A DNA stretch of 64,000 bases. Source: Gammaproteobacteria bacterium (lineage in GTDB: Bacteria > Pseudomonadota > Gammaproteobacteria > Ga0077536). The stretch is taken from NCBI GenBank assembly GCA_016191285.1, contig JACPPA010000012.1, positions 62,001 through 126,000 on the forward strand, read 5' to 3'. The translations under genes and the position numbers were made by a program. This document shows, piece by piece, positions 1 through 64,000 of the stretch (positions are counted from its first letter, which is position 1; the number at the start of each line of letters is the position of its first letter). Below the pieces are notes generated by a model. The model had not been told where the DNA came from, made no database searches, and saw only the letters and a program-made list of their open reading frames with translations.

Positions 1-1845
1 CTCAACGCGTTTTTAATCCGTGAAGATGTCCTGCCTCGCCTGACGCCGAACTATGTGCGAAATCCTTCAAGCAGTCTGCGGACTCGTGTCATCATCGAAA
101 CTGAAGAAGGAGCCCAAGAAGCGACCGGCGCGGATGTTTTTCAGACCCTCCAGCAACTGATGCGTCCAGGAACGGCGGCCGCGATGATGGGATCCCCATC
201 ATTCGGCGCCGCTAGCGGACCAGGGATGGGTGCTAATGGGGGATTCGTTGGTGCGGGCGCGATGGCGTCTGGTCACCCCGGGATTTCAGGGTTCGCGGCC
301 GGTGGTGGCAGCATCAACGGTGGCGGCTCTGGTGTTGTACAAGCCGGAGGGGGCGGCGCTGGCGGAGATGCCGGCGGCTTGGGGGCGAGCGGGATGCCAG
401 GCGTGATGATGGTGCCGGTCGCGACCACCGCGTTCGTTTCCAACCTCACGCAGTTGCAGCACGGTAACACCGCCGGTGTCGCGGCGTTCGCCAACCTCGA
501 TCCGAGCCTGCTCCAAACGGGCGCGGTCAATGTTTTGCGCACCTTGCGCCAATCCGGCGCCGCGGCGGAACTCAATCAAACCGATACCCTGACGCTGGAT
601 ATCGTGACACTGCTCTTTGATTACATCCTAGACGATCCGGCAATTCAGGACAGCGTTAAGGCGCTGATCGGGCGCTTACAGATCCCGATGTTAAAAGTAG
701 CGCTCCTCGATAAGGATCTTTTCTCGAAGAAAAATCATCCGGCGCGCCAGTTGCTGGATGGGCTGGCGGCATCCGCGGTGGGTTGGAGCGAACACAGCAC
801 TCACGGCGATGCGCTATTCGAGAAATTTCAATACATCGTCTACCGCGTCGTCGAAGAGTTTGATCGAGATCTCGGACTCTTCACGCAACTGCTCGACGAA
901 CTGAATGCGTTTCTTGCGGAAGATCGCACTACATGCGAAAAGCAAGCCGAATTATCGACCAACTCGTTGCGCACCAAAGAGCGCATCGTCCTCGCGAAAT
1001 TAGCCGTCGACGAAGTGGTAAAAGGCCACTTTGAAGGCGCCGAGGTCCGCGAATTCATCAAGCAATTTATCCGCGATTACTGGCGGCAGCAGCTAATCGT
1101 GACGTACATCGAAGCCGGTCCGCAAAGCGACCTGTGGCGCGATCAATTGAATGTGATCGACGAATTGGTGTGGTCGGTGCAACCCAAGACCGGCGCCGAT
1201 GACCGGCGCGAGCTGACCAATCGTCTGCCCAAATTGCTGAAAACGCTGAAGACGGGCATGCGGGAACTCAACATGGAGCCAGCCGTGTGCTCCAAATTCC
1301 TGACGATGTTGGCGAGCGTGCACGTGGTTTCCGTGAAACAGGTCGAAGAAGCCACGCTCGCCGAGCGCAAGATCACGCAAATTGCGGCTGCCGAAGCTGA
1401 AACGAAGGCCGTCGTCCAGAGCGAAGAGGAATTCGTCAAAAAAGCCCTCGAGCGTCTATTCGCGCGCAAGAGCGTCGACGCGTCCGAACTTGATTTTGAT
1501 CTCTCGGCGCTCGAAGCTGAAGTCGCGGCCGAGCCGGTCGAAGAAATTCCCGCCCCCGATGATGAGTTCATGGAAAAGGTCATGGAACTCGATTTGGGTG
1601 ACTGGTTGGAATTTTCGCTGCCAGATGCAACCACGCTGCGCGCACGGTTTACCTGGATCAGCGAAGCCACGGGGCGCTACCTGTTTACCGATCGTCAGGG
1701 GCGCAAGGCCTTTGACCTCACGATGAATGGTCTGATAGACCAGTTTCGCGTCAACACGGTTAAGCGCGTGCGGTCCCAGCCCGATCCGCTGTTTGAGCGT
1801 GCGCTGGGCGAGTTGATGGAGCGCTTGGAGAAGCAGGTCGCGTAG
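1..1845 (+). CDS. DUF1631 family protein, C-terminal part (gene begins before the window)
   Basis: The reading frame is open from the first base, so the GTG at 55 is not the true start. About 614 residues are visible. A glycine- and methionine-rich low-complexity stretch (roughly residues 60-135) precedes a helical region containing FDYILDD and KALIGRLQIPMLKVALLDK, which are hallmark strings of DUF1631, a proteobacterial family of about 750 residues. The C-terminal 90 residues (GDWLEFSLPD, then GRYLFTDRQG) match the usual end of that family. Molecular function is not established; some databases mislabel it thymidine phosphorylase. No transmembrane segment is visible, so it is probably cytoplasmic. 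The next gene is 509 bases away, suggesting this is the last gene of its transcript. Confidence 0.85.
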   Translation, partial: LNAFLIREDVLPRLTPNYVRNPSSSLRTRVIIETEEGAQEATGADVFQTLQQLMRPGTAAAMMGSPSFGAASGPGMGANGGFVGAGAMASGHPGISGFAAGGGSINGGGSGVVQAGGGGAGGDAGGLGASGMPGVMMVPVATTAFVSNLTQLQHGNTAGVAAFANLDPSLLQTGAVNVLRTLRQSGAAAELNQTDTLTLDIVTLLFDYILDDPAIQDSVKALIGRLQIPMLKVALLDKDLFSKKNHPARQLLDGLAASAVGWSEHSTHGDALFEKFQYIVYRVVEEFDRDLGLFTQLLDELNAFLAEDRTTCEKQAELSTNSLRTKERIVLAKLAVDEVVKGHFEGAEVREFIKQFIRDYWRQQLIVTYIEAGPQSDLWRDQLNVIDELVWSVQPKTGADDRRELTNRLPKLLKTLKTGMRELNMEPAVCSKFLTMLASVHVVSVKQVEEATLAERKITQIAAAEAETKAVVQSEEEFVKKALERLFARKSVDASELDFDLSALEAEVAAEPVEEIPAPDDEFMEKVMELDLGDWLEFSLPDATTLRARFTWISEATGRYLFTDRQGRKAFDLTMNGLIDQFRVNTVKRVRSQPDPLFERALGELMERLEKQVA

Positions 1846-2354
1846 GAACACGCCGACTCTCGGTTATCCGAGGTTTGAACGCTCTGGCCAGCTCACCGCG
1901 CTAATTGGGCTACACGTCGAGGCGCATCTACACCTATGCGCCTCCCTCTGGCTGCTAGATAGAAGCTTATGGCTGAATCTAAAAATCCTCTTCAGCTCAC
2001 CGGACTTGACCGGTTCACCCTACGGTGAACCTAATTTGGATGTGGCGGAACCAGCACTCGATATTCCGACCGAAGCATCGAAGCATCATTGTCATACGCA
2101 TGTAATCAGCAGGCGCTACTGTGCGGTGTAACACTAAGGCGTTCAAATCACCGTCATTTTTCGCATTTTTTAATTTTCGGTAATCGTCCACACTTTTCAG
2201 TTTACAGCGATTCACAATGATCGAGACTTGCGTCACACTCCGCCCAGGTCTGAATAAAGACTGTGAACGGAGTCCACGAAACCATCGCGGTTACCGATAC
2301 GAGACCCGGAGGGGTTGGCGAGGGAGGCCGGCGAGATAATGAAAGGATCAGGCT
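1846..2354. other. Intergenic region, 509 bases, no convincing gene
   Basis: Contains two small dyads: CTCGG/CCGAG at 1859-1872, just after the DUF1631 stop, and GGTTCACC-CTAC-GGTGAACC at 2012-2031. The stretch around 2060-2230 looks more AT-rich than its neighbours. The 73-codon minus-strand frame at 2015-2236 has no recognisable domain and no clear ribosome binding site. The last 100 bases probably hold the promoter of the secreted-protein gene at 2355, but no confident -35/-10 pair was identified. Confidence 0.5.
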
Positions 2355-3020
2355 ATGAATTCGACTAACAAAAGAAATCTTTTTCAGCGGACTGCAATCG
2401 CGAGCGCCTTTCTGGTTATAGGGGCCACTGCGCAGGCCGCGAACGTTACCTACTCGAATATCGCTGATGCGAATGGCGTCCCAGCGCTCTTTGACCCGGC
2501 GACTACAGCCCCAGACATCAGCAATGTCAATAAACTCGTACTTGGATTAGATAATTTTACCGTTAGTGCTGCTAACGGCGCCTTCAACCAAGTCTCAGAC
2601 ACACTATCGTTCAAGGTAACTGCACCGAGTGGTTTCAAAATCACGAAATTGACTTATACCGAAGGTGGAACTGGCGTTTCGACTGGCGCATTCGCAGGGT
2701 CTTCAGCCACCGTATCGCTGATCGCCAACGGTAAACCGGCATCACCGGGCTTCGCGGGGTTTTTGAACCTGAGCGGATCATGGGGTCCGGTCACCAAAGT
2801 CTACGATTTTACCGGCGCCGGGGGTGAATCGATCGTCGACTTCTCGGTTGTGAATACTCTCGGTGCGTTTGCTTTCACCGGTTCAACGGCGTCCATCACG
2901 AAAACATCTGCGTCGATAACCGCCGAAATCGCGGCTGTACCGCTACCGCCTGCCGCCTGGATGCTCGGTTCTGCGTTAGTTGGACTCGTGACCGTCGGTC
3001 GCCGCAAGCTGAGAGTCTAG
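2355..3020 (+). CDS. Secreted protein with C-terminal VPLPA/PEP-CTERM-type sorting signal
   Basis: A 221-residue exported protein. An N-terminal signal peptide (hydrophobic core FLVIGATAQAA, predicted cleavage after about residue 28) is followed by a Ser/Thr/Gly/Ala-rich beta-type domain with no cysteines. The C-terminus has the tripartite sorting signal VPLPPAAWMLGSALVGL followed by the basic tail GRRKLRV, which is the VPLPA variant of PEP-CTERM. By family knowledge such proteins are recognised by an exosortase in the inner membrane and passed to the cell surface or matrix. No exosortase is in this window. AAAGGA at 2342-2347 is a suitable ribosome binding site. The central domain is not recognised. 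Confidence 0.8.
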   Translation: MNSTNKRNLFQRTAIASAFLVIGATAQAANVTYSNIADANGVPALFDPATTAPDISNVNKLVLGLDNFTVSAANGAFNQVSDTLSFKVTAPSGFKITKLTYTEGGTGVSTGAFAGSSATVSLIANGKPASPGFAGFLNLSGSWGPVTKVYDFTGAGGESIVDFSVVNTLGAFAFTGSTASITKTSASITAEIAAVPLPPAAWMLGSALVGLVTVGRRKLRV

Positions 3021-3043
3021 TCTCGCTCGTCACCGCGTACGCG

Positions 3044-3067
3044 CAGTCGACGCGAAAGCGTCGACTG
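3044..3067 (+). repeat. Perfect 10-bp hairpin with GAAA tetraloop
   Basis: CAGTCGACGC-GAAA-GCGTCGACTG lies 24 bases after the stop of the secreted-protein gene. The stem is perfect and GNRA tetraloops stabilise RNA hairpins. No U-tract follows, so it is more likely a 3'-end stability element than a terminator. It sits directly before the terminator-like hairpin at 3079-3107. Confidence 0.6.
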
Positions 3068-3078
3068 AAATAATCCGA

Positions 3079-3115
3079 ATGCCGGGATTGCGAAAGCATC
3101 CCGGCATTTTTATTT
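3079..3115 (+). terminator. Rho-independent terminator of the PEP-CTERM-type gene
   Basis: The stem ATGCCGGGAT (3079-3088) pairs perfectly with ATCCCGGCAT (3098-3107) around a 9-base loop and runs into TTTTATTT. This is a textbook intrinsic terminator for the gene ending at 3020, and it isolates that gene from the Mla operon. Confidence 0.8.
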
Positions 3116-3504
3116 GGGGAGTCCCTGATGCTTCGTTTCGCAGAGGTTCGCCGCTTCGCAAATACCCCTTTCAAGATTCGTCGCTAATGCGACTCCCACG
3201 ATAGATTCGATCGTCTTTGCGAGCGCCCCACCCGCTCGCTTCGATCCTGGAGCTGCCAGGGGAAACGTGACTCGAAACCCCGTCATTGCCAAGCGCCGCA
3301 GGCGACATGGCAATCCAGGTGCGGCGCTGCGCCCTTCTTGTCCATTGGATTGCTTCGCGTTCGCAATAATGAGAAGGGGCACCCGCAACGATGGGCGGTG
3401 CCGCCTTCCCCAGTTCCCGGCCGTGCCATCCATCCGGCTAGCCTTCCTTGTCCCGTTCACCCTATAGTTCGAGCACATCCGAACTTAATGGCCGCCGGTT
3501 AACT
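3116..3504. other. Intergenic region with an ATTGC-type inverted repeat
   Basis: No credible gene. At about 3280-3380 a CCCCGTCATTGCCAAG arm with GGCAATCCAG faces TGGATTGCTTCGCG and GCAATAATGAG. This is a degraded copy of the common proteobacterial inverted repeat whose arms read TCATTGCGAGC and GGATTGCTTCGC. A second relic of the same kind is at 57715-57800. The promoter of the mla genes probably lies in the last 120 bases, but none was identified with confidence. Confidence 0.5.
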
Positions 3505-4332
3505 ATGGCGCACGCGACAACGCCCGCTGGTGAGACCGTGGTATGCGTGCGTGATCTGTCGGCGGGATACGGCGCAGAGTCGATCTTGCGCAACGTCTCG
3601 TTCGACGTGCGGGCGGGCGAGATCTTCGCTGTGATCGGGCGCAGCGGTTCTGGAAAATCCACGCTTTTGAAGCAGCTCGTAGGCCTACAGCGTGCGCTCT
3701 CTGGGTCAATCCAGATTCTCGATCTCGATCTTAATAACGCGTCGCGCGCTGCGTTAAAGCGTGCGCGGAAACGCATGGGAATAGCTTTCCAAGGCGGTGG
3801 ATTACTCAGTTCACTCAATGTGATCGACAATATCGAATTGCCGCTTCGACAACACACCAAACTCGAACGCACGACCATCCGGATCGTGAGCCATCTGAAA
3901 CTCGAGCTACTCAATCTTTCCGGCATCGACCATATGATGCCAGCGCAGTTATCCGGCGGGATGCTGAAACGCGTAAGCCTTGCGCGTGCAGTGGTGATGG
4001 ACCCCGAACTTCTGTTACTCGACGAACCGTCGAGCGGCCTTGATCCGGCCAATGCAGCCGAACTCGATCTACTTTTACTGCGCCTCCGCAGCACGCTAAA
4101 TCTGACGATTATCTATATCACGCATGCGGTCGAAAGCGCGCTTCGAGTCGCCGATAAAATCCTCGTTCTGCATGACGGCGAAGTGCTCGCGGGCGGCACC
4201 CCCGACGAAATTCGGAATCATTCGAGTCAGGAGGTGCAGTCTCTCTTAGGGCGTACGACCGCCGCCGGCACGCACTCACCGGCTGAGTACCTCGCGCGTT
4301 TAACGGTTGGCGCCGGCGCCAACGAACCATGA
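3505..4332 (+). CDS. mlaF: Phospholipid ABC transporter ATP-binding protein MlaF
   Basis: A 275-residue ABC ATPase. It shows Walker A GRSGSGKST (residues 45-53), the signature segment LSGGM, Walker B LLLLDEPSSGLDP and the switch histidine in ITHAVE. The sequence around GKSTLLKQLVGLQ fits the Mla/Ttg2 lineage, and the following genes encode an MlaE permease and an MCE protein. Together these would drive phospholipid movement between inner and outer membranes. The ATG at 3505 is chosen over the TTG at 3448 because homologues start close to the first beta strand and the upstream extension has no family character. It overlaps mlaE by four bases (ATGA). Confidence 0.88.
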   Translation: MAHATTPAGETVVCVRDLSAGYGAESILRNVSFDVRAGEIFAVIGRSGSGKSTLLKQLVGLQRALSGSIQILDLDLNNASRAALKRARKRMGIAFQGGGLLSSLNVIDNIELPLRQHTKLERTTIRIVSHLKLELLNLSGIDHMMPAQLSGGMLKRVSLARAVVMDPELLLLDEPSSGLDPANAAELDLLLLRLRSTLNLTIIYITHAVESALRVADKILVLHDGEVLAGGTPDEIRNHSSQEVQSLLGRTTAAGTHSPAEYLARLTVGAGANEP

Positions 4333-5114
4333 GCACGGCGCCACGAACTGTGGGCTGGCGCAGGCTTTCGTTCATCGCGCTATTTCGCGACCTCGGTCGC
4401 TACGGCTATTTCTTGTTTGCAACGTTGACGGCAATCGGCCGCTCGCCTGGGCAATTCCGCCGGTGGTTGCACCAAGTCTATTTCGTTGGCGCGGGCTCGA
4501 CCGGTGTGATTGCCGCCGCCGGGGCGTTTGTCGGAATGGTCGTTGCTGTCCAATTTCACGATTCATTGGCGCGCCTTGGCGCTAGCGGATTATTGGGGAC
4601 CGCCGTCGGCCTCGCCTTGATTCGTGAACTCGGGCCGCTCTTGACCGCACTGATCGTGATCGGCCGCGCTGGGTCAGCCAGTTGCGCTGAAATTGCCGTC
4701 ATGCGCACCGATCACCAGTTAGATGCCCTCGAAGGTATGGCGATCGACCCCTTCGGGTTTTTACATGTTCCGCGCTTTTGGGCATTTGTTTGCGCGCTGC
4801 CGCTGTTGACGGCGATTTTCATTGTTTTTGGCATTGCCGGCAGCACCTTGGTCGCGCGCGCCAGTTTCGATATCAATATCAATGCTTATCTCGACGCGAT
4901 GGCGGATGGGGTGATCAATCACGACACCGTTCACGGAATATTTAAGGCAGCTCTGTTTGGCGTACTGATGGCGTGGATCTGTCTGGCCAAGGGGTTTCTA
5001 AGTCAAGGCTTGAGCGGCGCGGCGGGTATCAGCCGTACCACCACCGAAGCGGTGGTGGTAGCATCGCTGGCAATCTTATTTTTTGATTACGTGCTAAGTG
5101 CAGTGTTGCTATGA
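4329..5114 (+). CDS. mlaE: Phospholipid ABC transporter permease MlaE
   Basis: A 261-residue integral membrane protein with five or six hydrophobic segments. It carries the conserved permease signatures ELGPLLTALIVIGRAG and AEIAVMRTDHQLDALEGMAIDP, which are diagnostic of the MlaE/TrnD family. It is the inner-membrane channel subunit bound by MlaF. The start overlaps the mlaF stop by four bases, implying translational coupling. The gene is followed by mlaD after about 25 bases. Confidence 0.92.
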   Translation: MSTAPRTVGWRRLSFIALFRDLGRYGYFLFATLTAIGRSPGQFRRWLHQVYFVGAGSTGVIAAAGAFVGMVVAVQFHDSLARLGASGLLGTAVGLALIRELGPLLTALIVIGRAGSASCAEIAVMRTDHQLDALEGMAIDPFGFLHVPRFWAFVCALPLLTAIFIVFGIAGSTLVARASFDININAYLDAMADGVINHDTVHGIFKAALFGVLMAWICLAKGFLSQGLSGAAGISRTTTEAVVVASLAILFFDYVLSAVLL

Positions 5115-5139
5115 CTGTGTCCTATCCGACGTCAACGCC

Positions 5140-5598
5140 ATGAACCCGAGTTCGTCAATTGAAATTAGCGTCGGTGTGTTTATCGCGCTTGGACTGCTGT
5201 GTCTGGCCTATCTCGCGCTCAATTTGGGCGAGGTGGATTTAGCGGACGATCAAAGCGTGCCGCTAAGCGCGCGGTTCACGTCAAGCTCCGGCTTACGCGA
5301 AGGCGCGCACGTGGAAGTTGGGGGCGTGCGGGTTGGGTCCGTAAGAAAAATAAGCCTCGACCCGAAAACCTACGAGGCTCGGGTTGAGATGCGAATTCCG
5401 CGCGCCGTGCGGCTGCAGATGGATTCCATCGCTTCGATCAGAACGTCTGGCATCGTCGGTGACAAATTCGTGAAGATCGCACCGGGCGGCGCGACCGAAT
5501 TCATCGCGCCCGGTGGCGAAGTGCTAGAAACCGAGGCCTCGATTAATCTCGAGGAACTGCTCAGCAAATATATCTTTAGTACCGACTCTCACCACTAA
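5140..5598 (+). CDS. mlaD: MCE-domain lipid-binding protein MlaD
   Basis: A 152-residue protein with one N-terminal transmembrane helix (about residues 9-28) and a single MCE domain: LSARFTSSSGLREGAHVEVGG, then VGSVRKISLD and GIVGDKFVKI. MlaD forms a hexameric periplasmic ring on the MlaE permease through which lipids pass. The ATG at 5140 places the helix correctly; the alternative start at 5098 adds 14 residues that overlap mlaE. mlaC and mlaB usually follow on the same strand. Here mlaC is on the opposite strand and no mlaB is seen. Confidence 0.88.
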   Translation: MNPSSSIEISVGVFIALGLLCLAYLALNLGEVDLADDQSVPLSARFTSSSGLREGAHVEVGGVRVGSVRKISLDPKTYEARVEMRIPRAVRLQMDSIASIRTSGIVGDKFVKIAPGGATEFIAPGGEVLETEASINLEELLSKYIFSTDSHH

Positions 5599-5626
5599 CC
5601 TTGTGTGGCCTACATCGAGAACCCCA

Positions 5627-5652
5627 TTCGCGGCTAAAGCCGCTTCCACAAT
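5627..5652. repeat. Single REP-like unit (TTTAGC variant)
   Basis: TTCGCGGCTAAAGCCGCTTCCACAAT lies between the convergent ends of mlaD and mlaC. It is one arm of the GTGGGAGCGGCTTTAGCCGCGAA repeat found throughout the window, with one change (CTTCC for CTCCC). Confidence 0.7.
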
Positions 5653-5663
5653 AGCAGTGTCGT

Positions 5664-6329
5664 TCATGGTTTCGGACGCACGTCGGCGTGGGTCGCCTGG
5701 TACTTCGAAATGCGTCCTTCGAGATCGCGCAACAACCCATCCATGCCTTCCGATTTAACGATGGCGTCAAAGGTGTTGCGATAGTTATTGACCAAGCTCA
5801 CGCCTTCGATGACCACGTCATACGCAAACCATTCGCTGTCATTGTTTTTAAGCTTGTAGATCACCGGCACGCGGGTTTTATCGGTGACGATAAAGGTTTC
5901 GACCGTGGCACGCGTACCGTGAATGGTTTCCTTGCCGTAGTCGACTCGCTGATTGGTGTACGCTTGAATCTTGGTGCGATAGGTATCTTCCAGATATTGC
6001 GAAAAATATTCGACAAAGCGACGCTTCTCAGCCTTGCTCGCGGTCTGCCAGTTGGTGGCAAGTATACTTTGCGACATGCTTTGAAAATCGAAACGATCGT
6101 CGATGATCGTGCCGATGCGCTCCCACTCCTCCTCGCGATTGATGTTTTTGCCATGCAGGATGGTGATGATTTTGTCGATCGTGTCTTGCACGCGCGCGGT
6201 GGGTGTGCTTGGGGTAGCAGCCTGAACGGCGACCCACCATAACGCCACCATCCCAACGAGAAAACGTCCGTGCTTGTGTGTTAGGCCGGAAATCATTGAT
6301 GAAACTCCTGCGTGCAATGGTGCGCTCAC
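5664..6329 (-). CDS. mlaC: Periplasmic phospholipid-binding protein MlaC (Ttg2D)
   Basis: A 221-residue exported protein. A hydrophobic signal segment (LVGMVALWWVAVQAATP) is followed by the MlaC fold: VQDTIDKIITILHG, then DRFDFQSMSQSILATNW, FSQYLEDTYRTKIQAY and the C-terminal GVSLVNNYRNTFDAIV. MlaC ferries phospholipid between MlaD and the outer-membrane MlaA. The start overlaps the ileS stop by four bases, so it is read in the ileS transcript and points toward mlaD. This split is unusual, since mlaC normally follows mlaD. A shorter start at the internal Met (residue 12) is also plausible and would give a more compact signal peptide. Confidence 0.88.
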   Translation of the reverse strand: MSAPLHAGVSSMISGLTHKHGRFLVGMVALWWVAVQAATPSTPTARVQDTIDKIITILHGKNINREEEWERIGTIIDDRFDFQSMSQSILATNWQTASKAEKRRFVEYFSQYLEDTYRTKIQAYTNQRVDYGKETIHGTRATVETFIVTDKTRVPVIYKLKNNDSEWFAYDVVIEGVSLVNNYRNTFDAIVKSEGMDGLLRDLEGRISKYQATHADVRPKP

Positions 6330-9300
6330 GGTGTTCCCACGTCCACGGCGACGCCGATGGTAAGCTTGCTATCACCAACCTCAAACGTCTCGGTGACAGC
6401 GCCAGTGGGCGTCATCGCGAATTTGAGATCACTGGCTAGTACTTCAGCGACAACGTAATCTCGATGACTGGCGATGGCGGCAATCATCGCATGATCCGCG
6501 GCAATTTCGAGCACAATGCGATCGGTTAACGCGAGGTCCATGGACTTCCGCATCTGCTGTACCCGGTTGACGACTTCACGCGCAAAACCCTGTTGGCGCA
6601 GTTCGGGGGTGATTGCGGTATCGAGCGCCACCGTCACGGCGCCGTCTTGGGCCACCAGCCAGCCGCCGACTTCCTCGCTGGTGACCTCCACATCTTCTTG
6701 CGTGAGTTCGATGGTTTCGCTGTCGAGCGTTAAGTTGAGTCGACCGGTGGTCAGTAATTCGTTCAACGTTTGCGCACTCAACTCCGCGAGCTGTGCCGCG
6801 ACGGCTTTCATTTTTTTGCCTAGGCGTTTCCCCAGGCGCTGAAAATTCGCTCTGACGGAACGCCGCACGACGGTGCTCGCATCGGTGATGTACTCAATAT
6901 CGCGTACATTGAGTTCGTCCAAAATAATCAGACGCACCGCCTCGACGAGTTCTCGTTGCACGCCTCCAAACCCTTCTACGAGCAAGATCCGTGACAGTGG
7001 TTGGCGCACGTTGATACGGCTTCTATTGCGCAATAGCAGCACGGCCGAGACGATGGTGCGCGCTACTGCCATTCGTTCCTCAAGCACGCGGTCGGTCGCC
7101 ACCGCTTCCTGCTGCGGAAAATCGGCCATATGCACTGACGGAACTGCTTCCTTTCCGGTAGTTTCATTCAAGGCGCGGTACAGCCAATCGCTGAAAAACG
7201 GTGCCAGCGGACTCATTAGCTTGGCGGTGGTAACGAGGCATTCATACGTTGTTTGATACGCGCACAGCTTGTCGTGCACGGTAACGTCGCCACCGGCCTT
7301 CTTCGCCGCCCAGAAGCGTGGTCGCGAGCGCCGGATATACCAATTCGATAGATCATCGACGAAAGCTTCGACAGTGCGCGCCGCATGCGTCGCATCGTAG
7401 GCTTCGTACGCGCGATCAGTTACCTCAATAGTCGAATTGAGGCGGCTCATGATCCAACGATCGAGCTCTAACCGCTCGGTCACTGGGATCCGTCGTTCCG
7501 CGTAACTAAACCCATCGATATTCGCGTAGCTCGCTAAAAATCGATACGAATTCTCGAGCGTGCTAAAAAATTTATTGCGCGTCTCGGTGAGGCCTTTAAG
7601 CGCGAACTTCATGTTGTCCCATGGCGGTGAATTGCTCATCAGATACCACCGCACCACGTCGGCGCCGTATTCGGCGACCGTGGTAAACGGATCGATCGTG
7701 TTGCCTTTCGACTTGGACATCTTCTCGCCCTTCTCGTCGAGAATGAGTCCGTTGACCACCACATTCTTAAACGCGACGCTGTCCATGGCGAGCGTCGCGA
7801 TGGCATGCAGGGTATAAAACCAACCGCGCGTTTGATCGATCCCTTCGCAGATAAAATCGGCCGGAAAATTGCGTTCAAAGGCCGCTTGGTTTTCGAACGG
7901 ATAATGCCATTGCGCAAACGGCATGGCGCCCGAATCGAACCACACATCGAGGACATCAGGCACGCGGCGCATGGTGCCGCCATCTGGCGCGGGCCAGCTA
8001 AGATCGTCGACAAACGGTCGATGAAGATCGAGTGCATCGTCGCTGGGCAGGAACGCCCCGCATTTGGCGCGCAGTTCGGCAATCGAGCCAATCACTTCGA
8101 AGTACTCCGAACCGGCCTGGTCGGACATCCAGATCGGCAACGGCGTTCCCCAGTAACGCTTGCGGCTGAGGGCCCAGTCGACGTTGTTCTCGAGCCAATT
8201 GCCAAACCGCCCGTCGCGAATCGCGGGTGGATGCCAATGGACGGTTTGATTGAGCGCTACCAGGCGCTCTTTCACCGCAGTGGTGCGGATAAACCAACTT
8301 TCGACCGGATAGCTCATCAGCGGCGTGCCCTTACGCCAATCGTGCGGATAGTTGTGCAAGTACGAGTCTTGGCGATAGAGCAGGCCGCGCGCCGTGAGAT
8401 CACGATTGATCACGCGGTTCGCGTCCTTAAACCACAGCCCGGGCACGAGCGGCGCATAGTCCAAAAATTTACCGTCCGGCCCGATAGGATTAACCAGCGG
8501 CAATCCTTCGCGCATGCCCACCTCGTAATCTTCGGCACCGAAGGCCGGTGCGATATGGACGATGCCCGTACCGTCCGCGACCGTCACATAGTCCGCCGCC
8601 ACTACGCGCCACGGCGCGCCGTCTTGAGGGGTGTTCACGACTTCGTACAGTGGGGAGTAACGCATTCCGACGAGATCGCGACCAGTAAAATGCGCGATAA
8701 CGTCGTATTCGCAGCGCAGCGCTTCGAGCCGCGCTTCCGCGAGGATCAGGTGCTCGGTTTGCTGTTCTGTGTTCTTAACCGCGACTTTGACGTAAGCAAC
8801 GGCGGGGCCCACGGCCAGGGCGACATTCGAAATCAAGGTCCACGGTGTGGTGGTCCAGGCCAGCAAACTGATGTTCGCGTCAGCGCTGAGTTTGAATCGA
8901 ACATAGGCACTGGGGTCGGTAATTTCTTTGTAGCCTAAGCTCACCTCGTGCGACGAGAGCACGGTGCCGGTGCCCGGGCTATACCAGGCAATTTTGTATC
9001 CCTTGTAGAGCAGTCCACGGTCATATATGCGCTTGATCAGCCACCACACCGATTCAATGTAAGGCGTGTGATAGGTCACATACGGGTTATCGAGATCGAC
9101 CCAATACCCCATCTTGCGCGTGAGGTCGTTCCAATCCGCGGTGTAGCGGTTAACGCTGGCGCGGCACGCCTGATTAAACTCGGCAATCCCGTATTTCTCG
9201 ATATCCGCGCGCGATTCGAACCCGAGCGCCTTTTCGACTTCGATTTCGACTGGCAGCCCGTGCGTGTCCCAGCCGCCTTTGCGCTCGACGTGATAGCCTT

Positions 9301-9529
9301 TGAGGGTCTTATAGCGACAGAACAGATCCTTGATGGTCCGGCTCAAGACATGGTGGATCCCCGGTCGACCATTCGCGGTCGGCGGCCCCTCATAAAACGT
9401 AAACGTGGGCCCGCGGCGGCGTAGTTCGAGGCATTGCTGAAAAATCTGCTCGCGGTCCCACCAGTCCAATATCGAGTGTTCGAGCGTCGCGGGGGTAAGA
9501 TTTTTGGCGTCTGGAAAAGACTTCGACAT
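6326..9529 (-). CDS. ileS: Isoleucyl-tRNA synthetase, type 2 (eukaryote-like), with swapped signature motif
   Basis: A 1067-residue class I aminoacyl-tRNA synthetase that charges tRNA-Ile. Its length, the WDREQIF and FYEGPPTANGRPG segments, and a long C-terminal region without the type-1 zinc-binding tail place it in the long IleRS2 lineage. KMSKS is intact (residues 603-607). The HIGH signature, expected after GPPTANGRP, reads GIHH (residues 57-60, bases 9350-9361), so the first and third residues are exchanged relative to HIGH. In some type 2 IleRS this exchange has been linked to very strong mupirocin resistance. The editing domain region (TTTPWTL, GTGIVHIAPAFG) is present. Start ATG at 9529. 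No second ileS is in the window. Confidence 0.95.
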   Translation of the reverse strand: MSKSFPDAKNLTPATLEHSILDWWDREQIFQQCLELRRRGPTFTFYEGPPTANGRPGIHHVLSRTIKDLFCRYKTLKGYHVERKGGWDTHGLPVEIEVEKALGFESRADIEKYGIAEFNQACRASVNRYTADWNDLTRKMGYWVDLDNPYVTYHTPYIESVWWLIKRIYDRGLLYKGYKIAWYSPGTGTVLSSHEVSLGYKEITDPSAYVRFKLSADANISLLAWTTTPWTLISNVALAVGPAVAYVKVAVKNTEQQTEHLILAEARLEALRCEYDVIAHFTGRDLVGMRYSPLYEVVNTPQDGAPWRVVAADYVTVADGTGIVHIAPAFGAEDYEVGMREGLPLVNPIGPDGKFLDYAPLVPGLWFKDANRVINRDLTARGLLYRQDSYLHNYPHDWRKGTPLMSYPVESWFIRTTAVKERLVALNQTVHWHPPAIRDGRFGNWLENNVDWALSRKRYWGTPLPIWMSDQAGSEYFEVIGSIAELRAKCGAFLPSDDALDLHRPFVDDLSWPAPDGGTMRRVPDVLDVWFDSGAMPFAQWHYPFENQAAFERNFPADFICEGIDQTRGWFYTLHAIATLAMDSVAFKNVVVNGLILDEKGEKMSKSKGNTIDPFTTVAEYGADVVRWYLMSNSPPWDNMKFALKGLTETRNKFFSTLENSYRFLASYANIDGFSYAERRIPVTERLELDRWIMSRLNSTIEVTDRAYEAYDATHAARTVEAFVDDLSNWYIRRSRPRFWAAKKAGGDVTVHDKLCAYQTTYECLVTTAKLMSPLAPFFSDWLYRALNETTGKEAVPSVHMADFPQQEAVATDRVLEERMAVARTIVSAVLLLRNRSRINVRQPLSRILLVEGFGGVQRELVEAVRLIILDELNVRDIEYITDASTVVRRSVRANFQRLGKRLGKKMKAVAAQLAELSAQTLNELLTTGRLNLTLDSETIELTQEDVEVTSEEVGGWLVAQDGAVTVALDTAITPELRQQGFAREVVNRVQQMRKSMDLALTDRIVLEIAADHAMIAAIASHRDYVVAEVLASDLKFAMTPTGAVTETFEVGDSKLTIGVAVDVGTP

Positions 9530-9760
9530 TGGTCTTGTAGGTCAACGTTGATGAGTGGCGGGCGATTATAGCCCAAGGACCTGCGTAAGCCCGCGCTTAA
9601 ACCGACGCGCCCGGATCTGCGCGCATTACGTTCGGAAACGTTTGTGCTATGGTTAAAACATACTCGTAGCACCGACATGCCTGTGCCCTATCGCTAACCG
9701 ATGTTCGCGCACCTCTCCGCCAGCGGTTCGGCCTCTGTGACTAATTCATTTTTTTGAATT

Positions 9761-10993
9761 ATGAGTACTAACGCGGTTCTCGAATTTCTAGAATTCGTTG
9801 AAGGACAGAAGAACCAGTCCCTCCAGGCGCTACTCGATAAAATCCTGCACAAGAGCCGGTTATTGACCAGGGCCGAAGCCGGGACGATTTTCATCGCGCG
9901 CCGGCGCGGCAATCGACGCTGGCTCGAACCCGCCAGCGTGCAAAATGACGCCATCCGCGTCCGCGTCGCGGATTTCGTAGTGCCCTTCGGTGCGGGAACT
10001 ATCGCGGGTCACGTCGCGCAAACCGGCAAAGTCGTCTTGCTTGATGACGTCTACCAATTGCCAAAGCGCAGCCCGCTTAAATTCGATCCTAGCCGCGAAC
10101 ACCGGCATTACAAAACCCGTTCGATGCTGTGCTTCCCGCTTAAAAATTACGAAGACGAGGTGATAGGCGTCGCGCAGCTGATTAACTGCCGAATTCGCGC
10201 CAACACCGGGCCCCGACCGTTCGCGCCCGGCGTGGTCGATCTCGTGGCGCCGATCGCACGCGTGGTCGGCGCGTCGATTGAACGGGTCTCGATGCTCGAA
10301 GAAATCAAAAATAAAAACTCGCGGCTGCGCGAGCGGAACCGACAATTGAACGATCAGCAAAGTCGCATCGCCGGCCTGCAGGCTGAAACCGAAGAAGCGT
10401 TCCAACTATCGATTCAACTCCTGGCGCGAGCTTCCGAAATCCACGATGAGGAAACCGGCGACCACATCGTCCGGGTCAACGAATATAGTTATTACATCGC
10501 GAAAAATTTAGGCATGGCCGACGCTTGGTGCGACGAAATTCGCTACAGCGCACAACTACACGACGTCGGGAAAATGAGCGTCGACTCGGCGGTTCTAAAG
10601 AAGAAAGGGGCGCTCGACGCCGCTGAACGCACGGAGATGAATCGACATACCGTTTATGGCTATCGCATCCTGGCGGCGTCGCCGCGCTTAAAAATGGGCG
10701 CGGATATCGCGCTAAATCACCATGAAAAATGGGACGGCACTGGGTACCCAAACGCCGTACGGGGCGATGCGATTCCGCTCGCCGCCCGCATCGTACAACT
10801 CGCGGATGTCTACGACGCGTTGCGCTCGGAACGTCCGTATAAGCCGGCTTTCACTCACGCCAGGGCGGTAAGCATCATCACCGAGGGCGATGATCGCATC
10901 GACCCACGCGCTCATTTTGATCCGAAACTAATCGCACTCTTCGCCGGTGCGCATGCCGAGTTCGCGCGAATTTGGGATCGGCTACACGACTAA
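9761..10993 (+). CDS. GAF domain / HD-GYP phosphodiesterase
   Basis: A 410-residue signalling protein with no transmembrane segment. A GAF domain spans about residues 20-180 (AGTIFIARR, then SMLCFPLKN and VIGVAQLIN). A short coiled coil (NKNSRLRERNRQLNDQQ) follows, and the C-terminal half is an HD-GYP domain with HDVGK at residues 267-271, HHEKWDGTGYP at 320-330 and the RIVQLADVYDAL helix. HD-GYP enzymes hydrolyse cyclic di-GMP, and the metal and GYP residues look intact, so activity is likely. The GAF domain would sense an unidentified small molecule. It stands alone, divergent from ileS. Confidence 0.9.
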   Translation: MSTNAVLEFLEFVEGQKNQSLQALLDKILHKSRLLTRAEAGTIFIARRRGNRRWLEPASVQNDAIRVRVADFVVPFGAGTIAGHVAQTGKVVLLDDVYQLPKRSPLKFDPSREHRHYKTRSMLCFPLKNYEDEVIGVAQLINCRIRANTGPRPFAPGVVDLVAPIARVVGASIERVSMLEEIKNKNSRLRERNRQLNDQQSRIAGLQAETEEAFQLSIQLLARASEIHDEETGDHIVRVNEYSYYIAKNLGMADAWCDEIRYSAQLHDVGKMSVDSAVLKKKGALDAAERTEMNRHTVYGYRILAASPRLKMGADIALNHHEKWDGTGYPNAVRGDAIPLAARIVQLADVYDALRSERPYKPAFTHARAVSIITEGDDRIDPRAHFDPKLIALFAGAHAEFARIWDRLHD

Positions 10994-11198
10994 AGTAGGC
11001 GCCCGCTAATCGGCTGCAGCATGAGATCCCACAATAAACTTTCATAAAGCTCTACATGGTTATTGTGGAAGCCGGTTATTGTGGGAGCGGCTTTAGCCGC
11101 GAAGGGGCCTCGTAAGATTCACGGCTAAAGCCGCTCCCACAAGATCTAAGCATCGAGCAATGCCGGTTCACTGCGGGATCGCACAAGCGAGGGCCGAT
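10994..11198. repeat. REP-like inverted pair between convergent genes
   Basis: ATTGTGGGAGCGGCTTTAGCCGCGAA (11078-11103) faces ATTCACGGCTAAAGCCGCTCCCACAAG (11117-11143), forming a long cruciform-capable pair with a 13-base spacer. Part of a third unit, TTATTGTGGAAGCCGG, lies just upstream at 11060-11075. It sits between the HD-GYP gene and sufE, which point toward each other, and may serve as a bidirectional transcript-end structure. Confidence 0.75.
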
Positions 11199-11672
11199 TT
11201 ACGTTGCAGCTACTTTAGCCTTATGTTGTTCGGCCAAGGCCTCGACCGCGCGCTGGCGGATCTGCTGAATCATCGAAGCGAGCCCATTGCTGCGCGTCGG
11301 CGATAGATGATCGTCCAACTGAATTTTGCGGATGAAGTCAGGCGGCGTTGCGAGAATATCGGCCGGACGCCGATCTGAATAAACGCGGACCAAGAGCGCG
11401 ATTAGGCCGGCGACAATCGACGAGTCACTGGTCGCCGCGATATGCATGAGCCCGCCCTTCATCTCCGTCACTATCCACACCTGCGATTGACAGCCCTTAA
11501 GCCGATACTCCTCGATTTTGCACGTCTCCGGGAACGGCGGCGCCTGGCGGCCTAAATCGATAATGTATTGATAGCGATCCGACCAATCTTCCAGTAACCC
11601 AAACGTTTCGACGATCTCATCTTGGGCCGCGACTAAAGCAGCGGCGGACGTGACATTGGCATCAGCTTGCAT
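11199..11672 (-). CDS. sufE: Cysteine desulfuration protein SufE
   Basis: A 157-residue protein of the SufE family. The motif KGCQSQVW holds the sulfur-accepting cysteine (Cys61), and the surrounding helices (LEDWSDRYQYIIDLGR, PADILATPPDFI) match the family. SufE takes persulfide sulfur from a SufS-type desulfurase for Fe-S cluster assembly. It lies 15 bases downstream of cysS on the same strand and is probably co-transcribed with it. No sufS or sufBCD genes are nearby, so the partner desulfurase must be elsewhere. Confidence 0.9.
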   Translation of the reverse strand: MQADANVTSAAALVAAQDEIVETFGLLEDWSDRYQYIIDLGRQAPPFPETCKIEEYRLKGCQSQVWIVTEMKGGLMHIAATSDSSIVAGLIALLVRVYSDRRPADILATPPDFIRKIQLDDHLSPTRSNGLASMIQQIRQRAVEALAEQHKAKVAAT

Positions 11673-11687
11673 AGTGCAGTGCTCCCC

Positions 11688-13076
11688 TCAGTCGACCCGC
11701 CACTGCGTGCCGTGGGGGCCATCTTGAATCGACACGCCGAGCGCGGCGATTTGGCCCCGCACGCGATCTGCCGTCGCCCAATCCTTGGCCGCCCGGGCAG
11801 CATTGCGTTCGGCGATCAGGTAATCGACGCGCGCCGCATCGATTGCGCCCGCTGACGCTTGTGAAAACCAGGCGGCCGGGGCTTGCTGGAGCAATCCCAA
11901 TTCCGCGCCACCCGCCAAGAGTGCCGCCTTGCATCGGCGTAGCGTGGCCTCATCCGTGGCAGTATTCGCCACGGACGCCTGCTCCATTAGCACTGCAATC
12001 GCGAGCGATGTATTTAAATCGTCATCCATCGCGGCATGAAACTTCGGTGGCGCGGCCGTAGGCGCCACCTCAACGTCGAAGGCTTCCAGCCGCTGGAGCG
12101 CACCATAGAGACGCGTGAGCTGCGATTTCGCTTGCTCCACCAGTTCATCGCTCCAGCTCAGCGGCTCGCGATAGCGCCCTCGGATCAGCGCCAGACGCAA
12201 GGCTTCGCCGGGAAAGCGTTGCACCAAATTCTGGACCAACAACACATTGCCAAGAGACTTCGACATCTTTTCGCTATCGACTTCGACAAATCCGTTATGC
12301 ACCCAGTAGCGGCAAAACGGCGCACCGCCATGCGCGCACACGCTCTGCGCAATTTCATTTTCGTGATGCGGAAACTTGAGATCGTTGCCGCCGCCATGGA
12401 TGTCGATGGTCTGTCCCAAATGGCGCTCGATCATCGCCGAACATTCGATATGCCAGCCCGGCCGGCCGCGCCCCCACGGACTGTCCCAACCGGGCAGATC
12501 GAGTGTCGACGGTTTCCATAGGATGAAATCGCCAGGATCGCGTTTGAATGGCGCGACTTCGACACGCGCCCCGGCGATCATTTCGTCACGCGTGCGTCCC
12601 GACAGTTGGCCGTAGGCCGGGAAACCCGTGACATCGAACAGCACGTGGTCGGCGGCGACATAGGCCGAGCCCACTCGCAGCAAGGTTTCGATCATCGCGA
12701 TGATGGTGTCGATATGGTCGGTAGCGCGCGGTTCAATGACTGGCGGTAAGACCCCGAGCGCCGCCACATCGCGGTGATAGATTTCGGTGTAGCGTGCCGC
12801 GATCGCCGCAATGGGCAGATCAGCGTCTTTGGCGGCCTGATTTATCTTGTCATCGACATCGGTGATGTTGCGGGCGTAGACCACATTCGGATAATGCCGA
12901 CGCAGCACCCGATACAGGACATCGTAGACCACCGCCGCGCGCGCGTTGCCGATATGCGGCGGGTTGTACACCGTCGGTCCACAGGCATAGAGCGTGACGC
13001 GCGCGGGATCGAGCGGGACAAATTCTTCTTTGCGGCGACCGAGCGAGTTGTACAGATAAAGTGGCATCGCGGGCAT
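11688..13076 (-). CDS. cysS: Cysteinyl-tRNA synthetase
   Basis: A 462-residue class I aminoacyl-tRNA synthetase. It shows the zinc cysteine in ACGPTVYN (Cys32), the signature HIGN (residues 41-44), GWHIECSAM with a further zinc ligand, GGGNDLKFPHHENEIAQ and an intact KMSKS. It charges tRNA-Cys. Length is typical (about 460). The ATG at 13076 and the one at 13067 (MPLYLYNSLG) are both possible; the latter aligns better with typical starts. It is transcribed with sufE, a pairing that links two uses of cysteine, though this may be coincidence. Confidence 0.95.
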   Translation of the reverse strand: MPAMPLYLYNSLGRRKEEFVPLDPARVTLYACGPTVYNPPHIGNARAAVVYDVLYRVLRRHYPNVVYARNITDVDDKINQAAKDADLPIAAIAARYTEIYHRDVAALGVLPPVIEPRATDHIDTIIAMIETLLRVGSAYVAADHVLFDVTGFPAYGQLSGRTRDEMIAGARVEVAPFKRDPGDFILWKPSTLDLPGWDSPWGRGRPGWHIECSAMIERHLGQTIDIHGGGNDLKFPHHENEIAQSVCAHGGAPFCRYWVHNGFVEVDSEKMSKSLGNVLLVQNLVQRFPGEALRLALIRGRYREPLSWSDELVEQAKSQLTRLYGALQRLEAFDVEVAPTAAPPKFHAAMDDDLNTSLAIAVLMEQASVANTATDEATLRRCKAALLAGGAELGLLQQAPAAWFSQASAGAIDAARVDYLIAERNAARAAKDWATADRVRGQIAALGVSIQDGPHGTQWRVD

Positions 13077-13225
13077 GAATAAAGCGAATGACGGCAGGTG
13101 GAATTGTACCCGGAAACCGGCGCGCTCGTTGCAGCGGCGTCGAAAATAGTCGACGCTATGCGCGCTCGATCACGGGGTCGTGCGCCAGCATTTTGAATCG
13201 TTACAGCACACAGGAGGTTTATGTC

Positions 13226-13804
13226 ATGCAGGTAGCCAAGTTCCTGCGGTTGCCGGGTTGCGCGTTTGCGTTGGCCCTGGCCACCACTCCCGCCATCGCC
13301 GCGGATTACACCATCGATTTAAGTCATTCTTTTATCCAATTTCGAATTTCACATCTCGGCTACAGCGTACTTAACGGGCGCTTCAATGATTTCGCGGGAA
13401 CCCTGCAGTGGGATAAGGCGAAGCCAGCGGCTTCGAACATTGCGCTGACCATCAAAACCGCAAGCATCGATTCCAATTGGGCCGAGCGGGATAAGCACAT
13501 TCGCAGCAAGGATTTTCTCGAAGTCGAAAAGTTTCCTGATGCCTCGTTCAAAAGCACAAAGTTCACCGGCGACGCCACGGCCGGCAAGCTCGAAGGGGAA
13601 CTGACGCTGCACGGCGTCACTAAACCCGTCACGCTTGACGTGAAAGCGGTCGGCGAAGGCGATGACCCCTGGGGTGGCTATCGCGCGGGATTCACCGGCA
13701 CCACCACGTTGAAACGCGGCGATTTCGGGATCAACTACAACCTGGGGCCAAGCGCCGAAACCATGCAGTTCGATTTGTTTGTCGAAGGGATCAAGAAAAA
13801 ATAA
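13226..13804 (+). CDS. YceI-family periplasmic lipid-binding-like protein
   Basis: A 192-residue exported protein. The signal peptide ends at PAIAA, and the mature part starts YTIDLSHSFIQFRISHLGYS, the usual YceI opening. Later strands LHGVTKPVTLDVK and the terminal MQFDLFVEG also match. The YceI fold is a lipocalin-like barrel that binds isoprenoid or fatty-acyl ligands. The ATG at 13226 is preferred because a strong AGGAGG (13212-13217) precedes it and it begins the signal peptide. The cytochrome b561 gene typical of yceI loci is next door but on the opposite strand. Confidence 0.9.
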   Translation: MQVAKFLRLPGCAFALALATTPAIAADYTIDLSHSFIQFRISHLGYSVLNGRFNDFAGTLQWDKAKPAASNIALTIKTASIDSNWAERDKHIRSKDFLEVEKFPDASFKSTKFTGDATAGKLEGELTLHGVTKPVTLDVKAVGEGDDPWGGYRAGFTGTTTLKRGDFGINYNLGPSAETMQFDLFVEGIKKK

Positions 13805-13816
13805 GGCGGCCGGGCG

Positions 13817-14353
13817 CTACAACATGCGCTTTAGGATCCCGTCCTTATCAATGAAATGATGTTTGAGTGCGGCCGCCGCATGGCCGGCGGCCAGCACCCC
13901 CACGCCGTAGGCGGCCCAGAAATGCACGCGGATCGCTGCGTCCCGCAGGGCGTCACTGACCGGCAATAACGCCGGGATCTCAAACCAGTTAAAAATCCCG
14001 ACCGCTTTCCCCGCCGAAGTGGATACCACATACCCGCTGATTGGGATAACCAGCATCAGCAAGATCAGCAGGTGATGCATGCCCGTCGCCGCGCTGCGCT
14101 GCCAAGCGCTCAAGGACGCCGGGTAGGCGGGCGCGATTGAACTCGCCTTCCAGCCGATAAAGGCCACGGCCAGCGCCAGCACCGTGATTCCGAGCGCCTT
14201 GTGCCACGCCAGCGCGGCGTTATACCAGCGATCAAAATACGTCAGCCCGACCATATAGTAGCCGATCCCGATCAAGCTCAGGATCAGCATAGCTAGCAGC
14301 CAATGCAGCGTTTTGGCGACGAGCCCATAGCGCTCGGATGAGTTTCGCAGCAT
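13817..14353 (-). CDS. Cytochrome b561 family protein
   Basis: A 178-residue membrane protein with four transmembrane helices. Histidines suitable as heme b ligands occur in AKTLHWLLAM (helix 1), ALAWHKALG (helix 2), GMHHLLIL (helix 3) and AAYGVGVLAAGHAAAALKHH (helix 4). This is the CybB/YceJ type, which moves electrons from quinol in the inner membrane. It converges on the yceI-like gene with only 12 bases between stops. The two are often partners in one operon, so their convergent layout here is a local rearrangement. Confidence 0.9.
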   Translation of the reverse strand: MLRNSSERYGLVAKTLHWLLAMLILSLIGIGYYMVGLTYFDRWYNAALAWHKALGITVLALAVAFIGWKASSIAPAYPASLSAWQRSAATGMHHLLILLMLVIPISGYVVSTSAGKAVGIFNWFEIPALLPVSDALRDAAIRVHFWAAYGVGVLAAGHAAAALKHHFIDKDGILKRML

Positions 14354-14387
14354 GGGACGCCTCCCGTTTAGCCCGCGGGTCGCAATC

Positions 14388-15809
14388 TCAATAACGGTAA
14401 TGCGACGATTTATACGGCCCCGTCATCGGCACGCCCAGATATTCCGCTTGGTCTTTGGTTAACACCTCAAGTTCGACGCCGATCTTCTTCAGGTGCAAAC
14501 GCGCGACTTTCTCATCCAGCAATTTAGGCAGGGTGTAAACGCCGACAGGATAGTGCTTCGTACGCTCATAGAGTTCGATCTGCGCGATGGTTTGGTTGGT
14601 GAAGCTATTCGACATCACAAAACTCGGGTGACCGGTCGCACATCCCAAATTTACCAGCCGGCCTTCGGCTAGCAGAATAATGCTGCGCTTGCTCGGAAAT
14701 TCCACGCGATGCACTTGCTGCTTGATATCGTGCCACTTGTATTTGCGGAGCTTTTCGACCTGAATCTCACTATCGAAATGCCCGATGTTGCAGACGATCG
14801 CGAGATCCTTCATTTGCTTCATGTGCCGCTCGGTGATCACGTCACAGCAGCCCGTGGTCGTCACAAACAGATCCCCAATCTTGCACGCGTCATCCATGGC
14901 CATGACTTGATAGCCTTCCATCGCGGCCTGCAACGCACAGATCGGATCGATTTCGGTCACGATCACGCGCGCGCCCTGCCCACGCAGAGACTGGCATGAG
15001 CCTTTACCGACATCGCCATAGCCGGCAACCACCGCGACCTTGCCCGAAAGCATGACGTCGGTCGCCCGATTGATGGCATCGACCAACGAATGGCGGCAGC
15101 CATAGAGGTTGTCGAATTTCGATTTGGTCACCGAATCGTTGACATTCATCGCCGGAAATAACAGCTCGCCGCGTTCGTGCATTTGATACAGGCGATGCAC
15201 GCCGGTGGTCGTTTCCTCGGTGACGCCGCGAATCTCTGGGGCGATGCGATGAAAGCGCTTGGGATCGCGCTTGAGCGACTTTTTGAGCTGCGCGTAGAGC
15301 GCTTCTTCTTCGGGATTCTTCGGATTATTGAGCACTTTCGGATTGGTTTCGGCCTTGTAGCCGAGATGCACGAACAAGGTCGCATCCCCGCCGTCGTCCA
15401 AAATCATGTTCGGGCCGCGGCCGTTACCCCAATCCAAAATACGATCGGTATAGTCCCAATATTCTTCCAGCGTCTCGCCTTTATAGGCGAACACCGGTGT
15501 ACCGTTTTTGGCGATCGCGGCCGCCGCGTGATCTTGTGTCGAGAAGATATTACAGCTCGCCCAGCGCACTTTGGCACCGAGAATTTGTAGCGTTTCGATC
15601 AACACCGCGGTCTGAATGGTCATGTGCAGCGATCCGGTGATCAGCGCGCCTTTCAGCGGTTTTGACTTGCCGTATTCCTCGCGCATTGCCAGCAACCCCG
15701 GCATTTCCTGTTCGGCGAGTTCGAGCTCGATGCGCCCGGAGTCGGCGAGCGCTATATCTTTCACCATATAATCGGGGGTGCTTTTCATCAATGCAGAAAC
15801 ATTTTTCAT
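14388..15809 (-). CDS. ahcY: Adenosylhomocysteinase
   Basis: A 473-residue S-adenosylhomocysteine hydrolase. Visible family segments include [48 protein letters not shown], the NAD-binding [15 protein letters not shown] and the terminal PYKSSHYRY. It splits S-adenosylhomocysteine into adenosine and homocysteine, relieving product inhibition of methyltransferases. It follows metK after 38 bases on the same strand, so synthesis of SAM and removal of its by-product are likely co-transcribed. AAGGAT just upstream of the ATG serves as the ribosome binding site. No SAH riboswitch was recognised before this gene or before metK. Confidence 0.97.
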
Positions 15810-15847
15810 GCTGATCCTTGATCCTTCGGTTGGATAATCTTCGGCGC

Positions 15848-17038
15848 CTAGGCGACGGCGCGTTTCAGCGCGTCAACGAGATCGATTCGTTCCCAGGAAA
15901 AACCGCCGTCGGCCTCGGCCTTGCGGCCAAAATGGCCATAGGCCGCCGTGCGTGCGTAAATTGGCCGATTCAATTTCAGATGGGTTCGGATCCCGCGTGG
16001 CGTAAGGCTCATGACCTCGCCCAAGGCGGTCTCGAGCTTGGCGGCTTCGACTTTTCCGGTGCCATGTAGATCGACGTACAGGGACAGCGGTTTGGCGACC
16101 CCAATGGCGTACGATAATTGAATCGTGCAGCGCTCCGCCAAGCCGGCGGCGACGACATTTTTCGCCAAATAACGCGCCGCGTAGGCGGCCGAGCGATCGA
16201 CCTTCGAGGGATCTTTGCCCGAGAACGCACCGCCGCCATGCGGCGCCGCGCCGCCATAGGTATCGACAATGATTTTACGACCCGTCAGTCCGCAGTCGCC
16301 GTCCGGCCCGCCGATGACAAAGGCGCCAGTTGGATTGACATGCCACACCGTGTCCTTGGTGATCCAGCCGTCGGGTAACGCCTTCCGCGCATACGGCTCG
16401 ACGATGGAGCGCACATCGTGCGAACTCATTTTAGCGTCGAGATGCTGCGTGGACACGACGATTTGCGTGGCGCCCACGGGTTTGCCGTTGTCGTAGCGAA
16501 CCGTTACCTGGCTTTTCGCATCCGGACCTAACAACTGGGTTTCGCCGGTTTTGCGGGCAGTGGCGAGCAATTGCAGGATGCGGTGGGCGTAATACAGCGG
16601 TGCGGGCATCAGGTCTTCGGTTTCGGTGCACGCATAACCAAACATAATCCCTTGGTCGCCCGCGCCTTCGTCTTTATCGCCACCGGCGTCGACGCCCTGG
16701 GCGATATCCGCGGACTGCGCATGCAACAACACTTCGACGCGCGCGCGCTCCCAATGGAAGCCGTCTTGTTCGTAACCGATATCTTTAATGGCCAGGCGCG
16801 CGAGATGCGTGACTAGCTCCGGCGTGATGGTGTTGGGGCCTCGAGTTTCGCCGGCGATGACCACTCGATTAGTGGTCGCCAAGGTTTCGCACGCGACCCG
16901 GATCTGCCCGAGATCGAGCCCTGCCGCCGCGGCTTCGCGAAAATAAACATCGACGACTTCATCGGAAATCCGGTCGCAGACTTTGTCTGGATGGCCTTCA
17001 GAAACCGATTCGCTGGTAAATAGATACGACGATCGCAC
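15848..17038 (-). CDS. metK: S-adenosylmethionine synthetase
   Basis: A 396-residue methionine adenosyltransferase. It contains [10 protein letters not shown] near the N-terminus, [11 protein letters not shown], the [19 protein letters not shown] loop and the KPLSLYVD segment, all canonical. It joins methionine and ATP into SAM. It is the first gene of a metK-ahcY pair. The 119-base gap to the preceding same-strand oxidoreductase gene probably holds its promoter; a CATAAT hexamer occurs there, without a convincing -35. Confidence 0.97.
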
Positions 17039-17157
17039 GCGTGTTGTCCTCCGTAATTGCTAGGCCGAGACCCGTGGCCTGCGGGGGCCGGATTATGCCG
17101 GATTTTTGCTATTTGGGCTGTAATTTGCTGCCTGATTCGAGAACTAATCGCAGACCG

Positions 17158-19226
<2,069 letters not shown>

Positions 19227-19515
19227 ATGAATTGTGCCGTGAGTCGGGAATTAGGTTATGCGCCCACGAACCTGGATAATTCGCGATTGGTGGGAGCGGC
19301 TTTAGCCGCGAATGGAACCCAGCTTCAATCCAGATTCGAAGCTCAAAGCGGCTCCCACAAGAGGAGCACCCGGCACTCAGTATTGTGGGAGCGGATTTAT
19401 CCGCGAATCCTGGCTGCTTTAGGTTGTAAGCCTTAAAAGATTCGAAGCTCAAAGCAGCTCCCACAAGAGGACCGTCCGTTTCCTGAAGATCATTCCGGGA
19501 GACGCACCGCAAAGC
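19227..19515. repeat. Cluster of four REP-like units after trxB
   Basis: Four units lie head to tail and head to head: TGGGAGCGGCTTTAGCCGCGAA near 19290, TTCGAAGCTCAAAGCGGCTCCCACAA (19336-19360), TTGTGGGAGCGGATTTATCCGCGAA (from about 19383) and TTCGAAGCTCAAAGCAGCTCCCACAA near 19440-19466. Both variants of the family (TTTAGC and TTTATC core) are present, and the GAAGCTCAAAGC copies are partly decayed. No gene is seen here. Confidence 0.75.
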
Positions 19516-19597
19516 CCTTTAAGGAAACTCTGAATAAGTCCCTCCTGGACTTTTCAGAGTACGGAAAACAAAAAGTGTGATTTTTGTTTTCCTTAAG
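19516..19597. repeat. Single copy of the CTCTGAATAA / GGAAAACAAAAA hairpin element
   Basis: The unit reads AAGGAAACTCTGAATAAG, then TCCCTCCTGGACTTTTCAGAG, then a perfect 12-bp A/T-rich hairpin GGAAAACAAAAA (19563-19574), loop GTGTGA, TTTTTGTTTTCC (19581-19592). The same unit occurs in reverse orientation at about 57563-57640 inside a compound element. Its edge runs into the TAA stop codon of the dUTPase gene (19593-19595), so it lies directly at that gene's 3' end and may shape transcript ends. Confidence 0.75.
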
Positions 19598-20231
19598 CCG
19601 TTGTCACCGTCGCATAACGCGATTCAAGCGCAGCGTAAACATCCCGTCGAAAGGTGGCACTATCGGCGTCGAGCGCGGTTACGATTTCAACCAGGTGCTC
19701 GTTGTCTTCCTGTCCGTGCCAGGTTTTCCGGTAGGTGCCGTCTTTGTAGCCGTGGTCCTGCCGAAAAAAATTGAGCACGTTTTTGCCCACGTAACTGCGG
19801 TAGAGATCGTCAAAGCCGCGGCCGATATCGGCGAGCAACGTGGGTACGGCACTGACCAAGAAGACCTGCTCGGATAGCGCCGTCGCGGCTAAGGTTTCGA
19901 CATCACGCAAAAAGCCCCGACTCGCAAGCGGTCGCAGCCACTCATCGGCAATTTGTACCGCCGCGCTCGCGTGCTTGCGATCAGCACTTATTCGCATGCT
20001 GAGCCCGAAATGCCAGATGTCGACCACTTCGAGCATGACTTGCTCGACATCCTTGATCGACGCCTTCCACCATTTCCAGCCACCGTAATGATCCATGAGC
20101 TCGGCGCATTCAATCCAGATCGCGCGATACCACTCGCGCTCACGGGTGATCCAATCCGGATCGACCCGCGAATTCATCTCGTCTTGTAACGCGAGCATGG
20201 TGATCGCCTTGGCGGCTAAGCGCTCGCGCAT
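19593..20231 (-). CDS. Dimeric all-alpha dUTP diphosphatase
   Basis: A 212-residue protein of the dUTPase_2 (all-alpha NTP pyrophosphatase) family. Near the N-terminus it has LQDEMNSRV, then WIECAELMDHYGGWKWWK and MLEVVDIWHFGLS; the acidic residues in ECAELMD and EVVD are the expected magnesium ligands. By family this enzyme hydrolyses dUTP to dUMP and keeps uracil out of DNA. It differs from the trimeric Dut of most proteobacteria. It begins three bases after the MBL-fold gene stop, and its stop codon is embedded in a repeat element. Confidence 0.85.
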   Translation of the reverse strand: MRERLAAKAITMLALQDEMNSRVDPDWITREREWYRAIWIECAELMDHYGGWKWWKASIKDVEQVMLEVVDIWHFGLSMRISADRKHASAAVQIADEWLRPLASRGFLRDVETLAATALSEQVFLVSAVPTLLADIGRGFDDLYRSYVGKNVLNFFRQDHGYKDGTYRKTWHGQEDNEHLVEIVTALDADSATFRRDVYAALESRYATVTTA

Positions 20232-20234
20232 ATC

Positions 20235-21116
20235 CTACTCCGGGGTAAACGTGAAATATTCGCCCTTGGGCGTGACCCGCACCGCGTGCGGCGGCGGAAA
20301 GTGGGCGGGCATCAGGAGTGCATTCTTCTCTACGCAATGCTCGAGCAATTTGCGGCGAGTTTGTGCGGCTTGCTCCGGCATATCGCAGAATCCGCTGCTC
20401 CAGTCAGGACGCAGGATCTGTACCGGCGAATGCATGGTGTCGCCGGCAAATAACGCGTGTTGCCCTTTGGAATGCACCTTGACTACGATGCTGCCTTGGG
20501 TATGACCAGGCGCAGGCTCGATATGCATCTGATCGTCTAACGTGTGGTTCCCTTCGATCATTTGCGCCTGTCCCGCTTCGACCACTGGCAACACGCTGTC
20601 GTTAAAGACCCCCTCGTTGACTGGGTTCTTGGAACAATCCGGGTTCGCCGGGTTCCATTGGTCGTATTCCTGGCGCGAGAAAATGTATTTCGCTTTGGGA
20701 AAGGTCGGCACCCATTTTCCGTTCTTGAGTTGGGTATTCCAGCCGCAATGATCCACATGCAAATGCGTACACAGCACGATATCGACCTCTTCCGGGTGCA
20801 CACCGACCGCCGCGAGTCGTTCCAAGTACGGCGTGTTCAATTGATGGGCGAGTTCGAACGTCGGACGATTCTTATGATTGCCATTGCAAGTGTCGATAAG
20901 GATCGTGTGATGCCCCGTCTTGACGACCCAGGTGTGAATACTGAGTTTTAAGCCCTGGGTTTTCGGGTTAATACAAAACGGCATCAGTAAATCGCGATTG
21001 GCATCGACCAATTCGGTTTTAAAGTCCGGCACCAGCATTTCGGCCGGAAATCCATCATCTACTGGGATTTCAATCGCGATATCGATGGCGATATCGCCCA
21101 GCATTCTCTTGCTCAT
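20235..21116 (-). CDS. MBL-fold metallohydrolase, lactonase-like
   Basis: A 293-residue zinc hydrolase. The metal motif is THLHVDHCGWN, with further ligand candidates in PAPGHTQGS and FAGDTMHSP, and a C-terminal PAHFPPPHA. The general outline resembles AiiB/AttM-type lactonases and related MBL proteins, but the substrate cannot be assigned. The ATG at 21116 is chosen because it has AGAGAG upstream and because the longer frame to 21335 overlaps yoaA with non-homologous sequence. It lies in a minus-strand run with yoaA and dUTPase. Confidence 0.82.
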   Translation of the reverse strand: MSKRMLGDIAIDIAIEIPVDDGFPAEMLVPDFKTELVDANRDLLMPFCINPKTQGLKLSIHTWVVKTGHHTILIDTCNGNHKNRPTFELAHQLNTPYLERLAAVGVHPEEVDIVLCTHLHVDHCGWNTQLKNGKWVPTFPKAKYIFSRQEYDQWNPANPDCSKNPVNEGVFNDSVLPVVEAGQAQMIEGNHTLDDQMHIEPAPGHTQGSIVVKVHSKGQHALFAGDTMHSPVQILRPDWSSGFCDMPEQAAQTRRKLLEHCVEKNALLMPAHFPPPHAVRVTPKGEYFTFTPE

Positions 21117-21285
21117 TGGGCTCTCTGCATGATTTAGGTGTTCGCAAATTCTATCGAGTTGGATGGATTTAGTCATGGATGGCATAACGTAGCGCGCGCG
21201 ATAGCTTCGGGATTCAAGGATGAATCGCGAAGCGTAAGCCGCCAAAGGATCCAGCCGGCAGCGCACGGCACTGCGCCATTCAAGG

Positions 21286-23220
21286 TTAGCCTGCTCTTCC
21301 GTCAATCTCTGCATCGATTTTAAAAAACGCCTCAACCGCCGCCAAATCGGTAGTCACCGGCGCCGGCGGTAACGCACGCAGAAAGGTTTTGCCGTAGCCG
21401 CGCGATCGAAGCCGCGGATCGCATAGCACTAACACCCCGCGATCCTGGACGTCGCGGATCAACCGTCCGGCGCCTTGTTTCAAGCTAATGGCCGCCACCG
21501 GTATTTGATAAGCGGTAAAGGCGTTTTGACCCGCTGCTTCCAGCCGTTTTACGCGTGCCCGAAGGACCGGATCGTCTGGCGTGGCGAACGGTAACTTATC
21601 GATGATCACGCACGACAGTGCGTCGCCGCGCACATCGACCCCCTCCCAAAAAGTGGCTGTCCCAATCAACACCGCATTGCCCAGGCGCTTGAACTCCGCC
21701 AGCAACGTCGCACGCGGCGCTTCGCCTTGCACGAGCACCGGATAATTCAGCGCGGCCCGTAACGGACCTGCGTAGTGGTTCAGCGCGCGATAGCTTGTAC
21801 ATAACAAGAACGTGCGGCCGCGGCTTAAGTTGATTACCTTGAGGGCGACGTCAGCGACCGCGGAGAGATACTCGCTACTATTCGGCGTCGCCGTCATTGG
21901 CGGCAGATACAGCAGCGCTTGTTGGGCGAAATCGAACGGACTTGGCCAGGCTACCGCCTGCGCGTGGTGAACACCAAGCTCGCGCCGAAAATGACTGAAA
22001 TCGCCATCCACCGCCAACGTCGCGGAACAAAACACCCACGCCGCCGCCGATTGTTCGAGCCGTGCGTGAAACTGATCGGCCACCACCAGCGGCGTCGAAT
22101 GCACGACAAATCCACGGTGGGATACTTCAACCCAATGCACGTGGTCATCGTCTTCGGCTTCAAAGGCGCCGAGCCGTGCACGCAGTAACACGCAGCGCTC
22201 AAAGCAGCGCATAAGCTCCACGCCCCGCTCCGCGGCAACTTCCAGTGCAGATTCCAACAACACCAAGGCTGCACGAATTTTCTCGAACGAGTCGCGCGCC
22301 GGCTGATCGTGCAGCAGCGTGTCGCGATCGATTCGGCCTTGATAGCGTCCCAATTCATGCTGCGTCCAGATTAGCGCTGCCTCGAGCGCTCGTGCGGTCT
22401 CGCGCAAGGCGGGCATATCAGGGGCTTCGCTGAGCGCGGCACGGTCGCTATCGCGACCCAGTTCGCGCACCTGGCGACTGGACACAGTATGCCCAAAAGC
22501 CTGCGCCGCGAGTTCGGGAAGCTGATGCGCTTCGTCGACGATCACGACTTGCGCGGTGGGGAGCAACTCGCCAAACCCCTCCTCGCGCAGTGCCATGTCC
22601 GCGAACAACAAGTGGTGGTTGACGACGACGATATCGGCGGCGGCGGCGGCGCGCCGGGCCTTCACCACAAAACATGGTTCAAACTGTGGACAGCTTTGAC
22701 CCAAACAATTGTCGACGGTCGACGTCACCAACGGCCACAGCGCTGCCTCCTCGGGCACGGCGCTAAGCTCAGCGCGATCCCCGATCGTCGTCGCCCGCGC
22801 CCAACCGGTTACCTGCGCCAAGAGCACGCGATCTTCCGGCCACAGCGTCGGCTCACCCTCAGCCTGGGCTAACCGATGCAGGCACAGATAGTTCGCTCGC
22901 CCCTTAAGTAGCGCTGGTGTCAGCGCGCTACCCAGCGCCTCCAACACCAGCGGCAGGTCTTGTTGATAGAGCTGATCTTGGAGGGTCTTGGTTGCCGTGC
23001 TAACGAGGGTGCGGCGGCCGGCCAGAACTGCCGGCACCAAATAGGCCAAGGTCTTGCCCGTGCCGGTGCCGGCTTCGCACACGGCGTGACCGCGTTCGGC
23101 GATGGCAGTCGCGACCATTTCCGCCATCGCCTGTTGCGCGGCACGTGGCTGAAATCCCGCGAGTCGGCTCGCGAACGGGCCAGCCGGTCCTAACGCGTCG
23201 ATCGCAGCAATTGTCCGCAC
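21286..23220 (-). CDS. yoaA: DinG/YoaA-type Fe-S DNA helicase
   Basis: A 644-residue XPD-like superfamily 2 helicase. Walker A is EAGTGTGKT (residues 49-57), followed by four cysteines for a 4Fe-4S cluster (Cys113, Cys172, Cys177, Cys183), the DEAH box (229-232) and C-terminal motifs GTATFWEGVDVRGD and KQGAGRLIRD. The size and the absence of a nuclease domain fit YoaA rather than E. coli DinG. YoaA-type helicases act in DNA damage tolerance. The frame begins at the GTG at 23220; an ATG overlaps it in another frame. The unknown gene upstream ends 11 bases away. Confidence 0.88.
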   Translation of the reverse strand: MRTIAAIDALGPAGPFASRLAGFQPRAAQQAMAEMVATAIAERGHAVCEAGTGTGKTLAYLVPAVLAGRRTLVSTATKTLQDQLYQQDLPLVLEALGSALTPALLKGRANYLCLHRLAQAEGEPTLWPEDRVLLAQVTGWARATTIGDRAELSAVPEEAALWPLVTSTVDNCLGQSCPQFEPCFVVKARRAAAAADIVVVNHHLLFADMALREEGFGELLPTAQVVIVDEAHQLPELAAQAFGHTVSSRQVRELGRDSDRAALSEAPDMPALRETARALEAALIWTQHELGRYQGRIDRDTLLHDQPARDSFEKIRAALVLLESALEVAAERGVELMRCFERCVLLRARLGAFEAEDDDHVHWVEVSHRGFVVHSTPLVVADQFHARLEQSAAAWVFCSATLAVDGDFSHFRRELGVHHAQAVAWPSPFDFAQQALLYLPPMTATPNSSEYLSAVADVALKVINLSRGRTFLLCTSYRALNHYAGPLRAALNYPVLVQGEAPRATLLAEFKRLGNAVLIGTATFWEGVDVRGDALSCVIIDKLPFATPDDPVLRARVKRLEAAGQNAFTAYQIPVAAISLKQGAGRLIRDVQDRGVLVLCDPRLRSRGYGKTFLRALPPAPVTTDLAAVEAFFKIDAEIDGRAG

Positions 23221-23231
23221 ATTAGCCAGCG

Positions 23232-23726
23232 TTACCTGACCTTGTCCAATGACAGAGGGCCGGGCGTCGGCCCATGGGCCACGGTCCAGACCAGGGTTCC
23301 CACCCGCTTCGCGCGCGCGACAGTTAGGCTGCTTTTCTGCTGGGGACTGCGATCTTCGAGCGCGGCGATCACTTCGGCGCGACCGAGACTGTAGATTTCC
23401 ACGGGCTCGTAGTCAGCGTTCATCAACACCACCAGCAAGGTATCCCACGGCTTATCGAGCTTGAGCTCGCCCAGCCGGTGCGGCCCCTTAAGCTCGTCAA
23501 AGACCACCCGCGCCTTGATTTGGATCAGCTCCGTGCGCTCCGCGTGCTGCCGCATGGCATCATAACCGGCGGTGGGCAGCGCGGGTGGCTCAAGCCGCAG
23601 CAGGCGGATGGCATCGTTAACCGCAATCTCGCCACTCAACGGCAGCGTTTTGCCGGTCACCCGTCGATATTCGGCCGCCAGCCGCCGGGCTTCGGCAGTG
23701 AGTTTATCGACGGCATAGACATTCAT
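23232..23726 (-). CDS. Hypothetical protein upstream of yoaA
   Basis: A 164-residue soluble protein that I do not recognise with confidence. An N-terminal helical stretch (VDKLTAEARRLAAEYRRVTGK) precedes an alpha/beta region with ELIQIKARVVFDELKGPHRLGEL, a basic-acidic segment that could hold a nuclease-like ELIQIK motif, and LLVVLMNADYEPVEIYSLGRAEV. The strand pattern hints at an endonuclease-like fold, but this is inference. It directly precedes yoaA (11 bases) and is probably co-transcribed, suggesting a possible DNA-related role. Confidence 0.65.
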   Translation of the reverse strand: MNVYAVDKLTAEARRLAAEYRRVTGKTLPLSGEIAVNDAIRLLRLEPPALPTAGYDAMRQHAERTELIQIKARVVFDELKGPHRLGELKLDKPWDTLLVVLMNADYEPVEIYSLGRAEVIAALEDRSPQQKSSLTVARAKRVGTLVWTVAHGPTPGPLSLDKVR

Positions 23727-23900
23727 GCGCGACGGGGGTTTGCAGTGACGATAAGGTGATGCATTTGAAAAATTCTATAACGGGCTGAATTGACGCGACA
23801 ACCGATCCGAGTTGGAATAATCTCGACTCGCTATCCCGTGATGCTAGGTTGAACATCGGAGACACGCAATGTTGATAACGAATCCGCGCCCGACCGCGTG

Positions 23901-26738
23901 ATGACCGCGCGGCACCAGCGTCGCCGCACACGGCGCTTAAAAATATTCGGAGGCCTCCTGGGCGCAGGTTTGCTTGCCGCCGGCGCCTTCGGCGCCTGGC
24001 GTTACTATCACACCCCGCACACTCAAGAACTCTTTGCCGCCGCCGAATCTGCGCGCCACGCGGGCAAGCTGAAGGACGCGGTTATCAATTACAAAAATGT
24101 CTTGCAACGCGAGCCTGAGCGCTTCGAAGCACGCTGGCGCCTTGGCCAGGTCTATCTGGCCCTCGGTCAAGCGGCGGCTGCGGTTAAGGAACTCGAGGCC
24201 GCCGAGCCGTTACGGCGTCAGCATCCAGAGCTAGCGCTCGACCTGATTAAGGCGCGTCTCGCCACCCACGATTTCGCCAAAGCCCTCGTCGACCTCGCCG
24301 CCGTACCGGGCGCAGAAACGCCCGAGTTAGTCGCCTTAAAAGCGCAGGCCAAACTTGGCCTCGGGGAACCGCAGGCGGCGAAGGAAATACTGGCCGCCGC
24401 CAGTGCGAAAAACATCACTGACCCAAGCCTGCACCTCGCCACCGCCAAACTCGCCCTGTCGCAGAAAGATTTGGACGGCACGGCCACGGCCGTGGCCGCC
24501 GCGTTGGCGCTCGACCCCAACCAGGTCGACGCCCTTCAATTGAGCGGCCAAATCGCGCTGTTTAGCGGACACCCGAGCGACGCCGAAAGCAGTTATCGCC
24601 GTGCGCTCGAACACGCCACCGATAAAACTGGCGCGCTCGCGGGCTTGGCCGAAGCGTTACTCGCCCAGGGCAAAATAGAGCCAGCGGCGCTGACGATTAA
24701 ATATCTGGTGGCAGTGGCGCCGAAGCTGATCGGCACGCGCTATCTCCAAGGCTGGCTCGCGTATACCAAAAAAGATTGGGCGCAAGCTGAACTGATGCTG
24801 GTCGACGTATTAAAGGCGGCGCCTAAACACCCGCAAGCGTTATTGATGATGGCAGACGCCACTTTTCGCCAAGGCAAACTCAATCAGGCCGAAGCCAATA
24901 TTCGAACCTTTGACGCGAATTATCCCGGGCAAGCTGCGGCCGCCAAATTGCTGGGCGCCATCCTGCTTAAACAAGGCCGGGCGTCGGACGCACTCACGGC
25001 GCTCAGTCCTGTGCTCAAAGTCAACCCGCCTGACGCGGGCGCGATCGCGCTCTTGAGTTATGCGTATTTCGCAGTCGGTGATACCAAAAAAGGGAGCGAA
25101 TTCCTGGCGCAGGCACAGGCTCTGGCACCGGAATCGAGCCTGCTCCAAGCGCAGGGCGCGATGAGTGAAATCCTCGGCGGAAAATCAGCGGAAGGGATCT
25201 CGGAACTCGAGAAAATGACGGCGCGCGATCCCACCAGCGCCACCCCCCGGCAATTGCTGACTTACGCGCAATTATTGCAAGGCGCCGGCGACGCAGCACT
25301 CGAGTCCGCACAAGCCTTGGTCGCCCTGCGCCCCCAAGATCCGATGGCCTACAATCTACTCGGTGTCGCCCACCTCAAAGCCGGCGCGCGCCCCGCCGCA
25401 CGGCAGGCATTCGAAAAAGCCGTGCAACTTGATGCGAAATTTGCCCCAGCGCTCGCCAATCTGGGCTTGCTTTCGCTCGCTGACAAAGACCTAGATCGTG
25501 GCCGCACGCAGCTCGAAGCCGCGTTAAAAGCCGACCCCGCATACACCAGCGCCGCCTTGGCGCTGGCCGCATTAAACGAGCGCGAGGGAAAGATCGACGC
25601 TGCGGTCAAGCTCTTGCAGGACGCAGCAGCCGCGAACCCACGCGCCACCACGCCGCGTTGGCTGCTCGCCGGCCGCTTGCTGTATCAGGGCCAGCGCGAC
25701 GCTGCGCTCAAAATCGCCGCAGAAGCCTACGCAATCGCGCCACGCGCGATTCCCAATCGGTTGCAGTGGGCAAAGACGCTGTTGGTCGCCGGCCGCGCCT
25801 CCGAGGCGCAAAAAGTGCTGACCGGTTTGCATCAAGACGCGCCGACACTCGATCAGGCGACTATGCTGCTAGCCGAAGCCGCGCGATTAACGGGCGACGC
25901 GAAAGCCGCGCGCGGCTATTTTGGTGAAGTCCTGCAGAATCACCCAAATGACGTGCCGGCACTACTCGGTTCGTTCGCGCTTGAACTGAAGGCACATGAT
26001 TACGCCGCCGCCACCGCGTTCATCGCGCGCCTACGCACGGCACAGCCCGATCAGCCCCTGGCCGATAACGCTGCGGCAGAGCTCGCGCTCGCGCAAAACA
26101 AACACGACGAGGCGATCCGGATATTGCGCGGCGTTCATGCGCAAGCGCCGACGCGCGCGTCGCTGATGCGCCTTAGCGACGCGCTGCGAGTCGACGGGAA
26201 GATCAGCGCCGCGATCCAGGAATTAAGCTTGTGGGTTAGCGCCCACCCCACCGATAATCTGGTGCGTCAGACGCTCGGATCGTTACGGCTCGCGAGCGGT
26301 GACCTGAACGATGCTCAAGCGCAATTTGAAGCCGTGCTGAAATCCGCCCCTGCCGATCCGGTCGCCCTGAATAATTTGGCGTGGCTCTATGACCGTGCCG
26401 GCGATAGCCGTGCAATGGACTATGCCGAACGTGCGCACGCCGTGCTGCCCAATAGTCCAGAAACCGCCGATACGCTGGGTTGGATTCTGGTCCAACGCAA
26501 TGAAGTGCAGCGTGGTCTCAAACTCGTCGAGCAAGCGCACGCGCTCGCGCCCGCCGAACCGACCATTGCCTATCACTATGCACACGCGCTGGCCGAAGCT
26601 GGCGCCAAGGACAAGGCCCGCGATCTGCTTACGAGCGTACTCAAAGAAGACCATGAGTTTGACGCGAAAAATGACGCCAAGGCGCTGCTTCGACGCTTGA
26701 GCCAAAATGCGGATGGGGTTGAGGGGTTGCTGCGTTAG
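23901..26738 (+). CDS. Large TPR-repeat protein, PrsT-like (PEP-CTERM system)
   Basis: A 945-residue protein. A basic N-terminus (RRRTRRLK) and one transmembrane segment (about residues 15-35) are followed by at least twenty TPR-like helical pairs, such as GKLKDAVINYKNVLQREP, AAAVKELEAAEP and LNDAQAQFEAVLKSAP, running almost to the end. Length, overall plan and repeat style resemble the PEP-CTERM-associated TPR protein PrsT. Unlike the lipoprotein members, no lipobox cysteine is visible, so it is probably anchored by its transmembrane helix with the repeats in the periplasm. Start: the ATG at 23901 (GTG at 23898 also possible). It stands alone between repeats. Confidence 0.75.
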   Translation: MTARHQRRRTRRLKIFGGLLGAGLLAAGAFGAWRYYHTPHTQELFAAAESARHAGKLKDAVINYKNVLQREPERFEARWRLGQVYLALGQAAAAVKELEAAEPLRRQHPELALDLIKARLATHDFAKALVDLAAVPGAETPELVALKAQAKLGLGEPQAAKEILAAASAKNITDPSLHLATAKLALSQKDLDGTATAVAAALALDPNQVDALQLSGQIALFSGHPSDAESSYRRALEHATDKTGALAGLAEALLAQGKIEPAALTIKYLVAVAPKLIGTRYLQGWLAYTKKDWAQAELMLVDVLKAAPKHPQALLMMADATFRQGKLNQAEANIRTFDANYPGQAAAAKLLGAILLKQGRASDALTALSPVLKVNPPDAGAIALLSYAYFAVGDTKKGSEFLAQAQALAPESSLLQAQGAMSEILGGKSAEGISELEKMTARDPTSATPRQLLTYAQLLQGAGDAALESAQALVALRPQDPMAYNLLGVAHLKAGARPAARQAFEKAVQLDAKFAPALANLGLLSLADKDLDRGRTQLEAALKADPAYTSAALALAALNEREGKIDAAVKLLQDAAAANPRATTPRWLLAGRLLYQGQRDAALKIAAEAYAIAPRAIPNRLQWAKTLLVAGRASEAQKVLTGLHQDAPTLDQATMLLAEAARLTGDAKAARGYFGEVLQNHPNDVPALLGSFALELKAHDYAAATAFIARLRTAQPDQPLADNAAAELALAQNKHDEAIRILRGVHAQAPTRASLMRLSDALRVDGKISAAIQELSLWVSAHPTDNLVRQTLGSLRLASGDLNDAQAQFEAVLKSAPADPVALNNLAWLYDRAGDSRAMDYAERAHAVLPNSPETADTLGWILVQRNEVQRGLKLVEQAHALAPAEPTIAYHYAHALAEAGAKDKARDLLTSVLKEDHEFDAKNDAKALLRRLSQNADGVEGLLR

Positions 26739-27063
26739 GTGGCGGCAACTCCGGCAACTTTTTGTGGGAGCGGCTTTAGCCGCGAAAGGGCCTCATCTGA
26801 GATTCGCCGCTACAGCGGCTCCCGCGGATCAGCTCTCCGGCGTCCTCTTGTGGGAGCGGCTTTAGCCGCGAATCTTTTGAACCTAAGCGCCTGCTAGGAT
26901 TCGCCGCTAAAGCGGCTCCCACAAATCAGCTTAGCAATAAAAAAAACGACGCGTGGCGCCCTAATGCTCTCGTCACCTTTCTCGCGCCCACTGGATTGGT
27001 GCCTCGCCTGCGGCTTCTCGCAACGGCGAGTTGTCACGCGTTTAAGAAGCGGCTGCTTACTTG
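26739..27063. repeat. Two REP-like inverted pairs
   Basis: TTGTGGGAGCGGCTTTAGCCGCGAA (from 26762) faces ATTCGCCGCTACAGCGGCTCCCGC. A second pair, TTGTGGGAGCGGCTTTAGCCGCGAA (from about 26848) with ATTCGCCGCTAAAGCGGCTCCCACAAA, ends near 26925. They separate the convergent TPR and epmA genes. The remaining bases to 27063 hold no gene; a small frame at 26964-27176 runs antisense into epmA. Confidence 0.8.
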
Positions 27064-28011
27064 CTAGCCGCCGCCGAACGCGACCACCTTCGCGATATCG
27101 GTGCTCGACTCGAGCACCATCAGCAAGCGGTCCAATCCGATGGCAACGCCAGCGCACGGCGGTAAGCCGGCACTGAGTGCCGCCAATAACGCCGAATCGA
27201 TTGCCATCTCCGGCAAGCCACGCATCTGGCGCAGTTGGTTTTCGCGCGCATGGCGCGCGGCCTGTTCGTCAGGTGCGGTGACTTCATGGAATCCATTTGC
27301 GATTTCCACGCCACCGATAATCAATTCGAAACGTTCGGCCACCGGCGGCTTGGTGTTGGTCAACTTGGCATACGCGGCATGCTCGCGTGGAAAGTCGTGG
27401 ATCAATAACGCACCGGCGGCGCGGAGTCGCGGTAGCACGCCGCAGCCGAACAGCAGATCAAGCAGCAAGGCGCGATCGTCGCGATCGGCCGCACTAACCT
27501 GGGCACCACTTTGTCTAGCGTACTCAGCCAGCGCTGAGGTGGATGCGGTATGCGGATTGAGTCCTGCAAAACGCTCGCAAAGCGTTGCATAGGTGTCGCG
27601 TTTGATCTCGCGCCTGAACCCTACCGCGCGCAACAAGCCTTCAACATCATCCATCAACTGATGGTGATCAAACCCAACGCGATACCATTCGACGATCGAA
27701 AATTCTTCGAGATGAAGGCAGCTCCGCTCTTCGCGCCGAAAGGCATGCGCGATCTGATAAATATCGCCGCTACCGGCGGCGAGCAGGCGCTTCATGGCGA
27801 ATTCGGGCGAGGTTTGGAGGAAGCGTTGGCTCCCATCCGGATCGAGTACCGCGAAGCTGCTGAGCGCGGGGTCGGTCGTGCCGCAGCGTGCGAGCAACGG
27901 GGTTTCGACTTCGAGCACGCCTTGGGCCACAAAGTATTCTCGAATGCGGTGCAAACAGATGGCCCGCCGCCGGAGGATTTCGAGACTCGCGGTCGGCTGC
28001 CAGTGGTTCAT
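27064..28011 (-). CDS. epmA: EF-P--(R)-beta-lysine ligase EpmA (PoxA/GenX)
   Basis: A 315-residue homologue of the class II lysyl-tRNA synthetase catalytic domain without the anticodon-binding domain. Visible motifs are VLEVETPLLARC (motif 1), FLQTSPEFAMKRLL, YQIAHAFRREERSCLHLEEFSIVEWYR (motif 2) and GVAIGLDRLLMVL (motif 3). It activates beta-lysine and attaches it to EF-P. The ATG at 28011 follows the efp stop by 17 bases and begins at the usual homologue start; the longer frame to 28287 runs antisense-like over efp and is rejected. Confidence 0.93.
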   Translation of the reverse strand: MNHWQPTASLEILRRRAICLHRIREYFVAQGVLEVETPLLARCGTTDPALSSFAVLDPDGSQRFLQTSPEFAMKRLLAAGSGDIYQIAHAFRREERSCLHLEEFSIVEWYRVGFDHHQLMDDVEGLLRAVGFRREIKRDTYATLCERFAGLNPHTASTSALAEYARQSGAQVSAADRDDRALLLDLLFGCGVLPRLRAAGALLIHDFPREHAAYAKLTNTKPPVAERFELIIGGVEIANGFHEVTAPDEQAARHARENQLRQMRGLPEMAIDSALLAALSAGLPPCAGVAIGLDRLLMVLESSTDIAKVVAFGGG

Positions 28012-28028
28012 TTTATGGAGCCGAGACG

Positions 28029-28601
28029 CTATTCCTCTTTGGCGCGCGACACATACTCGCCCGTGCGCGTATCGATCTTGAGCAGTGAGCCTTCTTCGAT
28101 AAACAACGGCACGCGCACGATTGCGCCAGTTTCCATGGTCGCCGGTTTGGTGCCGCCAGTAGCGGTATCGCCGCGGATGCCGGGATCGGTCTGAGTGATT
28201 TTCAGCACCACGAAATTCGGCGGTGTTAGCCCGATCGGTTCGCCGTTGAAAAGCATGATGCTGCACATTTCCTGCCCCTTCAACCATTGTCCCACGTCGC
28301 CGACCACGGCGCCGCTGGCCTGAATTTGTTCAAAGGTCGTGGGATTCATGAAATGCCAGGCTTCTCCATCGGAATAAAGAAATTGCATTTCGAATTCGGC
28401 GATATCGGCGCCCTCGACGCTATCGCCCGATTTAAAAGTTCGTTCGATAACGCGTCCCGAAAGCAGGTTGCGAACCTTGACGCGATTAAACGCCTGGCCT
28501 TTACCGGGCTTAACCATTTCATTGTCGACGATGTTGTACGGGTCGCCGTCGATCATGATCTTGAGGCCAGGTTTAAATTGGTTCGTGCTATAGGACGCCA
28601 T
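28029..28601 (-). CDS. efp: Elongation factor P
   Basis: A 190-residue three-domain EF-P (KOW-like N-domain plus two OB folds). The modified lysine is Lys34 in KPGKGQAF, fitting the beta-lysylation branch. The later [16 protein letters not shown] and [28 protein letters not shown] segments are canonical. EF-P relieves ribosome stalling at polyproline stretches. It is co-directional with epmA and divergent from epmB, so all three genes of the modification route except the optional epmC are together. Confidence 0.96.
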
Positions 28602-28634
28602 TAGAATGCAACTCGGTTCAGGAAAAGGCGGCGT

Positions 28635-29720
28635 ATGATAGCGCGAAGTTACCCAAATAAAACGCTTGCCCGCGGTTGCGCCGACTTCGACACGGCCCCA
28701 TTCGTCCCAGGTACCGACACCTTGCCATTTAATCTATCGCGCGTTGAATCGCCCCTATGGCAGCACGAGCTGCGGTGTGCCTATACGCGACCCGGCGACC
28801 TGCTGCGAGATTTAGGGCTGAGCTGCGATGCCGGGCTCGACGTTGAGGCGGCAAGATCTTTTGCGTTTCGGGTTCCACGGCCGTTTGCCAAACGCATGCA
28901 ACGTGGCAATCCGCGCGATCCGTTATTGCTCCAAGTCTTGCCGAGCGCCGACGAACTCGTCGACGTCAAGGGTTTCGTACGCGACCCGGTGGGCGACGCG
29001 GCGGCGACGCGCACTCCGGGCTTGCTTCAGAAATATGCTGGCCGCGCATTACTGGTCATTACCGGTGGCTGCGCGGTCAATTGTCGCTACTGTTTCCGCC
29101 GCGAATTCCCTTATCAAGACGCCGTGGGCAGCGAACATCTGGCCACCGCCGTGGCGGCCATCGCCGGTGATCCGTCGGTGCATGAAATCATTCTCAGTGG
29201 TGGCGATCCGCTGACCTTGAGCGATGCGCGCTTAGCCGCGCTCGTGACCCAACTCACGGCGATTCCCCACCTGCGACGCCTGCGCATCCACTCACGCCTG
29301 CCAGTAGTCCTGCCGAGCCGCATCACTGACACGTTGCTCGATACCTTGCGCAGCTCACGTGTGCCCTGCGTGATGGTCGTTCACGCCAATCATGCTCAGG
29401 AAATAGATAGCGACGTGCGCACGGCCTGTGCGGCAATTCGCGACGCCGGCATCACCGTCCTCAACCAAACAGTGCTGCTGCGTGGCATTAACGATGATGT
29501 TGAAATTTTGCGCGCGTTATCCGAGGCGCTGTTCGCTGCCGGGGTGCTTCCCTACTACGTACATTTGCTCGACCGGGTGCGCGGCACCGCGCATTTTGAG
29601 GTCGCCCTGGACCTCGCGCGGCAACTCGCGGCGCAACTTAGCGCGCGCGTACCCGGATATCTACTGCCGCGATTCGTGCGTGAGATTCCGGGTAGCGCCG
29701 CTAAGACTTCGTTGGACTAA
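28635..29720 (+). CDS. epmB: EF-P beta-lysylation protein EpmB (lysine 2,3-aminomutase type)
   Basis: A 361-residue radical SAM protein. The cluster motif CAVNCRYC (Cys146, Cys150, Cys153) is followed by [29 protein letters not shown] and [14 protein letters not shown], all typical of the KamA/EpmB family. It converts (S)-alpha-lysine to (R)-beta-lysine for EpmA. The shorter C-terminus compared with true KamA fits EpmB. Its start is 33 bases from the efp start on the other strand, so one compact divergent promoter region probably drives both. It is followed directly by modA. Confidence 0.93.
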
Positions 29721-29731
29721 TGAGGTTGAGC

Positions 29732-30529
29732 ATGCAACACCACCATGAACGAATGCCGCTGTCGTCCCTGATCTTTGCGCTAGGCATCGGTCTGACGCTG
29801 ACATTGCGCATGGCGGCCGCCGACCCACCCGCGATCGCCGCCGCCGCCGACTTAAAACCCGTGCTGATAGAGTTGGCGTCAGCGTTTGCCGCCAAGACCA
29901 AGGCCTTACCGCGATTTACGTTTGGCTCATCGGGACAGCTCGCCCAGCAAATCGCCAATGGCGCGCCATTTGAACTCTTTCTGTCGGCGGATGAGGACTA
30001 TATTTTCGGCTTAGTTAAACAAGGCAAGGCGCGTGACGCTGGCGTCGTGTACGGGCGTGGACGCGTGGTGGTGTTCGCCCCGGCCAACGCCCGCTGGCAA
30101 CCCGATGCAGCACTCGCTGGCTTGCGCGCCGCGCTCACCGCCAAGGTCATTCGGCATTTCGCCATCGCTAATCCCGCCCACGCGCCTTACGGCCGCGCAG
30201 CGCGCGCGGTACTGGAGAGCGTTAAGTTATATGCGGAAATTGAACCGCGGCTGGTGCTCGGCGAAAACGTCGCGCAAGCCGCGCAGTTCGCCCTGTCGGG
30301 GGCGGCGGATGGCGCGATAATTCCGCTATCGCTCGCGATCCCGGCCGCGCGCTCCGGCGCTGGCGCGTATGCGATATTGCCGCGCGACTTACATAAAACA
30401 GTGCCCCTTCGTCAGCGCATGGCACTGATGAACGGCGCCACGCCGACGGCGATCGCATTCTATGCGTTCTTGCAGACTGACGCGTCGCGCGCCGCCTTCG
30501 TGCGCAATGGCATTGAGCCGGCCGAGTAA
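29732..30529 (+). CDS. modA: Molybdate ABC transporter substrate-binding protein ModA
   Basis: A 265-residue periplasmic protein. A signal peptide (LIFALGIGLTLTLRMAAA) is followed by AAAADLKPVLIELASAFA, FGSSGQLAQQIANGAPFELFLSADE and LVLGENVAQAAQFALSGAADGAI, which are ModA signatures; the serines of SSG are the expected oxyanion contacts. The ATG at 29732 is favoured by GAGG at 29722-29725; the ATG at 29720 overlaps the epmB stop as TAATG and is an alternative. It is the first gene of modABC. Confidence 0.92.
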   Translation: MQHHHERMPLSSLIFALGIGLTLTLRMAAADPPAIAAAADLKPVLIELASAFAAKTKALPRFTFGSSGQLAQQIANGAPFELFLSADEDYIFGLVKQGKARDAGVVYGRGRVVVFAPANARWQPDAALAGLRAALTAKVIRHFAIANPAHAPYGRAARAVLESVKLYAEIEPRLVLGENVAQAAQFALSGAADGAIIPLSLAIPAARSGAGAYAILPRDLHKTVPLRQRMALMNGATPTAIAFYAFLQTDASRAAFVRNGIEPAE

Positions 30530-31185
30530 TGGACTGGCAGGCACTGCGGCTCTCGTTGTTGCTGGGCGTGGTCACGCTGCTGTTACTGTTACCGTCTGCC
30601 TTGTTTATCGGTCGCGGGCTTGCCTTCATGCACGGCCGGGGCAAACCCTGGCTTGAAGGGTTGATTGCGCTGCCGTTGGTGTTACCGCCAACGGTTTTCG
30701 GGTACTACCTCCTGTGCAGCTTCGCGGGACCGGTGGGACGTTGGTACACCGCGTTGACTGGCACCACCTTGGCGTTCAGTTTTACCGGTCTCGTCATGGC
30801 CTCCTTCATCGTCAATATTCCGTTCGCGGTGCAGCCCGTACAACGCGCGTTCGAAGGCATAAGCGCCGATATTCGCGAAGCCGCGCAGTGCTGCGGTCTA
30901 ACGGCGTGGCAGGCCTTTTGGCGGATCGAATTACCCTTGGCATGGCGCGGCGTGATCTCCGCCGCAGTACTGACATTCGCGCACACGCTCGGTGAATTCG
31001 GCGTGGTCATGATGATCGGTGGCAATATTCCCGGTTCGACCAAAACAATTTCAATCGCGATCTACGATGAAGTTCAATCGTTCAATACCGCGACCGCTGG
31101 CGTGATGGCGTTAACCCTACTCGGCATTTCATTACTGTCGATCGCCCTGTCCTATAGTGTCGGCGAACGGCGCAGCCGGCGATGA
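30529..31185 (+). CDS. modB: Molybdate ABC transporter permease ModB
   Basis: A 218-residue membrane protein with about five transmembrane helices. It includes LIALPLVLPPTVFGYYLL and the EAA-loop region REAAQCCGLTAWQAFWRIELPLAWRG, which contacts the ATPase, then FAHTLGEFGVVMMIGGNIPG. These segments are typical of ModB/CysW-type permeases and match ModB closely. The start codon shares a base with the modA stop (TAATG), and the stop overlaps modC by four bases. Confidence 0.94.
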   Translation: MDWQALRLSLLLGVVTLLLLLPSALFIGRGLAFMHGRGKPWLEGLIALPLVLPPTVFGYYLLCSFAGPVGRWYTALTGTTLAFSFTGLVMASFIVNIPFAVQPVQRAFEGISADIREAAQCCGLTAWQAFWRIELPLAWRGVISAAVLTFAHTLGEFGVVMMIGGNIPGSTKTISIAIYDEVQSFNTATAGVMALTLLGISLLSIALSYSVGERRSRR

Positions 31186-32279
31186 CCTTACAGATAAGGA
31201 TCGACAACGAGCAGCCGTCACTCGCGCTCGATCTGGCGCTGCCGCGCGGGCAGATCACCGGACTCGTCGGCCCCTCCGGCAGTGGGAAGACCAGTATCCT
31301 TCGCGCCATTGCACGACTGCGCGTGCCGCGCGCGGGCCGCATCGCCCTGGGCGATGACGTGTGGTTCGATAGTGCGCGGAAGATCTGTATTCCACCCCGA
31401 CTCCGCGCGATCGGCTATGTACCGCAGGAATATGGACTGTTTCCACACCTTACTGCGCGCCGCAATGTCGAAGCAGCGCTCACCCATCTGTCGCCCGCCA
31501 TGCGCGGTGCCCGCGCGCGCGCGTTATTGGCGCGCGTCAAGCTGGTCGATTACGCCGAGCGCTACCCACGCACGCTGTCGGGTGGACAACGTCAGCGCGT
31601 GGCGCTGGCGCGGGCCTTGGCGCGCGACCCCGAGGTGGTCTTACTCGACGAACCGTTCTCGGCGCTCGATCGCCCCAGTCGCCGCGAACTCTATGTGGAA
31701 CTACGCCGCCTACATGCCGAAACGCCGATGACGATTCTGCTGGTCACGCATGATCTCGAAGAAGCCGCGCAACTCGCGTCGTTCTTGATCTTGATCGAAC
31801 ACGGCAAGGTCGTGCAGTACGGTCCCACTCAGACTGTATTGGCGTGCCCCGCGACGCCCGCCGCCGTGCGTTTACTCGGGATCAGTAATCAGTTCTCGGC
31901 CGCATGGGATCCCACTGATCCGCAGGCGCTGCGCTGGGGGCCGTATCGGTTAACACTGGCCGCACCCGCCGACCGGTCAGGCCGGTGCGAATGGACGGTA
32001 TTGCCGAGCAATGTGTTGTTGCGACGACCTGATCGACCGTGGGGCCCTCATCTTGAAAATCCGCTGCCGAGCACCGTGCAGTCGATGGTCGCGTTGGGTG
32101 AGCTCGCCTTGGTGTGGGTGACGCCCGATGGACTGCCCGACGCGACTGTCGAGATCCGCCTACCGCTGCGGGTGATTCATGACTATCAACTCGCGGCAGG
32201 TGCGCGCGTGACCGTGTGTTTGCGCAGTCGTGACATCTTGCTGTTGGATAGCGATGTGGAAATCGCGGGTGCAAATTAA
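31182..32279 (+). CDS. modC: Molybdate ABC transporter ATP-binding protein ModC
   Basis: A 365-residue ABC ATPase with Walker A GPSGSGKT (residues 30-37), signature LSGGQRQRVALARAL, Walker B VVLLDEPFSALD and the switch in LVTHDLEEA. The C-terminal third has the molybdate-type TOBE domain (WTVLPSNVLLRRP, ending LRSRDILLLDSD). It powers molybdate uptake with ModAB. The import would supply molybdenum for enzymes such as the CoxL-type hydroxylase at 45187-47556. No ModE repressor or its operator was recognised nearby. Confidence 0.94.
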   Translation: MTLQIRIDNEQPSLALDLALPRGQITGLVGPSGSGKTSILRAIARLRVPRAGRIALGDDVWFDSARKICIPPRLRAIGYVPQEYGLFPHLTARRNVEAALTHLSPAMRGARARALLARVKLVDYAERYPRTLSGGQRQRVALARALARDPEVVLLDEPFSALDRPSRRELYVELRRLHAETPMTILLVTHDLEEAAQLASFLILIEHGKVVQYGPTQTVLACPATPAAVRLLGISNQFSAAWDPTDPQALRWGPYRLTLAAPADRSGRCEWTVLPSNVLLRRPDRPWGPHLENPLPSTVQSMVALGELALVWVTPDGLPDATVEIRLPLRVIHDYQLAAGARVTVCLRSRDILLLDSDVEIAGAN

Positions 32280-32321
32280 TACGCGATCCGGCAACGAGTT
32301 CGATCGATCAACGTTAGGCTG

Positions 32322-32382
32322 CCGTGGGAGCGGCTTTAGCCGCGAATGGACGTCAAAGGATTCGCCGCTAAAGCGGCTCCCG
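32322..32382. repeat. REP-like inverted pair after modC
   Basis: CCGTGGGAGCGGCTTTAGCCGCGAA faces GATTCGCCGCTAAAGCGGCTCCCGC with a spacer of about 11 bases. It lies between the convergent ends of modC and the desuccinylase-like gene, the usual place for this family in the window. Confidence 0.8.
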
Positions 32383-32392
32383 CGCTGCGTGG

Positions 32393-33370
32393 TTACACCT
32401 CAATTCCAAATGCCATGATCGGCATGCCCGGAAACACCGCGGCGGAATCCGAATGGCCGAGCACAATCGCATCCTGCGTGGCCTTGACCGTTTCCTGGTG
32501 TTTACCGAACGCGTTGGTGATGCGCGCGAAAGCCTGACCGGCTTTGATCTCGGTGCCCGGTTCAACCAAGAAACGAATGATTCCGCTCTTCGAGCCGACG
32601 GGTTTGTCGGAATACTGCAGCATGTCGCCTTGCGCGTAGCGCGGCGGCAAGGGATAGCGAAAAGGTTCGGTTAACGGGGCAACCAAGCCGAGGTGCGCGA
32701 GGACATTCCAGATCGCGCCGATTCCAGATACCACATGAATTTCGTTGACGACGCGGGATTCGCCGAGCTCCAAGGTAATCGCCGGAATGCCGCGAGCCAA
32801 CAGGTTATAGGTGAGTGAATGCTCAACGGCATCGGTTTCAATAATCGTGCACAACCCCGTTTCGCGCGCGAGTGTACAGGTTCGTTCATACGCGGCGGCT
32901 GGCAACGCCGCGGTCGCGGGATCCAATAACGCGAACGGGATTGAGCGGATCCAGTCATTGTGCAAATCAAGCACCAAGTCCGGCGCGGCGTCCAGAATCC
33001 GCGTAAAGATGCGCGCGGCGATCCGCTCGCCCAACGAGCCGTGCAAATTACCGGGAAACGACCGGTTCAAATCCTCGCGGCTAATGGTGATATTGCGCGT
33101 ACCGCTTTCGAATCCCAGTGGATTCATCAGCGGAAATGCGTGCACCGCGCCCCGTAATAACTGCCGCTGCAAGCGCCGGAATAGATCGTGGATTACGGCG
33201 ATGCCGCCGACTTCATCGCCGTGGCTGCAGGCGGTGAGCCACACCAGCGGCCCGGGATTCGGCGAGACGCAACCGATCATCGGCAGACGCCGATTAGCGA
33301 GATCCGAACCCGTCATCAGTTTTAGAAACGAATAACCGATGCGCGGCGAGGCGCGACCCGCGCTATTCAC
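32393..33370 (-). CDS. Succinylglutamate desuccinylase/aspartoacylase family protein (M14-like)
   Basis: A 325-residue zinc carboxypeptidase-like protein. Ligand motifs are SHGDEVGG (His and Glu) and DLHND (second His), and a catalytic Glu lies in ITLELGE. It resembles the AstE/AspA superfamily broadly; the substrate is an unidentified N-acyl amino acid or related amide. A C-terminal beta-rich lipoyl-like extension (IIRFLVEPGTEIKAGQAFARI) is typical of this subgroup. The GTG at 33370 is chosen because GGAGG lies five bases upstream; the longer frame to 33793 overlaps the TSUP gene and has no family match. Confidence 0.82.
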   Translation of the reverse strand: MNSAGRASPRIGYSFLKLMTGSDLANRRLPMIGCVSPNPGPLVWLTACSHGDEVGGIAVIHDLFRRLQRQLLRGAVHAFPLMNPLGFESGTRNITISREDLNRSFPGNLHGSLGERIAARIFTRILDAAPDLVLDLHNDWIRSIPFALLDPATAALPAAAYERTCTLARETGLCTIIETDAVEHSLTYNLLARGIPAITLELGESRVVNEIHVVSGIGAIWNVLAHLGLVAPLTEPFRYPLPPRYAQGDMLQYSDKPVGSKSGIIRFLVEPGTEIKAGQAFARITNAFGKHQETVKATQDAIVLGHSDSAAVFPGMPIMAFGIEV

Positions 33371-33411
33371 GTAATCCTCCGGGTCGATTCGTCGAATATT
33401 TGATGCGTCAC

Positions 33412-34176
33412 TTATGGCCACCACGTGTCGTGCGCGAGTTTGAGGATCAACAACATCACCACCCCTAAAAATACGCGTCGCACGAACTCGCTGCCGTGGC
33501 GTAACGCATAATGGGCGCCAAGCAGCGATCCCAGAAGATTGCTGGCCGCCAACAGGCTTGCTTGCAGCCATAGCACCTGGCCATGCGGAATAAAAAAAGC
33601 CAGCGCTGCAAAATTTGTCGCGACGTTGACGATCTTCGCCGCCGCCGAGGCGTGCAGAAAATCGTAGCCGAGACCACGTACGAAAAAGAACACCAGGAAC
33701 GCGCCGGTACCCGGACCAAAGATGCCATCGTAAAAGCCGAGGCCGGCGCCAATCAACGCCGCACTCGCCGCCTCGGCCGCGCCGGACCAACATGGACGGT
33801 GATGTAACCCTAGATCACGCCGTGTAAAGGTGTAGAGCGCAACCAACACGAGCAATACCAGCACCAGTTGACGCAACCCGGTCGCAGGCAAGACACTCAC
33901 CGCGCGGGCCCCGAACCAAGCGCAGATCAGCGCCGATAGCAAGGCCACGGCAACGGTTACCCACGGTAATCGCACGCGACGCGTATACTGGGCGGCAGCC
34001 GCCAGTGTGCCCCAAATCGATGCGAGCTTATTGGTGCCAAAGAGCGTTGGAAGCGGTTGCGTGGGGTACATCGCGAGCAATGCCGGCAGCTGCACAAGGC
34101 CACCGCCACCGGCCACCGCGTCAATAAAGCCCGCGCCGAAACCCGCTATCATCAACGCTGCCACAGTAAAATCCAT
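33412..34176 (-). CDS. TSUP family (TauE/SafE) membrane transporter
   Basis: A 254-residue membrane protein with seven or eight hydrophobic segments. The N-terminal GFGAGFIDAVAGGGGLVQLPAL and the repeat-half GLGFYDGIFGPGTGAFLVF are the signature loops of the TauE/SafE family, which exports sulfite or sulfonate-type anions. The substrate here is not determinable. The gene ends about 40 bases before the start of the desuccinylase-like gene on the same strand, so the two may be co-transcribed. Confidence 0.9.
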   Translation of the reverse strand: MDFTVAALMIAGFGAGFIDAVAGGGGLVQLPALLAMYPTQPLPTLFGTNKLASIWGTLAAAAQYTRRVRLPWVTVAVALLSALICAWFGARAVSVLPATGLRQLVLVLLVLVALYTFTRRDLGLHHRPCWSGAAEAASAALIGAGLGFYDGIFGPGTGAFLVFFFVRGLGYDFLHASAAAKIVNVATNFAALAFFIPHGQVLWLQASLLAASNLLGSLLGAHYALRHGSEFVRRVFLGVVMLLILKLAHDTWWP

Positions 34177-34307
34177 AGCCGGGTTCGCCGATCGCGTCTT
34201 GGTAGCGGTGCAGTCCTAGTGCGTGAAAACGCCAGAAGCCGACGGCGGAACCACGCTACGTATTCCGGGTCTGATCGGTAGTCCTCATTGTCGTAAACGG
34301 AGTCTTC

Positions 34308-35117
34308 ATGCCTAATCTAAGCTGGACCTTACGCGCGGTAGCAATCATTGTCATCTGCGGATTCACCACCGTTGCCAGTGCGCTGCCGACGATCCATCAA
34401 ATTTCCGAAGCCGCGCAGAGCGGCGATCTAAACCACGCGCAGAAAATGATCGACGAGGTGCTCACGGCGCGTCCGAACAGCGCCAAAGCGCATTACGTCG
34501 CGGCCGAAGTAGCAGCCAAAGCAGGTCAACTCGAACGCGGGCGCGAAGAACTCGCCAAAGCGGAACAGTTTGCGCCAGGTTTACCGTTCGCCAAGCCGGC
34601 AGCCGTGGCGGAACTAAATTCCCTGCTGGGACGAACTAGCAGTAGCAGCGAACCCAAGCTACCCATGATGTTTAAGCGCGCGGGGAATAATTTCGGTATC
34701 GGCACGCTGCTAATCGGCGGCGCTCTACTGCTGCTGATCATCAATTGGTTACGGCGGCGAAGTGTCGGCGCGGTAAGTCCGCCGCTCGGGTCGAACGGTG
34801 GGCTCGCACCGGCCAATTCAGGACCGTACGCCAATTCTGCGCCGAGCGGCGGTGGCTTCGGCTCCAGTCTCGCTTCCGGCATTGGCACGGGACTCGGGAT
34901 CGGTGCCGGACTCGCCGCAGGCGAAGCGCTCGCCCACGGCTTGATGGGTGGCGATCGCAATCGCAGTTCGTCGGCAGGCCTCGTCGACGATGAGACTAAT
35001 CGATCGTACACACCCGGCGATGCGTCACCGGATTTTGGGATTGAGCCAGATGCCCAAGCGTCGTGGGACAACGATGCCGGCGGGAGCAGTGACGATTTCG
35101 CGGATAGCTCGTGGTGA
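34308..35117 (+). CDS. Exported TPR protein with transmembrane helix and glycine-rich tail
   Basis: A 269-residue protein of uncertain function. A signal peptide (cleavage likely after TTVASA) precedes a TPR-like region (SGDLNHAQKMIDEVLTARP, QLERGREELAKAEQFAP; residues 35-105). A transmembrane helix follows (GTLLIGGALLLLIINWL, about 125-142), then an Arg-rich stop, a Gly/Ser/Ala-rich segment (GIGTGLGIGAGLAAGEALAHGL) and an acidic tail ending in DDFADSSW. The glycine-rich part resembles membrane-associated tails seen in DUF2076-like and YgiB-like proteins. It stands alone between the divergent TSUP gene and the Nudix gene. Confidence 0.7.
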   Translation: MPNLSWTLRAVAIIVICGFTTVASALPTIHQISEAAQSGDLNHAQKMIDEVLTARPNSAKAHYVAAEVAAKAGQLERGREELAKAEQFAPGLPFAKPAAVAELNSLLGRTSSSSEPKLPMMFKRAGNNFGIGTLLIGGALLLLIINWLRRRSVGAVSPPLGSNGGLAPANSGPYANSAPSGGGFGSSLASGIGTGLGIGAGLAAGEALAHGLMGGDRNRSSSAGLVDDETNRSYTPGDASPDFGIEPDAQASWDNDAGGSSDDFADSSW

Positions 35118-35184
35118 GCTATTTATAACCCGCGCCACGGCTCCGCCGTGGCCCTCTGTCGCCGATTGTGGCATCGTTGTCGTC

Positions 35185-35844
35185 ATGGAGTGCGATGCCG
35201 CCCTTAAATCCAAGATTGCCCATCAACTCGCGCAGTTTACGTCGACCGCCGCCTCGCATGCCGGCAATAAATCGGCGGCCGTCGCGCTCACCATTACTGA
35301 TGCTGCCTTCGGTCCCGATCTTTCTGGTTTGCCGGAGATTGCGACTTGGAGCAGCAATGCTGCACTAATTCTCACGCGGCGTTCGACGAAATTGCGTAAT
35401 CATGCGGGGCAGTGGGCGCTGCCTGGAGGTCGTATCGACAGTGGCGAAACGCCGGTTGATACCGCGTTACGCGAATTAGCAGAAGAAATCGGCCTTCAAT
35501 TGCACCCAGACCAAGTCCTCGGTCGCCTCGATGACTTCGTGACCCGTTCTGGGTTCATCATGACCCCGATCGTGGTGTGGGCTGGGCCACAGGCCACGCT
35601 AACCGCCAATCAACACGAAGTTGACTCGATCCACCGCATCCCCTTGCGCGAATTTTTGCGCGACGACGCTCCCTTGCTGGAAGCCGGCGAAGATCCGGCT
35701 CGCCCCGTGATGCGTATGCCGGTCGGTGATAGCTGGATCGCAGCCCCGACCGCGGCCCTGCTCTATCAATTTCGCGAGGTCTGCCTGCTCGGCAAGGCCA
35801 CACGCGTCGCGCATTTTGACCAACCGGCCTTTGCGTGGCGTTGA
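35185..35844 (+). CDS. Nudix hydrolase, CoA diphosphatase-like
   Basis: A 219-residue Nudix protein. The Nudix box GRIDSGETPVDTALRELAEEIGL is perfect (G-x5-E-x7-RE-U-x-EE-x-G-U). It is preceded by LTRRSTKLRNHAGQWALPGG, the string that marks the NudL/CoA pyrophosphatase subgroup, which cleaves coenzyme A and its esters. The ATG at 35185 is used because upstream codons in the same frame overlap the preceding gene. Substrate assignment is by subgroup only. Confidence 0.85.
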   Translation: MECDAALKSKIAHQLAQFTSTAASHAGNKSAAVALTITDAAFGPDLSGLPEIATWSSNAALILTRRSTKLRNHAGQWALPGGRIDSGETPVDTALRELAEEIGLQLHPDQVLGRLDDFVTRSGFIMTPIVVWAGPQATLTANQHEVDSIHRIPLREFLRDDAPLLEAGEDPARPVMRMPVGDSWIAAPTAALLYQFREVCLLGKATRVAHFDQPAFAWR

Positions 35845-35933
35845 ACCCGTGAGCCACGTGGGTGCGAATATCGCGATCAGCGCGCCTAGTTTTTTCAATC
35901 ATTGAACCGCAGCTTAATCACAGGGGATCGGTA

Positions 35934-37772
35934 ATGCGTATGCTCGGAGGATTGATCCTGTTCGTTTCAGCGCTCACCGCACAGGCCGCGGACACCCTCA
36001 AAAATGATGGCGCAACGCTATTCCAAGCTAATTGCGCCCGCTGTCACGATCGCGCTCTGCCGCGGATGCCCTCGCGCGAGGGCCTAAAGGAAAAAGAGGC
36101 GCGCGACGTGTTCACGACGATTAGCGCAGGCGTCATGGCGCCTTACGCGCGAACTTTGTCGCATGCCGAGCGCCGGGCCGTAGCTGAATTTGCCACGGGG
36201 AAATCACTCGGGGAGTTTGCCGCCGGCGCAGCCGCGATCCCGGCTACTGCTTACTGCAAAGCGGGACCGGCGAAGCCACTCAGCGCCGTGGATTCGGGCT
36301 GGAACGGCTGGGGTAATAATCTCGCCAACACCCGCTTCCAAACCGCGGCGCGGGCCGGACTTACGGCAGAAGATGTAGCCAGGCTCGGCGTAAAGTGGAC
36401 GTTTGGGGTACCGGCGGTTACCACCATGTCCGGCCACCCCGTAGTCGCTGACGGCCGTTTATTTTTTGGCACGTTTTCCGGTTTGCTTATTGCGCTTGAT
36501 GCAGAGGCGGGCTGTGCGCTGTGGGTGTATGAAGCGCATGCCGGGATCCGCACTTCGATTACGCTCGGCAAACTCGGCGACGGTTCGATTAACCTCTTCT
36601 TCGGCGATTTAAGCGGCCAAGTGTATGCACTTGATCCCGCCACCGGGCACGAACGGTGGTCGATGGTCGCTGATTCGCATCCGCATATTCGCGTCACGGG
36701 CACCCCGGTTTATCACGATAATCGCCTCTACGTACCGCTGTCTTCGCTTGAAGAAGTGGCGGGCGCGATGCCGGACTATGAGTGCTGCACGTTTCGGGGC
36801 GGCGTCATGGCCTTAGATGCCGCAACCGGCAAGGAAATTTGGAAAACGCACACTATCGCGGAAGCGCCGAGCAAACGCGCGAAGAATGCCGTCGGCACGC
36901 AGCTATGGGGTCCCTCGGGCGCCGCAGTGTGGTCCGCGCCTACGCTCGACCCGGCCACCAACACGCTCTACATCACCACTGGCGATAGTTATTCGGAGCC
37001 GCCGGCGAAGGAAAGCGACGCCATCATGGCGCTCACGATGGATACGGGGAAAGTCCGCTGGATCCGACAAACCTTGGCCGGCGATTCGTACACCATCGCG
37101 TGCGCCGATCCGTCACCCCTGGCGCAGGTCGCATGTCCCAAATCGAAAGGACCCGATCTCGATTACGGGAGCTCGCCAGTCTTGATCACGCGCGCCGACG
37201 GCACGCGCTTATTGTTGGCCGGACAGAAGTCCGGCGAACTCTATGCGCTCAATCCGACATCAGGCGAAATCCTGTGGAAGACCGTCGTGGGCGCGGGTGG
37301 GATCGTGGGTGGCATTGAATGGGGCTTTGCCGTCGACAACGAGAAAGCCTATGTCGCGATTTCCGAAGCGTGGGAAAAAAAGGCCAATGACGCTGGCGGG
37401 TTAAGCGCAGTGAACCTCAACGATGGCAGTGTGGCGTGGCATGTTGCACCGGCTCACGGCACCTGCGACGGTCATGATCGCTGCAACACCGGTCAGCTCG
37501 CCGCGGTAACCGGTATCCCGGGGGTGGTGTTCTCAGGCAGTTTAGACGGTCATCTGCGCGGCTATTCAACAGTCGATGGGAAAGTACTGTGGGATCTCGA
37601 CACGCGGCAGGAATTTAAAACCGTCAACGGCGTCGCCGCGCATGGCGGTTCGTTGAACGGCCCAGGCCCAGCGGTAGCGAACGGCGTGTTGTATGTCGTC
37701 TCGGGCTATGCCATGTGGAACAAATGGACCGGCGGCAACGCCCTCATCGCGATCAGCGTCGGGGGGCGATAG
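35934..37772 (+). CDS. PQQ-dependent dehydrogenase with N-terminal cytochrome c domain (polyvinyl-alcohol-dehydrogenase-like)
   Basis: A 612-residue exported quinohaemoprotein. A signal peptide (FVSALTAQA) precedes a short c-type heme domain (CARCHD near residue 35, axial Met in GVMAPYAR). Then comes an eight-bladed propeller with repeated strands such as GQVYALDPATGHERW, VMALDAATGKEIWKT and GELYALNPTSGEILW. The adjacent cysteines in YECCTFRG match the vicinal disulfide of quinoprotein dehydrogenases and the string seen in polyvinyl alcohol dehydrogenases. It probably oxidises an alcohol in the periplasm and passes electrons to its own heme; the substrate is unknown. Ribosome binding site AGGGGA. 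No pqq genes are in the window. Confidence 0.83.
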   Translation: MRMLGGLILFVSALTAQAADTLKNDGATLFQANCARCHDRALPRMPSREGLKEKEARDVFTTISAGVMAPYARTLSHAERRAVAEFATGKSLGEFAAGAAAIPATAYCKAGPAKPLSAVDSGWNGWGNNLANTRFQTAARAGLTAEDVARLGVKWTFGVPAVTTMSGHPVVADGRLFFGTFSGLLIALDAEAGCALWVYEAHAGIRTSITLGKLGDGSINLFFGDLSGQVYALDPATGHERWSMVADSHPHIRVTGTPVYHDNRLYVPLSSLEEVAGAMPDYECCTFRGGVMALDAATGKEIWKTHTIAEAPSKRAKNAVGTQLWGPSGAAVWSAPTLDPATNTLYITTGDSYSEPPAKESDAIMALTMDTGKVRWIRQTLAGDSYTIACADPSPLAQVACPKSKGPDLDYGSSPVLITRADGTRLLLAGQKSGELYALNPTSGEILWKTVVGAGGIVGGIEWGFAVDNEKAYVAISEAWEKKANDAGGLSAVNLNDGSVAWHVAPAHGTCDGHDRCNTGQLAAVTGIPGVVFSGSLDGHLRGYSTVDGKVLWDLDTRQEFKTVNGVAAHGGSLNGPGPAVANGVLYVVSGYAMWNKWTGGNALIAISVGGR

Positions 37773-37805
37773 GCACTTGTTCTTGTGGGAGCCCTGCTCC
37801 CTAAT

Positions 37806-39374
37806 CTAGTTCACCCGCCGCTGAATCCCCACCCAGAACGGTTCGCGCAACTCGCGGCGCAAGACCTTGCCGGAAGGGTTGCGCGGCAGCGCGGCGGCGA
37901 AGTCGACGGACTTCGGTAACTTATACCCCGCGATGCGGGAGCGCGCGAAATCGATGAGTTCGTCGGCCGTCGCAGGCGTCTCCGGCTTAAGCACGATAAC
38001 GGCTTTAACCGCCTCGCCCCATTTGTCATCCGGCACGCCAATCACTGCGACATCGGCGACCGCGGGATGTCCGAATAGCGCGTTTTCCACTTCCGCCGGA
38101 TAAATATTTTCACCGCCGGAGACGATCATGTCCTTGACGCGATCGTGAATGTAGAGATAGCCATCGGTGTCGAAATAACCAGCATCGCCCGTATAAAACC
38201 ATTGCTTCACGATGGCTTTGGCGGTCGCTTCGGGTTTGTTCCAGTAGCCCTTCATGACGACGCCGCTCTGGATGGCAATCTCGCCCACGGCGCCCGATGG
38301 CAACGCCGCGCCGTGTTCGTCCATGATTTGAATGTTTATACCGGGATACGGCACGCCGCACGCGCGCAACTTGCCGCGCGCCGGATCATGCGCGGCATCC
38401 GGCAGGTAAGCACCCGCGCCAGTGGTCTCGGTCAGTCCGTAAAGCTGAATGAATTCGCATTGCAACAAGGCTTTGGCTTTCAGCAGCAAGGCCTCGGCAA
38501 TCGGCGACGCGCCATAAGACAAGCGGCGCACGCTCGAAAAATCGGTAGTCGCCGCCGCCGGATGTTGCAACATGAAAAGGATCGCGGCCGGCACCAGAAA
38601 CAATAGATTCACGCGATAGCGCGGAATGAATTCCAAAATGCGGAGCGGATCGACCTCTTTCATGATGACCGACGTGCCGCCCTGCGCCAGTGTCACCAAC
38701 CCCATGTTGCTCCCCGCGACATGGAACACCGGCATGCAGGTCAACGCTACTTCGCCGGGCTGACAATCGGACCACCCCGCGGCCTGCGCCGCGGCGAAGG
38801 TGCAGAGATAATTAGCGTGGGTTAGCTGCACGCCTTTCGGATGCCCAGTCGTCCCGCTGGTGTATAACTGCAACACATCATCATCAAGCGGAATCGTTAA
38901 TTCGGGATCGCGCGGCGACTGCGCATCGCGCCACGCATCGAAGCCCGGCCAATTCGACTGTGCGCCGTCCATCACGATGATGGTGTGCAAGCTCGGGCAC
39001 GCCGCTTGGAGTTCGTCGACCAAGCCAACGTATTCGGCGCCAACAAACAACACTGCACATGCCGCGTCGTTCAACACATAGCTTATTTCAGGTGGGACGA
39101 GCCGCCAATTGACGCCGACCACGACCAAGCGGGCTTTAATCGCGCCCAGCAGTAATTCGAAATAACGATCAGAGTTCTTGCCTAGAAATCCCACTCGCGC
39201 TTGAGGGGATAGCCCAAGCCCCAAGAGCCCTTGCGCGATTTGACTGGTATGCCGATCGAGCGCCGCGTACGACACCGACCGATCTTCGAAGATCTGCGCC
39301 GTCTGGTCCGGGCGTTCGCGCGCCTGGATCCGCGTCACGTCGGCGATGGTGTGCAGGGCGGTTAGATCGAACAT
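37806..39374 (-). CDS. Acyl-CoA synthetase (AMP-forming), long-chain fatty-acid ligase type
   Basis: A 522-residue ANL-superfamily enzyme. It has the phosphate loop LYTSGTTGHPKGV, the adenine region LYGLTETTGAG, YTGDAGYFD and the terminal catalytic lysine in GKVLRRELR. It activates a carboxylic acid with ATP and CoA. The overall pattern fits FadD3/FadD13-like ligases, but chain length and substrate cannot be read from sequence. Its start faces the kinase gene divergently, with 126 bases between it and the ATG at 39501. Confidence 0.9.
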   Translation of the reverse strand: MFDLTALHTIADVTRIQARERPDQTAQIFEDRSVSYAALDRHTSQIAQGLLGLGLSPQARVGFLGKNSDRYFELLLGAIKARLVVVGVNWRLVPPEISYVLNDAACAVLFVGAEYVGLVDELQAACPSLHTIIVMDGAQSNWPGFDAWRDAQSPRDPELTIPLDDDVLQLYTSGTTGHPKGVQLTHANYLCTFAAAQAAGWSDCQPGEVALTCMPVFHVAGSNMGLVTLAQGGTSVIMKEVDPLRILEFIPRYRVNLLFLVPAAILFMLQHPAAATTDFSSVRRLSYGASPIAEALLLKAKALLQCEFIQLYGLTETTGAGAYLPDAAHDPARGKLRACGVPYPGINIQIMDEHGAALPSGAVGEIAIQSGVVMKGYWNKPEATAKAIVKQWFYTGDAGYFDTDGYLYIHDRVKDMIVSGGENIYPAEVENALFGHPAVADVAVIGVPDDKWGEAVKAVIVLKPETPATADELIDFARSRIAGYKLPKSVDFAAALPRNPSGKVLRRELREPFWVGIQRRVN

Positions 39375-39500
39375 GAAGCGTCCTCCGGCCGTCGATGGTA
39401 CGGCAGCGTAGCGATTTAGGACTGCTATTTAACACCGTTTCGCATCCAGAGTACGGGCACTCGCCTAAACTTTTGTGGCAGTACGCCGATTCCATCAGCA

Positions 39501-40778
39501 ATGAAGCTGATCATCATCGATACCTCAAAAACCTACATGGCGCAGGTCCGTCATGCCTTGGCCAAGACGCTACCCGACATCGAAGTCACCGAATACGATG
39601 CCGACCAGCAAGGCCTGCCGGCCGCGGATTTTCGCTGAGATCTCTACGATGCGGCTCTGCTCAGCCAGGATTTGGGCGATGGCCCAGCCGGCATAAAATG
39701 GCTGACGCGCTATCGAGACGCGCCGGGTTTTCCGCCGACGATCCTAGTCGCGAACGGGGATGACTATTTGGCGGTCGCCGCCATCAAAGCCGGCGCAGTG
39801 GATTATTTGCGCCGCGAACATGCACACGGCGAACGACTGCGTGCGCTGCTCGGCGCACTCACGCCGCGCGCCGCCGCGAACCCAGAGGCGACACTACCCC
39901 TAAAGGATTACCTACGGCATGCGCGCGATCGCAACCGACACTTCGGCTTGCCACCCATGGATAGCAGCGATCATCGCTTTGTCCGCCTGATCGGCCAGGG
40001 TGGATTTTCACGCGTTTATCTGGCCGAACGCCTCCACGATGGGGCGGCCGTGGTGCTCAAGGTGATCGACACTCAGCACCTTGACGAACCCGTGATCATT
40101 CAGCGTTTTGTGCGCGAGGCAGAACTCATTGCCGCCATCGACAACCCCTACGTCGTTAAAGTGTACGACCAAGGATTCACCTCTGATTACGGGTATATCG
40201 CGATGGAGTTTTTCCAGCACGGGGATTTGAAACAGCGCCTCGAGGCCGGCCTGACCGTGGCCGCCGCGGTGGCCTACATGCGAGGCATCGCGCACGGGCT
40301 GCAAGCCATCCATGCGTGCGACGTGATTCACCGCGATCTCAAACCCGGCAACATCATGTTTCGCGCGGACGATTCGCTCGCGCTGGCGGATTTCGGGATC
40401 TCCAAACGTTTGCACGACACTCACGATCTGACCGTCGCCTCCGGCGTGGTCGGCACTCCGAGTTATCTGAGTCCCGAGCAGGCCATGGGTGCGCCGGTCG
40501 ATGCACGCACCGATCTCTATAGCGCCGGTGTGATCTTCTACGAGCTCTTGGCGGGACGTAAGCCGTTCCGCGCCGATTCTGCTGCCGCGCTGGTGTATCA
40601 GCACCTGCATACGCCACCGCCGCGCCTTCCGCCTGAACTGGCAGCCGTGCAGCCGATCGTTGATATCTTGCTCGCCAAGAAACCTGACGAGCGCTTTGAT
40701 TCGGCTGATGAGTTTCTCTTAAGCTTGGATACTTGGTTGCCGGCGAATTACGGCTCGAATTTACGTGTGGCGGCGTAG
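39501..40778 (+). pseudogene. Receiver-like domain plus Ser/Thr protein kinase, interrupted by in-frame TGA
   Basis: From the ATG at 39501 the frame encodes MKLIIIDTSKTYMAQVRHAL, a receiver-domain-like start, then meets TGA at 39636-39638 (codon 46) and continues in frame with DLYDAALLSQDLG and TILVANGDDYLAVAAIKAGAVDYL to a complete kinase. The kinase half has GQGGFSRVY, VVLKVID (Lys), HRDLKPGN, DFG and a SPE in place of APE. Numbered from the TTG at 39672, these fall at about residues 103, 130, 220 and 240. The receiver lacks the usual phospho-acceptor Asp (SQD at that place). Either a nonsense mutation (a Trp codon TGG to TGA is the simplest guess), a sequencing error, or a re-initiated kinase starting at 39672. 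The kinase itself looks functional. Confidence 0.7.
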
Positions 40779-41095
40779 ACTCTTTTTCCGCAGCACAGTG
40801 CATTCGAGACGACACGCTCGCAACGACAGCGCATTATTCTGATCGGAAGTTACCGTGGGAGCCGCTTTAGCGGCGAATCCTGGCGGGCGCTTAGGTTCAA
40901 AAGATTCGCGGATAAATCCGCTCCCACAAGAGGACGCTGCTGAGCTGATCTGTGGGAGCCGCTTTAGCGGCGAATCCTGGCGGGCGCTTAGGAGGTTCAA
41001 AAGATTCGCGGATAAATCCGCTCCCACAGAAAAAGCGAGTCTTTATTGCTACGCTATTCGCGGATAAATCCGCTCCCGCCAAAACGGTGGCATGC
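40779..41095. repeat. Block of five REP-like units with two near-identical composite copies
   Basis: GTGGGAGCCGCTTTAGCGGCGAATCC, GGCGGGCGCTTAG, TTCAAAAGATTCGCGGATAAATCCGCTCCCACA is present twice in tandem (about 40856-40930 and 40951-41030), the second copy having an extra AGG. A fifth unit, ATTCGCGGATAAATCCGCTCCCGCC, ends at 41081. Tandem duplication of a mixed pair (TTTAGC arm plus TAAATC arm) suggests recent amplification. It lies between the convergent kinase and flavoprotein genes. Confidence 0.8.
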
Positions 41096-42346
41096 TTATG
41101 CCGGGTATTTTTCCTCCCGGCCGCGCATCGCCCATGCGGCGGCCGCGGCTCCAGATATATGCCCGGTCGCCAAGCACGCGGTCAACAAATACCCACCCGT
41201 TGGCGCTTCCCAATCCAACATTTCACCCGCGGCGAACACCCCCGGTATGGCGCGTAACATGAGCCGCTCATCCAACGCTTCAAATTGAATGCCACCCGCC
41301 GTGCTGATGGCTTCGGCCAACGGCCGCGCGGCCGTGAGTCGGACCGGCAGCGCTTTAATGCTTCGCGCTAGCGCCGCTGGATCATCAAAGGTGGTACGCG
41401 ATAATACCTCATGCAGCAACGCCGATTTGACGCCATCGATACGCGCCTTGCGTTTAAGATGGGTGGCCATCGATCGCGCACCGCGCGGTTCGCCGAGCAC
41501 GCGGGTAAGCGTTGCGAGGTCTAGATCCGGCGTGAGATCAAGTTCGAGTTGCGCGCGACCCACAAGCGCGATCTGCTCGCGCAATACCGCGCTAAGCGCG
41601 TAGATAACACCCCCTTCTACGCCATAAGCCGTCACCATTAACTCACCGCGTATTGCCGGCCGATCGACCGTACGGGCAGCCACTGGCTTCACCGGTGCGC
41701 CGGCAAATCGTTCACGCAGATGCGCTGACCACGCGACTTCAAATCCACAGTTCGACGGTTTGAGTGGGGCCACCGCCACGCCACGCGCGCTAAGGGTTTC
41801 AACCCACGCGCCATCGGCGCCTAGTCGCGGCCAGCTCGCGCCGCCCAGGGCCAGCACCACTGCCTGCGCGCTAACCAATTCCGGCCCGGCGGGCGACTCG
41901 AATAACCAATCACCGGCATCGCTCCAGCCTCGCCAACGTCGGCGCATCACGAACCGAACGCCTTGGGCACGCAAGCGATGAAGCCAGCGACGAAGCAGTG
42001 TCGCGGCCTTGTAGTCGCTCGGGAATACTCGACCGGAAGACCCGATCACCGTCGCGACACCCAGCGCCAGCGCCCAATCGCGGATCGCCTCCGGTCCGAA
42101 CGCGTCCAGCGCCGGCTTGAGAAGCGTCGCCCGTGTTCCGTAGCGCGTCGGAAATTGCACGCTCGGCTCACTATGCGTGAGATTGAGGCCGCCTTTGCCC
42201 GCCAGCAGGAATTTGCGGCCCACCGAGGCCATGCCGTCGAACACCGTGACGCGCGCACCGGCGATCACAGCCGCTTCCGCCGCCATGAGACCGGCCGGCC
42301 CACCGCCAATCACGGCGACTTCAACGTCGCGGACGGCATTCGTCAT
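41096..42346 (-). CDS. HI0933/YhiN-family flavoprotein
   Basis: A 416-residue FAD-binding protein. It opens with VAVIGGGPAGLMAAEAAVIAGARVTVFD and GRKFLLAGKGGLNLTHSEP, the signature of the HI0933-like family. Later parts (VLALGGASWPRLGADG; GVFAAGEMLDWEAPTGGYLLTACLATG) match the TIGR03862-type subgroup. An NAD(P)H-linked reductase role is likely, since BaiN in the same family reduces steroid double bonds, but the substrate is unknown. The next gene on this strand is 28 bases upstream, so they may be co-transcribed. Confidence 0.85.
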   Translation of the reverse strand: MTNAVRDVEVAVIGGGPAGLMAAEAAVIAGARVTVFDGMASVGRKFLLAGKGGLNLTHSEPSVQFPTRYGTRATLLKPALDAFGPEAIRDWALALGVATVIGSSGRVFPSDYKAATLLRRWLHRLRAQGVRFVMRRRWRGWSDAGDWLFESPAGPELVSAQAVVLALGGASWPRLGADGAWVETLSARGVAVAPLKPSNCGFEVAWSAHLRERFAGAPVKPVAARTVDRPAIRGELMVTAYGVEGGVIYALSAVLREQIALVGRAQLELDLTPDLDLATLTRVLGEPRGARSMATHLKRKARIDGVKSALLHEVLSRTTFDDPAALARSIKALPVRLTAARPLAEAISTAGGIQFEALDERLMLRAIPGVFAAGEMLDWEAPTGGYLLTACLATGHISGAAAAAWAMRGREEKYPA

Positions 42347-42374
42347 CGTGGTTAAACCACGATGACGCGGCGGC

Positions 42375-43187
42375 TCACCACGTAATGGTAGATTCGAGTC
42401 GACGTTTGCGTGCCTCCCAATCGGGCAGCACCGAACTCAACAAACGATAGAACCGCGGCCCATGGCCGCGATAGCTCAGATGACAGAGCTCATGGAACAC
42501 GACGTATTCAATGCATTCGCGTGGCGATTGAATGAGCACGGAGTTCAACGTCATGCCGCGTTGCGTACACAAGGTGCCCCAGCGCGTGCGCAGCGTGCGC
42601 ACTTTCAGCGCCGGTAACGGATGCTGTGCGAAGCGCGGATGCGCATGACAGGCCGCGAGAACTTTGGCGAACTCCACTCGCGCATGCGTGTGATACCAGC
42701 GCGCCAGGGCGGATTCGGTTGAACTCGGATCGGCGGCGGCGAGGCCGCTCACTTTAAGTTCATCGCCCGCGATTACGATTTTTGAACTGCGATCCGGACA
42801 CAGCACGAGCCGGTATTCACGTCCAAGGTACAGATGTGCTTCGCCGGCGCGATACTGCGGCGCCGGACGCGGCGGCGGCAGGGTTTCAAAATGCGCGAGC
42901 TGACGGGCGATCCAGCGTTGATGCCGCGTGATGTAGCGCGACACCACGTCATCGGGACACGCACTCGGCGCGCGCACGATAACGCGCGCATCGCGATAGA
43001 CCTCCAGCGCCAACGAACGCCGACGCATACTGTGTTTCACTTCGTAGGCTATCGGCCCGTTGCGTGGCGGGGTTACCGCAGCGACAAATGGTGACGGATT
43101 TAAATTCGTCCCCAGTGGAACAGGTTTGGCCCCGGCCGGCGCCGGACCGTGCAGAAAATCAAATAAAAGTTGAACGGGCTTTAACAC
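42375..43187 (-). CDS. YgjP-like M48-related metalloprotease (DUF45)
   Basis: A 270-residue protein. The zinc motif is VFHELCHLSYRGHGPRFY (HExxH plus a downstream His), preceded by RTRWGTLCTQRGMTLN and LIQSPRECIEYV, as in YgjP. The N-terminal 60 residues are variable and include LGTNLNPSPF, encoded by one copy of the GACGGATTTAAATTCGTC repeat (43093-43110), so a mobile-looking repeat is read through as coding sequence. The true start might lie further downstream (for example Met at residue 54), which would leave the repeat outside the gene. Confidence 0.82.
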   Translation of the reverse strand: MLKPVQLLFDFLHGPAPAGAKPVPLGTNLNPSPFVAAVTPPRNGPIAYEVKHSMRRRSLALEVYRDARVIVRAPSACPDDVVSRYITRHQRWIARQLAHFETLPPPRPAPQYRAGEAHLYLGREYRLVLCPDRSSKIVIAGDELKVSGLAAADPSSTESALARWYHTHARVEFAKVLAACHAHPRFAQHPLPALKVRTLRTRWGTLCTQRGMTLNSVLIQSPRECIEYVVFHELCHLSYRGHGPRFYRLLSSVLPDWEARKRRLESTITW

Positions 43188-43312
43188 TGCTTACCGGCGC
43201 CTGGGCTTGATTGGGGACGGATTTTAAACTCGTCCCATCGGGGAGTCTGTCGATTCTTGTGAACACTGTCCAGACGCTAAAGGCGATTGAGGACGGATTT
43301 AAATCCGTCCTC
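43093..43312. repeat. Three copies of the GGACGGATTTAAATCCGTCC palindrome
   Basis: Copies lie at 43093-43110 (GACGGATTTAAATTCGTC), 43213-43236 (imperfect, with an extra T) and 43289-43312 (a 24-base perfect palindrome: GAGGACGGATTT followed by its reverse complement). Spacing is about 120 and 76 bases. The first overlaps the 5' part of the YgjP-like gene; the other two lie upstream of the MFS gene. A further weak relative (GGGACGGAAATTGTCC) is near 53155. Confidence 0.75.
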
Positions 43313-43357
43313 ACCGGTACCGTCCCCTGGGGTCCGGTTACTCGTTACAATTGCTCG

Positions 43358-44575
43358 ATGCCAACCGCGCCAACCTTAAAAGCCGAAATGACGGCGGGCT
43401 GGTTGTTGCTGGCGGCGGCGACCTGGGGTTGCGGAATGGGCGCGTCGTCGCTGCTCTACTATAGCTTCGGCATTTTTGTCGCGCCCGTGCAGGCAGAATT
43501 TCATTGGACGCGGGGCGACGTGACGTCGGCACTGTTTTTCGGTAGCTTCGGCCTCATCGCCGCCGCGCCAGTGCTAGGTTTTTTGATCGATCGTTGTGGC
43601 GCGCGCCACGTGGCGCTCGTCGCCATCCCAGCGTTCACCGGCGTGTTATTCGCGCTAAGCCGCTTTGACGGCTCACTCACGACCTTTTACGCGATGTTCT
43701 TTTTAGCCACCGTATTGGGCAGCGGCACGACCCCGATCCTTTATACGCGGGCGGTGGCCGGCAACTTTGACGTGGCGCGCGGCCTGGCGTTAGGGATCAC
43801 CTTGGCCGGCCCTGGCACCGCAGCGGTCGTCCTGCCACCCTTCATGCTCGACACGATCACGCTGCACGGCTGGCGCCACGGCTTTGAAGTGCTCGCGTTG
43901 CTGGCGATCACGCCGTGGGTGTTTGTGTATTGGTTTCTCGGTCGCACGCCGCCCGCTACGCGAATCGCGCCGGTCCTGGCGGGAATGAAGCCGCGTGACG
44001 CGCTTCGGACCCGCGCGTTTTGGACGATCGCGGTGGGCTTTACCGGCATTTCGATCGGCTGCTCCGCGCTGGTCGTGCATCTTGTCCCGCTGCTGCGCGA
44101 CGCCGGCGTTGCCGCCGCCAGCGCGGCGCGCATCGCCTCGATGATCGGCGTCGGCGTCATTCTCGGCCGCGTCGGGATCGGCTGGCTGATCGATCGCGTG
44201 TTTGCGCCGTACGTTGCAGCGGTGATTTTCTCGATTACCGCGGGGGGCTGTGCGCTACTTGCCGCCGCTGGGCCCGACCAAGCGCCAGTGGCCGCGTTTC
44301 TAATCGGTTTATCGCTCGGCGCCGAGGTCGATCTCCTCGCGTATCTCACCTCACGCTATTTTGGGCTGCGTAATTATGGCTTTCTATATGCCACGATCTA
44401 CGCCTGCTTTTGGAGCGGGATTGCGTTAGGTCCGGCGCTCGCTGGACGTCTTTTCGATCGCTTTGGCAATTACGATCTTGCACTTCGTATGATCGTCGGG
44501 TTGCTCGTCTTCGGCGCACTCGCCGCGCTTAGTTTGCCGCGCTTTGCGCTCGATTCACAGCAACGTCCCCACTAA
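43358..44575 (+). CDS. MFS transporter
   Basis: A 405-residue membrane protein with twelve hydrophobic segments. The loop [14 protein letters not shown] between helices 2 and 3 and the loop [13 protein letters not shown] in the second half are the major facilitator signatures. The architecture resembles oxalate/formate or monocarboxylate-type antiporters, but the substrate cannot be assigned. The ATG at 43358 starts just before the first helix; the longer frame to 43211 translates palindromic repeats and is rejected. Confidence 0.87.
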
Positions 44576-44613
44576 ACTCCCCGTCCCTCATCGACAATCT
44601 TCAAGGAGCTCAC

Positions 44614-44925
44614 GTGTCCCAGTTCGACCATGTCTCGGTTGTTAAAAGATCGAATATTTATTTTGACGGTAAGTGCGTCAGCCACACCGTGTTATTTCCC
44701 GATGGCACGAAGAAAACCGTGGGCGTTATTTTCCCAAGCCGGCTAACCTTCAATACGGGCGCACCCGAGTTGATGGAAATCCTCGGTGGGCGTTGCCGCG
44801 TTCAATTAGCCGGCGCCAGCGCTTGGCAGGACTACCCGGCCGGCAGCAGTTTCAAGGTGCCTGGCGATAGTCGATTCGAAATCGAAGTCCTAGAGACCGT
44901 CGATTATGTCTGTCACTTTGGTTGA
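44614..44925 (+). CDS. ppnP: Pyrimidine/purine nucleoside phosphorylase PpnP
   Basis: A 103-residue cupin-like protein. [48 protein letters not shown] and the terminal VDYVCHFG match the PpnP (former UPF0345/YaiE) family at full length. PpnP phosphorolyses several nucleosides. GTG start with a strong AAGGAG at 44602-44607. It lies 38 bases after the MFS gene on the same strand, so the transporter could supply a nucleoside, but this is inference. Confidence 0.92.
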
Positions 44926-44996
44926 GCCTGGTCACACGCTACGGGTAGTCAGAATAGATAGAAGCTTGAAGTACAGACGACGTTCGACAGGCCTTT

Positions 44997-45178
44997 CCCC
45001 CTCACCCCGGCCCTCTCCCGCAAGGGGAGAGGGAGTATGTCGTTCGGCGTTGCGTCGACCATTCCGCCCTGTCCCCTCTCCCCTCGCGGGAGAGGGGACA
45101 GGGTGAGGGGGCGAGACCGATACAGCGCAAATCTTTTTCCTCGCCCCTTGCGGGAGAGGGTCGGGCTGAGGGTCTGGT
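44997..45178. repeat. CTCTCCCGCAAGGGGAGAG-type palindromic repeats
   Basis: CCCTCTCCCGCAAGGGGAGAGGG (about 45010-45032), then CCCCTCTCCCCTCGCGGGAGAGGGG near 45075-45100, then CTTGCGGGAGAGGGTCGGGCTGAGGG near 45150-45175, flanked by CCCCTCACCC / GGGTGAGGGG. This is a common proteobacterial intergenic repeat; a second block is at 59905-60031. Located between the convergent ppnP and coxL-like genes. Confidence 0.8.
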
Positions 45179-45186
45179 GCGCCGAT

Positions 45187-47556
45187 TCAATCGTCGACCT
45201 TACGCGCAGCCTCGATCAGCCGCCACAGCCGTTCCGGCGTAAACGGCATTTCAGTAATCGGTGCGCCAAACGGCGCCAAGGCATCCGCCAACGCATTGCC
45301 TAACGCTCCTGGCACCATGCCCGTTGGCCCTTCGCCCTTGCCTTTCGAACCCAACGGATTGTGTGGCGTCGGCACATTGTGCTCATGGGTCTCGATATAC
45401 GGCAGATCGCGCGCCGACGCGATGAGGTATTCCTGCAGCGATCGCGTGAGCTGCTCGCCGTCCACGGTATAGACAAATTCTTCGAGGCAGGCATTGCTGA
45501 TCCCAAGTGCAATACCGCCATGCAATTGCCCGCGCACGATGGTGGGATTGATCGGACGTCCGGCGTCATCTACCGCGACGTAACGCAAAATCCTGAAACG
45601 CCCACTGTCGGGAAATACTTCGACCGTTACCGCATGCACATTGCAACTGTGCATGCCGGTGGTATCCGCCTCGAAATGCGCCGTGTGGTCCAAGCCCCCC
45701 TCCATGCCGGGCGGCAATTCGGTCGGTGCCAACAACGCGGTTTCCGCGATCCGCTGCAAGGAAATCTGCTGCTGCGGACTGTCTACCAAGCGTACTGCGC
45801 CAGCCCGGAATTCAAACGCGGAGTCGTCGGCGGTGATCTGCAGCAGATGCCGCGCAATCGCAATCAGCTTGGGTTTCAAACCACGCGCGGCCATCACTGC
45901 CGCGCTGGTCGTATAGCCCCCCATGCGCGAGGCCAAGGTGCCAGCCGCGAACGGCGCCGCCTGGGTGTCGCCGGAAATCACATAAACATCGTCTGGCGTG
46001 ATCCCCAGTTCGTCGGCGACTACCTGCGAAATCGTCGTGTCGTGCCCCTGCCCCTGAGGCTGATCGCCATGTGCGACCTGGACCTGACCGTTGGCATCGA
46101 AGCGGATCGTGGCCACGCCAAAGCCGGGCTGGCGTTCCATCGGGACCAAAATCTGCGATGACAAGCCTGAAAATTCAATGCCGAGACTTAAGCCCAATCC
46201 AAGGTAGCGCCCGTTCGCACGCGCGGCCTGTTGCTCGACGCGGAACGCGTCGTAATCGATTGCGGCTTTTAGCTTTTTAAGCGCGCCGACGAAATCACCG
46301 GAATCCACATTGACACCGGTCGCCGTCACGTACGGAAAAGTCTTGATGCAGTTCTTCTCGCGCATCATCAACGGATCAAGCCCCAAGCGGAGCGCGGCGA
46401 TATCCACAATGCGATCGATCGCGAAGCGTCCGGTGAACGACCCGAACGATCGACTCGGCGTAAGCCCTGCCTTATTGGTGACGACACAGGTTAAATCGAT
46501 ATCGACGTTCGGTATCACGTAGCCATTCGGTAGGTACATCATGCCGAGCCAAGGCATCGCAAAACTCACATAGATGGGGACGCGCGCGTCGCCACAATTC
46601 GCGATCATGCGATCGCGCAGACCGAGAATGGTGCCGTCGACCGCCACCGCGAGTTCGAGTTCGTGGATTTGATCGCGTTCCTGACCGATGTTGAGCAAAT
46701 TTTCCTGACGCGTCTCGATCCACTTGATCGGCCGACCGTACTTCATCGCTAAGTAGCAGATCAGTATCTCCTCGCGATAGAGCGGTGCCTTCACGCCAAA
46801 ACCGCCGCCCACATCCTTGGGCGCGATGACGCGAATTTTGCTATCCGGAATTTTAAAATAGGCAGCCAACAAATGCCGTTTGATATGCGAGCGCTGGGTG
46901 GTCAACCATACCGTCAACCCTTCGGCCGCGTCATAGCGGGCGAGACAGGCGCGCGGTTCCATCGGACTCGCGCCGCAGCGATGACCTTTGAAACGCTCTT
47001 TGACGACCACTGCGGCCGCGGCAAACGCGGTATCGGTGTCGCCGTGTTGCAGATGTTGATGGTAGACCACGTTGTCGCCCCACTCGGGATAGAGCAGCGG
47101 CGCGCCGGCGGCCAATGCAGCTTCGGCATCCACGACTACCGGCAACGGCGCGTATTCAACCGCGACGAGATCGAGCGCGTCTTCCAATACATAACGGTCT
47201 TTGGCAATGACCGCCGCGACGAGATCCCCGACGTATTTCACCTCGTCGACCGGCAGCGGTCCGAAAATCGGACGCTTGGTTTCGCCGGGTAACTTCGGCA
47301 CGGAGAGATCGGACAGGATCGGTCCCAGATGCGCGGTATCCTGGCCCGTGACGACTGCGAGCACGCCCGGCAAGGCGCGCGCCGCGTCTGCCTCGATGCG
47401 CACAATCCGCGCATGCGCGTGGGAGCTACGCACAAAACCCACCACCGCCATGCGCGGCAAGGTTAAGTCCGCCACATACTGGCCCTGGCCGATCAACAAC
47501 CGGTGGTCTTCCTTGCGCTTAATCGATTGCCCGACCCACGGCTTCTGCGCGTTCAT
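45187..47556 (-). CDS. Molybdenum hydroxylase large subunit (CoxL/xanthine dehydrogenase family)
   Basis: A 789-residue molybdopterin-cytosine-dinucleotide-type subunit. The N-terminus VGQSIKRKEDHRLLIGQGQYVADL, then IRVIAPKDVGGGFGVK, GDQPQGQGHDTTISQVVADELG and the GKGEGPTG active-site glutamate region near the C-terminus are typical. The active-site loop (about residues 365-372) reads SRSFGSF, matching neither AYXCSFR (form I CO dehydrogenase) nor AYXGAGR (form II), so CO is not the likely substrate. ATG at 47556 is chosen; upstream sequence overlaps the small-subunit gene. It ends the operon coxM-coxS-coxL (medium, small, large). Confidence 0.88.
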   Translation of the reverse strand: MNAQKPWVGQSIKRKEDHRLLIGQGQYVADLTLPRMAVVGFVRSSHAHARIVRIEADAARALPGVLAVVTGQDTAHLGPILSDLSVPKLPGETKRPIFGPLPVDEVKYVGDLVAAVIAKDRYVLEDALDLVAVEYAPLPVVVDAEAALAAGAPLLYPEWGDNVVYHQHLQHGDTDTAFAAAAVVVKERFKGHRCGASPMEPRACLARYDAAEGLTVWLTTQRSHIKRHLLAAYFKIPDSKIRVIAPKDVGGGFGVKAPLYREEILICYLAMKYGRPIKWIETRQENLLNIGQERDQIHELELAVAVDGTILGLRDRMIANCGDARVPIYVSFAMPWLGMMYLPNGYVIPNVDIDLTCVVTNKAGLTPSRSFGSFTGRFAIDRIVDIAALRLGLDPLMMREKNCIKTFPYVTATGVNVDSGDFVGALKKLKAAIDYDAFRVEQQAARANGRYLGLGLSLGIEFSGLSSQILVPMERQPGFGVATIRFDANGQVQVAHGDQPQGQGHDTTISQVVADELGITPDDVYVISGDTQAAPFAAGTLASRMGGYTTSAAVMAARGLKPKLIAIARHLLQITADDSAFEFRAGAVRLVDSPQQQISLQRIAETALLAPTELPPGMEGGLDHTAHFEADTTGMHSCNVHAVTVEVFPDSGRFRILRYVAVDDAGRPINPTIVRGQLHGGIALGISNACLEEFVYTVDGEQLTRSLQEYLIASARDLPYIETHEHNVPTPHNPLGSKGKGEGPTGMVPGALGNALADALAPFGAPITEMPFTPERLWRLIEAARKVDD

Positions 47557-47567
47557 CGCATCATCCG

Positions 47568-48074
47568 CTACAGCGGAAACCAGCGCGCGCGTTCGGTCGG
47601 CGTCATCGCCGCCAATACCGCGATGGCTTGGCGTACCGCGGCCACGATGTGTACGTAGCCGGTACAGCGACATAACACGCCGGACATGGCGTGCCGGATG
47701 GCGTCTTCCGAATCGATCGGGTCCTTTAGAAAATCGTACAAGGTCATCAAGAAGCCTGGCGTGCAAAAGCCACATTGCAAGCCGTGCAAATCGCGAAACG
47801 CGGCTTGCAAGGGATGCAATTCTTCGCCGCGGGCCAAGCCCTCGATGGTTAGCAGCTTGGCGCCATCGGCTTGCACGGCGAGCATCAGGCAGGATTTCAC
47901 CGCGTAACCGTCGACCACCACGGTGCAAGTCCCACAGCGGCCCTCGAATCCACAGCCGACATGCGTACCGGTGGCGCCCGCGATCTCGCGGATAAAATCG
48001 ACCAATAGATAGCGATGCTCGACCGTTGCAGTGTGCACTTCGTCATTGATCGTGATGGTGATTTCGCGTTTCAC
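47568..48074 (-). CDS. Molybdenum hydroxylase small subunit, 2Fe-2S (CoxS-like)
   Basis: A 168-residue protein with two [2Fe-2S] domains. A plant-type ferredoxin cluster has GTHVGCGFEGRCGTCTV and a further Cys in KSCLML; the helical domain has LQCGFCTPGF and VLCRCTGY. It relays electrons from the molybdenum subunit to the FAD subunit. Its start overlaps the medium-subunit stop by four bases (ATGA) and its stop is 11 bases from the large-subunit start. Confidence 0.93.
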   Translation of the reverse strand: MKREITITINDEVHTATVEHRYLLVDFIREIAGATGTHVGCGFEGRCGTCTVVVDGYAVKSCLMLAVQADGAKLLTIEGLARGEELHPLQAAFRDLHGLQCGFCTPGFLMTLYDFLKDPIDSEDAIRHAMSGVLCRCTGYVHIVAAVRQAIAVLAAMTPTERARWFPL

Positions 48075-48940
48075 CGCGCCTCCTGCCGAAACCGCGCCAA
48101 CACTTGCGCCAGAACTTGGGGCACTAGGGAACGAATGAGTTGCGAGCGATACTGCGCCGACGCCATGGTGTCGTCCTGGGTTGCGATCTCGGCGGCGGCG
48201 GCCTCGCCAGCGGTAGTCAATAGCCTAGACGTTAGTAACACATCCTTGACGGTCGCGGCGGCACGCAGTGCGAGCTGCGGTGCCGGATGTACGCCACCGA
48301 CGACGATCACTGCGCGCGTGCTCCGACCCTCGCGATCGAAAACGACTAGCGCCGCGACCCCGATGATCGGTCGGTCTTGCGCCGCGCGCCCGACTTTCAA
48401 ATACGCGCTAAATGTGCCGGGTGTCGGCGTAACAAATTCGAGATGGGTCGCCACTTCGCGTGGATCGATAACACCAGATTTAAGCGCCGTCACCGGCACC
48501 AGACGCTCACCCACGGTGTGCTTCAAGCGCAGATGCGCGCCGAGCGCGATCGCGGCCGGCGCAATATCCGACGCCGGCTCGCCTTCACATAGGCTACCGA
48601 TTACGGTGCCGCGATTGCGGACTTGAAGGTCGCCGATGGCTTGCGCAGCATCGCTTAGCGCACTCGCAGTCTGTCGCAACCGCGGATCAGCCGCCGCCGC
48701 GCGGTGCCGGACGAGCGCGCCGATCCGTACACAATCCATGACGGATTCGATCCCGGTAAGATTTTCCAGGTGATTGAGGTCAATCAGCGTCCGGTGCGAT
48801 GCTAACCGCGCCTTCATCCGTGGCAACAGACTTTGCCCGCCGGCAATTAAGGCGCACTCGGCGGCATACTCTGCGCGCAAGCGCAACGCCTCCTCTAAGT
48901 TACGCGGCGCAAAGTAACGCTCGATCGGCTTGGGATACAT
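48071..48940 (-). CDS. Molybdenum hydroxylase medium subunit, FAD (CoxM-like)
   Basis: A 289-residue FAD-binding protein. ALIAGGQSLLPRMKARLASH is the FAD-binding loop, and QVRNRGTVIGSLCEGEPASD is the second FAD contact (usual TIGGSLAHADPAAD, here slightly divergent). ATG at 48940 with GGAGGAG upstream. First gene of the hydroxylase operon; its 5' end faces the large flavoprotein gene across 370 bases, so the two units could share regulators. Confidence 0.92.
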   Translation of the reverse strand: MYPKPIERYFAPRNLEEALRLRAEYAAECALIAGGQSLLPRMKARLASHRTLIDLNHLENLTGIESVMDCVRIGALVRHRAAAADPRLRQTASALSDAAQAIGDLQVRNRGTVIGSLCEGEPASDIAPAAIALGAHLRLKHTVGERLVPVTALKSGVIDPREVATHLEFVTPTPGTFSAYLKVGRAAQDRPIIGVAALVVFDREGRSTRAVIVVGGVHPAPQLALRAAATVKDVLLTSRLLTTAGEAAAAEIATQDDTMASAQYRSQLIRSLVPQVLAQVLARFRQEAR

Positions 48941-49310
48941 GCTCCTCCGCGTTAGCTCACGCAGTACAGATGGCACGGGCGAACGGCTGCTCGATAATAA
49001 CGATTCCGCTGGAGCGGGCCAAGCTTGCTCGATACCCCTCAACTGGGCTGTGTTGCGCTTCATCCTGCGGGCGCCGTTTGTGGGAGCGGCTTTAGCCGCG
49101 AATGGGTCTGTTCAAAGATTCGCCGCTGAAGCGGCTCCCACAGCAGAAGCACAAGACAACCGACAAGCTACTCTGAAATGCCGGCCTGCCACCGCCGCAG
49201 GATGTACTCGTCTCGGAATATTCCCATACGTACCAATATCTTCCACAATACGGCACCGTATGGTATATAGCGCCGCACCCTCACTCCACCCATTGTCGAC
49301 AAGAGACGTT
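48941..49310. promoter_or_regulatory. Divergent intergenic region with a REP pair and an ATACGGCACCGTAT dyad
   Basis: A REP-like pair at 49078-49143 (TTGTGGGAGCGGCTTTAGCCGCGAA facing ATTCGCCGCTGAAGCGGCTCCCACAG) lies between the two units. Nearer the flavoprotein gene, ATACGG-CA-CCGTAT (49248-49261) is a six-base inverted repeat just upstream of TATATAG, and it could be an operator over a promoter. Promoter elements are weak (TTCCAC, 17-base spacer, TATATA), so this is only a candidate. Confidence 0.35.
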
Positions 49311-52300
49311 ATGAATCGACGCGCAACGCTGCCTGAGTCCGACCACCAGCCCCTGGTCCTTGGTATCGACGGATTTACCTACAGCGATCTCTACGCGCCG
49401 CAGCGTCTCGGCGATTTACTCGGCGTATTCGACCAACACTATCGTGCGAGCGCGCCCGAGGCCTTTGCGCGCTTCGCTGCCTATCGCGCCTGCCGTGGCG
49501 ACGGTATGGCCCCGGAAGCGGTATCCGAAGTATTGGTCGAATCCGCCCCGCACGTCGGCAACTTTGTCGCGTGCCTATTCGGCGTAGAACGCGATCACGC
49601 CGCGCAACACGCGCGAATCACCGCCGAATTCGACAGCATTTTTCGCTTGAAGCACGACCTTCTCGAGGGCCTTGCCAAACGCTTCAAGCAAGCGCCGATT
49701 GAAACCTGGGATCGCGCCCACCTTTCAGCACAAATGGCAGGATTGCGCACGGCAATGCCAACCGGCGGAGCGCCACAGGATGACGAAGAATTCCACACGG
49801 CCACTGTCGGTACCCGTTTGCTAGACCTGGCCGCGCAATCAGTTGCCGACGCGGCGCAGATCGGCCCGGCAGTGGCTGCGTTGCGCGAATCTCTCAGGGG
49901 CCAGGGCAGCGACTTCACCGCCATCACGAGCCTGGATGACTCGGCATTCCTCACCGCGCTGAACGAAATTGTCGCGCGTTGGTGCCATCTCGCGGCGAAC
50001 GACCCGTCGTTTGCGCCCCACACCGCGGCGTGGGCATTGTTCCAACAACCCGCGAAAACCGACTGGTCGGCGCTGGTGCCGTTCGTCAAAAACGATCGCG
50101 GCAACTATCAGTCGCTCACCGGCCCCCACCATCATCTGCGCCGCCGTGATGGCTTCTCGCTGACGGACCCACGTTTCGCCGCGCGCCGTGTGCATCATGA
50201 GATCGACCATTGCATCTATTGCCATGATCGCGATGCGGATTCGTGCTCCAAGGGCATGCGGCAGAAAAAAGAAGCGGCGTTCAAAACCAATGCTCTCGGC
50301 GTCACTGTCGTCGGCTGTCCATTGGGCGAGAAAATCTCCGAAATGCATCTGGTCAAACGCCAAGGCGACAACCTGGGCGCGTTGGCCCTGATCATCATCG
50401 ACAACCCGATGTGCCCGGGCACCGGTCACCGGATCTGCAATGACTGCATGAAGGGCTGCATTTATCAGAAGACCGAGCCCGTTAACATTCCGCAGATCGA
50501 GACCAATGTCCTGACCGATGTGCTGTTCATGCCGTGGGGATTTGAAATTTACAGCTTCTTAACGCGTTGGAATCCGCTCAATGTAGAGCGCCCGTATGCG
50601 TTGCCGTACAACGGCAAGAATGTGTTGGTCGTCGGCCTCGGGCCAGCCGGTTACACCTTGGCGCATTATCTGTTGAACGAAGGATTCGGCGTCGCTGGCG
50701 TCGACGCGCTAAAAATCGAACCGCTGCCGGCGGCGTTGATCGGCGATTCTGAACACGCGCCGCGGCCGATCAAAGATTTTCGCGTGCTGTATGAGGATCT
50801 CGACACGCGCACGAACTTAGGCTTCGGCGGTGTCGCCGAGTACGGGATCACCGTGCGTTGGGACAAGAACTTTCTTAAAGTGATTTACCTGACGTTACTG
50901 CGGCGACAAAACTTTCGCGCCTACGGCGGCGTGCGTTTCGGTGGCACCTTAACCATCGACGATGCATGGTCGCTTGGCTTTGATCACATCGCGCTCGCCA
51001 CCGGCGCTGGGCAACCGTCGGTTATCGGTCTCAAGAACAATTTGATTCGTGGCATCCGCAAAGCCTCGGACTTTTTGATGGGCTTGCAGTTAACGGGGGC
51101 GGCCAAGGACGCGTCGCTCGCGAACTTGCAAGTGCGTCTGCCAGCCGGCGTCATCGGTGGCGGTCTCACCGCGATCGACACCGCGACCGAGGTCATGGCT
51201 TACTATCCGAAGCAAGTAACCAAGATTTTGCAGCGCTACGAAGCGCTGCTCTCTGAACACGGCGAAAGCGCGGTCCGTGCACGTTTTGACAAGGAAGAAC
51301 TTGGCGTTCTCGACGAGTATCTGACGCATGGCCGCGCCATTCGCAATGAGCGCGCGCGCGCCGAAGCGGCGATTGAGGCTCCCAATTTTGCGCCGCTGGT
51401 CGCAAATTGGGGTGGTGTGACACTGTTCTATCGCAAGGACATTAGCGATTCACCGGCGTATCGCCAAAACCACGAAGAAATCAAAGAGGCCTTGGCCGAA
51501 GCCATTGAACTCGCACCGGGTATGAACCCACGCGAGGCGCTCGCCGATGAATTCGGGGCGTTGCGTGCCGTGCGCTTCGATTGCGCGCAAGGCGAAGCCA
51601 AAACACAAGTTGAAGTGCCGTTAAAAAGCCTCTTTGTCGCGGCTGGCACGTCGCCCAATATTATTTACGAACAAGAAAACCCCGGGACGTTCGCACTCGC
51701 TGGCAAATTTTTTCAAGATTTCGAAATCGTCGGCACCGAAACGCGCACCGGTCCCGGCGCCGGCACCCTCAAATTAACGAAGGTGGCGCCGTTCACGTCG
51801 TATTCGAATCATGGCCGCCGGATCAGTTTCTACGGCGATAACCATCCGCTGTATGCCGGCAACGTGGTCAAGGCCATGGCCAGCGCGAAGGACGGTTATC
51901 CGCACGTGGTGGAGTTGTTCGCCGATGCCTTGGCGCATCTCGACGCGACCACACAGACCGCACGGGATACCGCCCTTCACGGTTTTTTTAAAGCCCTGGA
52001 TGAAGCATTCAACGCGACCATCGTCAAGGTACAACGGCTCACGCCGACGATCATTGAAGTGTTTGTGCGCGCGCCGTTCGCGGCCCGGCGCTTTGAGCCA
52101 GGTCAATTCTATCGCGTGCAAAATTACGAAGCCTCGGCGCCACTCCAAAATCGAACGCTGTTGAGCGCGGAAGGGATCGCGTTGACCGGGGCGTGGGTCG
52201 ACAAAGAAAAAGGATTGGTGTCGTTGATTGCGCTTGAAATGGGCACCTCGAGTCGGCTGTGCATGACCTGGGAACCAGGTCAACGCGTGATCGTCATGGG

Positions 52301-52982
52301 CGTCACTGGCGCGCCGACGCATATTCCGCATAACGAAACCGTCCTGCTCGCCGGCGGCGGTCTCGGCAACGCGGTGTTGTTCTCGATTGGCAAAGCCTTA
52401 CGCGCGGCCGGTAATCGCGTGATCTATTTCGCCGGCTACAAAAAAGCCGAAGATGTCTTCAAACAGGACGATATCGAAGCCGCGGCCGATGTCATCGTGT
52501 GGTCGGTCGACCGTAGTGAGGGCGCACGCGCCCTGAGCCCACGGCGGCCGCAGGACATGACCTTTGTTGGCAACATCGTCGAAGCGATGATTGCTTATTC
52601 GAAAGGTGAGCTGGGGCCAGTGAGCATTCCGTTGAACACCGCGGATGAATTGATCGTCATTGGCTCGGATTTAATGATGGCGGCGGTAAAAGCCGCGCGC
52701 TTCACCTCGCTTGCGCCCTATCTCAAACCCAGGCATCGCGCCATCGGGTCCATCAATTCACCGATGCAATGCATGATGAAAGGGATCTGCGCGCAATGCA
52801 TGTGCCGCCATGTCGATCCCGACACCGGCGAAGAGCGTTTTGTTTACTCCTGCTTCAATCAAGATCAACCGCTGGACGCGGTCGACTTCACGCATCTGCG
52901 TGGCCGCCTGAAACAGAACTCGGTGCAAGAAAAGCTCGGTAATATGTGGTTGACACAGTTGACGGAGTCGCGCGCCACATAG
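49311..52982 (+). CDS. Nfn-like single-chain flavin/iron-sulfur oxidoreductase with extra N-terminal domain
   Basis: A 1223-residue fusion. Residues 1-290 are helical and unrecognised. Residues 295-385 hold Cys301, Cys304, Cys312, Cys336, Cys368, Cys376, Cys379 and Cys383, the last four as NDCMKGC-type 4Fe-4S ligands of a GltD N-terminus. Two Rossmann motifs follow: GLGPAG (442-447) and GGGLTAIDTATE (616 on), as in GltD/NfnB. From about 900 a PyrK/NfnA-like domain has EPGQFYRVQNY, LAGGGLGNAVLFS and a 2Fe-2S set at Cys1154, Cys1160, Cys1163 and Cys1181. Separate Nfn subunits form an electron-bifurcating NADH-dependent ferredoxin:NADP+ oxidoreductase. Here both are in one chain. ATG at 49311; its reading frame extends upstream over the REP pair without family support. 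Function unproven. Confidence 0.82.
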   Translation: MNRRATLPESDHQPLVLGIDGFTYSDLYAPQRLGDLLGVFDQHYRASAPEAFARFAAYRACRGDGMAPEAVSEVLVESAPHVGNFVACLFGVERDHAAQHARITAEFDSIFRLKHDLLEGLAKRFKQAPIETWDRAHLSAQMAGLRTAMPTGGAPQDDEEFHTATVGTRLLDLAAQSVADAAQIGPAVAALRESLRGQGSDFTAITSLDDSAFLTALNEIVARWCHLAANDPSFAPHTAAWALFQQPAKTDWSALVPFVKNDRGNYQSLTGPHHHLRRRDGFSLTDPRFAARRVHHEIDHCIYCHDRDADSCSKGMRQKKEAAFKTNALGVTVVGCPLGEKISEMHLVKRQGDNLGALALIIIDNPMCPGTGHRICNDCMKGCIYQKTEPVNIPQIETNVLTDVLFMPWGFEIYSFLTRWNPLNVERPYALPYNGKNVLVVGLGPAGYTLAHYLLNEGFGVAGVDALKIEPLPAALIGDSEHAPRPIKDFRVLYEDLDTRTNLGFGGVAEYGITVRWDKNFLKVIYLTLLRRQNFRAYGGVRFGGTLTIDDAWSLGFDHIALATGAGQPSVIGLKNNLIRGIRKASDFLMGLQLTGAAKDASLANLQVRLPAGVIGGGLTAIDTATEVMAYYPKQVTKILQRYEALLSEHGESAVRARFDKEELGVLDEYLTHGRAIRNERARAEAAIEAPNFAPLVANWGGVTLFYRKDISDSPAYRQNHEEIKEALAEAIELAPGMNPREALADEFGALRAVRFDCAQGEAKTQVEVPLKSLFVAAGTSPNIIYEQENPGTFALAGKFFQDFEIVGTETRTGPGAGTLKLTKVAPFTSYSNHGRRISFYGDNHPLYAGNVVKAMASAKDGYPHVVELFADALAHLDATTQTARDTALHGFFKALDEAFNATIVKVQRLTPTIIEVFVRAPFAARRFEPGQFYRVQNYEASAPLQNRTLLSAEGIALTGAWVDKEKGLVSLIALEMGTSSRLCMTWEPGQRVIVMGVTGAPTHIPHNETVLLAGGGLGNAVLFSIGKALRAAGNRVIYFAGYKKAEDVFKQDDIEAAADVIVWSVDRSEGARALSPRRPQDMTFVGNIVEAMIAYSKGELGPVSIPLNTADELIVIGSDLMMAAVKAARFTSLAPYLKPRHRAIGSINSPMQCMMKGICAQCMCRHVDPDTGEERFVYSCFNQDQPLDAVDFTHLRGRLKQNSVQEKLGNMWLTQLTESRAT

Positions 52983-53414
52983 CGAGACCCGTCATTGCCC
53001 GCGCAACGGTTCCCTTATACGAATTATCGGTAATCCTTGACATTCCTAGTGCCGCATAGGATGGCAATCGCATACAGTACGGACCGGCACCAACAACCAT
53101 TGACGCGTCGAACACGCACGCGCCTAAGGTCCTTGAAACCCGGAGGAGGAAATAGGGACGGAAATTGTCCTGAAAGAGCGGTACGCGGATTTTCTTAAGT
53201 GCCGGTTCCGCCGGACGGGATCAACACAATCCGTCCTCGGATCCTCTGTACACCGCCATCGCAATCGTGCGATTTCATCGATGAGCGTGACCCACCTGTG
53301 TTTGAACGGAGGAGCCGTTAGAAATGGTTTTCGGATCGGTCGGCATCGCGGTGGGACGCATGCGGCAGAAGGCGCTGCGCTTTTCCTACGGGGTGGCTAA
53401 AATCAGGTTGGCGG
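52983..53414. other. Intergenic region, 432 bases, between convergent units
   Basis: No recognisable gene. It contains GGGACGGAAATTGTCC near 53155, weakly like the GGACGGATTTAAATCCGTCC family, and AATCCGTCC near 53227. A 52-codon plus-strand frame at 53324-53482 has GGAGGAG nine bases upstream but runs antisense into nrdJ part b and has no domain. No cobalamin riboswitch is seen. Confidence 0.5.
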
Positions 53415-54074
53415 TTAGCCGCATTTGGAATCGCCGCAGTTCAAACACGTTAAGCAATTTTCTAGCGCCACCACCGCTTTAGTGTGGCAATGCATGCATA
53501 GCGTGGCGGCGCTGGGGAAGCCATCGCCTTCGGCGGAGTTGCCGTGCGCGCTTGCATAGTGAGCGCGGGTCGCGGCGATATGCGCTTCGCGTTCGGCGTC
53601 CTGAGCGCTGTCGATCATGCCGAGCGCGCGCAAGTGAGATTCGATGACGTCACCAATTTCGGCAACCAGCGACGGCATGTAACGGCCGCCTTTCTTGAAA
53701 TATCCGCCGCGCGGATCGAACACACTGCGCAGTTCGTCGACCAGGAAAGTGACATCACCTCCCTTGCGAAATACCGCGGAGACAATGCGCGTGAGCGCCA
53801 CAATCCACTGAAAGTGATCCATGTTTTTAGAGTTAATAAACACTTCGAACGGCCGGCGATGTTCGTGCGCGGTCCCGGCATTCAACAGGATGTCGTTAAT
53901 CGTCACATAGAGCGCGTGTTCGGAGAGCGGCGTTTTAAGTTTGTAGGTCGCACCCACCAAGATCTCGGGCCGCTCGACCTTCTCGTGCATTTGAATAATT
54001 TCAGCAGCCGGCGCGCGCGGTGGTTCGGCAACCACTTCAACCCCGGTAATTTTCTGTTCGATCTTAATCGTCAT
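53415..54074 (-). CDS. nrdJb: Class II ribonucleotide reductase, C-terminal part (NrdJb, TSCPD domain)
   Basis: A 219-residue protein holding the C-terminal domain of B12-dependent ribonucleotide reductase as a separate chain. It has YVTINDILLNAGTAHEHRRPFEVFINSK, RGGDVTFLVDELRSVFDPRGG and a cysteine-rich tail (CMHCH, then CLTCLNCGDSKCG) that would transfer reducing equivalents to the catalytic subunit. The start lies two bases past the nrdJa stop on the same strand. The split form is known from Pseudomonas. Confidence 0.9.
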   Translation of the reverse strand: MTIKIEQKITGVEVVAEPPRAPAAEIIQMHEKVERPEILVGATYKLKTPLSEHALYVTINDILLNAGTAHEHRRPFEVFINSKNMDHFQWIVALTRIVSAVFRKGGDVTFLVDELRSVFDPRGGYFKKGGRYMPSLVAEIGDVIESHLRALGMIDSAQDAEREAHIAATRAHYASAHGNSAEGDGFPSAATLCMHCHTKAVVALENCLTCLNCGDSKCG

Positions 54075-54076
54075 CG

Positions 54077-56230
54077 CTAAAACGTCCCGTAATAACCTTC
54101 TTTCAATGCGTCATGTAAATTGGCGGCGGTATGTTGCTCGCCTTCATAGTCGACCGCTTCATCTCCCGTCGCTTCTACCGTTGAACCATCGGCGAGCGTG
54201 AAGCGGTAGCGCGTTTGCGCGCGGTCGGTGGTCTTCACCAATACCCCCTGAAACGCGCTCGGATTAAAACGAAAGGTCGTGCAGCCCTTTAAACCCTGCT
54301 CGTAAGCGTAGCGATAGATATCCTTGAAAGCGTCGTAACTGATATCGCTCGGGCAATTAATCGTCTTGGAAATCGACGAATCTATCCACGTTTGCGCCGC
54401 CGCCTGCATATCCACGTGTTGCCGCGGCGTGATGTCGTCGGTCGTTACAAAATAGTCGGGTAACGCCGTGTGCGCCGCCTCATCGGCGGTGAGGCCCTTG
54501 CTACGCAGAAACTCGCGATAGGCCAAGACTTCAAAGGCCCACACATCCACGGCTTCCTTGGTTTTGCGACCGACCTCGATCACGTTGCGAATATAGTGAT
54601 GCGCAAAACTCGGCTCAATACCATTACTGACATTGTTCCCAAAGCTAAGCGCAATGGTACCCGTCGGCGCGATCGAACTGTGATGCGTGAAGCGTGCACC
54701 CACCGCCGCCAAACGTTCAATCAAGGCGGGGGCAACGCCTGCGAGTTGTTGCAGGTAACGGCTGTAACGCGCGTGCAAAATCCGCCCTGGCACTTGATCG
54801 CCCACCTGATAACCATCACGTGCGAGTTCCGGGCGATCTTCGAAATGGCGCGGCGTCAGCGTGAATAATTCCTCCATGATCGGGGCCGGACCTTTTTCTT
54901 CGGCGAGAGCGAGCGCGGCATGCCAACCGCACAGCGCCAACTCACGACTCACGTCGCCGGTGAATTTGATCGCGGCCGATGACCCATACGGAATCTTCAA
55001 CATTGCGAGCGCCGAGCCGAGTCCCAAGAAACCCATCCCGTGGCGACGCTTGCACCGCAGTTCGGCGCGTTGTCGCGCGAGTGGCAGGCCGTTCACTTCC
55101 ACTACGTTGTCGAGCATGCGTGTGAACACGGTGACGACTTCGCGAAACTCGTCCCACTCAAAACGCACGCTGGAACCGAAGGCGTCGCGCACGAACGCGG
55201 TGAGATTGATCGATCCCAACAAGCATGCGCCGTACGGCGGCAACCCTTGCTCGCCACACGGATTGGTCGCGCGAAGGTCTTCGCAGAACCAGTTGTTGTT
55301 TAGCGAGTTATACGCGTCGATCAAAATAAATCCCGGCTCGGCGAATTCGTAGGTCGAGCGCATGATCGCGTCCCACACCAAACGCGCCGGTACCCGTTGA
55401 TGCACACGACACGCCACGCGCCCCAAGTTATCGGTGATATAGCCCTCGGCGATCGGCCAACGCCGCCACTGCACCGATTCCGGATCGGACAACGTCAGAT
55501 TGAGTTCGGTCTGCTCGGCTTGAGAGAGCGGAAAGACCAACGGCCAACTCTGATCGTCCTTCACCGCCTCCATGAATTCACGAGTTATCAACAGCGACAA
55601 ATTAAATTGCCGCAGACGGCCCGCTTCACGCTTCGCGCCGATGGCGGCCAGCACATCCGGATGCGATACATCGAAGGTCGCCATTTGCGCGCCACGACGG
55701 CCGCCGGCCGACGCAATGGTGAAACACATGCGATCGAAAATATCCATGAACGATAGCGGTCCGGAGGTCTGCGCCCCGGCGCCGGCCACAAACGCGCCTT
55801 TCGGCCGCAGCGTAGAAAACTCGTAACCGATGCCGGCGCCGGATTTGAGCGTGAGACCGGCCTCGTGCAATTTCGTCAGAATGTCATCCATCGAATCCTG
55901 AATGGTGCCGGACACCGTGCAATTGATCGTTGAGGTCGCCGGCTTATGCGCGGAGGCGCCGACGTTGGCCATGATGCGTCCCGCCGGAATCGCGCCATGC
56001 GCCAACGCCCATAGGAAACGCTCCCGCCAGTGTCGCTGCAGCTCAGGCGTTGCTTCCACTGCCGCCAGGGCTTCGGCAACGCGCAATTGCGTGTCTTCAA
56101 TACCGCGGTCTACAGGCTGTCCGTCACGGCCACGGAGACGATATTTCGTGTTCCAGGTTGCAAGCGACGTTGGCTGCAACGGCACGACTAGCGCGCTGGG
56201 GTTTTGGCTATTGATTAATTTCGGTTCCAT
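54077..56230 (-). CDS. nrdJa: Class II (adenosylcobalamin-dependent) ribonucleotide reductase catalytic subunit NrdJa
   Basis: A 717-residue reductase. It has STINCTVSG (redox cysteine), NPCGEQGLPPYGACLLGSINL (catalytic Cys and Glu), SSIAPTGTIALSFGNNVSNGIEPSF and SSISKTINCPSD. It reduces ribonucleotides using adenosylcobalamin and needs no oxygen or metal-radical partner. ATG at 56230 with AAGGTGA upstream is preferred over the longer frame to 56374, which overlaps the divergent dioxygenase gene. It is co-transcribed with nrdJb. Whether cobalamin is made or imported cannot be seen here. Confidence 0.93.
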   Translation of the reverse strand: MEPKLINSQNPSALVVPLQPTSLATWNTKYRLRGRDGQPVDRGIEDTQLRVAEALAAVEATPELQRHWRERFLWALAHGAIPAGRIMANVGASAHKPATSTINCTVSGTIQDSMDDILTKLHEAGLTLKSGAGIGYEFSTLRPKGAFVAGAGAQTSGPLSFMDIFDRMCFTIASAGGRRGAQMATFDVSHPDVLAAIGAKREAGRLRQFNLSLLITREFMEAVKDDQSWPLVFPLSQAEQTELNLTLSDPESVQWRRWPIAEGYITDNLGRVACRVHQRVPARLVWDAIMRSTYEFAEPGFILIDAYNSLNNNWFCEDLRATNPCGEQGLPPYGACLLGSINLTAFVRDAFGSSVRFEWDEFREVVTVFTRMLDNVVEVNGLPLARQRAELRCKRRHGMGFLGLGSALAMLKIPYGSSAAIKFTGDVSRELALCGWHAALALAEEKGPAPIMEELFTLTPRHFEDRPELARDGYQVGDQVPGRILHARYSRYLQQLAGVAPALIERLAAVGARFTHHSSIAPTGTIALSFGNNVSNGIEPSFAHHYIRNVIEVGRKTKEAVDVWAFEVLAYREFLRSKGLTADEAAHTALPDYFVTTDDITPRQHVDMQAAAQTWIDSSISKTINCPSDISYDAFKDIYRYAYEQGLKGCTTFRFNPSAFQGVLVKTTDRAQTRYRFTLADGSTVEATGDEAVDYEGEQHTAANLHDALKEGYYGTF

Positions 56231-56356
56231 ATCACCTTGAAGCTTAGCTGATGCACCTGCAGCAAAATAGGACAAAGGATCAATTTCGACTTGACCCATC
56301 CGACGAGAAGCAGCACCCTCAGGGTACCCCAACCTGGGCGCACGAAGGGCTATCTG

Positions 56357-57187
56357 ATGGGACTGTCCGCTCAAGGTCTGCGACCTGCTCGGTTAAGCGC
56401 TGAGGAAATCGCGGCCTATCACCGCGATGGCCAAGTCACGCCGCATTGGCGTTTGTCTGGTTCACGGCTCGCCGAGCTGCGTGATGCGCTCGATCGCTTG
56501 CTTCACGCGCGGCCCGATGTGCGACCGGATTTCATTGCCCTGCCGCATGTGCCGTGGAAGATCCCGGAATCGATTCAACTCGCACGGGAGTTTTTTGAAT
56601 TCGTGACCGATCCCGAATTGCTGGATGTAGTCGAACAGTTGATCGGCCCCGATATCGTCCTGTGGGCTTCGGCGATGTTTTGTAAACCGGCGACGACCGG
56701 ACTTGAAGTCCCCTGGCATCAAGACGGTCAGTATTGGCCGATACGCCCCCGCGCCACGGTAACGGTGTGGATCGCGCTCGACGAGGTCACGGTTGAAAAC
56801 GGCTGCATGCGCGTTATCCCCGGTTCGCATCGCGCCGGCGACTTCGCGCACGAGGTCAGTGACCGCGACGATCTGGTGTTGAGTAACGTTCTCAACGACC
56901 CACGACTTAATCTCAACGCCGTACGCAATATTGAACTCGACGCTGGCCAATGTTCATTGCACGATGTGAATATCGTGCATGGCTCGCAACCGAATCGCTC
57001 GGGTAAGCGCCGCGCCGGCTATGCCGTGCGCTACATGCCGGCGAGCGCGCATTTCGATCGCACGATAAAGATTGAAGGGGTGTCGAGCTTGGCACCGATC
57101 GAATTTGCCGAGCGTCCGATCTGGCTGCTGCGTGGCGTCGATGCCTGCGGCAAAAATGATTTTTCGGTTGGCCACACGGTCTGGTAA
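56357..57187 (+). CDS. Phytanoyl-CoA dioxygenase (PhyH) family protein
   Basis: A 276-residue Fe(II)/2-oxoglutarate oxygenase. The iron motif is VPWHQDGQYW (His and Asp), with the distal His in HDVNIVHGSQPNRSGKRRAGY, which also supplies an Arg for 2-oxoglutarate. VWIALDEVTVENGCMRVIPGSH is the family's core segment. The substrate is unknown; bacterial members act on many small molecules. ATG at 56357 with AAGGGC upstream; the longer frame to 56291 overlaps nrdJa's long-start option. Followed 5 bases later by a small zinc-ribbon gene. Confidence 0.88.
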   Translation: MGLSAQGLRPARLSAEEIAAYHRDGQVTPHWRLSGSRLAELRDALDRLLHARPDVRPDFIALPHVPWKIPESIQLAREFFEFVTDPELLDVVEQLIGPDIVLWASAMFCKPATTGLEVPWHQDGQYWPIRPRATVTVWIALDEVTVENGCMRVIPGSHRAGDFAHEVSDRDDLVLSNVLNDPRLNLNAVRNIELDAGQCSLHDVNIVHGSQPNRSGKRRAGYAVRYMPASAHFDRTIKIEGVSSLAPIEFAERPIWLLRGVDACGKNDFSVGHTVW

Positions 57188-57192
57188 GCACG

Positions 57193-57378
57193 ATGGGCGA
57201 TGTAATCCAATTTCGTAAACCGCGCACTGAAGAGTCCCGCCGCGGAAAAACGCTGTGCCGCGAAGGCTTTCACCAATGGGCCGTGTGGCACAACAAACAG
57301 TTTGACGTGAAGCGCGGCAAGCTCGTCACCGTCTACCGCTGCTCACGCTGCGGTGAGACCAAGGTGCAGACGCATTAG
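57193..57378 (+). CDS. Small zinc-ribbon protein
   Basis: A 61-residue protein. Cys22, His27, and the knuckle CSRC (Cys50, Cys53) in TLCREGFHQW and TVYRCSRCGETK form a probable zinc-binding site. It starts 5 bases after the PhyH stop, so it is translationally linked to it. Its basic N-terminus and short size suggest a nucleic-acid-binding or accessory role, but I do not recognise it. Coding status is likely because spacing, start and the intact metal site agree. Confidence 0.7.
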   Translation: MGDVIQFRKPRTEESRRGKTLCREGFHQWAVWHNKQFDVKRGKLVTVYRCSRCGETKVQTH

Positions 57379-57420
57379 CGCCGCTTATCTCGCGGTGAAC
57401 GCGCTTCAACCGTGGGAGCC

Positions 57421-57641
57421 CCTTGAGGGAAACTCTGAATAATTCCCTCCTGGACTTTTCAGAGTACCTCCCTGTGCCTTAAGGAATCTCTGCAAAAGGC
57501 AGAGATTCCTTAAGGCACAGGGATGTGCCGCCATTTTCAATGGTCGCAGACCGTTGAAAATGAAGGAAAACAAAAATCACACTTTTTGTTTTCCGTACTC
57601 TGAAAAGTCCAGGAGGGAATTATTCAGAGTTTCCCTTAAGG
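57421..57641. repeat. Compound nested-palindrome element (220 bases)
   Basis: Outer arms are a perfect 41-bp inverted repeat (57427-57467 with 57595-57635). Inside are three perfect or near-perfect hairpins in a row: a 25-bp perfect stem TCCCTGTGCC... (57469-57493 with 57499-57523, 5-base loop), CATTTTCAA-T-GGTC with GACC-G-TTGAAAATG (57532-57562, one G-U pair, 3-base loop), and GGAAAACAAAAA with TTTTTGTTTTCC (57565-57594). The right part is the reverse complement of the unit at 19516-19597. No ORF of note lies within. It looks like nested insertion of repeat units. Confidence 0.85.
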
Positions 57642-57814
57642 GATCTCTGTCTTTTTCACCCTCTTAGCGGCGAAAAATGCCCGGCATTGATTGAGGATTC
57701 GCCGCTAAAGCGAGAAGCGAAGCGACGAGGCAACCCGGACGGCATCAACTCGTTCGGCGACTTCTGCTGGATTGCTTCGCCGCGCTCGCAAAAACAGCAA
57801 CCGCTGTCCCCGCC
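57642..57814. repeat. Decayed REP and ATTGC-type repeat remnants
   Basis: Near 57662-57714 a partial REP-like pair (CTTAGCGGCGAAAAATG and GGATTCGCCGCTAAAGCG) is followed by GAAGCGAAGCGACGAGGCAACCC and CTGGATTGCTTCGCCGCGCTCGCAA, a degraded copy of the ATTGC-type inverted repeat also seen at 3280-3380. No gene is seen. Confidence 0.6.
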
Positions 57815-58084
57815 CTACTCCAAGTCTTGCAGCGTATCCTTCGAAAACGGACGGAAGGCAACCATCGTGTACGTGTCGACGACATAGGGCACGCGATGCA
57901 GATCTTCGTTGATGAAATGACCGACGTCGATATCGTCCGGCAGATGATATTTAGCAATCAAATCGTATTTACCGCTGATCGAATAAATCTCTGGGATATG
58001 CGGCTTGGCTTCATCGGTCAACGCGTTCGCCACGTCGTAGGTTTTGCCGAGAGCGGTTTTGATCAACACAAAAATGGTACGCAT
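57815..58084 (-). CDS. Stand-alone Lrp/AsnC-type ligand-binding (RAM) domain protein
   Basis: An 89-residue protein matching only the C-terminal RAM/AsnC domain: IFVLIKTALGKTYDVANAL, EIYSISGKYDLIAKYHLP and TYTMVAF. There is no helix-turn-helix. Such stand-alone proteins form ring oligomers that bind amino acids or related ligands, and may alter partner regulators. ATG at 58084; an upstream in-frame start at 58138 adds 18 residues of doubtful value. Co-directional with the GST gene upstream. Confidence 0.75.
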   Translation of the reverse strand: MRTIFVLIKTALGKTYDVANALTDEAKPHIPEIYSISGKYDLIAKYHLPDDIDVGHFINEDLHRVPYVVDTYTMVAFRPFSKDTLQDLE

Positions 58085-58216
58085 CAATAGCTGCCTAATA
58101 GCGGTGCTCAGATAAAGCGCCCCGATAAGGCGCCCCAATAAAGCACCATGGGTCGCGAGATCGCGCCGCTCACGTGCTCCCGCATACTCCGGAACACGTG
58201 AGCGGTATACCGGAGC

Positions 58217-58867
58217 CTATTTCTTTTGAGCGGCGAAGGCTGCCATCGCCGCCTGCTGATCGGCATCCACCTTCTTCGCGCTTGGCCGGGCCGCGATGGC
58301 AGCGAACGCTTCTTTCAATCCCGGCACTGCCGCGACGATGTCCCAGTTATAAAGTTTATTGGTCACCATGTTCGCGTACGGAAAGGAATTATAGGCAAAC
58401 ACATCGGCAAAGGTCAGTTCGCTGCCGCAGAGAAACGGCTTGCAATTGACCAATTGCTTCAAGGCGGCAACGCCGCGTTCGATCACCGGCTTTACTTCTT
58501 CCATTGCCGTTTCGTTGCGTGGACCGCCGAAGAACAAATGCTGGAAGTGGCGACGCGCGGCAAGCTCGATGTAAAGCTCGGTGACGCGCATGATTTCGCG
58601 AGTCTTGGCGCGCGCGAAGGGATCGGTTGGATACAGCCGCGGTGTGGGCTTCAGTTCTTCCAAATAGTCCACGATCGCCGCCGTTTCAGATAAGAATCCT
58701 TGATCAGTCTCGATGCAAGGGACTTTACCCATCGGGCTCTTCGCGGTGTAATCATTTTCCTGGCTCGGCATCGCCGAGACTTCTTGGTAGGCAATGCCTT
58801 TCTCTTCAAGGGTCATTTTCACCATATTGTAGTAATTGCTAATTGCGAATCCGTAAAGTTTTATCAT
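58217..58867 (-). CDS. Glutathione S-transferase family protein
   Basis: A 216-residue two-domain GST. The thioredoxin-like N-terminal domain has MIKLYGFAISNYYNMVKMTLEEKG (tyrosines and serine near the active site), GKVPCIET and SETAAIVDYLEE (the SNAIL/TRAC-type loop); the C-terminal domain is helical with LTFADVFAYN. It conjugates or reduces unknown substrates with glutathione. It diverges from a second GST-like gene at 59048, and 180 bases separate them. Confidence 0.88.
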   Translation of the reverse strand: MIKLYGFAISNYYNMVKMTLEEKGIAYQEVSAMPSQENDYTAKSPMGKVPCIETDQGFLSETAAIVDYLEELKPTPRLYPTDPFARAKTREIMRVTELYIELAARRHFQHLFFGGPRNETAMEEVKPVIERGVAALKQLVNCKPFLCGSELTFADVFAYNSFPYANMVTNKLYNWDIVAAVPGLKEAFAAIAARPSAKKVDADQQAAMAAFAAQKK

Positions 58868-59047
58868 GCTGGCGTGCCTCCTGGGCTAAGCGTGTAACGG
58901 AGATTTTGTCGGGAGAATCGGGCCGCATGAGTGTCGCGCTGAGCGCCTTGGCCGTCAAGCCGAATGCACGCGGGATCGGTTTCGCCGCACGCGGGAGTCG
59001 GGCACAATCCACGGCACAGCGCATTGCTCACGAATCGGGAGGACCTT

Positions 59048-59890
59048 ATGGCGCAAGATATTCAATTCGCGGACATTAAAATTAATTACCTCAGCATCGC
59101 CGAGGCCCGCAAGCGTAGTGGACTGCGGTTGGTGCTCGGCGCCTACGCGGTGCCCGGCCCGTGGCGCGAAGCGTGCAAGGGGCTTTTCTACGTAAAAAAA
59201 ATTCCGTATGTCTCGGTGGTGACCGCGAGCGCCGGTCGCTCGGATCTCGAATTCGGTGCGAGCGGCGCGGATGCTGAACTCGTCGCGTGGACCGGCCAAT
59301 CGAGCGCGCCGGTCGCGATCTGGAACGACGAACGGCCTTGTTCGAGCTGGGTCGATCAACTGAACCTAGCGGAGCGCCTATCGTCTAATCCGCCGTTAAT
59401 TCCGGAGGGTATCGAAGAGCGCGCGTTGATGTTTGGCTTCTGCAATGAGCTATGTGGCGAGAACGGCTTTGCGTGGACCAAGCGGCTCGCGCTTATTTAT
59501 CGCACCTTACAGACGCTGCCGGCGGACGATCCGAGCCGCGGTTTCTGGAATCACATTGGCGCCAAATATCGTTATACCGAACTCGCCGGCACCACGGCGC
59601 CGGTGCGGATGGCGCGCCTGATCCGCGCGCTCGCGCGCCGGCTAGAGCGTCAATATGACGACGGTCACCACTACTTCATTGGGGCGCGGCTGTCGGCCTT
59701 GGATATTTATTGGGCGACCTTCGTCACTATGTTGGATCCGATGCCGCCGGAACTTTGTCCAATGGCAACCGCATTCCGGGCCAGTTATTCCAATCCCGAT
59801 CCGGAAGTCCAGGAAGCTCTGTCACCGCTGCTGTTACAGCATCGCGATTTCATTTATCGCGGCTATCTCGAACTTCCGATCGTTTTTTAG
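59048..59890 (+). CDS. GST-like protein of unknown substrate
   Basis: A 280-residue protein whose N-terminal part (GLRLVLGAYAVPGPWREACKGLFYVKKIPYVSVVT) and C-terminal helices (FIGARLSALDIYWATFVTML) suggest a GST-type fold with a diverged glutathione site: the usual SNAIL motif is not evident, though PCSSWVDQL may replace it. Function unknown. ATG at 59048 (AGGACC upstream). Followed by CTCTCCC repeats. Confidence 0.68.
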   Translation: MAQDIQFADIKINYLSIAEARKRSGLRLVLGAYAVPGPWREACKGLFYVKKIPYVSVVTASAGRSDLEFGASGADAELVAWTGQSSAPVAIWNDERPCSSWVDQLNLAERLSSNPPLIPEGIEERALMFGFCNELCGENGFAWTKRLALIYRTLQTLPADDPSRGFWNHIGAKYRYTELAGTTAPVRMARLIRALARRLERQYDDGHHYFIGARLSALDIYWATFVTMLDPMPPELCPMATAFRASYSNPDPEVQEALSPLLLQHRDFIYRGYLELPIVF

Positions 59891-59904
59891 CGCTCCTTCA
59901 GCTC

Positions 59905-60031
59905 TTCCCCTCACCCTAGCCCTCTCCCGCAAGGGGAGAGGGAATAAGACGACTACTCTCTCCCGCGAGGGAAGGGTGACTGAGTGTCTTCACTCCCTCT
60001 CCCCTTGCGGGAGAGGGCCGGGGTGAGGGGG
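59905..60031. repeat. CTCTCCCGCAAGGGGAGAG-type palindromic repeats
   Basis: CCTCACCCTAGCCCTCTCCCGCAAGGGGAGAGGG, then CTCTCTCCCGCGAGGGAAGGG, then CTCCCTCTCCCCTTGCGGGAGAGGG with GGGGTGAGGGGG. Same family as 44997-45178. Located between the convergent GST-like and mtgA genes. Confidence 0.8.
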
Positions 60032-60061
60032 AAATAGCGTCACGACTTCCATGCATCCAAG

Positions 60062-60820
60062 CTACCAACCAATCGCTTGTAAATACCGCACCCCGCCAAG
60101 GCGTTGCATCTGCGCCATAATCCACTGCTGACGCTGTCGCACGTAGCGCGACGGCGCGGACACCTGCAATGCTTTGGGATCCGGCAGGACGGCGGCCAAT
60201 AATGCGGCTTCGGGCGCGCTCAATGCGCTGGCCGAATGTCCGAAATAAATTCGGCTTGCGGCGCCCACGCCATAGAGGCCCTCACCAAACTCGGCGATAT
60301 TCAAATACACCTCGAGAATGCGGCGCTTACTCCATAGTGCTTCAATCCACAACGTAAGCCAGGCCTCAATGCCTTTGCGCACCCAATTGCGCCCCGACCA
60401 TAGAAATAAATTTTTCGCGACTTGCTGCGTTATCGTGCTTGCGCCACGCGCATCCTCGCCAGCGCCAGCGTCGACGAGGGCTCGTTGAATTTGCTTAAAG
60501 TCGAAACCGCGATGCGCCGGAAACCGCTGATCTTCAGCGGCGAGGACGGCGAGCGCCGCTACCGGCGCAATCGAACGCGCGGAGAGCCACGATTGACGCA
60601 AATAGAAATCGCCGTGGCCCTTTAATCGTTCCTCGATCAGTGCCGTCAACATGAACATGCTAGTTGGAGGCGGCAACCAACGCAGCGCCATCACCGGGAT
60701 GACGGTAAACCCCAGCAGCACAGCAAGCCCCCACGCCCACCAGCGGCGGCGACGCGACGCACGGCGCGATCGCGTACGCCGACGGCGCTGGTCGCCATCC
60801 GGATCAGGATTGATCCGCAC
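60062..60820 (-). CDS. mtgA: Monofunctional peptidoglycan glycosyltransferase
   Basis: A 252-residue inner-membrane enzyme. A very basic N-terminus (RRRTRSRRASRRRR) precedes one transmembrane helix (about residues 28-52), then the GT51 domain with AAEDQRFPAHRGFD (catalytic Glu), RGASTITQQVAKNLFL and KRRILEVYLNIAEFGEGLYGVG. It polymerises lipid II into glycan chains. It lies 30 bases after ribA, at the end of a minus-strand run of closely spaced genes. Confidence 0.94.
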   Translation of the reverse strand: MRINPDPDGDQRRRRTRSRRASRRRRWWAWGLAVLLGFTVIPVMALRWLPPPTSMFMLTALIEERLKGHGDFYLRQSWLSARSIAPVAALAVLAAEDQRFPAHRGFDFKQIQRALVDAGAGEDARGASTITQQVAKNLFLWSGRNWVRKGIEAWLTLWIEALWSKRRILEVYLNIAEFGEGLYGVGAASRIYFGHSASALSAPEAALLAAVLPDPKALQVSAPSRYVRQRQQWIMAQMQRLGGVRYLQAIGW

Positions 60821-60850
60821 TGGTGTCGGTACGACATTCAGGCATGGCGT

Positions 60851-61711
60851 CTACTGATCGCGCGGCTTGCTGTCTGCCACCGTGTCCAAATCCATATCCG
60901 AGAGGCGATGCCCCCAATCGCGTTTGGCCGCAAGATAGCGCTGATTCCAAGTGTTGACCCCGACCACATGCCGCTCACTAGTCACTTCGGTTAGCCCCAA
61001 CGCATTCAAGTCGGTTATTTTTTTTGGATTATTGGTCAGCAATCGAAACGGTCGATTGCCGATAAAATGATGCAGCAACGCCGCGGCGTCGGTGAAGTCC
61101 CGCGAGTCATCTGGCAGACCCAACGAGCGATTCGCTTCGTAAGTATTTTCGCCGGCGTCTTGCAACAAATAGGTTGCGGCCTTCGCCCACAAGCCAATCC
61201 CGCGCCCTTCGTGGCCCGACATATAAATCAACACGCCACCTTCCGGCGACTCATGCAAACGCGACAGCGCCGACACGAATTGCGGCCCGCATTCGCAGCG
61301 TTGCGAGCCAAAGACGTCGCCGGTCATACAGCTGGAATGCACCCGAACCAACGGATTACCCGCGCGCGCCGGATAACCGACGACCAGCACACTGTTGACG
61401 GCCATGCTGGACGCGAGCAGCGCGAAAAATTGTTGCCCGCCATGCGCGCGCAACTCGCGCGCCAAGCTTTCGACTTGCGCAAGTTCGGTGCTGCGCACCG
61501 CGGCATACCACTGCACGGTGAATCGCGCCTCGCCCACTTCCAGCGGGAGTGGAATGGGACCAAGCACATTGATCGCGAGTTCGCCCTCTGGTGGTGGGGC
61601 TTCGACATCGAGACGCGCGCCCCGCGCGTTAATGCGAAATAATTTCCCGGCATCGATTAGACGCCGCCGGATTTCAGGATTGAGATAAGTAAACATGGCC
61701 GCGCTGGTCAA
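60851..61711 (-). CDS. ribA: GTP cyclohydrolase II with N-terminal extension
   Basis: A 286-residue enzyme of riboflavin synthesis. Zinc cysteines Cys128, Cys139 and Cys141 lie in SSCMTGDVFGSQRCECG, with MSGHEGRGIGL, DSRDFTDAAALL and LLTNNPKKI following. It opens GTP to the first pyrimidine intermediate. It is about 90 residues longer at the N-terminus than E. coli RibA (196 residues); the extra part begins FTYLNPEIRRRLIDAGKLF and its role is unknown. Its start overlaps the yjgA stop by four bases. Confidence 0.9.
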   Translation of the reverse strand: MTSAAMFTYLNPEIRRRLIDAGKLFRINARGARLDVEAPPPEGELAINVLGPIPLPLEVGEARFTVQWYAAVRSTELAQVESLARELRAHGGQQFFALLASSMAVNSVLVVGYPARAGNPLVRVHSSCMTGDVFGSQRCECGPQFVSALSRLHESPEGGVLIYMSGHEGRGIGLWAKAATYLLQDAGENTYEANRSLGLPDDSRDFTDAAALLHHFIGNRPFRLLTNNPKKITDLNALGLTEVTSERHVVGVNTWNQRYLAAKRDWGHRLSDMDLDTVADSKPRDQ

Positions 61712-62226
61712 CGCGCCACGGTGCTAGCAGTTTCCGCGCCCGACAATTGCGCGATTAGTTTAAACAGCGCGCGCGCCGCCTGCGGTGGCCGGGCAGCCGC
61801 GCGTTCGCGCAATGCATCGCTAACCAAGCCCCGGACCTTTTCGCGATCGGCTAGCGGATACCGCGCAGTCAACAAGCGCATGCCGTTATCCACATCGCTT
61901 AACAACGCATCGCGTAGCGTTTCGATTTCGTGCAGGGTTTTGACTTCGGCGTGACGCGGCGTCTGCGCGAGATCCAGCGCCGCTTGAATCGCAACGTGAT
62001 CCGCGTCGTCCAAGAGCCCGCCGAGATGTCGAATGTGTCGTTGCAACGCGCCGCGTTGCAGGCGTCGACCGGTGTGAATGGCGTCCACCAGCGATTCCGG
62101 GAGTGGCAACCGCTTGAGTAAGCGTTCCGGCAAATCGATCAAGATCCGGCCGAGTTCTTGCAGAGCATGCCGGTCGCGTTTTAACTGCGACTTGCTCTTT
62201 AAGTCGCCCCACTCGTTATCGGTCAT
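61708..62226 (-). CDS. darP: Ribosome-associated protein DarP (YjgA, DUF615)
   Basis: A 172-residue helical basic protein matching the YjgA family: KSKSQLKRDRHALQELGRILIDLP, LPLPESLVDAIH and RRLQRGALQRHIRHLGGLL. DarP associates with the 50S subunit during assembly. It overlaps the CMD-family gene upstream and ribA downstream by four bases each, so it is coupled to both. Confidence 0.92.
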   Translation of the reverse strand: MTDNEWGDLKSKSQLKRDRHALQELGRILIDLPERLLKRLPLPESLVDAIHTGRRLQRGALQRHIRHLGGLLDDADHVAIQAALDLAQTPRHAEVKTLHEIETLRDALLSDVDNGMRLLTARYPLADREKVRGLVSDALRERAAARPPQAARALFKLIAQLSGAETASTVAR

Positions 62227-62690
62227 GGAGTGGGCGTAACCTTCACGCCGCGTTCAGCGAACACTTCTTTGGCCGCGGCAATGCCATTCAAGCTCGCGGG
62301 GAAGCCGGCGTACACGGCCATCTGCATGATCACTTCGACGATCTCCTCCGGCTTGCAACCCACATTGAGCGCGCCGTTCAAATGCGATTTTAATTGCGGC
62401 TGCGCGGTGCCGAGCGCCGTTAACGCCGCAACGGTCGCGAGTTCGCGCGTGCGCAGATCGAGTTGCGGTCTGGAGAGCACCTCGCCATAGCCAAATTCGA
62501 CAATCCAGCGTCCGAGATCGGGCGCGATCTCTTGCAGGCTTTCGACTACCTTCGCGCCATTCGCGCCGGTCACGCGACCGAGCGTCTCTTTGCCCTGCGC
62601 GTATTTCGCCGAGGGTGGCGCCGTCACGGCTTCCGCCGCGATGTTTAGACTCCACATCATCGCCAGCAACGTGAAAAAGTTTCTTAACAT
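62223..62690 (-). CDS. Exported carboxymuconolactone decarboxylase family protein
   Basis: A 155-residue protein with a predicted signal peptide (FFTLLAMMWSLNIAAEA). The CMD domain has LDLRTRELATVAALTALG, the helix KSHLNGALNVGCKPEEIVEVIMQMAVYAGFP and a single cysteine (in NVGC) rather than an AhpD-type CxxC. Members act as decarboxylases or peroxide-related enzymes; the lack of CxxC argues against peroxidase activity. Its periplasmic location is unusual for this family. Confidence 0.82.
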   Translation of the reverse strand: MLRNFFTLLAMMWSLNIAAEAVTAPPSAKYAQGKETLGRVTGANGAKVVESLQEIAPDLGRWIVEFGYGEVLSRPQLDLRTRELATVAALTALGTAQPQLKSHLNGALNVGCKPEEIVEVIMQMAVYAGFPASLNGIAAAKEVFAERGVKVTPTP

Positions 62691-62735
62691 CGTGATTCCT
62701 CGCCTGGATTTCGGTATTGCTTCGATCGTCAGGAT

Positions 62736-63089
62736 CTACAGCAGCTTTGCAAAACTCAACTCGTGGCCATCCGGATCGGTAAGATGAAAATAACGCTCGC
62801 CCCATTCCGCATCGCGCGGCGGCGCTTCCGGCGCGAAACCCGCGCGTAGCACGTTGGCATGAAACGCATCGACATCATCGACATAAAAAATCGCCCGCCC
62901 CCACCACGACCAAGCGCGGGAACTGGGCATTGCAATTAAATTGAGATGGCCAGTGCCCACGACGAACGAAGTGAATTTAGCCATTTCGCCGCCGTAACGC
63001 ATTTCAAAGCTGAGCGCGCGATAGAACGCGACCGCGCGCCGCATGTCGTGCGTCGCCAAGGTCAACGCGCTAATCGCCTCTACTTTCAT
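62736..63089 (-). CDS. VOC (glyoxalase/bleomycin-resistance-like) family protein
   Basis: A 117-residue two-beta-alpha-beta-beta-beta-module protein. MRRAVAFYRALSFEMRYGG starts module 1 and VDDVDAFHANVLRAGF module 2; the HLTDPDGHELSFA end is typical, with metal-ligand candidates in the DPDGHE segment. Substrate unknown. The ATG at 63089 overlaps the esterase stop by four bases; the longer frame to 63188 lies inside the esterase and is rejected. Confidence 0.83.
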   Translation of the reverse strand: MKVEAISALTLATHDMRRAVAFYRALSFEMRYGGEMAKFTSFVVGTGHLNLIAMPSSRAWSWWGRAIFYVDDVDAFHANVLRAGFAPEAPPRDAEWGERYFHLTDPDGHELSFAKLL

Positions 63090-63751
63090 GCCAGGCGCGC
63101 GCTCAACCATTTGCCGATATCGGCAATTTGCGACGGACACACCGCGTGCTCCATCGCGTAAGTCTTGTATTCCACCGGATGGCCCCACTCGGTTAGCACG
63201 TCGGCACTCATCCGGCCCATGGCTTCCGGCACTAGCGGATCTTGTAGTCCGTGGTGAATCGCCACCGGCAATTTGGCATTGATCGGATGCGGCACGATGC
63301 TCTTGCGCGTCGCGAAATAAGTGGACAACGCCAGCAAGCCAGCCAACGGATGCGGATACGTTAACGCCAGTTGAAAACCGACCGCGCCGCCTTGCGAAAA
63401 GCCGGCCACCACAATCTTATCGCTCGGCACGCCGCGCGCGCGTTCGCGATCGATCAGCTCGCCCACCGCCAGCGCTGAACGCAGCAATTGGGCTTCGTCC
63501 ACCCGCCGCCCGAGATTCATCTCGAGAATGTCGTACCACGCCGGCATCACCATGCCGGCGTTAATGGTGATGGGAATTGCCGGCGCATGCGGAAACACAA
63601 AGCGCACTTGCAAGGTGGCAGGCAGGCGCAGGGCCGGCACGATAGGTTCGAAATCGTGCCCATTCGCGCCGAGGCCGTGCAGCCAGATCACCGCCGCGGT
63701 GGCTGGACCACGCGGCTCGAGTTCGACACAGGGCAAGGTTTGCGTGCTCAT
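63086..63751 (-). CDS. Alpha/beta-hydrolase, carboxylesterase/acyl-protein thioesterase-like
   Basis: A 221-residue hydrolase. HGLGANGHDF forms the oxyanion region, the nucleophile is in GFSQGG, and the Asp/His lie in HGLQDPLVP and YAMEHAVCP. The pattern matches EstB-type carboxylesterases and acyl-protein thioesterases. Its substrate is unknown. The start overlaps the SDR gene stop by four bases, so it is part of the same transcript. Confidence 0.9.
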   Translation of the reverse strand: MSTQTLPCVELEPRGPATAAVIWLHGLGANGHDFEPIVPALRLPATLQVRFVFPHAPAIPITINAGMVMPAWYDILEMNLGRRVDEAQLLRSALAVGELIDRERARGVPSDKIVVAGFSQGGAVGFQLALTYPHPLAGLLALSTYFATRKSIVPHPINAKLPVAIHHGLQDPLVPEAMGRMSADVLTEWGHPVEYKTYAMEHAVCPSQIADIGKWLSARLA

Positions 63752-64000
63752 GACGCGCCCATGATCCCGCCATCAACCGGGATGACCGTGCCGGTGAGGA
63801 AACTTCCCGCTTTGGAAGCGAGAAAGATGGCGATGCCGGCGGCATCGTCTGGCCCGCCCATCCGCTTCAGGGGCACGCGATTCACGATCGCGTCGCCCAT
63901 TTGCGCCACCATCGGCGCCATCATATCGGTGGAAAATGGACCCGGGGCCACCGCATTGACCGTAATGTGACGCGCGGCAAGATGGGCCGACAGCATGCGC
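63748..64000 (-). CDS. Short-chain dehydrogenase/reductase, C-terminal fragment (continues beyond the window)
   Basis: The visible 84 residues are the C-terminal part of an SDR: AARHITVNAVAPGPFSTDM (the VNAVAPG segment), GGPDDAAGIAIFLAS and TGTVIPVDGG. The frame continues upstream past base 64000, so the active-site YxxxK and the nucleotide-binding part are outside the window. It is the first visible gene of a tightly packed operon running to mtgA. Confidence 0.9.
   Translation of the reverse strand, partial: RMLSAHLAARHITVNAVAPGPFSTDMMAPMVAQMGDAIVNRVPLKRMGGPDDAAGIAIFLASKAGSFLTGTVIPVDGGIMGAS

Follow-up and report, generated by a model that had tools for sequence, protein, structure and literature searches.

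The gene at positions 49311..52982 (plus strand) of the window, i.e., the whole 64,000-nucleotide stretch of DNA analyzed here, encodes a chain of 1223 residues that is, as judged with predicted structures, a single-polypeptide relative of Nfn. It represents a widespread bacterial family rather than an oddity, and the enzyme of this family probably shuttles electrons between NADPH and ferredoxin, in many cases with NADH as a third partner. For the window copy, the most likely function is that of an NADPH-ferredoxin oxidoreductase coupled to NAD.

A single chain carries both Nfn-like modules

The gene is read from the ATG at 49311, near which the starts of relatives cluster, and its coordinates include the stop codon; the frame is open already from 48930 on the plus strand. 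The product consists of a helical head, an NfnB/GltD-like module, and a C-terminal NfnA/PyrK-like module, in that order, and the NfnL-like and NfnS-like modules were detected both by sequence and by predicted structure (full-chain AlphaFold2 model, pLDDT of 87.7). The reading frame, the motifs, and the predicted folds agree with the initial annotation, which had described one 1223-residue chain of these two modules with two Rossmann motifs; structure prediction, which it had proposed as a check, superposes both modules on NfnL and NfnS and leaves the head with an unrecognized fold. Conservation was assessed on two alignments, one of 38 chosen diverse members (A1) and one of 69 rows (the named set). 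In A1, the 11 cluster cysteines (301, 304, 312, 336, 376, 379, 383, 1154, 1160, 1163, and 1181), E397, and R516 are invariant (38/38).

The NfnB/NfnL/GltD-like module spans residues 246–872 (50046..51926, plus strand) and comprises two predicted [4Fe-4S] sites, the b-FAD site, and the NADPH domain. Its predicted model aligns with Pyrococcus furiosus NfnL (5jfc_L) over 437 residues (VIA Z of 25.8, rmsd of 2.5), the module reaches a Foldseek E of 5.4e-19, and comparison with the glutamate-synthase small subunit 6s6s_E gives a VIA Z of 23.7. The [4Fe-4S] ligand region (50211..50501, plus strand) contains C301, C304, C312, C336, C376, C379, C383, and E397, all of which are present in 69/69 rows of the named set except C312 (68/69). 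By analogy with Nfn, for which PMC6405883 gives a cluster motif with Gx2ER at its end, E397 would be a cluster ligand. The first Rossmann motif, GLGPAG (residues 442–447; 50634..50651, plus strand), belongs to the b-FAD site. R516 (50856..50858, plus strand) aligns pairwise with the arginine at flavin N5 of P. furiosus NfnL, which we take to be R201; arginine occupies this position in all 69 rows of the named set, as in all 38 of A1. The same review describes an arginine at flavin N5 as kept in all Nfn (PMC6405883). The second Rossmann motif, GGGLTAID (residues 616–623; 51156..51179, plus strand), lies in the NADPH domain. It is followed downstream by YRK at 707–709, presumably the site of the NADP-phosphate arginines in Nfn. 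Within the same domain, a helical insert of ~70 residues (approximately 51192..51407, plus strand), which forms two long helices in the model, is left unaligned in the whole-chain alignment against PRK12779, of which the five rows include one in the wrong frame (L163).

The NfnA/NfnS/PyrK-like module (residues 900–1223; 52008..52979, plus strand) carries predicted a-FAD, NAD, and [2Fe-2S] sites, and its residues 900–1211 align with P. furiosus NfnS (5jca_S, 279 long) over 267 residues with a VIA Z of 30.4 and an rmsd of 2.2. The NAD-site motif, GGGLGNAVLF (residues 1015–1024; 52353..52382, plus strand), is intact in the window copy. Across A1, GGGLGN is intact in 19/38 members and altered in the other 19/38, which still keep the [2Fe-2S] cysteines; in the named set, G1016, G1017, L1018, and N1020 are found in 69/69 rows. 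A PyrK-like part lacking a nucleotide site, which the initial annotation had named as an observation that would speak against it, is therefore not what we find in the window copy, since the motif is intact there, and is what we find in part of the family. The [2Fe-2S] site (C1154, C1160, C1163, and C1181; 52770..52853, plus strand) is all-cysteine, with the spacing C-x5-C-x2-C-x17-C, and so has a Cys where the Nfn cluster has an Asp as ligand; its four cysteines are conserved in 69/69 rows of the named set, except C1181 (68/69, one gap).

The N-terminal head is helical and of no recognized family

The head comprises residues 1–245 (49311..50045, plus strand), and its model (residues 1–330) has a mean pLDDT of 89.2. 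A Foldseek search with the head gave a best E of 0.81, which is not credible, VIA comparison gave Z of at most 4.1, and searches of Pfam and of PDB sequences with the head returned no credible match; such weak Foldseek and VIA scores do not prove a new fold. The earlier description of a helical, unrecognized head holds in these respects and fails in its length of ~290 residues, as ~245 residues precede the NfnL-like fold. Few of the invariant head residues are polar, which makes a role in docking or oligomerization probable.

The family is widespread and separate from known fused Nfn

Long matches to the chain occur in 55/276 genomes of its class (hereafter carriers), some as small as 0.9 Mb, and named relatives span many phyla, including Methylococcus, Myxococcus, Acidobacteriota, and Planctomycetota. 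A profile of the head, used to look for the head outside the family, also matches 55/276 class genomes and gives no such case a firm basis: the matches are 53 carriers plus G264, whose copy of the gene is truncated at contig ends, and G238, in which the match is a 112-aa frame. The two carriers in which the head profile found no match (G149 and G250) have short divergent chains, and in one further carrier (G301) the head is split in two pieces on two contigs. The NCBI model NF005128/PRK06567, which is similar in overall architecture, covers residues 68–1041 of the chain at 595 bits, below its curated cut-off of 1072, which is exceeded in 0/276 class genomes. Since this model covers part of the head, the architecture had been catalogued before, though not understood. 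The automatic family name, “bifunctional glutamate synthase subunit beta/2-polyprenylphenol hydroxylase”, rests on module resemblance and is misleading. A literature search of titles and abstract openings recognized no study of the head family besides a mention in a Neorickettsia genome paper, which uses the glutamate-synthase-beta name for it (PMC5481527).

In comparison with the two-subunit NfnSL/NfnAB (pattern A; P. furiosus NfnI, 5jca), both module folds are alike, as predicted here; the [4Fe-4S] cysteines, a Glu, and the flavin-N5 Arg align, and the window copy has the NAD motif too. Unlike NfnSL/NfnAB, the window’s protein is one chain in the order NfnB-NfnA, with a 245-residue head, the ~70-residue NADPH-domain insert, an all-Cys rather than Asp-ligated [2Fe-2S] site, and a [4Fe-4S] spacing of C-x2-C-x7-C-x23-C plus C-x2-C-x3-C instead of Cx2Cx4Cx3C plus CPQExQCx3C. 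GltD, DPD, and StnC/NfnABC have the NfnB-like fold in common and other partners. Fusion as such is not new, since patterns B, C, and D of fused Nfn appear in PMC6405883, and the novelty that the initial annotation attached to a one-chain Nfn is not supported. The NAD(P)H/ferredoxin coupling that it proposed is plausible. AadN of Rhodopseudomonas palustris (pattern B) is one chain with Nfn modules, as here; PMC9973337 gives it at least 51% identity with P. furiosus NfnI and reports that, in a mutant form, it can sustain the flow of electrons to nitrogenase. The pattern B rows (L063 and L070) have the order NfnA-NfnB, the reverse of that in the window’s protein. In a tree with 20 head-family and 4 PRK12779 rows, which leaves out classical two-subunit NfnAB, the head family occupies a long branch of its own (100/100) next to the fused Nfn included; it and PRK12779 are separate (100/100 each), the four PRK12779 rows group with pattern B (83/68), and five GltD rows lie apart from the head family.

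Gene neighborhood suggests the ferredoxin FdxA as a possible partner in part of the family

In 120 loci, of which many have short flanks, no general neighbor gene was found, and the chain may therefore act alone. With the gene itself and a ~1290-aa frame (taken as its antisense frame) set aside, the largest neighbor cluster covers 8/120 loci and is, by eye, short-chain dehydrogenase-like. A neighborhood survey, which the initial annotation had called for, does place fdxA within ~2 kb of the gene in at least 7 carriers. Both fdxA and Grx4-type glutaredoxin genes adjoin it in loci L200–L203 and L217, and fdxA is also close to it in loci L188 and L209 and in genome G149. By NCBIfam, two of the nearby ferredoxins are FdxA and three of the glutaredoxins are Grx4, above cut-offs. 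This proximity was seen only in Pseudomonadota, within one class in all but one case, and in the window genome fdxA lies on a different contig from the gene. In addition, fdxA is present in 55/55 carriers vs 175/221 other genomes (Fisher p of 2.3e-5, ignoring kinship, in a class where fdxA is generally common). Because the NAD motif is altered in 7/7 fdxA-adjacent copies examined (L024, L025, L027, L028, L038, L040, and L062), the ferredoxin link, which is partly supported for the family, rests on copies unlike the window’s. The association supports FdxA as the ferredoxin partner.

Two other associations were tried and rejected, with G264 and G238 counted among the 221 non-carriers. PF01558, taken as a sign of a link to 2-oxoacid:ferredoxin oxidoreductases, occurs in 19/55 carriers vs 108/221 others (p of 0.07, toward fewer), and PntB, considered in case the chain substitutes for PntAB, occurs in 37/55 carriers vs 125/221 others (p of 0.17), with no complementary pattern.

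Proposed function and alternatives

We consider it reasonably likely that the chain is a single-chain Nfn relative that works alone with a soluble ferredoxin, probably FdxA. NADPH, the presumed donor, would reduce the b-FAD of the NfnB-like module. From there, one route would lead over the two predicted [4Fe-4S] clusters to ferredoxin, and another over the C-terminal [2Fe-2S] cluster to the NfnA-like module with its a-FAD/NAD site. In the window copy, NADPH, ferredoxin, and NAD(H) would all be connected by this exchange of electrons, presumably in the direction given.

It is barely credible that the chain serves as reductant partner of the neighboring molybdenum hydroxylase, a role that the initial annotation had suggested. 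The hydroxylase genes (45187–49063) are divergent neighbors of the Nfn-like gene, and those for the large and FAD subunits recur upstream in one other genome, the congeneric G001 (L196), with the edge of the FAD-subunit gene present in L003; beyond that, in the loci searched, many with short flanks, the sole recurrence is a 29% large-subunit match in L096, and the hydroxylase carries its own FAD and [2Fe-2S] subunits. A glutamate-synthase small-subunit function, as implied by the automatic name and its usage in PMC5481527, is very improbable: the NfnB-like module does fold like such subunits, but no amidotransferase or glutamate-synthase domain was found in the chain, the 120 loci share no general neighbor gene, the GltD rows lie elsewhere on the tree, and the chain has a whole NfnA-like half, which GltD lacks. 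The chain could also be a mere divergent member of pattern C, to which we assign PRK12779 (L160–L164) from the description in PMC6405883. The order head, NfnB-like, NfnA-like is common to both, as is an N-terminal extension, but a profile comparison of the two heads gives no match (probability of 0.4%, with only five near-identical heads on the PRK12779 side), PRK12779 retains the Asp ligand (DATGMCGAC), and it falls in another clade, with pattern B, so that this too is quite improbable.

An ordinary NAD(P)H-ferredoxin reductase or transhydrogenase that does not bifurcate would have the same wiring, with both electrons on one path and no low-potential step. Three observations favor it: an all-Cys [2Fe-2S] site replaces the Asp-ligated cluster, whose motif and whose high potential, used in the exergonic branch, are described in PMC6405883; half of A1 has an altered NAD motif; and PF01558, which belongs to 2-oxoacid:ferredoxin oxidoreductases, finds no match in 36/55 carriers, so that many of them may be without one of the usual suppliers of reduced ferredoxin. 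However, all of A1 retains the N5 arginine together with both [4Fe-4S] sites, which would seem to exceed what a simple ferredoxin reductase needs, and PntB shows no complementarity, and we judge this alternative unlikely. Returning to the preferred Nfn-like coupling, the conserved b-FAD arginine and [4Fe-4S] ligands argue for it, and the absent Asp ligand and variable NAD motif argue against it; bifurcation at the b-FAD is possible, though doubtful. A stronger proposal, which we consider rather unlikely, is a new class of bifurcating ferredoxin reductase, i.e., a single chain, with a head fold of its own, that would use NADPH to make strongly reducing ferredoxin in aerobic and small-genome bacteria; in some members of the family, a different high-potential acceptor, supplied by way of the [2Fe-2S] cluster, would have taken the place of the NAD branch.

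Nfn-type enzymes have been seen mainly as tools of anaerobes, and a 2019 review gives a single aerobe as the sole known example that carries an Nfn homologue (PMC6405883). Our analysis now places Nfn-like wiring, under a misleading glutamate-synthase name, in Methylococcus, Myxococcus, and acidobacteria. These groups include aerobes. The natural variation of the family, with the Asp of the [2Fe-2S] site exchanged for Cys and the NAD motif either kept or altered, would form a test set for the requirements of bifurcation. If the family reduces FdxA, it would make low-potential electrons available to bacteria that have no clear route to them.

One chain carries both Nfn-like modules

The Nfn-like gene lies at 49311-52982 on the forward strand and encodes 1223 residues from an ATG start. 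Pyr_redox_2 (residues 437-652) is the only Pfam domain above its cut-off in the chain, while Fer4_20 and Fer2 match weakly; a Pfam domain for a glutamine-using reaction is not found in it. Excerpts of a Neorickettsia genome paper assign glutamine use from the automatic protein name (PMC5481527). Among NCBIfam models, NF005128 (PRK06567) spans residues 68-1041 at 595 bits against a cut-off of 1072, which none of the 276 genomes of the class passes; the models ranked after it are mostly of the Nfn and GltD types, and none of these reaches its cut-off. The top PDB sequence match is the P. furiosus Nfn subunit NfnS, with NfnL within the first three.

The AlphaFold2 model, built from 62 sequences, covers residues 12-1211 with a mean pLDDT of 87.7 and a pTM of 0.89. 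NfnL (5jfc_L) aligns with residues 246-872 (Z 25.8, rmsd 2.5, 437 residues) and NfnS (5jca_S) with residues 900-1211 (Z 30.4, rmsd 2.2, 267 residues). The full-chain prediction agrees with the initial annotation, which had described a single chain containing both modules.

An unrecognised helical head in a separate clade

The initial annotation had also described an unrecognised helical head of 290 residues at the N-terminus; this description holds, although the part before the NfnL-like fold is about 245 residues long. With residues 1-330 modelled (mean pLDDT 89.2), helices span residues 24 to 238; the best Foldseek match to the head model has an E of 0.81, and the VIA-align Z never exceeds 4.1. 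A Pfam scan of 62 N-terminal pieces gave matches from single members only (best E 0.0055), a sequence search of the PDB with the head yielded nothing beyond BST2, with an E of 0.12 at best, and in literature searches we recognised no paper on the head family. Within the 276 genomes of the class, the head profile occurs in 53 of the 55 carriers (genomes with a long match to the chain) and in two other genomes, where it lies in a gene truncated by the ends of contigs and in a 112-aa frame, respectively. The latter (G238:C1:238818-239060) contains a head fragment only and may be a decaying gene copy; the NF005128 match of its genome is weak (3.9e-9).

Fused Nfn is already described as patterns B, C and D in PMC6405883, and we take the PRK12779 proteins as pattern C. 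These share the module order of our chain but have an N-terminal extension of their own, which does not match the head in profile comparison. In five PRK12779 loci (L160-L164) this extension is roughly 190 residues, and two of them (L160, L162) show an unusual [4Fe-4S] cysteine spacing, CDDRPCEIG...GGCPV. For the pattern B member AadN, PMC9973337 reports that R. palustris needs it to degrade aromatics anaerobically, and that a mutation in AadN supports electron transfer to nitrogenase.

We computed trees of both modules from 20 family, four PRK12779 and two pattern B rows, with five GltD rows added for the NfnB-like module. The family rows fall on one side of a branch supported at 100/100 (NfnB-like) and 100/99 (NfnA-like), separate from PRK12779 and pattern B in both trees and from GltD in the former; the deeper branching order is unsure, since several branches are long.

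With the window's own genome and fragments at the ends of contigs counted, long matches occur in 26 of 58 closely related genomes, in 55 of 276 genomes from the class and in 13 of 299 from the phylum (in one case split over two contigs), and carriers include genomes of 0.9 to 1.7 Mb. In named genomes, tblastn finds at least 565 stretches encoding a relative, the best 80 of which cover gammaproteobacteria (including Methylococcus and Methylomonas), Myxococcota, Acidobacteriota, Planctomycetota, Nitrospirota, Ignavibacteria, Armatimonadetes and others.

Cluster ligands are kept while the NAD motif varies

All 38 members chosen for diversity keep C301, C304, C312, C336, C376, C379, C383, E397 and R516, as well as C1154, C1160, C1163 and C1181. 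In the named-genome set (68 relatives and the window, 69 rows), the ligands are invariant apart from a Ser that replaces C312 in one row and a gap in place of C1181 in one row, and R516 is present in every row. By analogy with Nfn, the cysteines at 301-383 would pair into two [4Fe-4S] clusters. In the PDB sequence alignment R516 aligns with NfnL R201, which we take to be the arginine at flavin N5. Such an arginine is conserved in all Nfn, and the Nfn [2Fe-2S] motif includes an Asp ligand, according to excerpts of PMC6405883; in our chain, by contrast, the motif is C-x5-C-x2-C-x17-C.

The window copy is one of the 19 members, out of 38, with an intact NAD motif (GGGLGN); in 17 the motif is changed and in two short ones it is missing. 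Of 60 rows in a broader set, 59 of them distinct because the window gene appears twice, 36 keep it intact. Since the [2Fe-2S] cysteines stay where the motif is changed or missing, this cluster seems to be needed more than the NAD site. Eight altered-motif members group together in the NfnA-like tree (94/99), three of them on very long branches of 3 to 7 changes per column.

Neighboring genes suggest ferredoxin as a possible partner

Across 120 loci, many of which have little flanking sequence, no general neighbor gene was found. The initial annotation had suggested a possible role as reductant of the molybdenum hydroxylase, whose three subunits occupy 45187-49063 on the reverse strand: the FAD subunit (48071-49063), the [2Fe-2S] subunit (47568-48074, by NCBIfam) and the large subunit (45187-47928). 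The survey speaks against this, as, among the searched loci, these genes recur upstream of the Nfn-like gene only in a congeneric genome (G001; L196, L003), with a single weak large-subunit match at another locus (L096). The true start of the large subunit is probably internal, because most family matches leave out the first 130 residues of its 913-aa frame. Upstream of the Nfn-like gene, an imperfect palindrome at 49078-49142 (gggagcggctttagccgcgaa ... ttcgccgctgaagcggctccc, found by eye) resembles REP-type repeats. On the other side of the gene, 53415-56374 (reverse strand) encodes NrdJ, a ribonucleotide reductase that depends on adenosylcobalamin. A TSCPD-domain protein is encoded downstream of it by a gene of its own and corresponds to the C-terminal end of PRK08665, a one-piece model.

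A different pattern appears in some Pseudomonadota genomes other than that of the window. In five loci (L200-L203, L217), fdxA and a Grx4-type glutaredoxin gene adjoin the Nfn-like gene, with nadA (quinolinate synthase) on its other side in L200-L203; fdxA is also beside it in genome G149, and at a distance of about 2 kb in L209 and of 3 kb in L188, the latter from a genome of another class. All products tested exceed their NCBIfam cut-offs (FdxA 2 of 2, Grx4 3 of 3, NadA 1 of 1). In total, fdxA is near the gene in at least seven of the 55 class carriers, from four families (f5, f28, f115, f157), against a chance expectation of under one by a rough hand estimate, and shared ancestry of gene order may lie behind this proximity. 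All 55 carriers have FdxA itself, versus 175 of 221 other genomes (p 2.3e-5, without kinship correction).

The NAD motif is altered or missing in all seven fdxA-near copies read (L024, L025, L027, L028, L038, L040, L062), which suggests NADPH-ferredoxin exchange as the core activity. It also makes the tie to ferredoxin more indirect for the window copy, whose NAD motif is intact.

Proposed function

The predicted fold and the cluster ligands read from the sequence are the established part of our proposal, and ferredoxin as the partner is supported by association; NADPH as the donor, the direction of the reaction and electron bifurcation are parts that we infer. Textbook Nfn catalysis should not be assumed, given the change from Asp to Cys and the NAD motif that is altered in some family members, while bifurcation would be possible given that the arginine and both [4Fe-4S] sites are kept. 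Altogether, the chain is most likely an NADPH-ferredoxin oxidoreductase descended from Nfn, which in the window copy would be NAD(H)-coupled.
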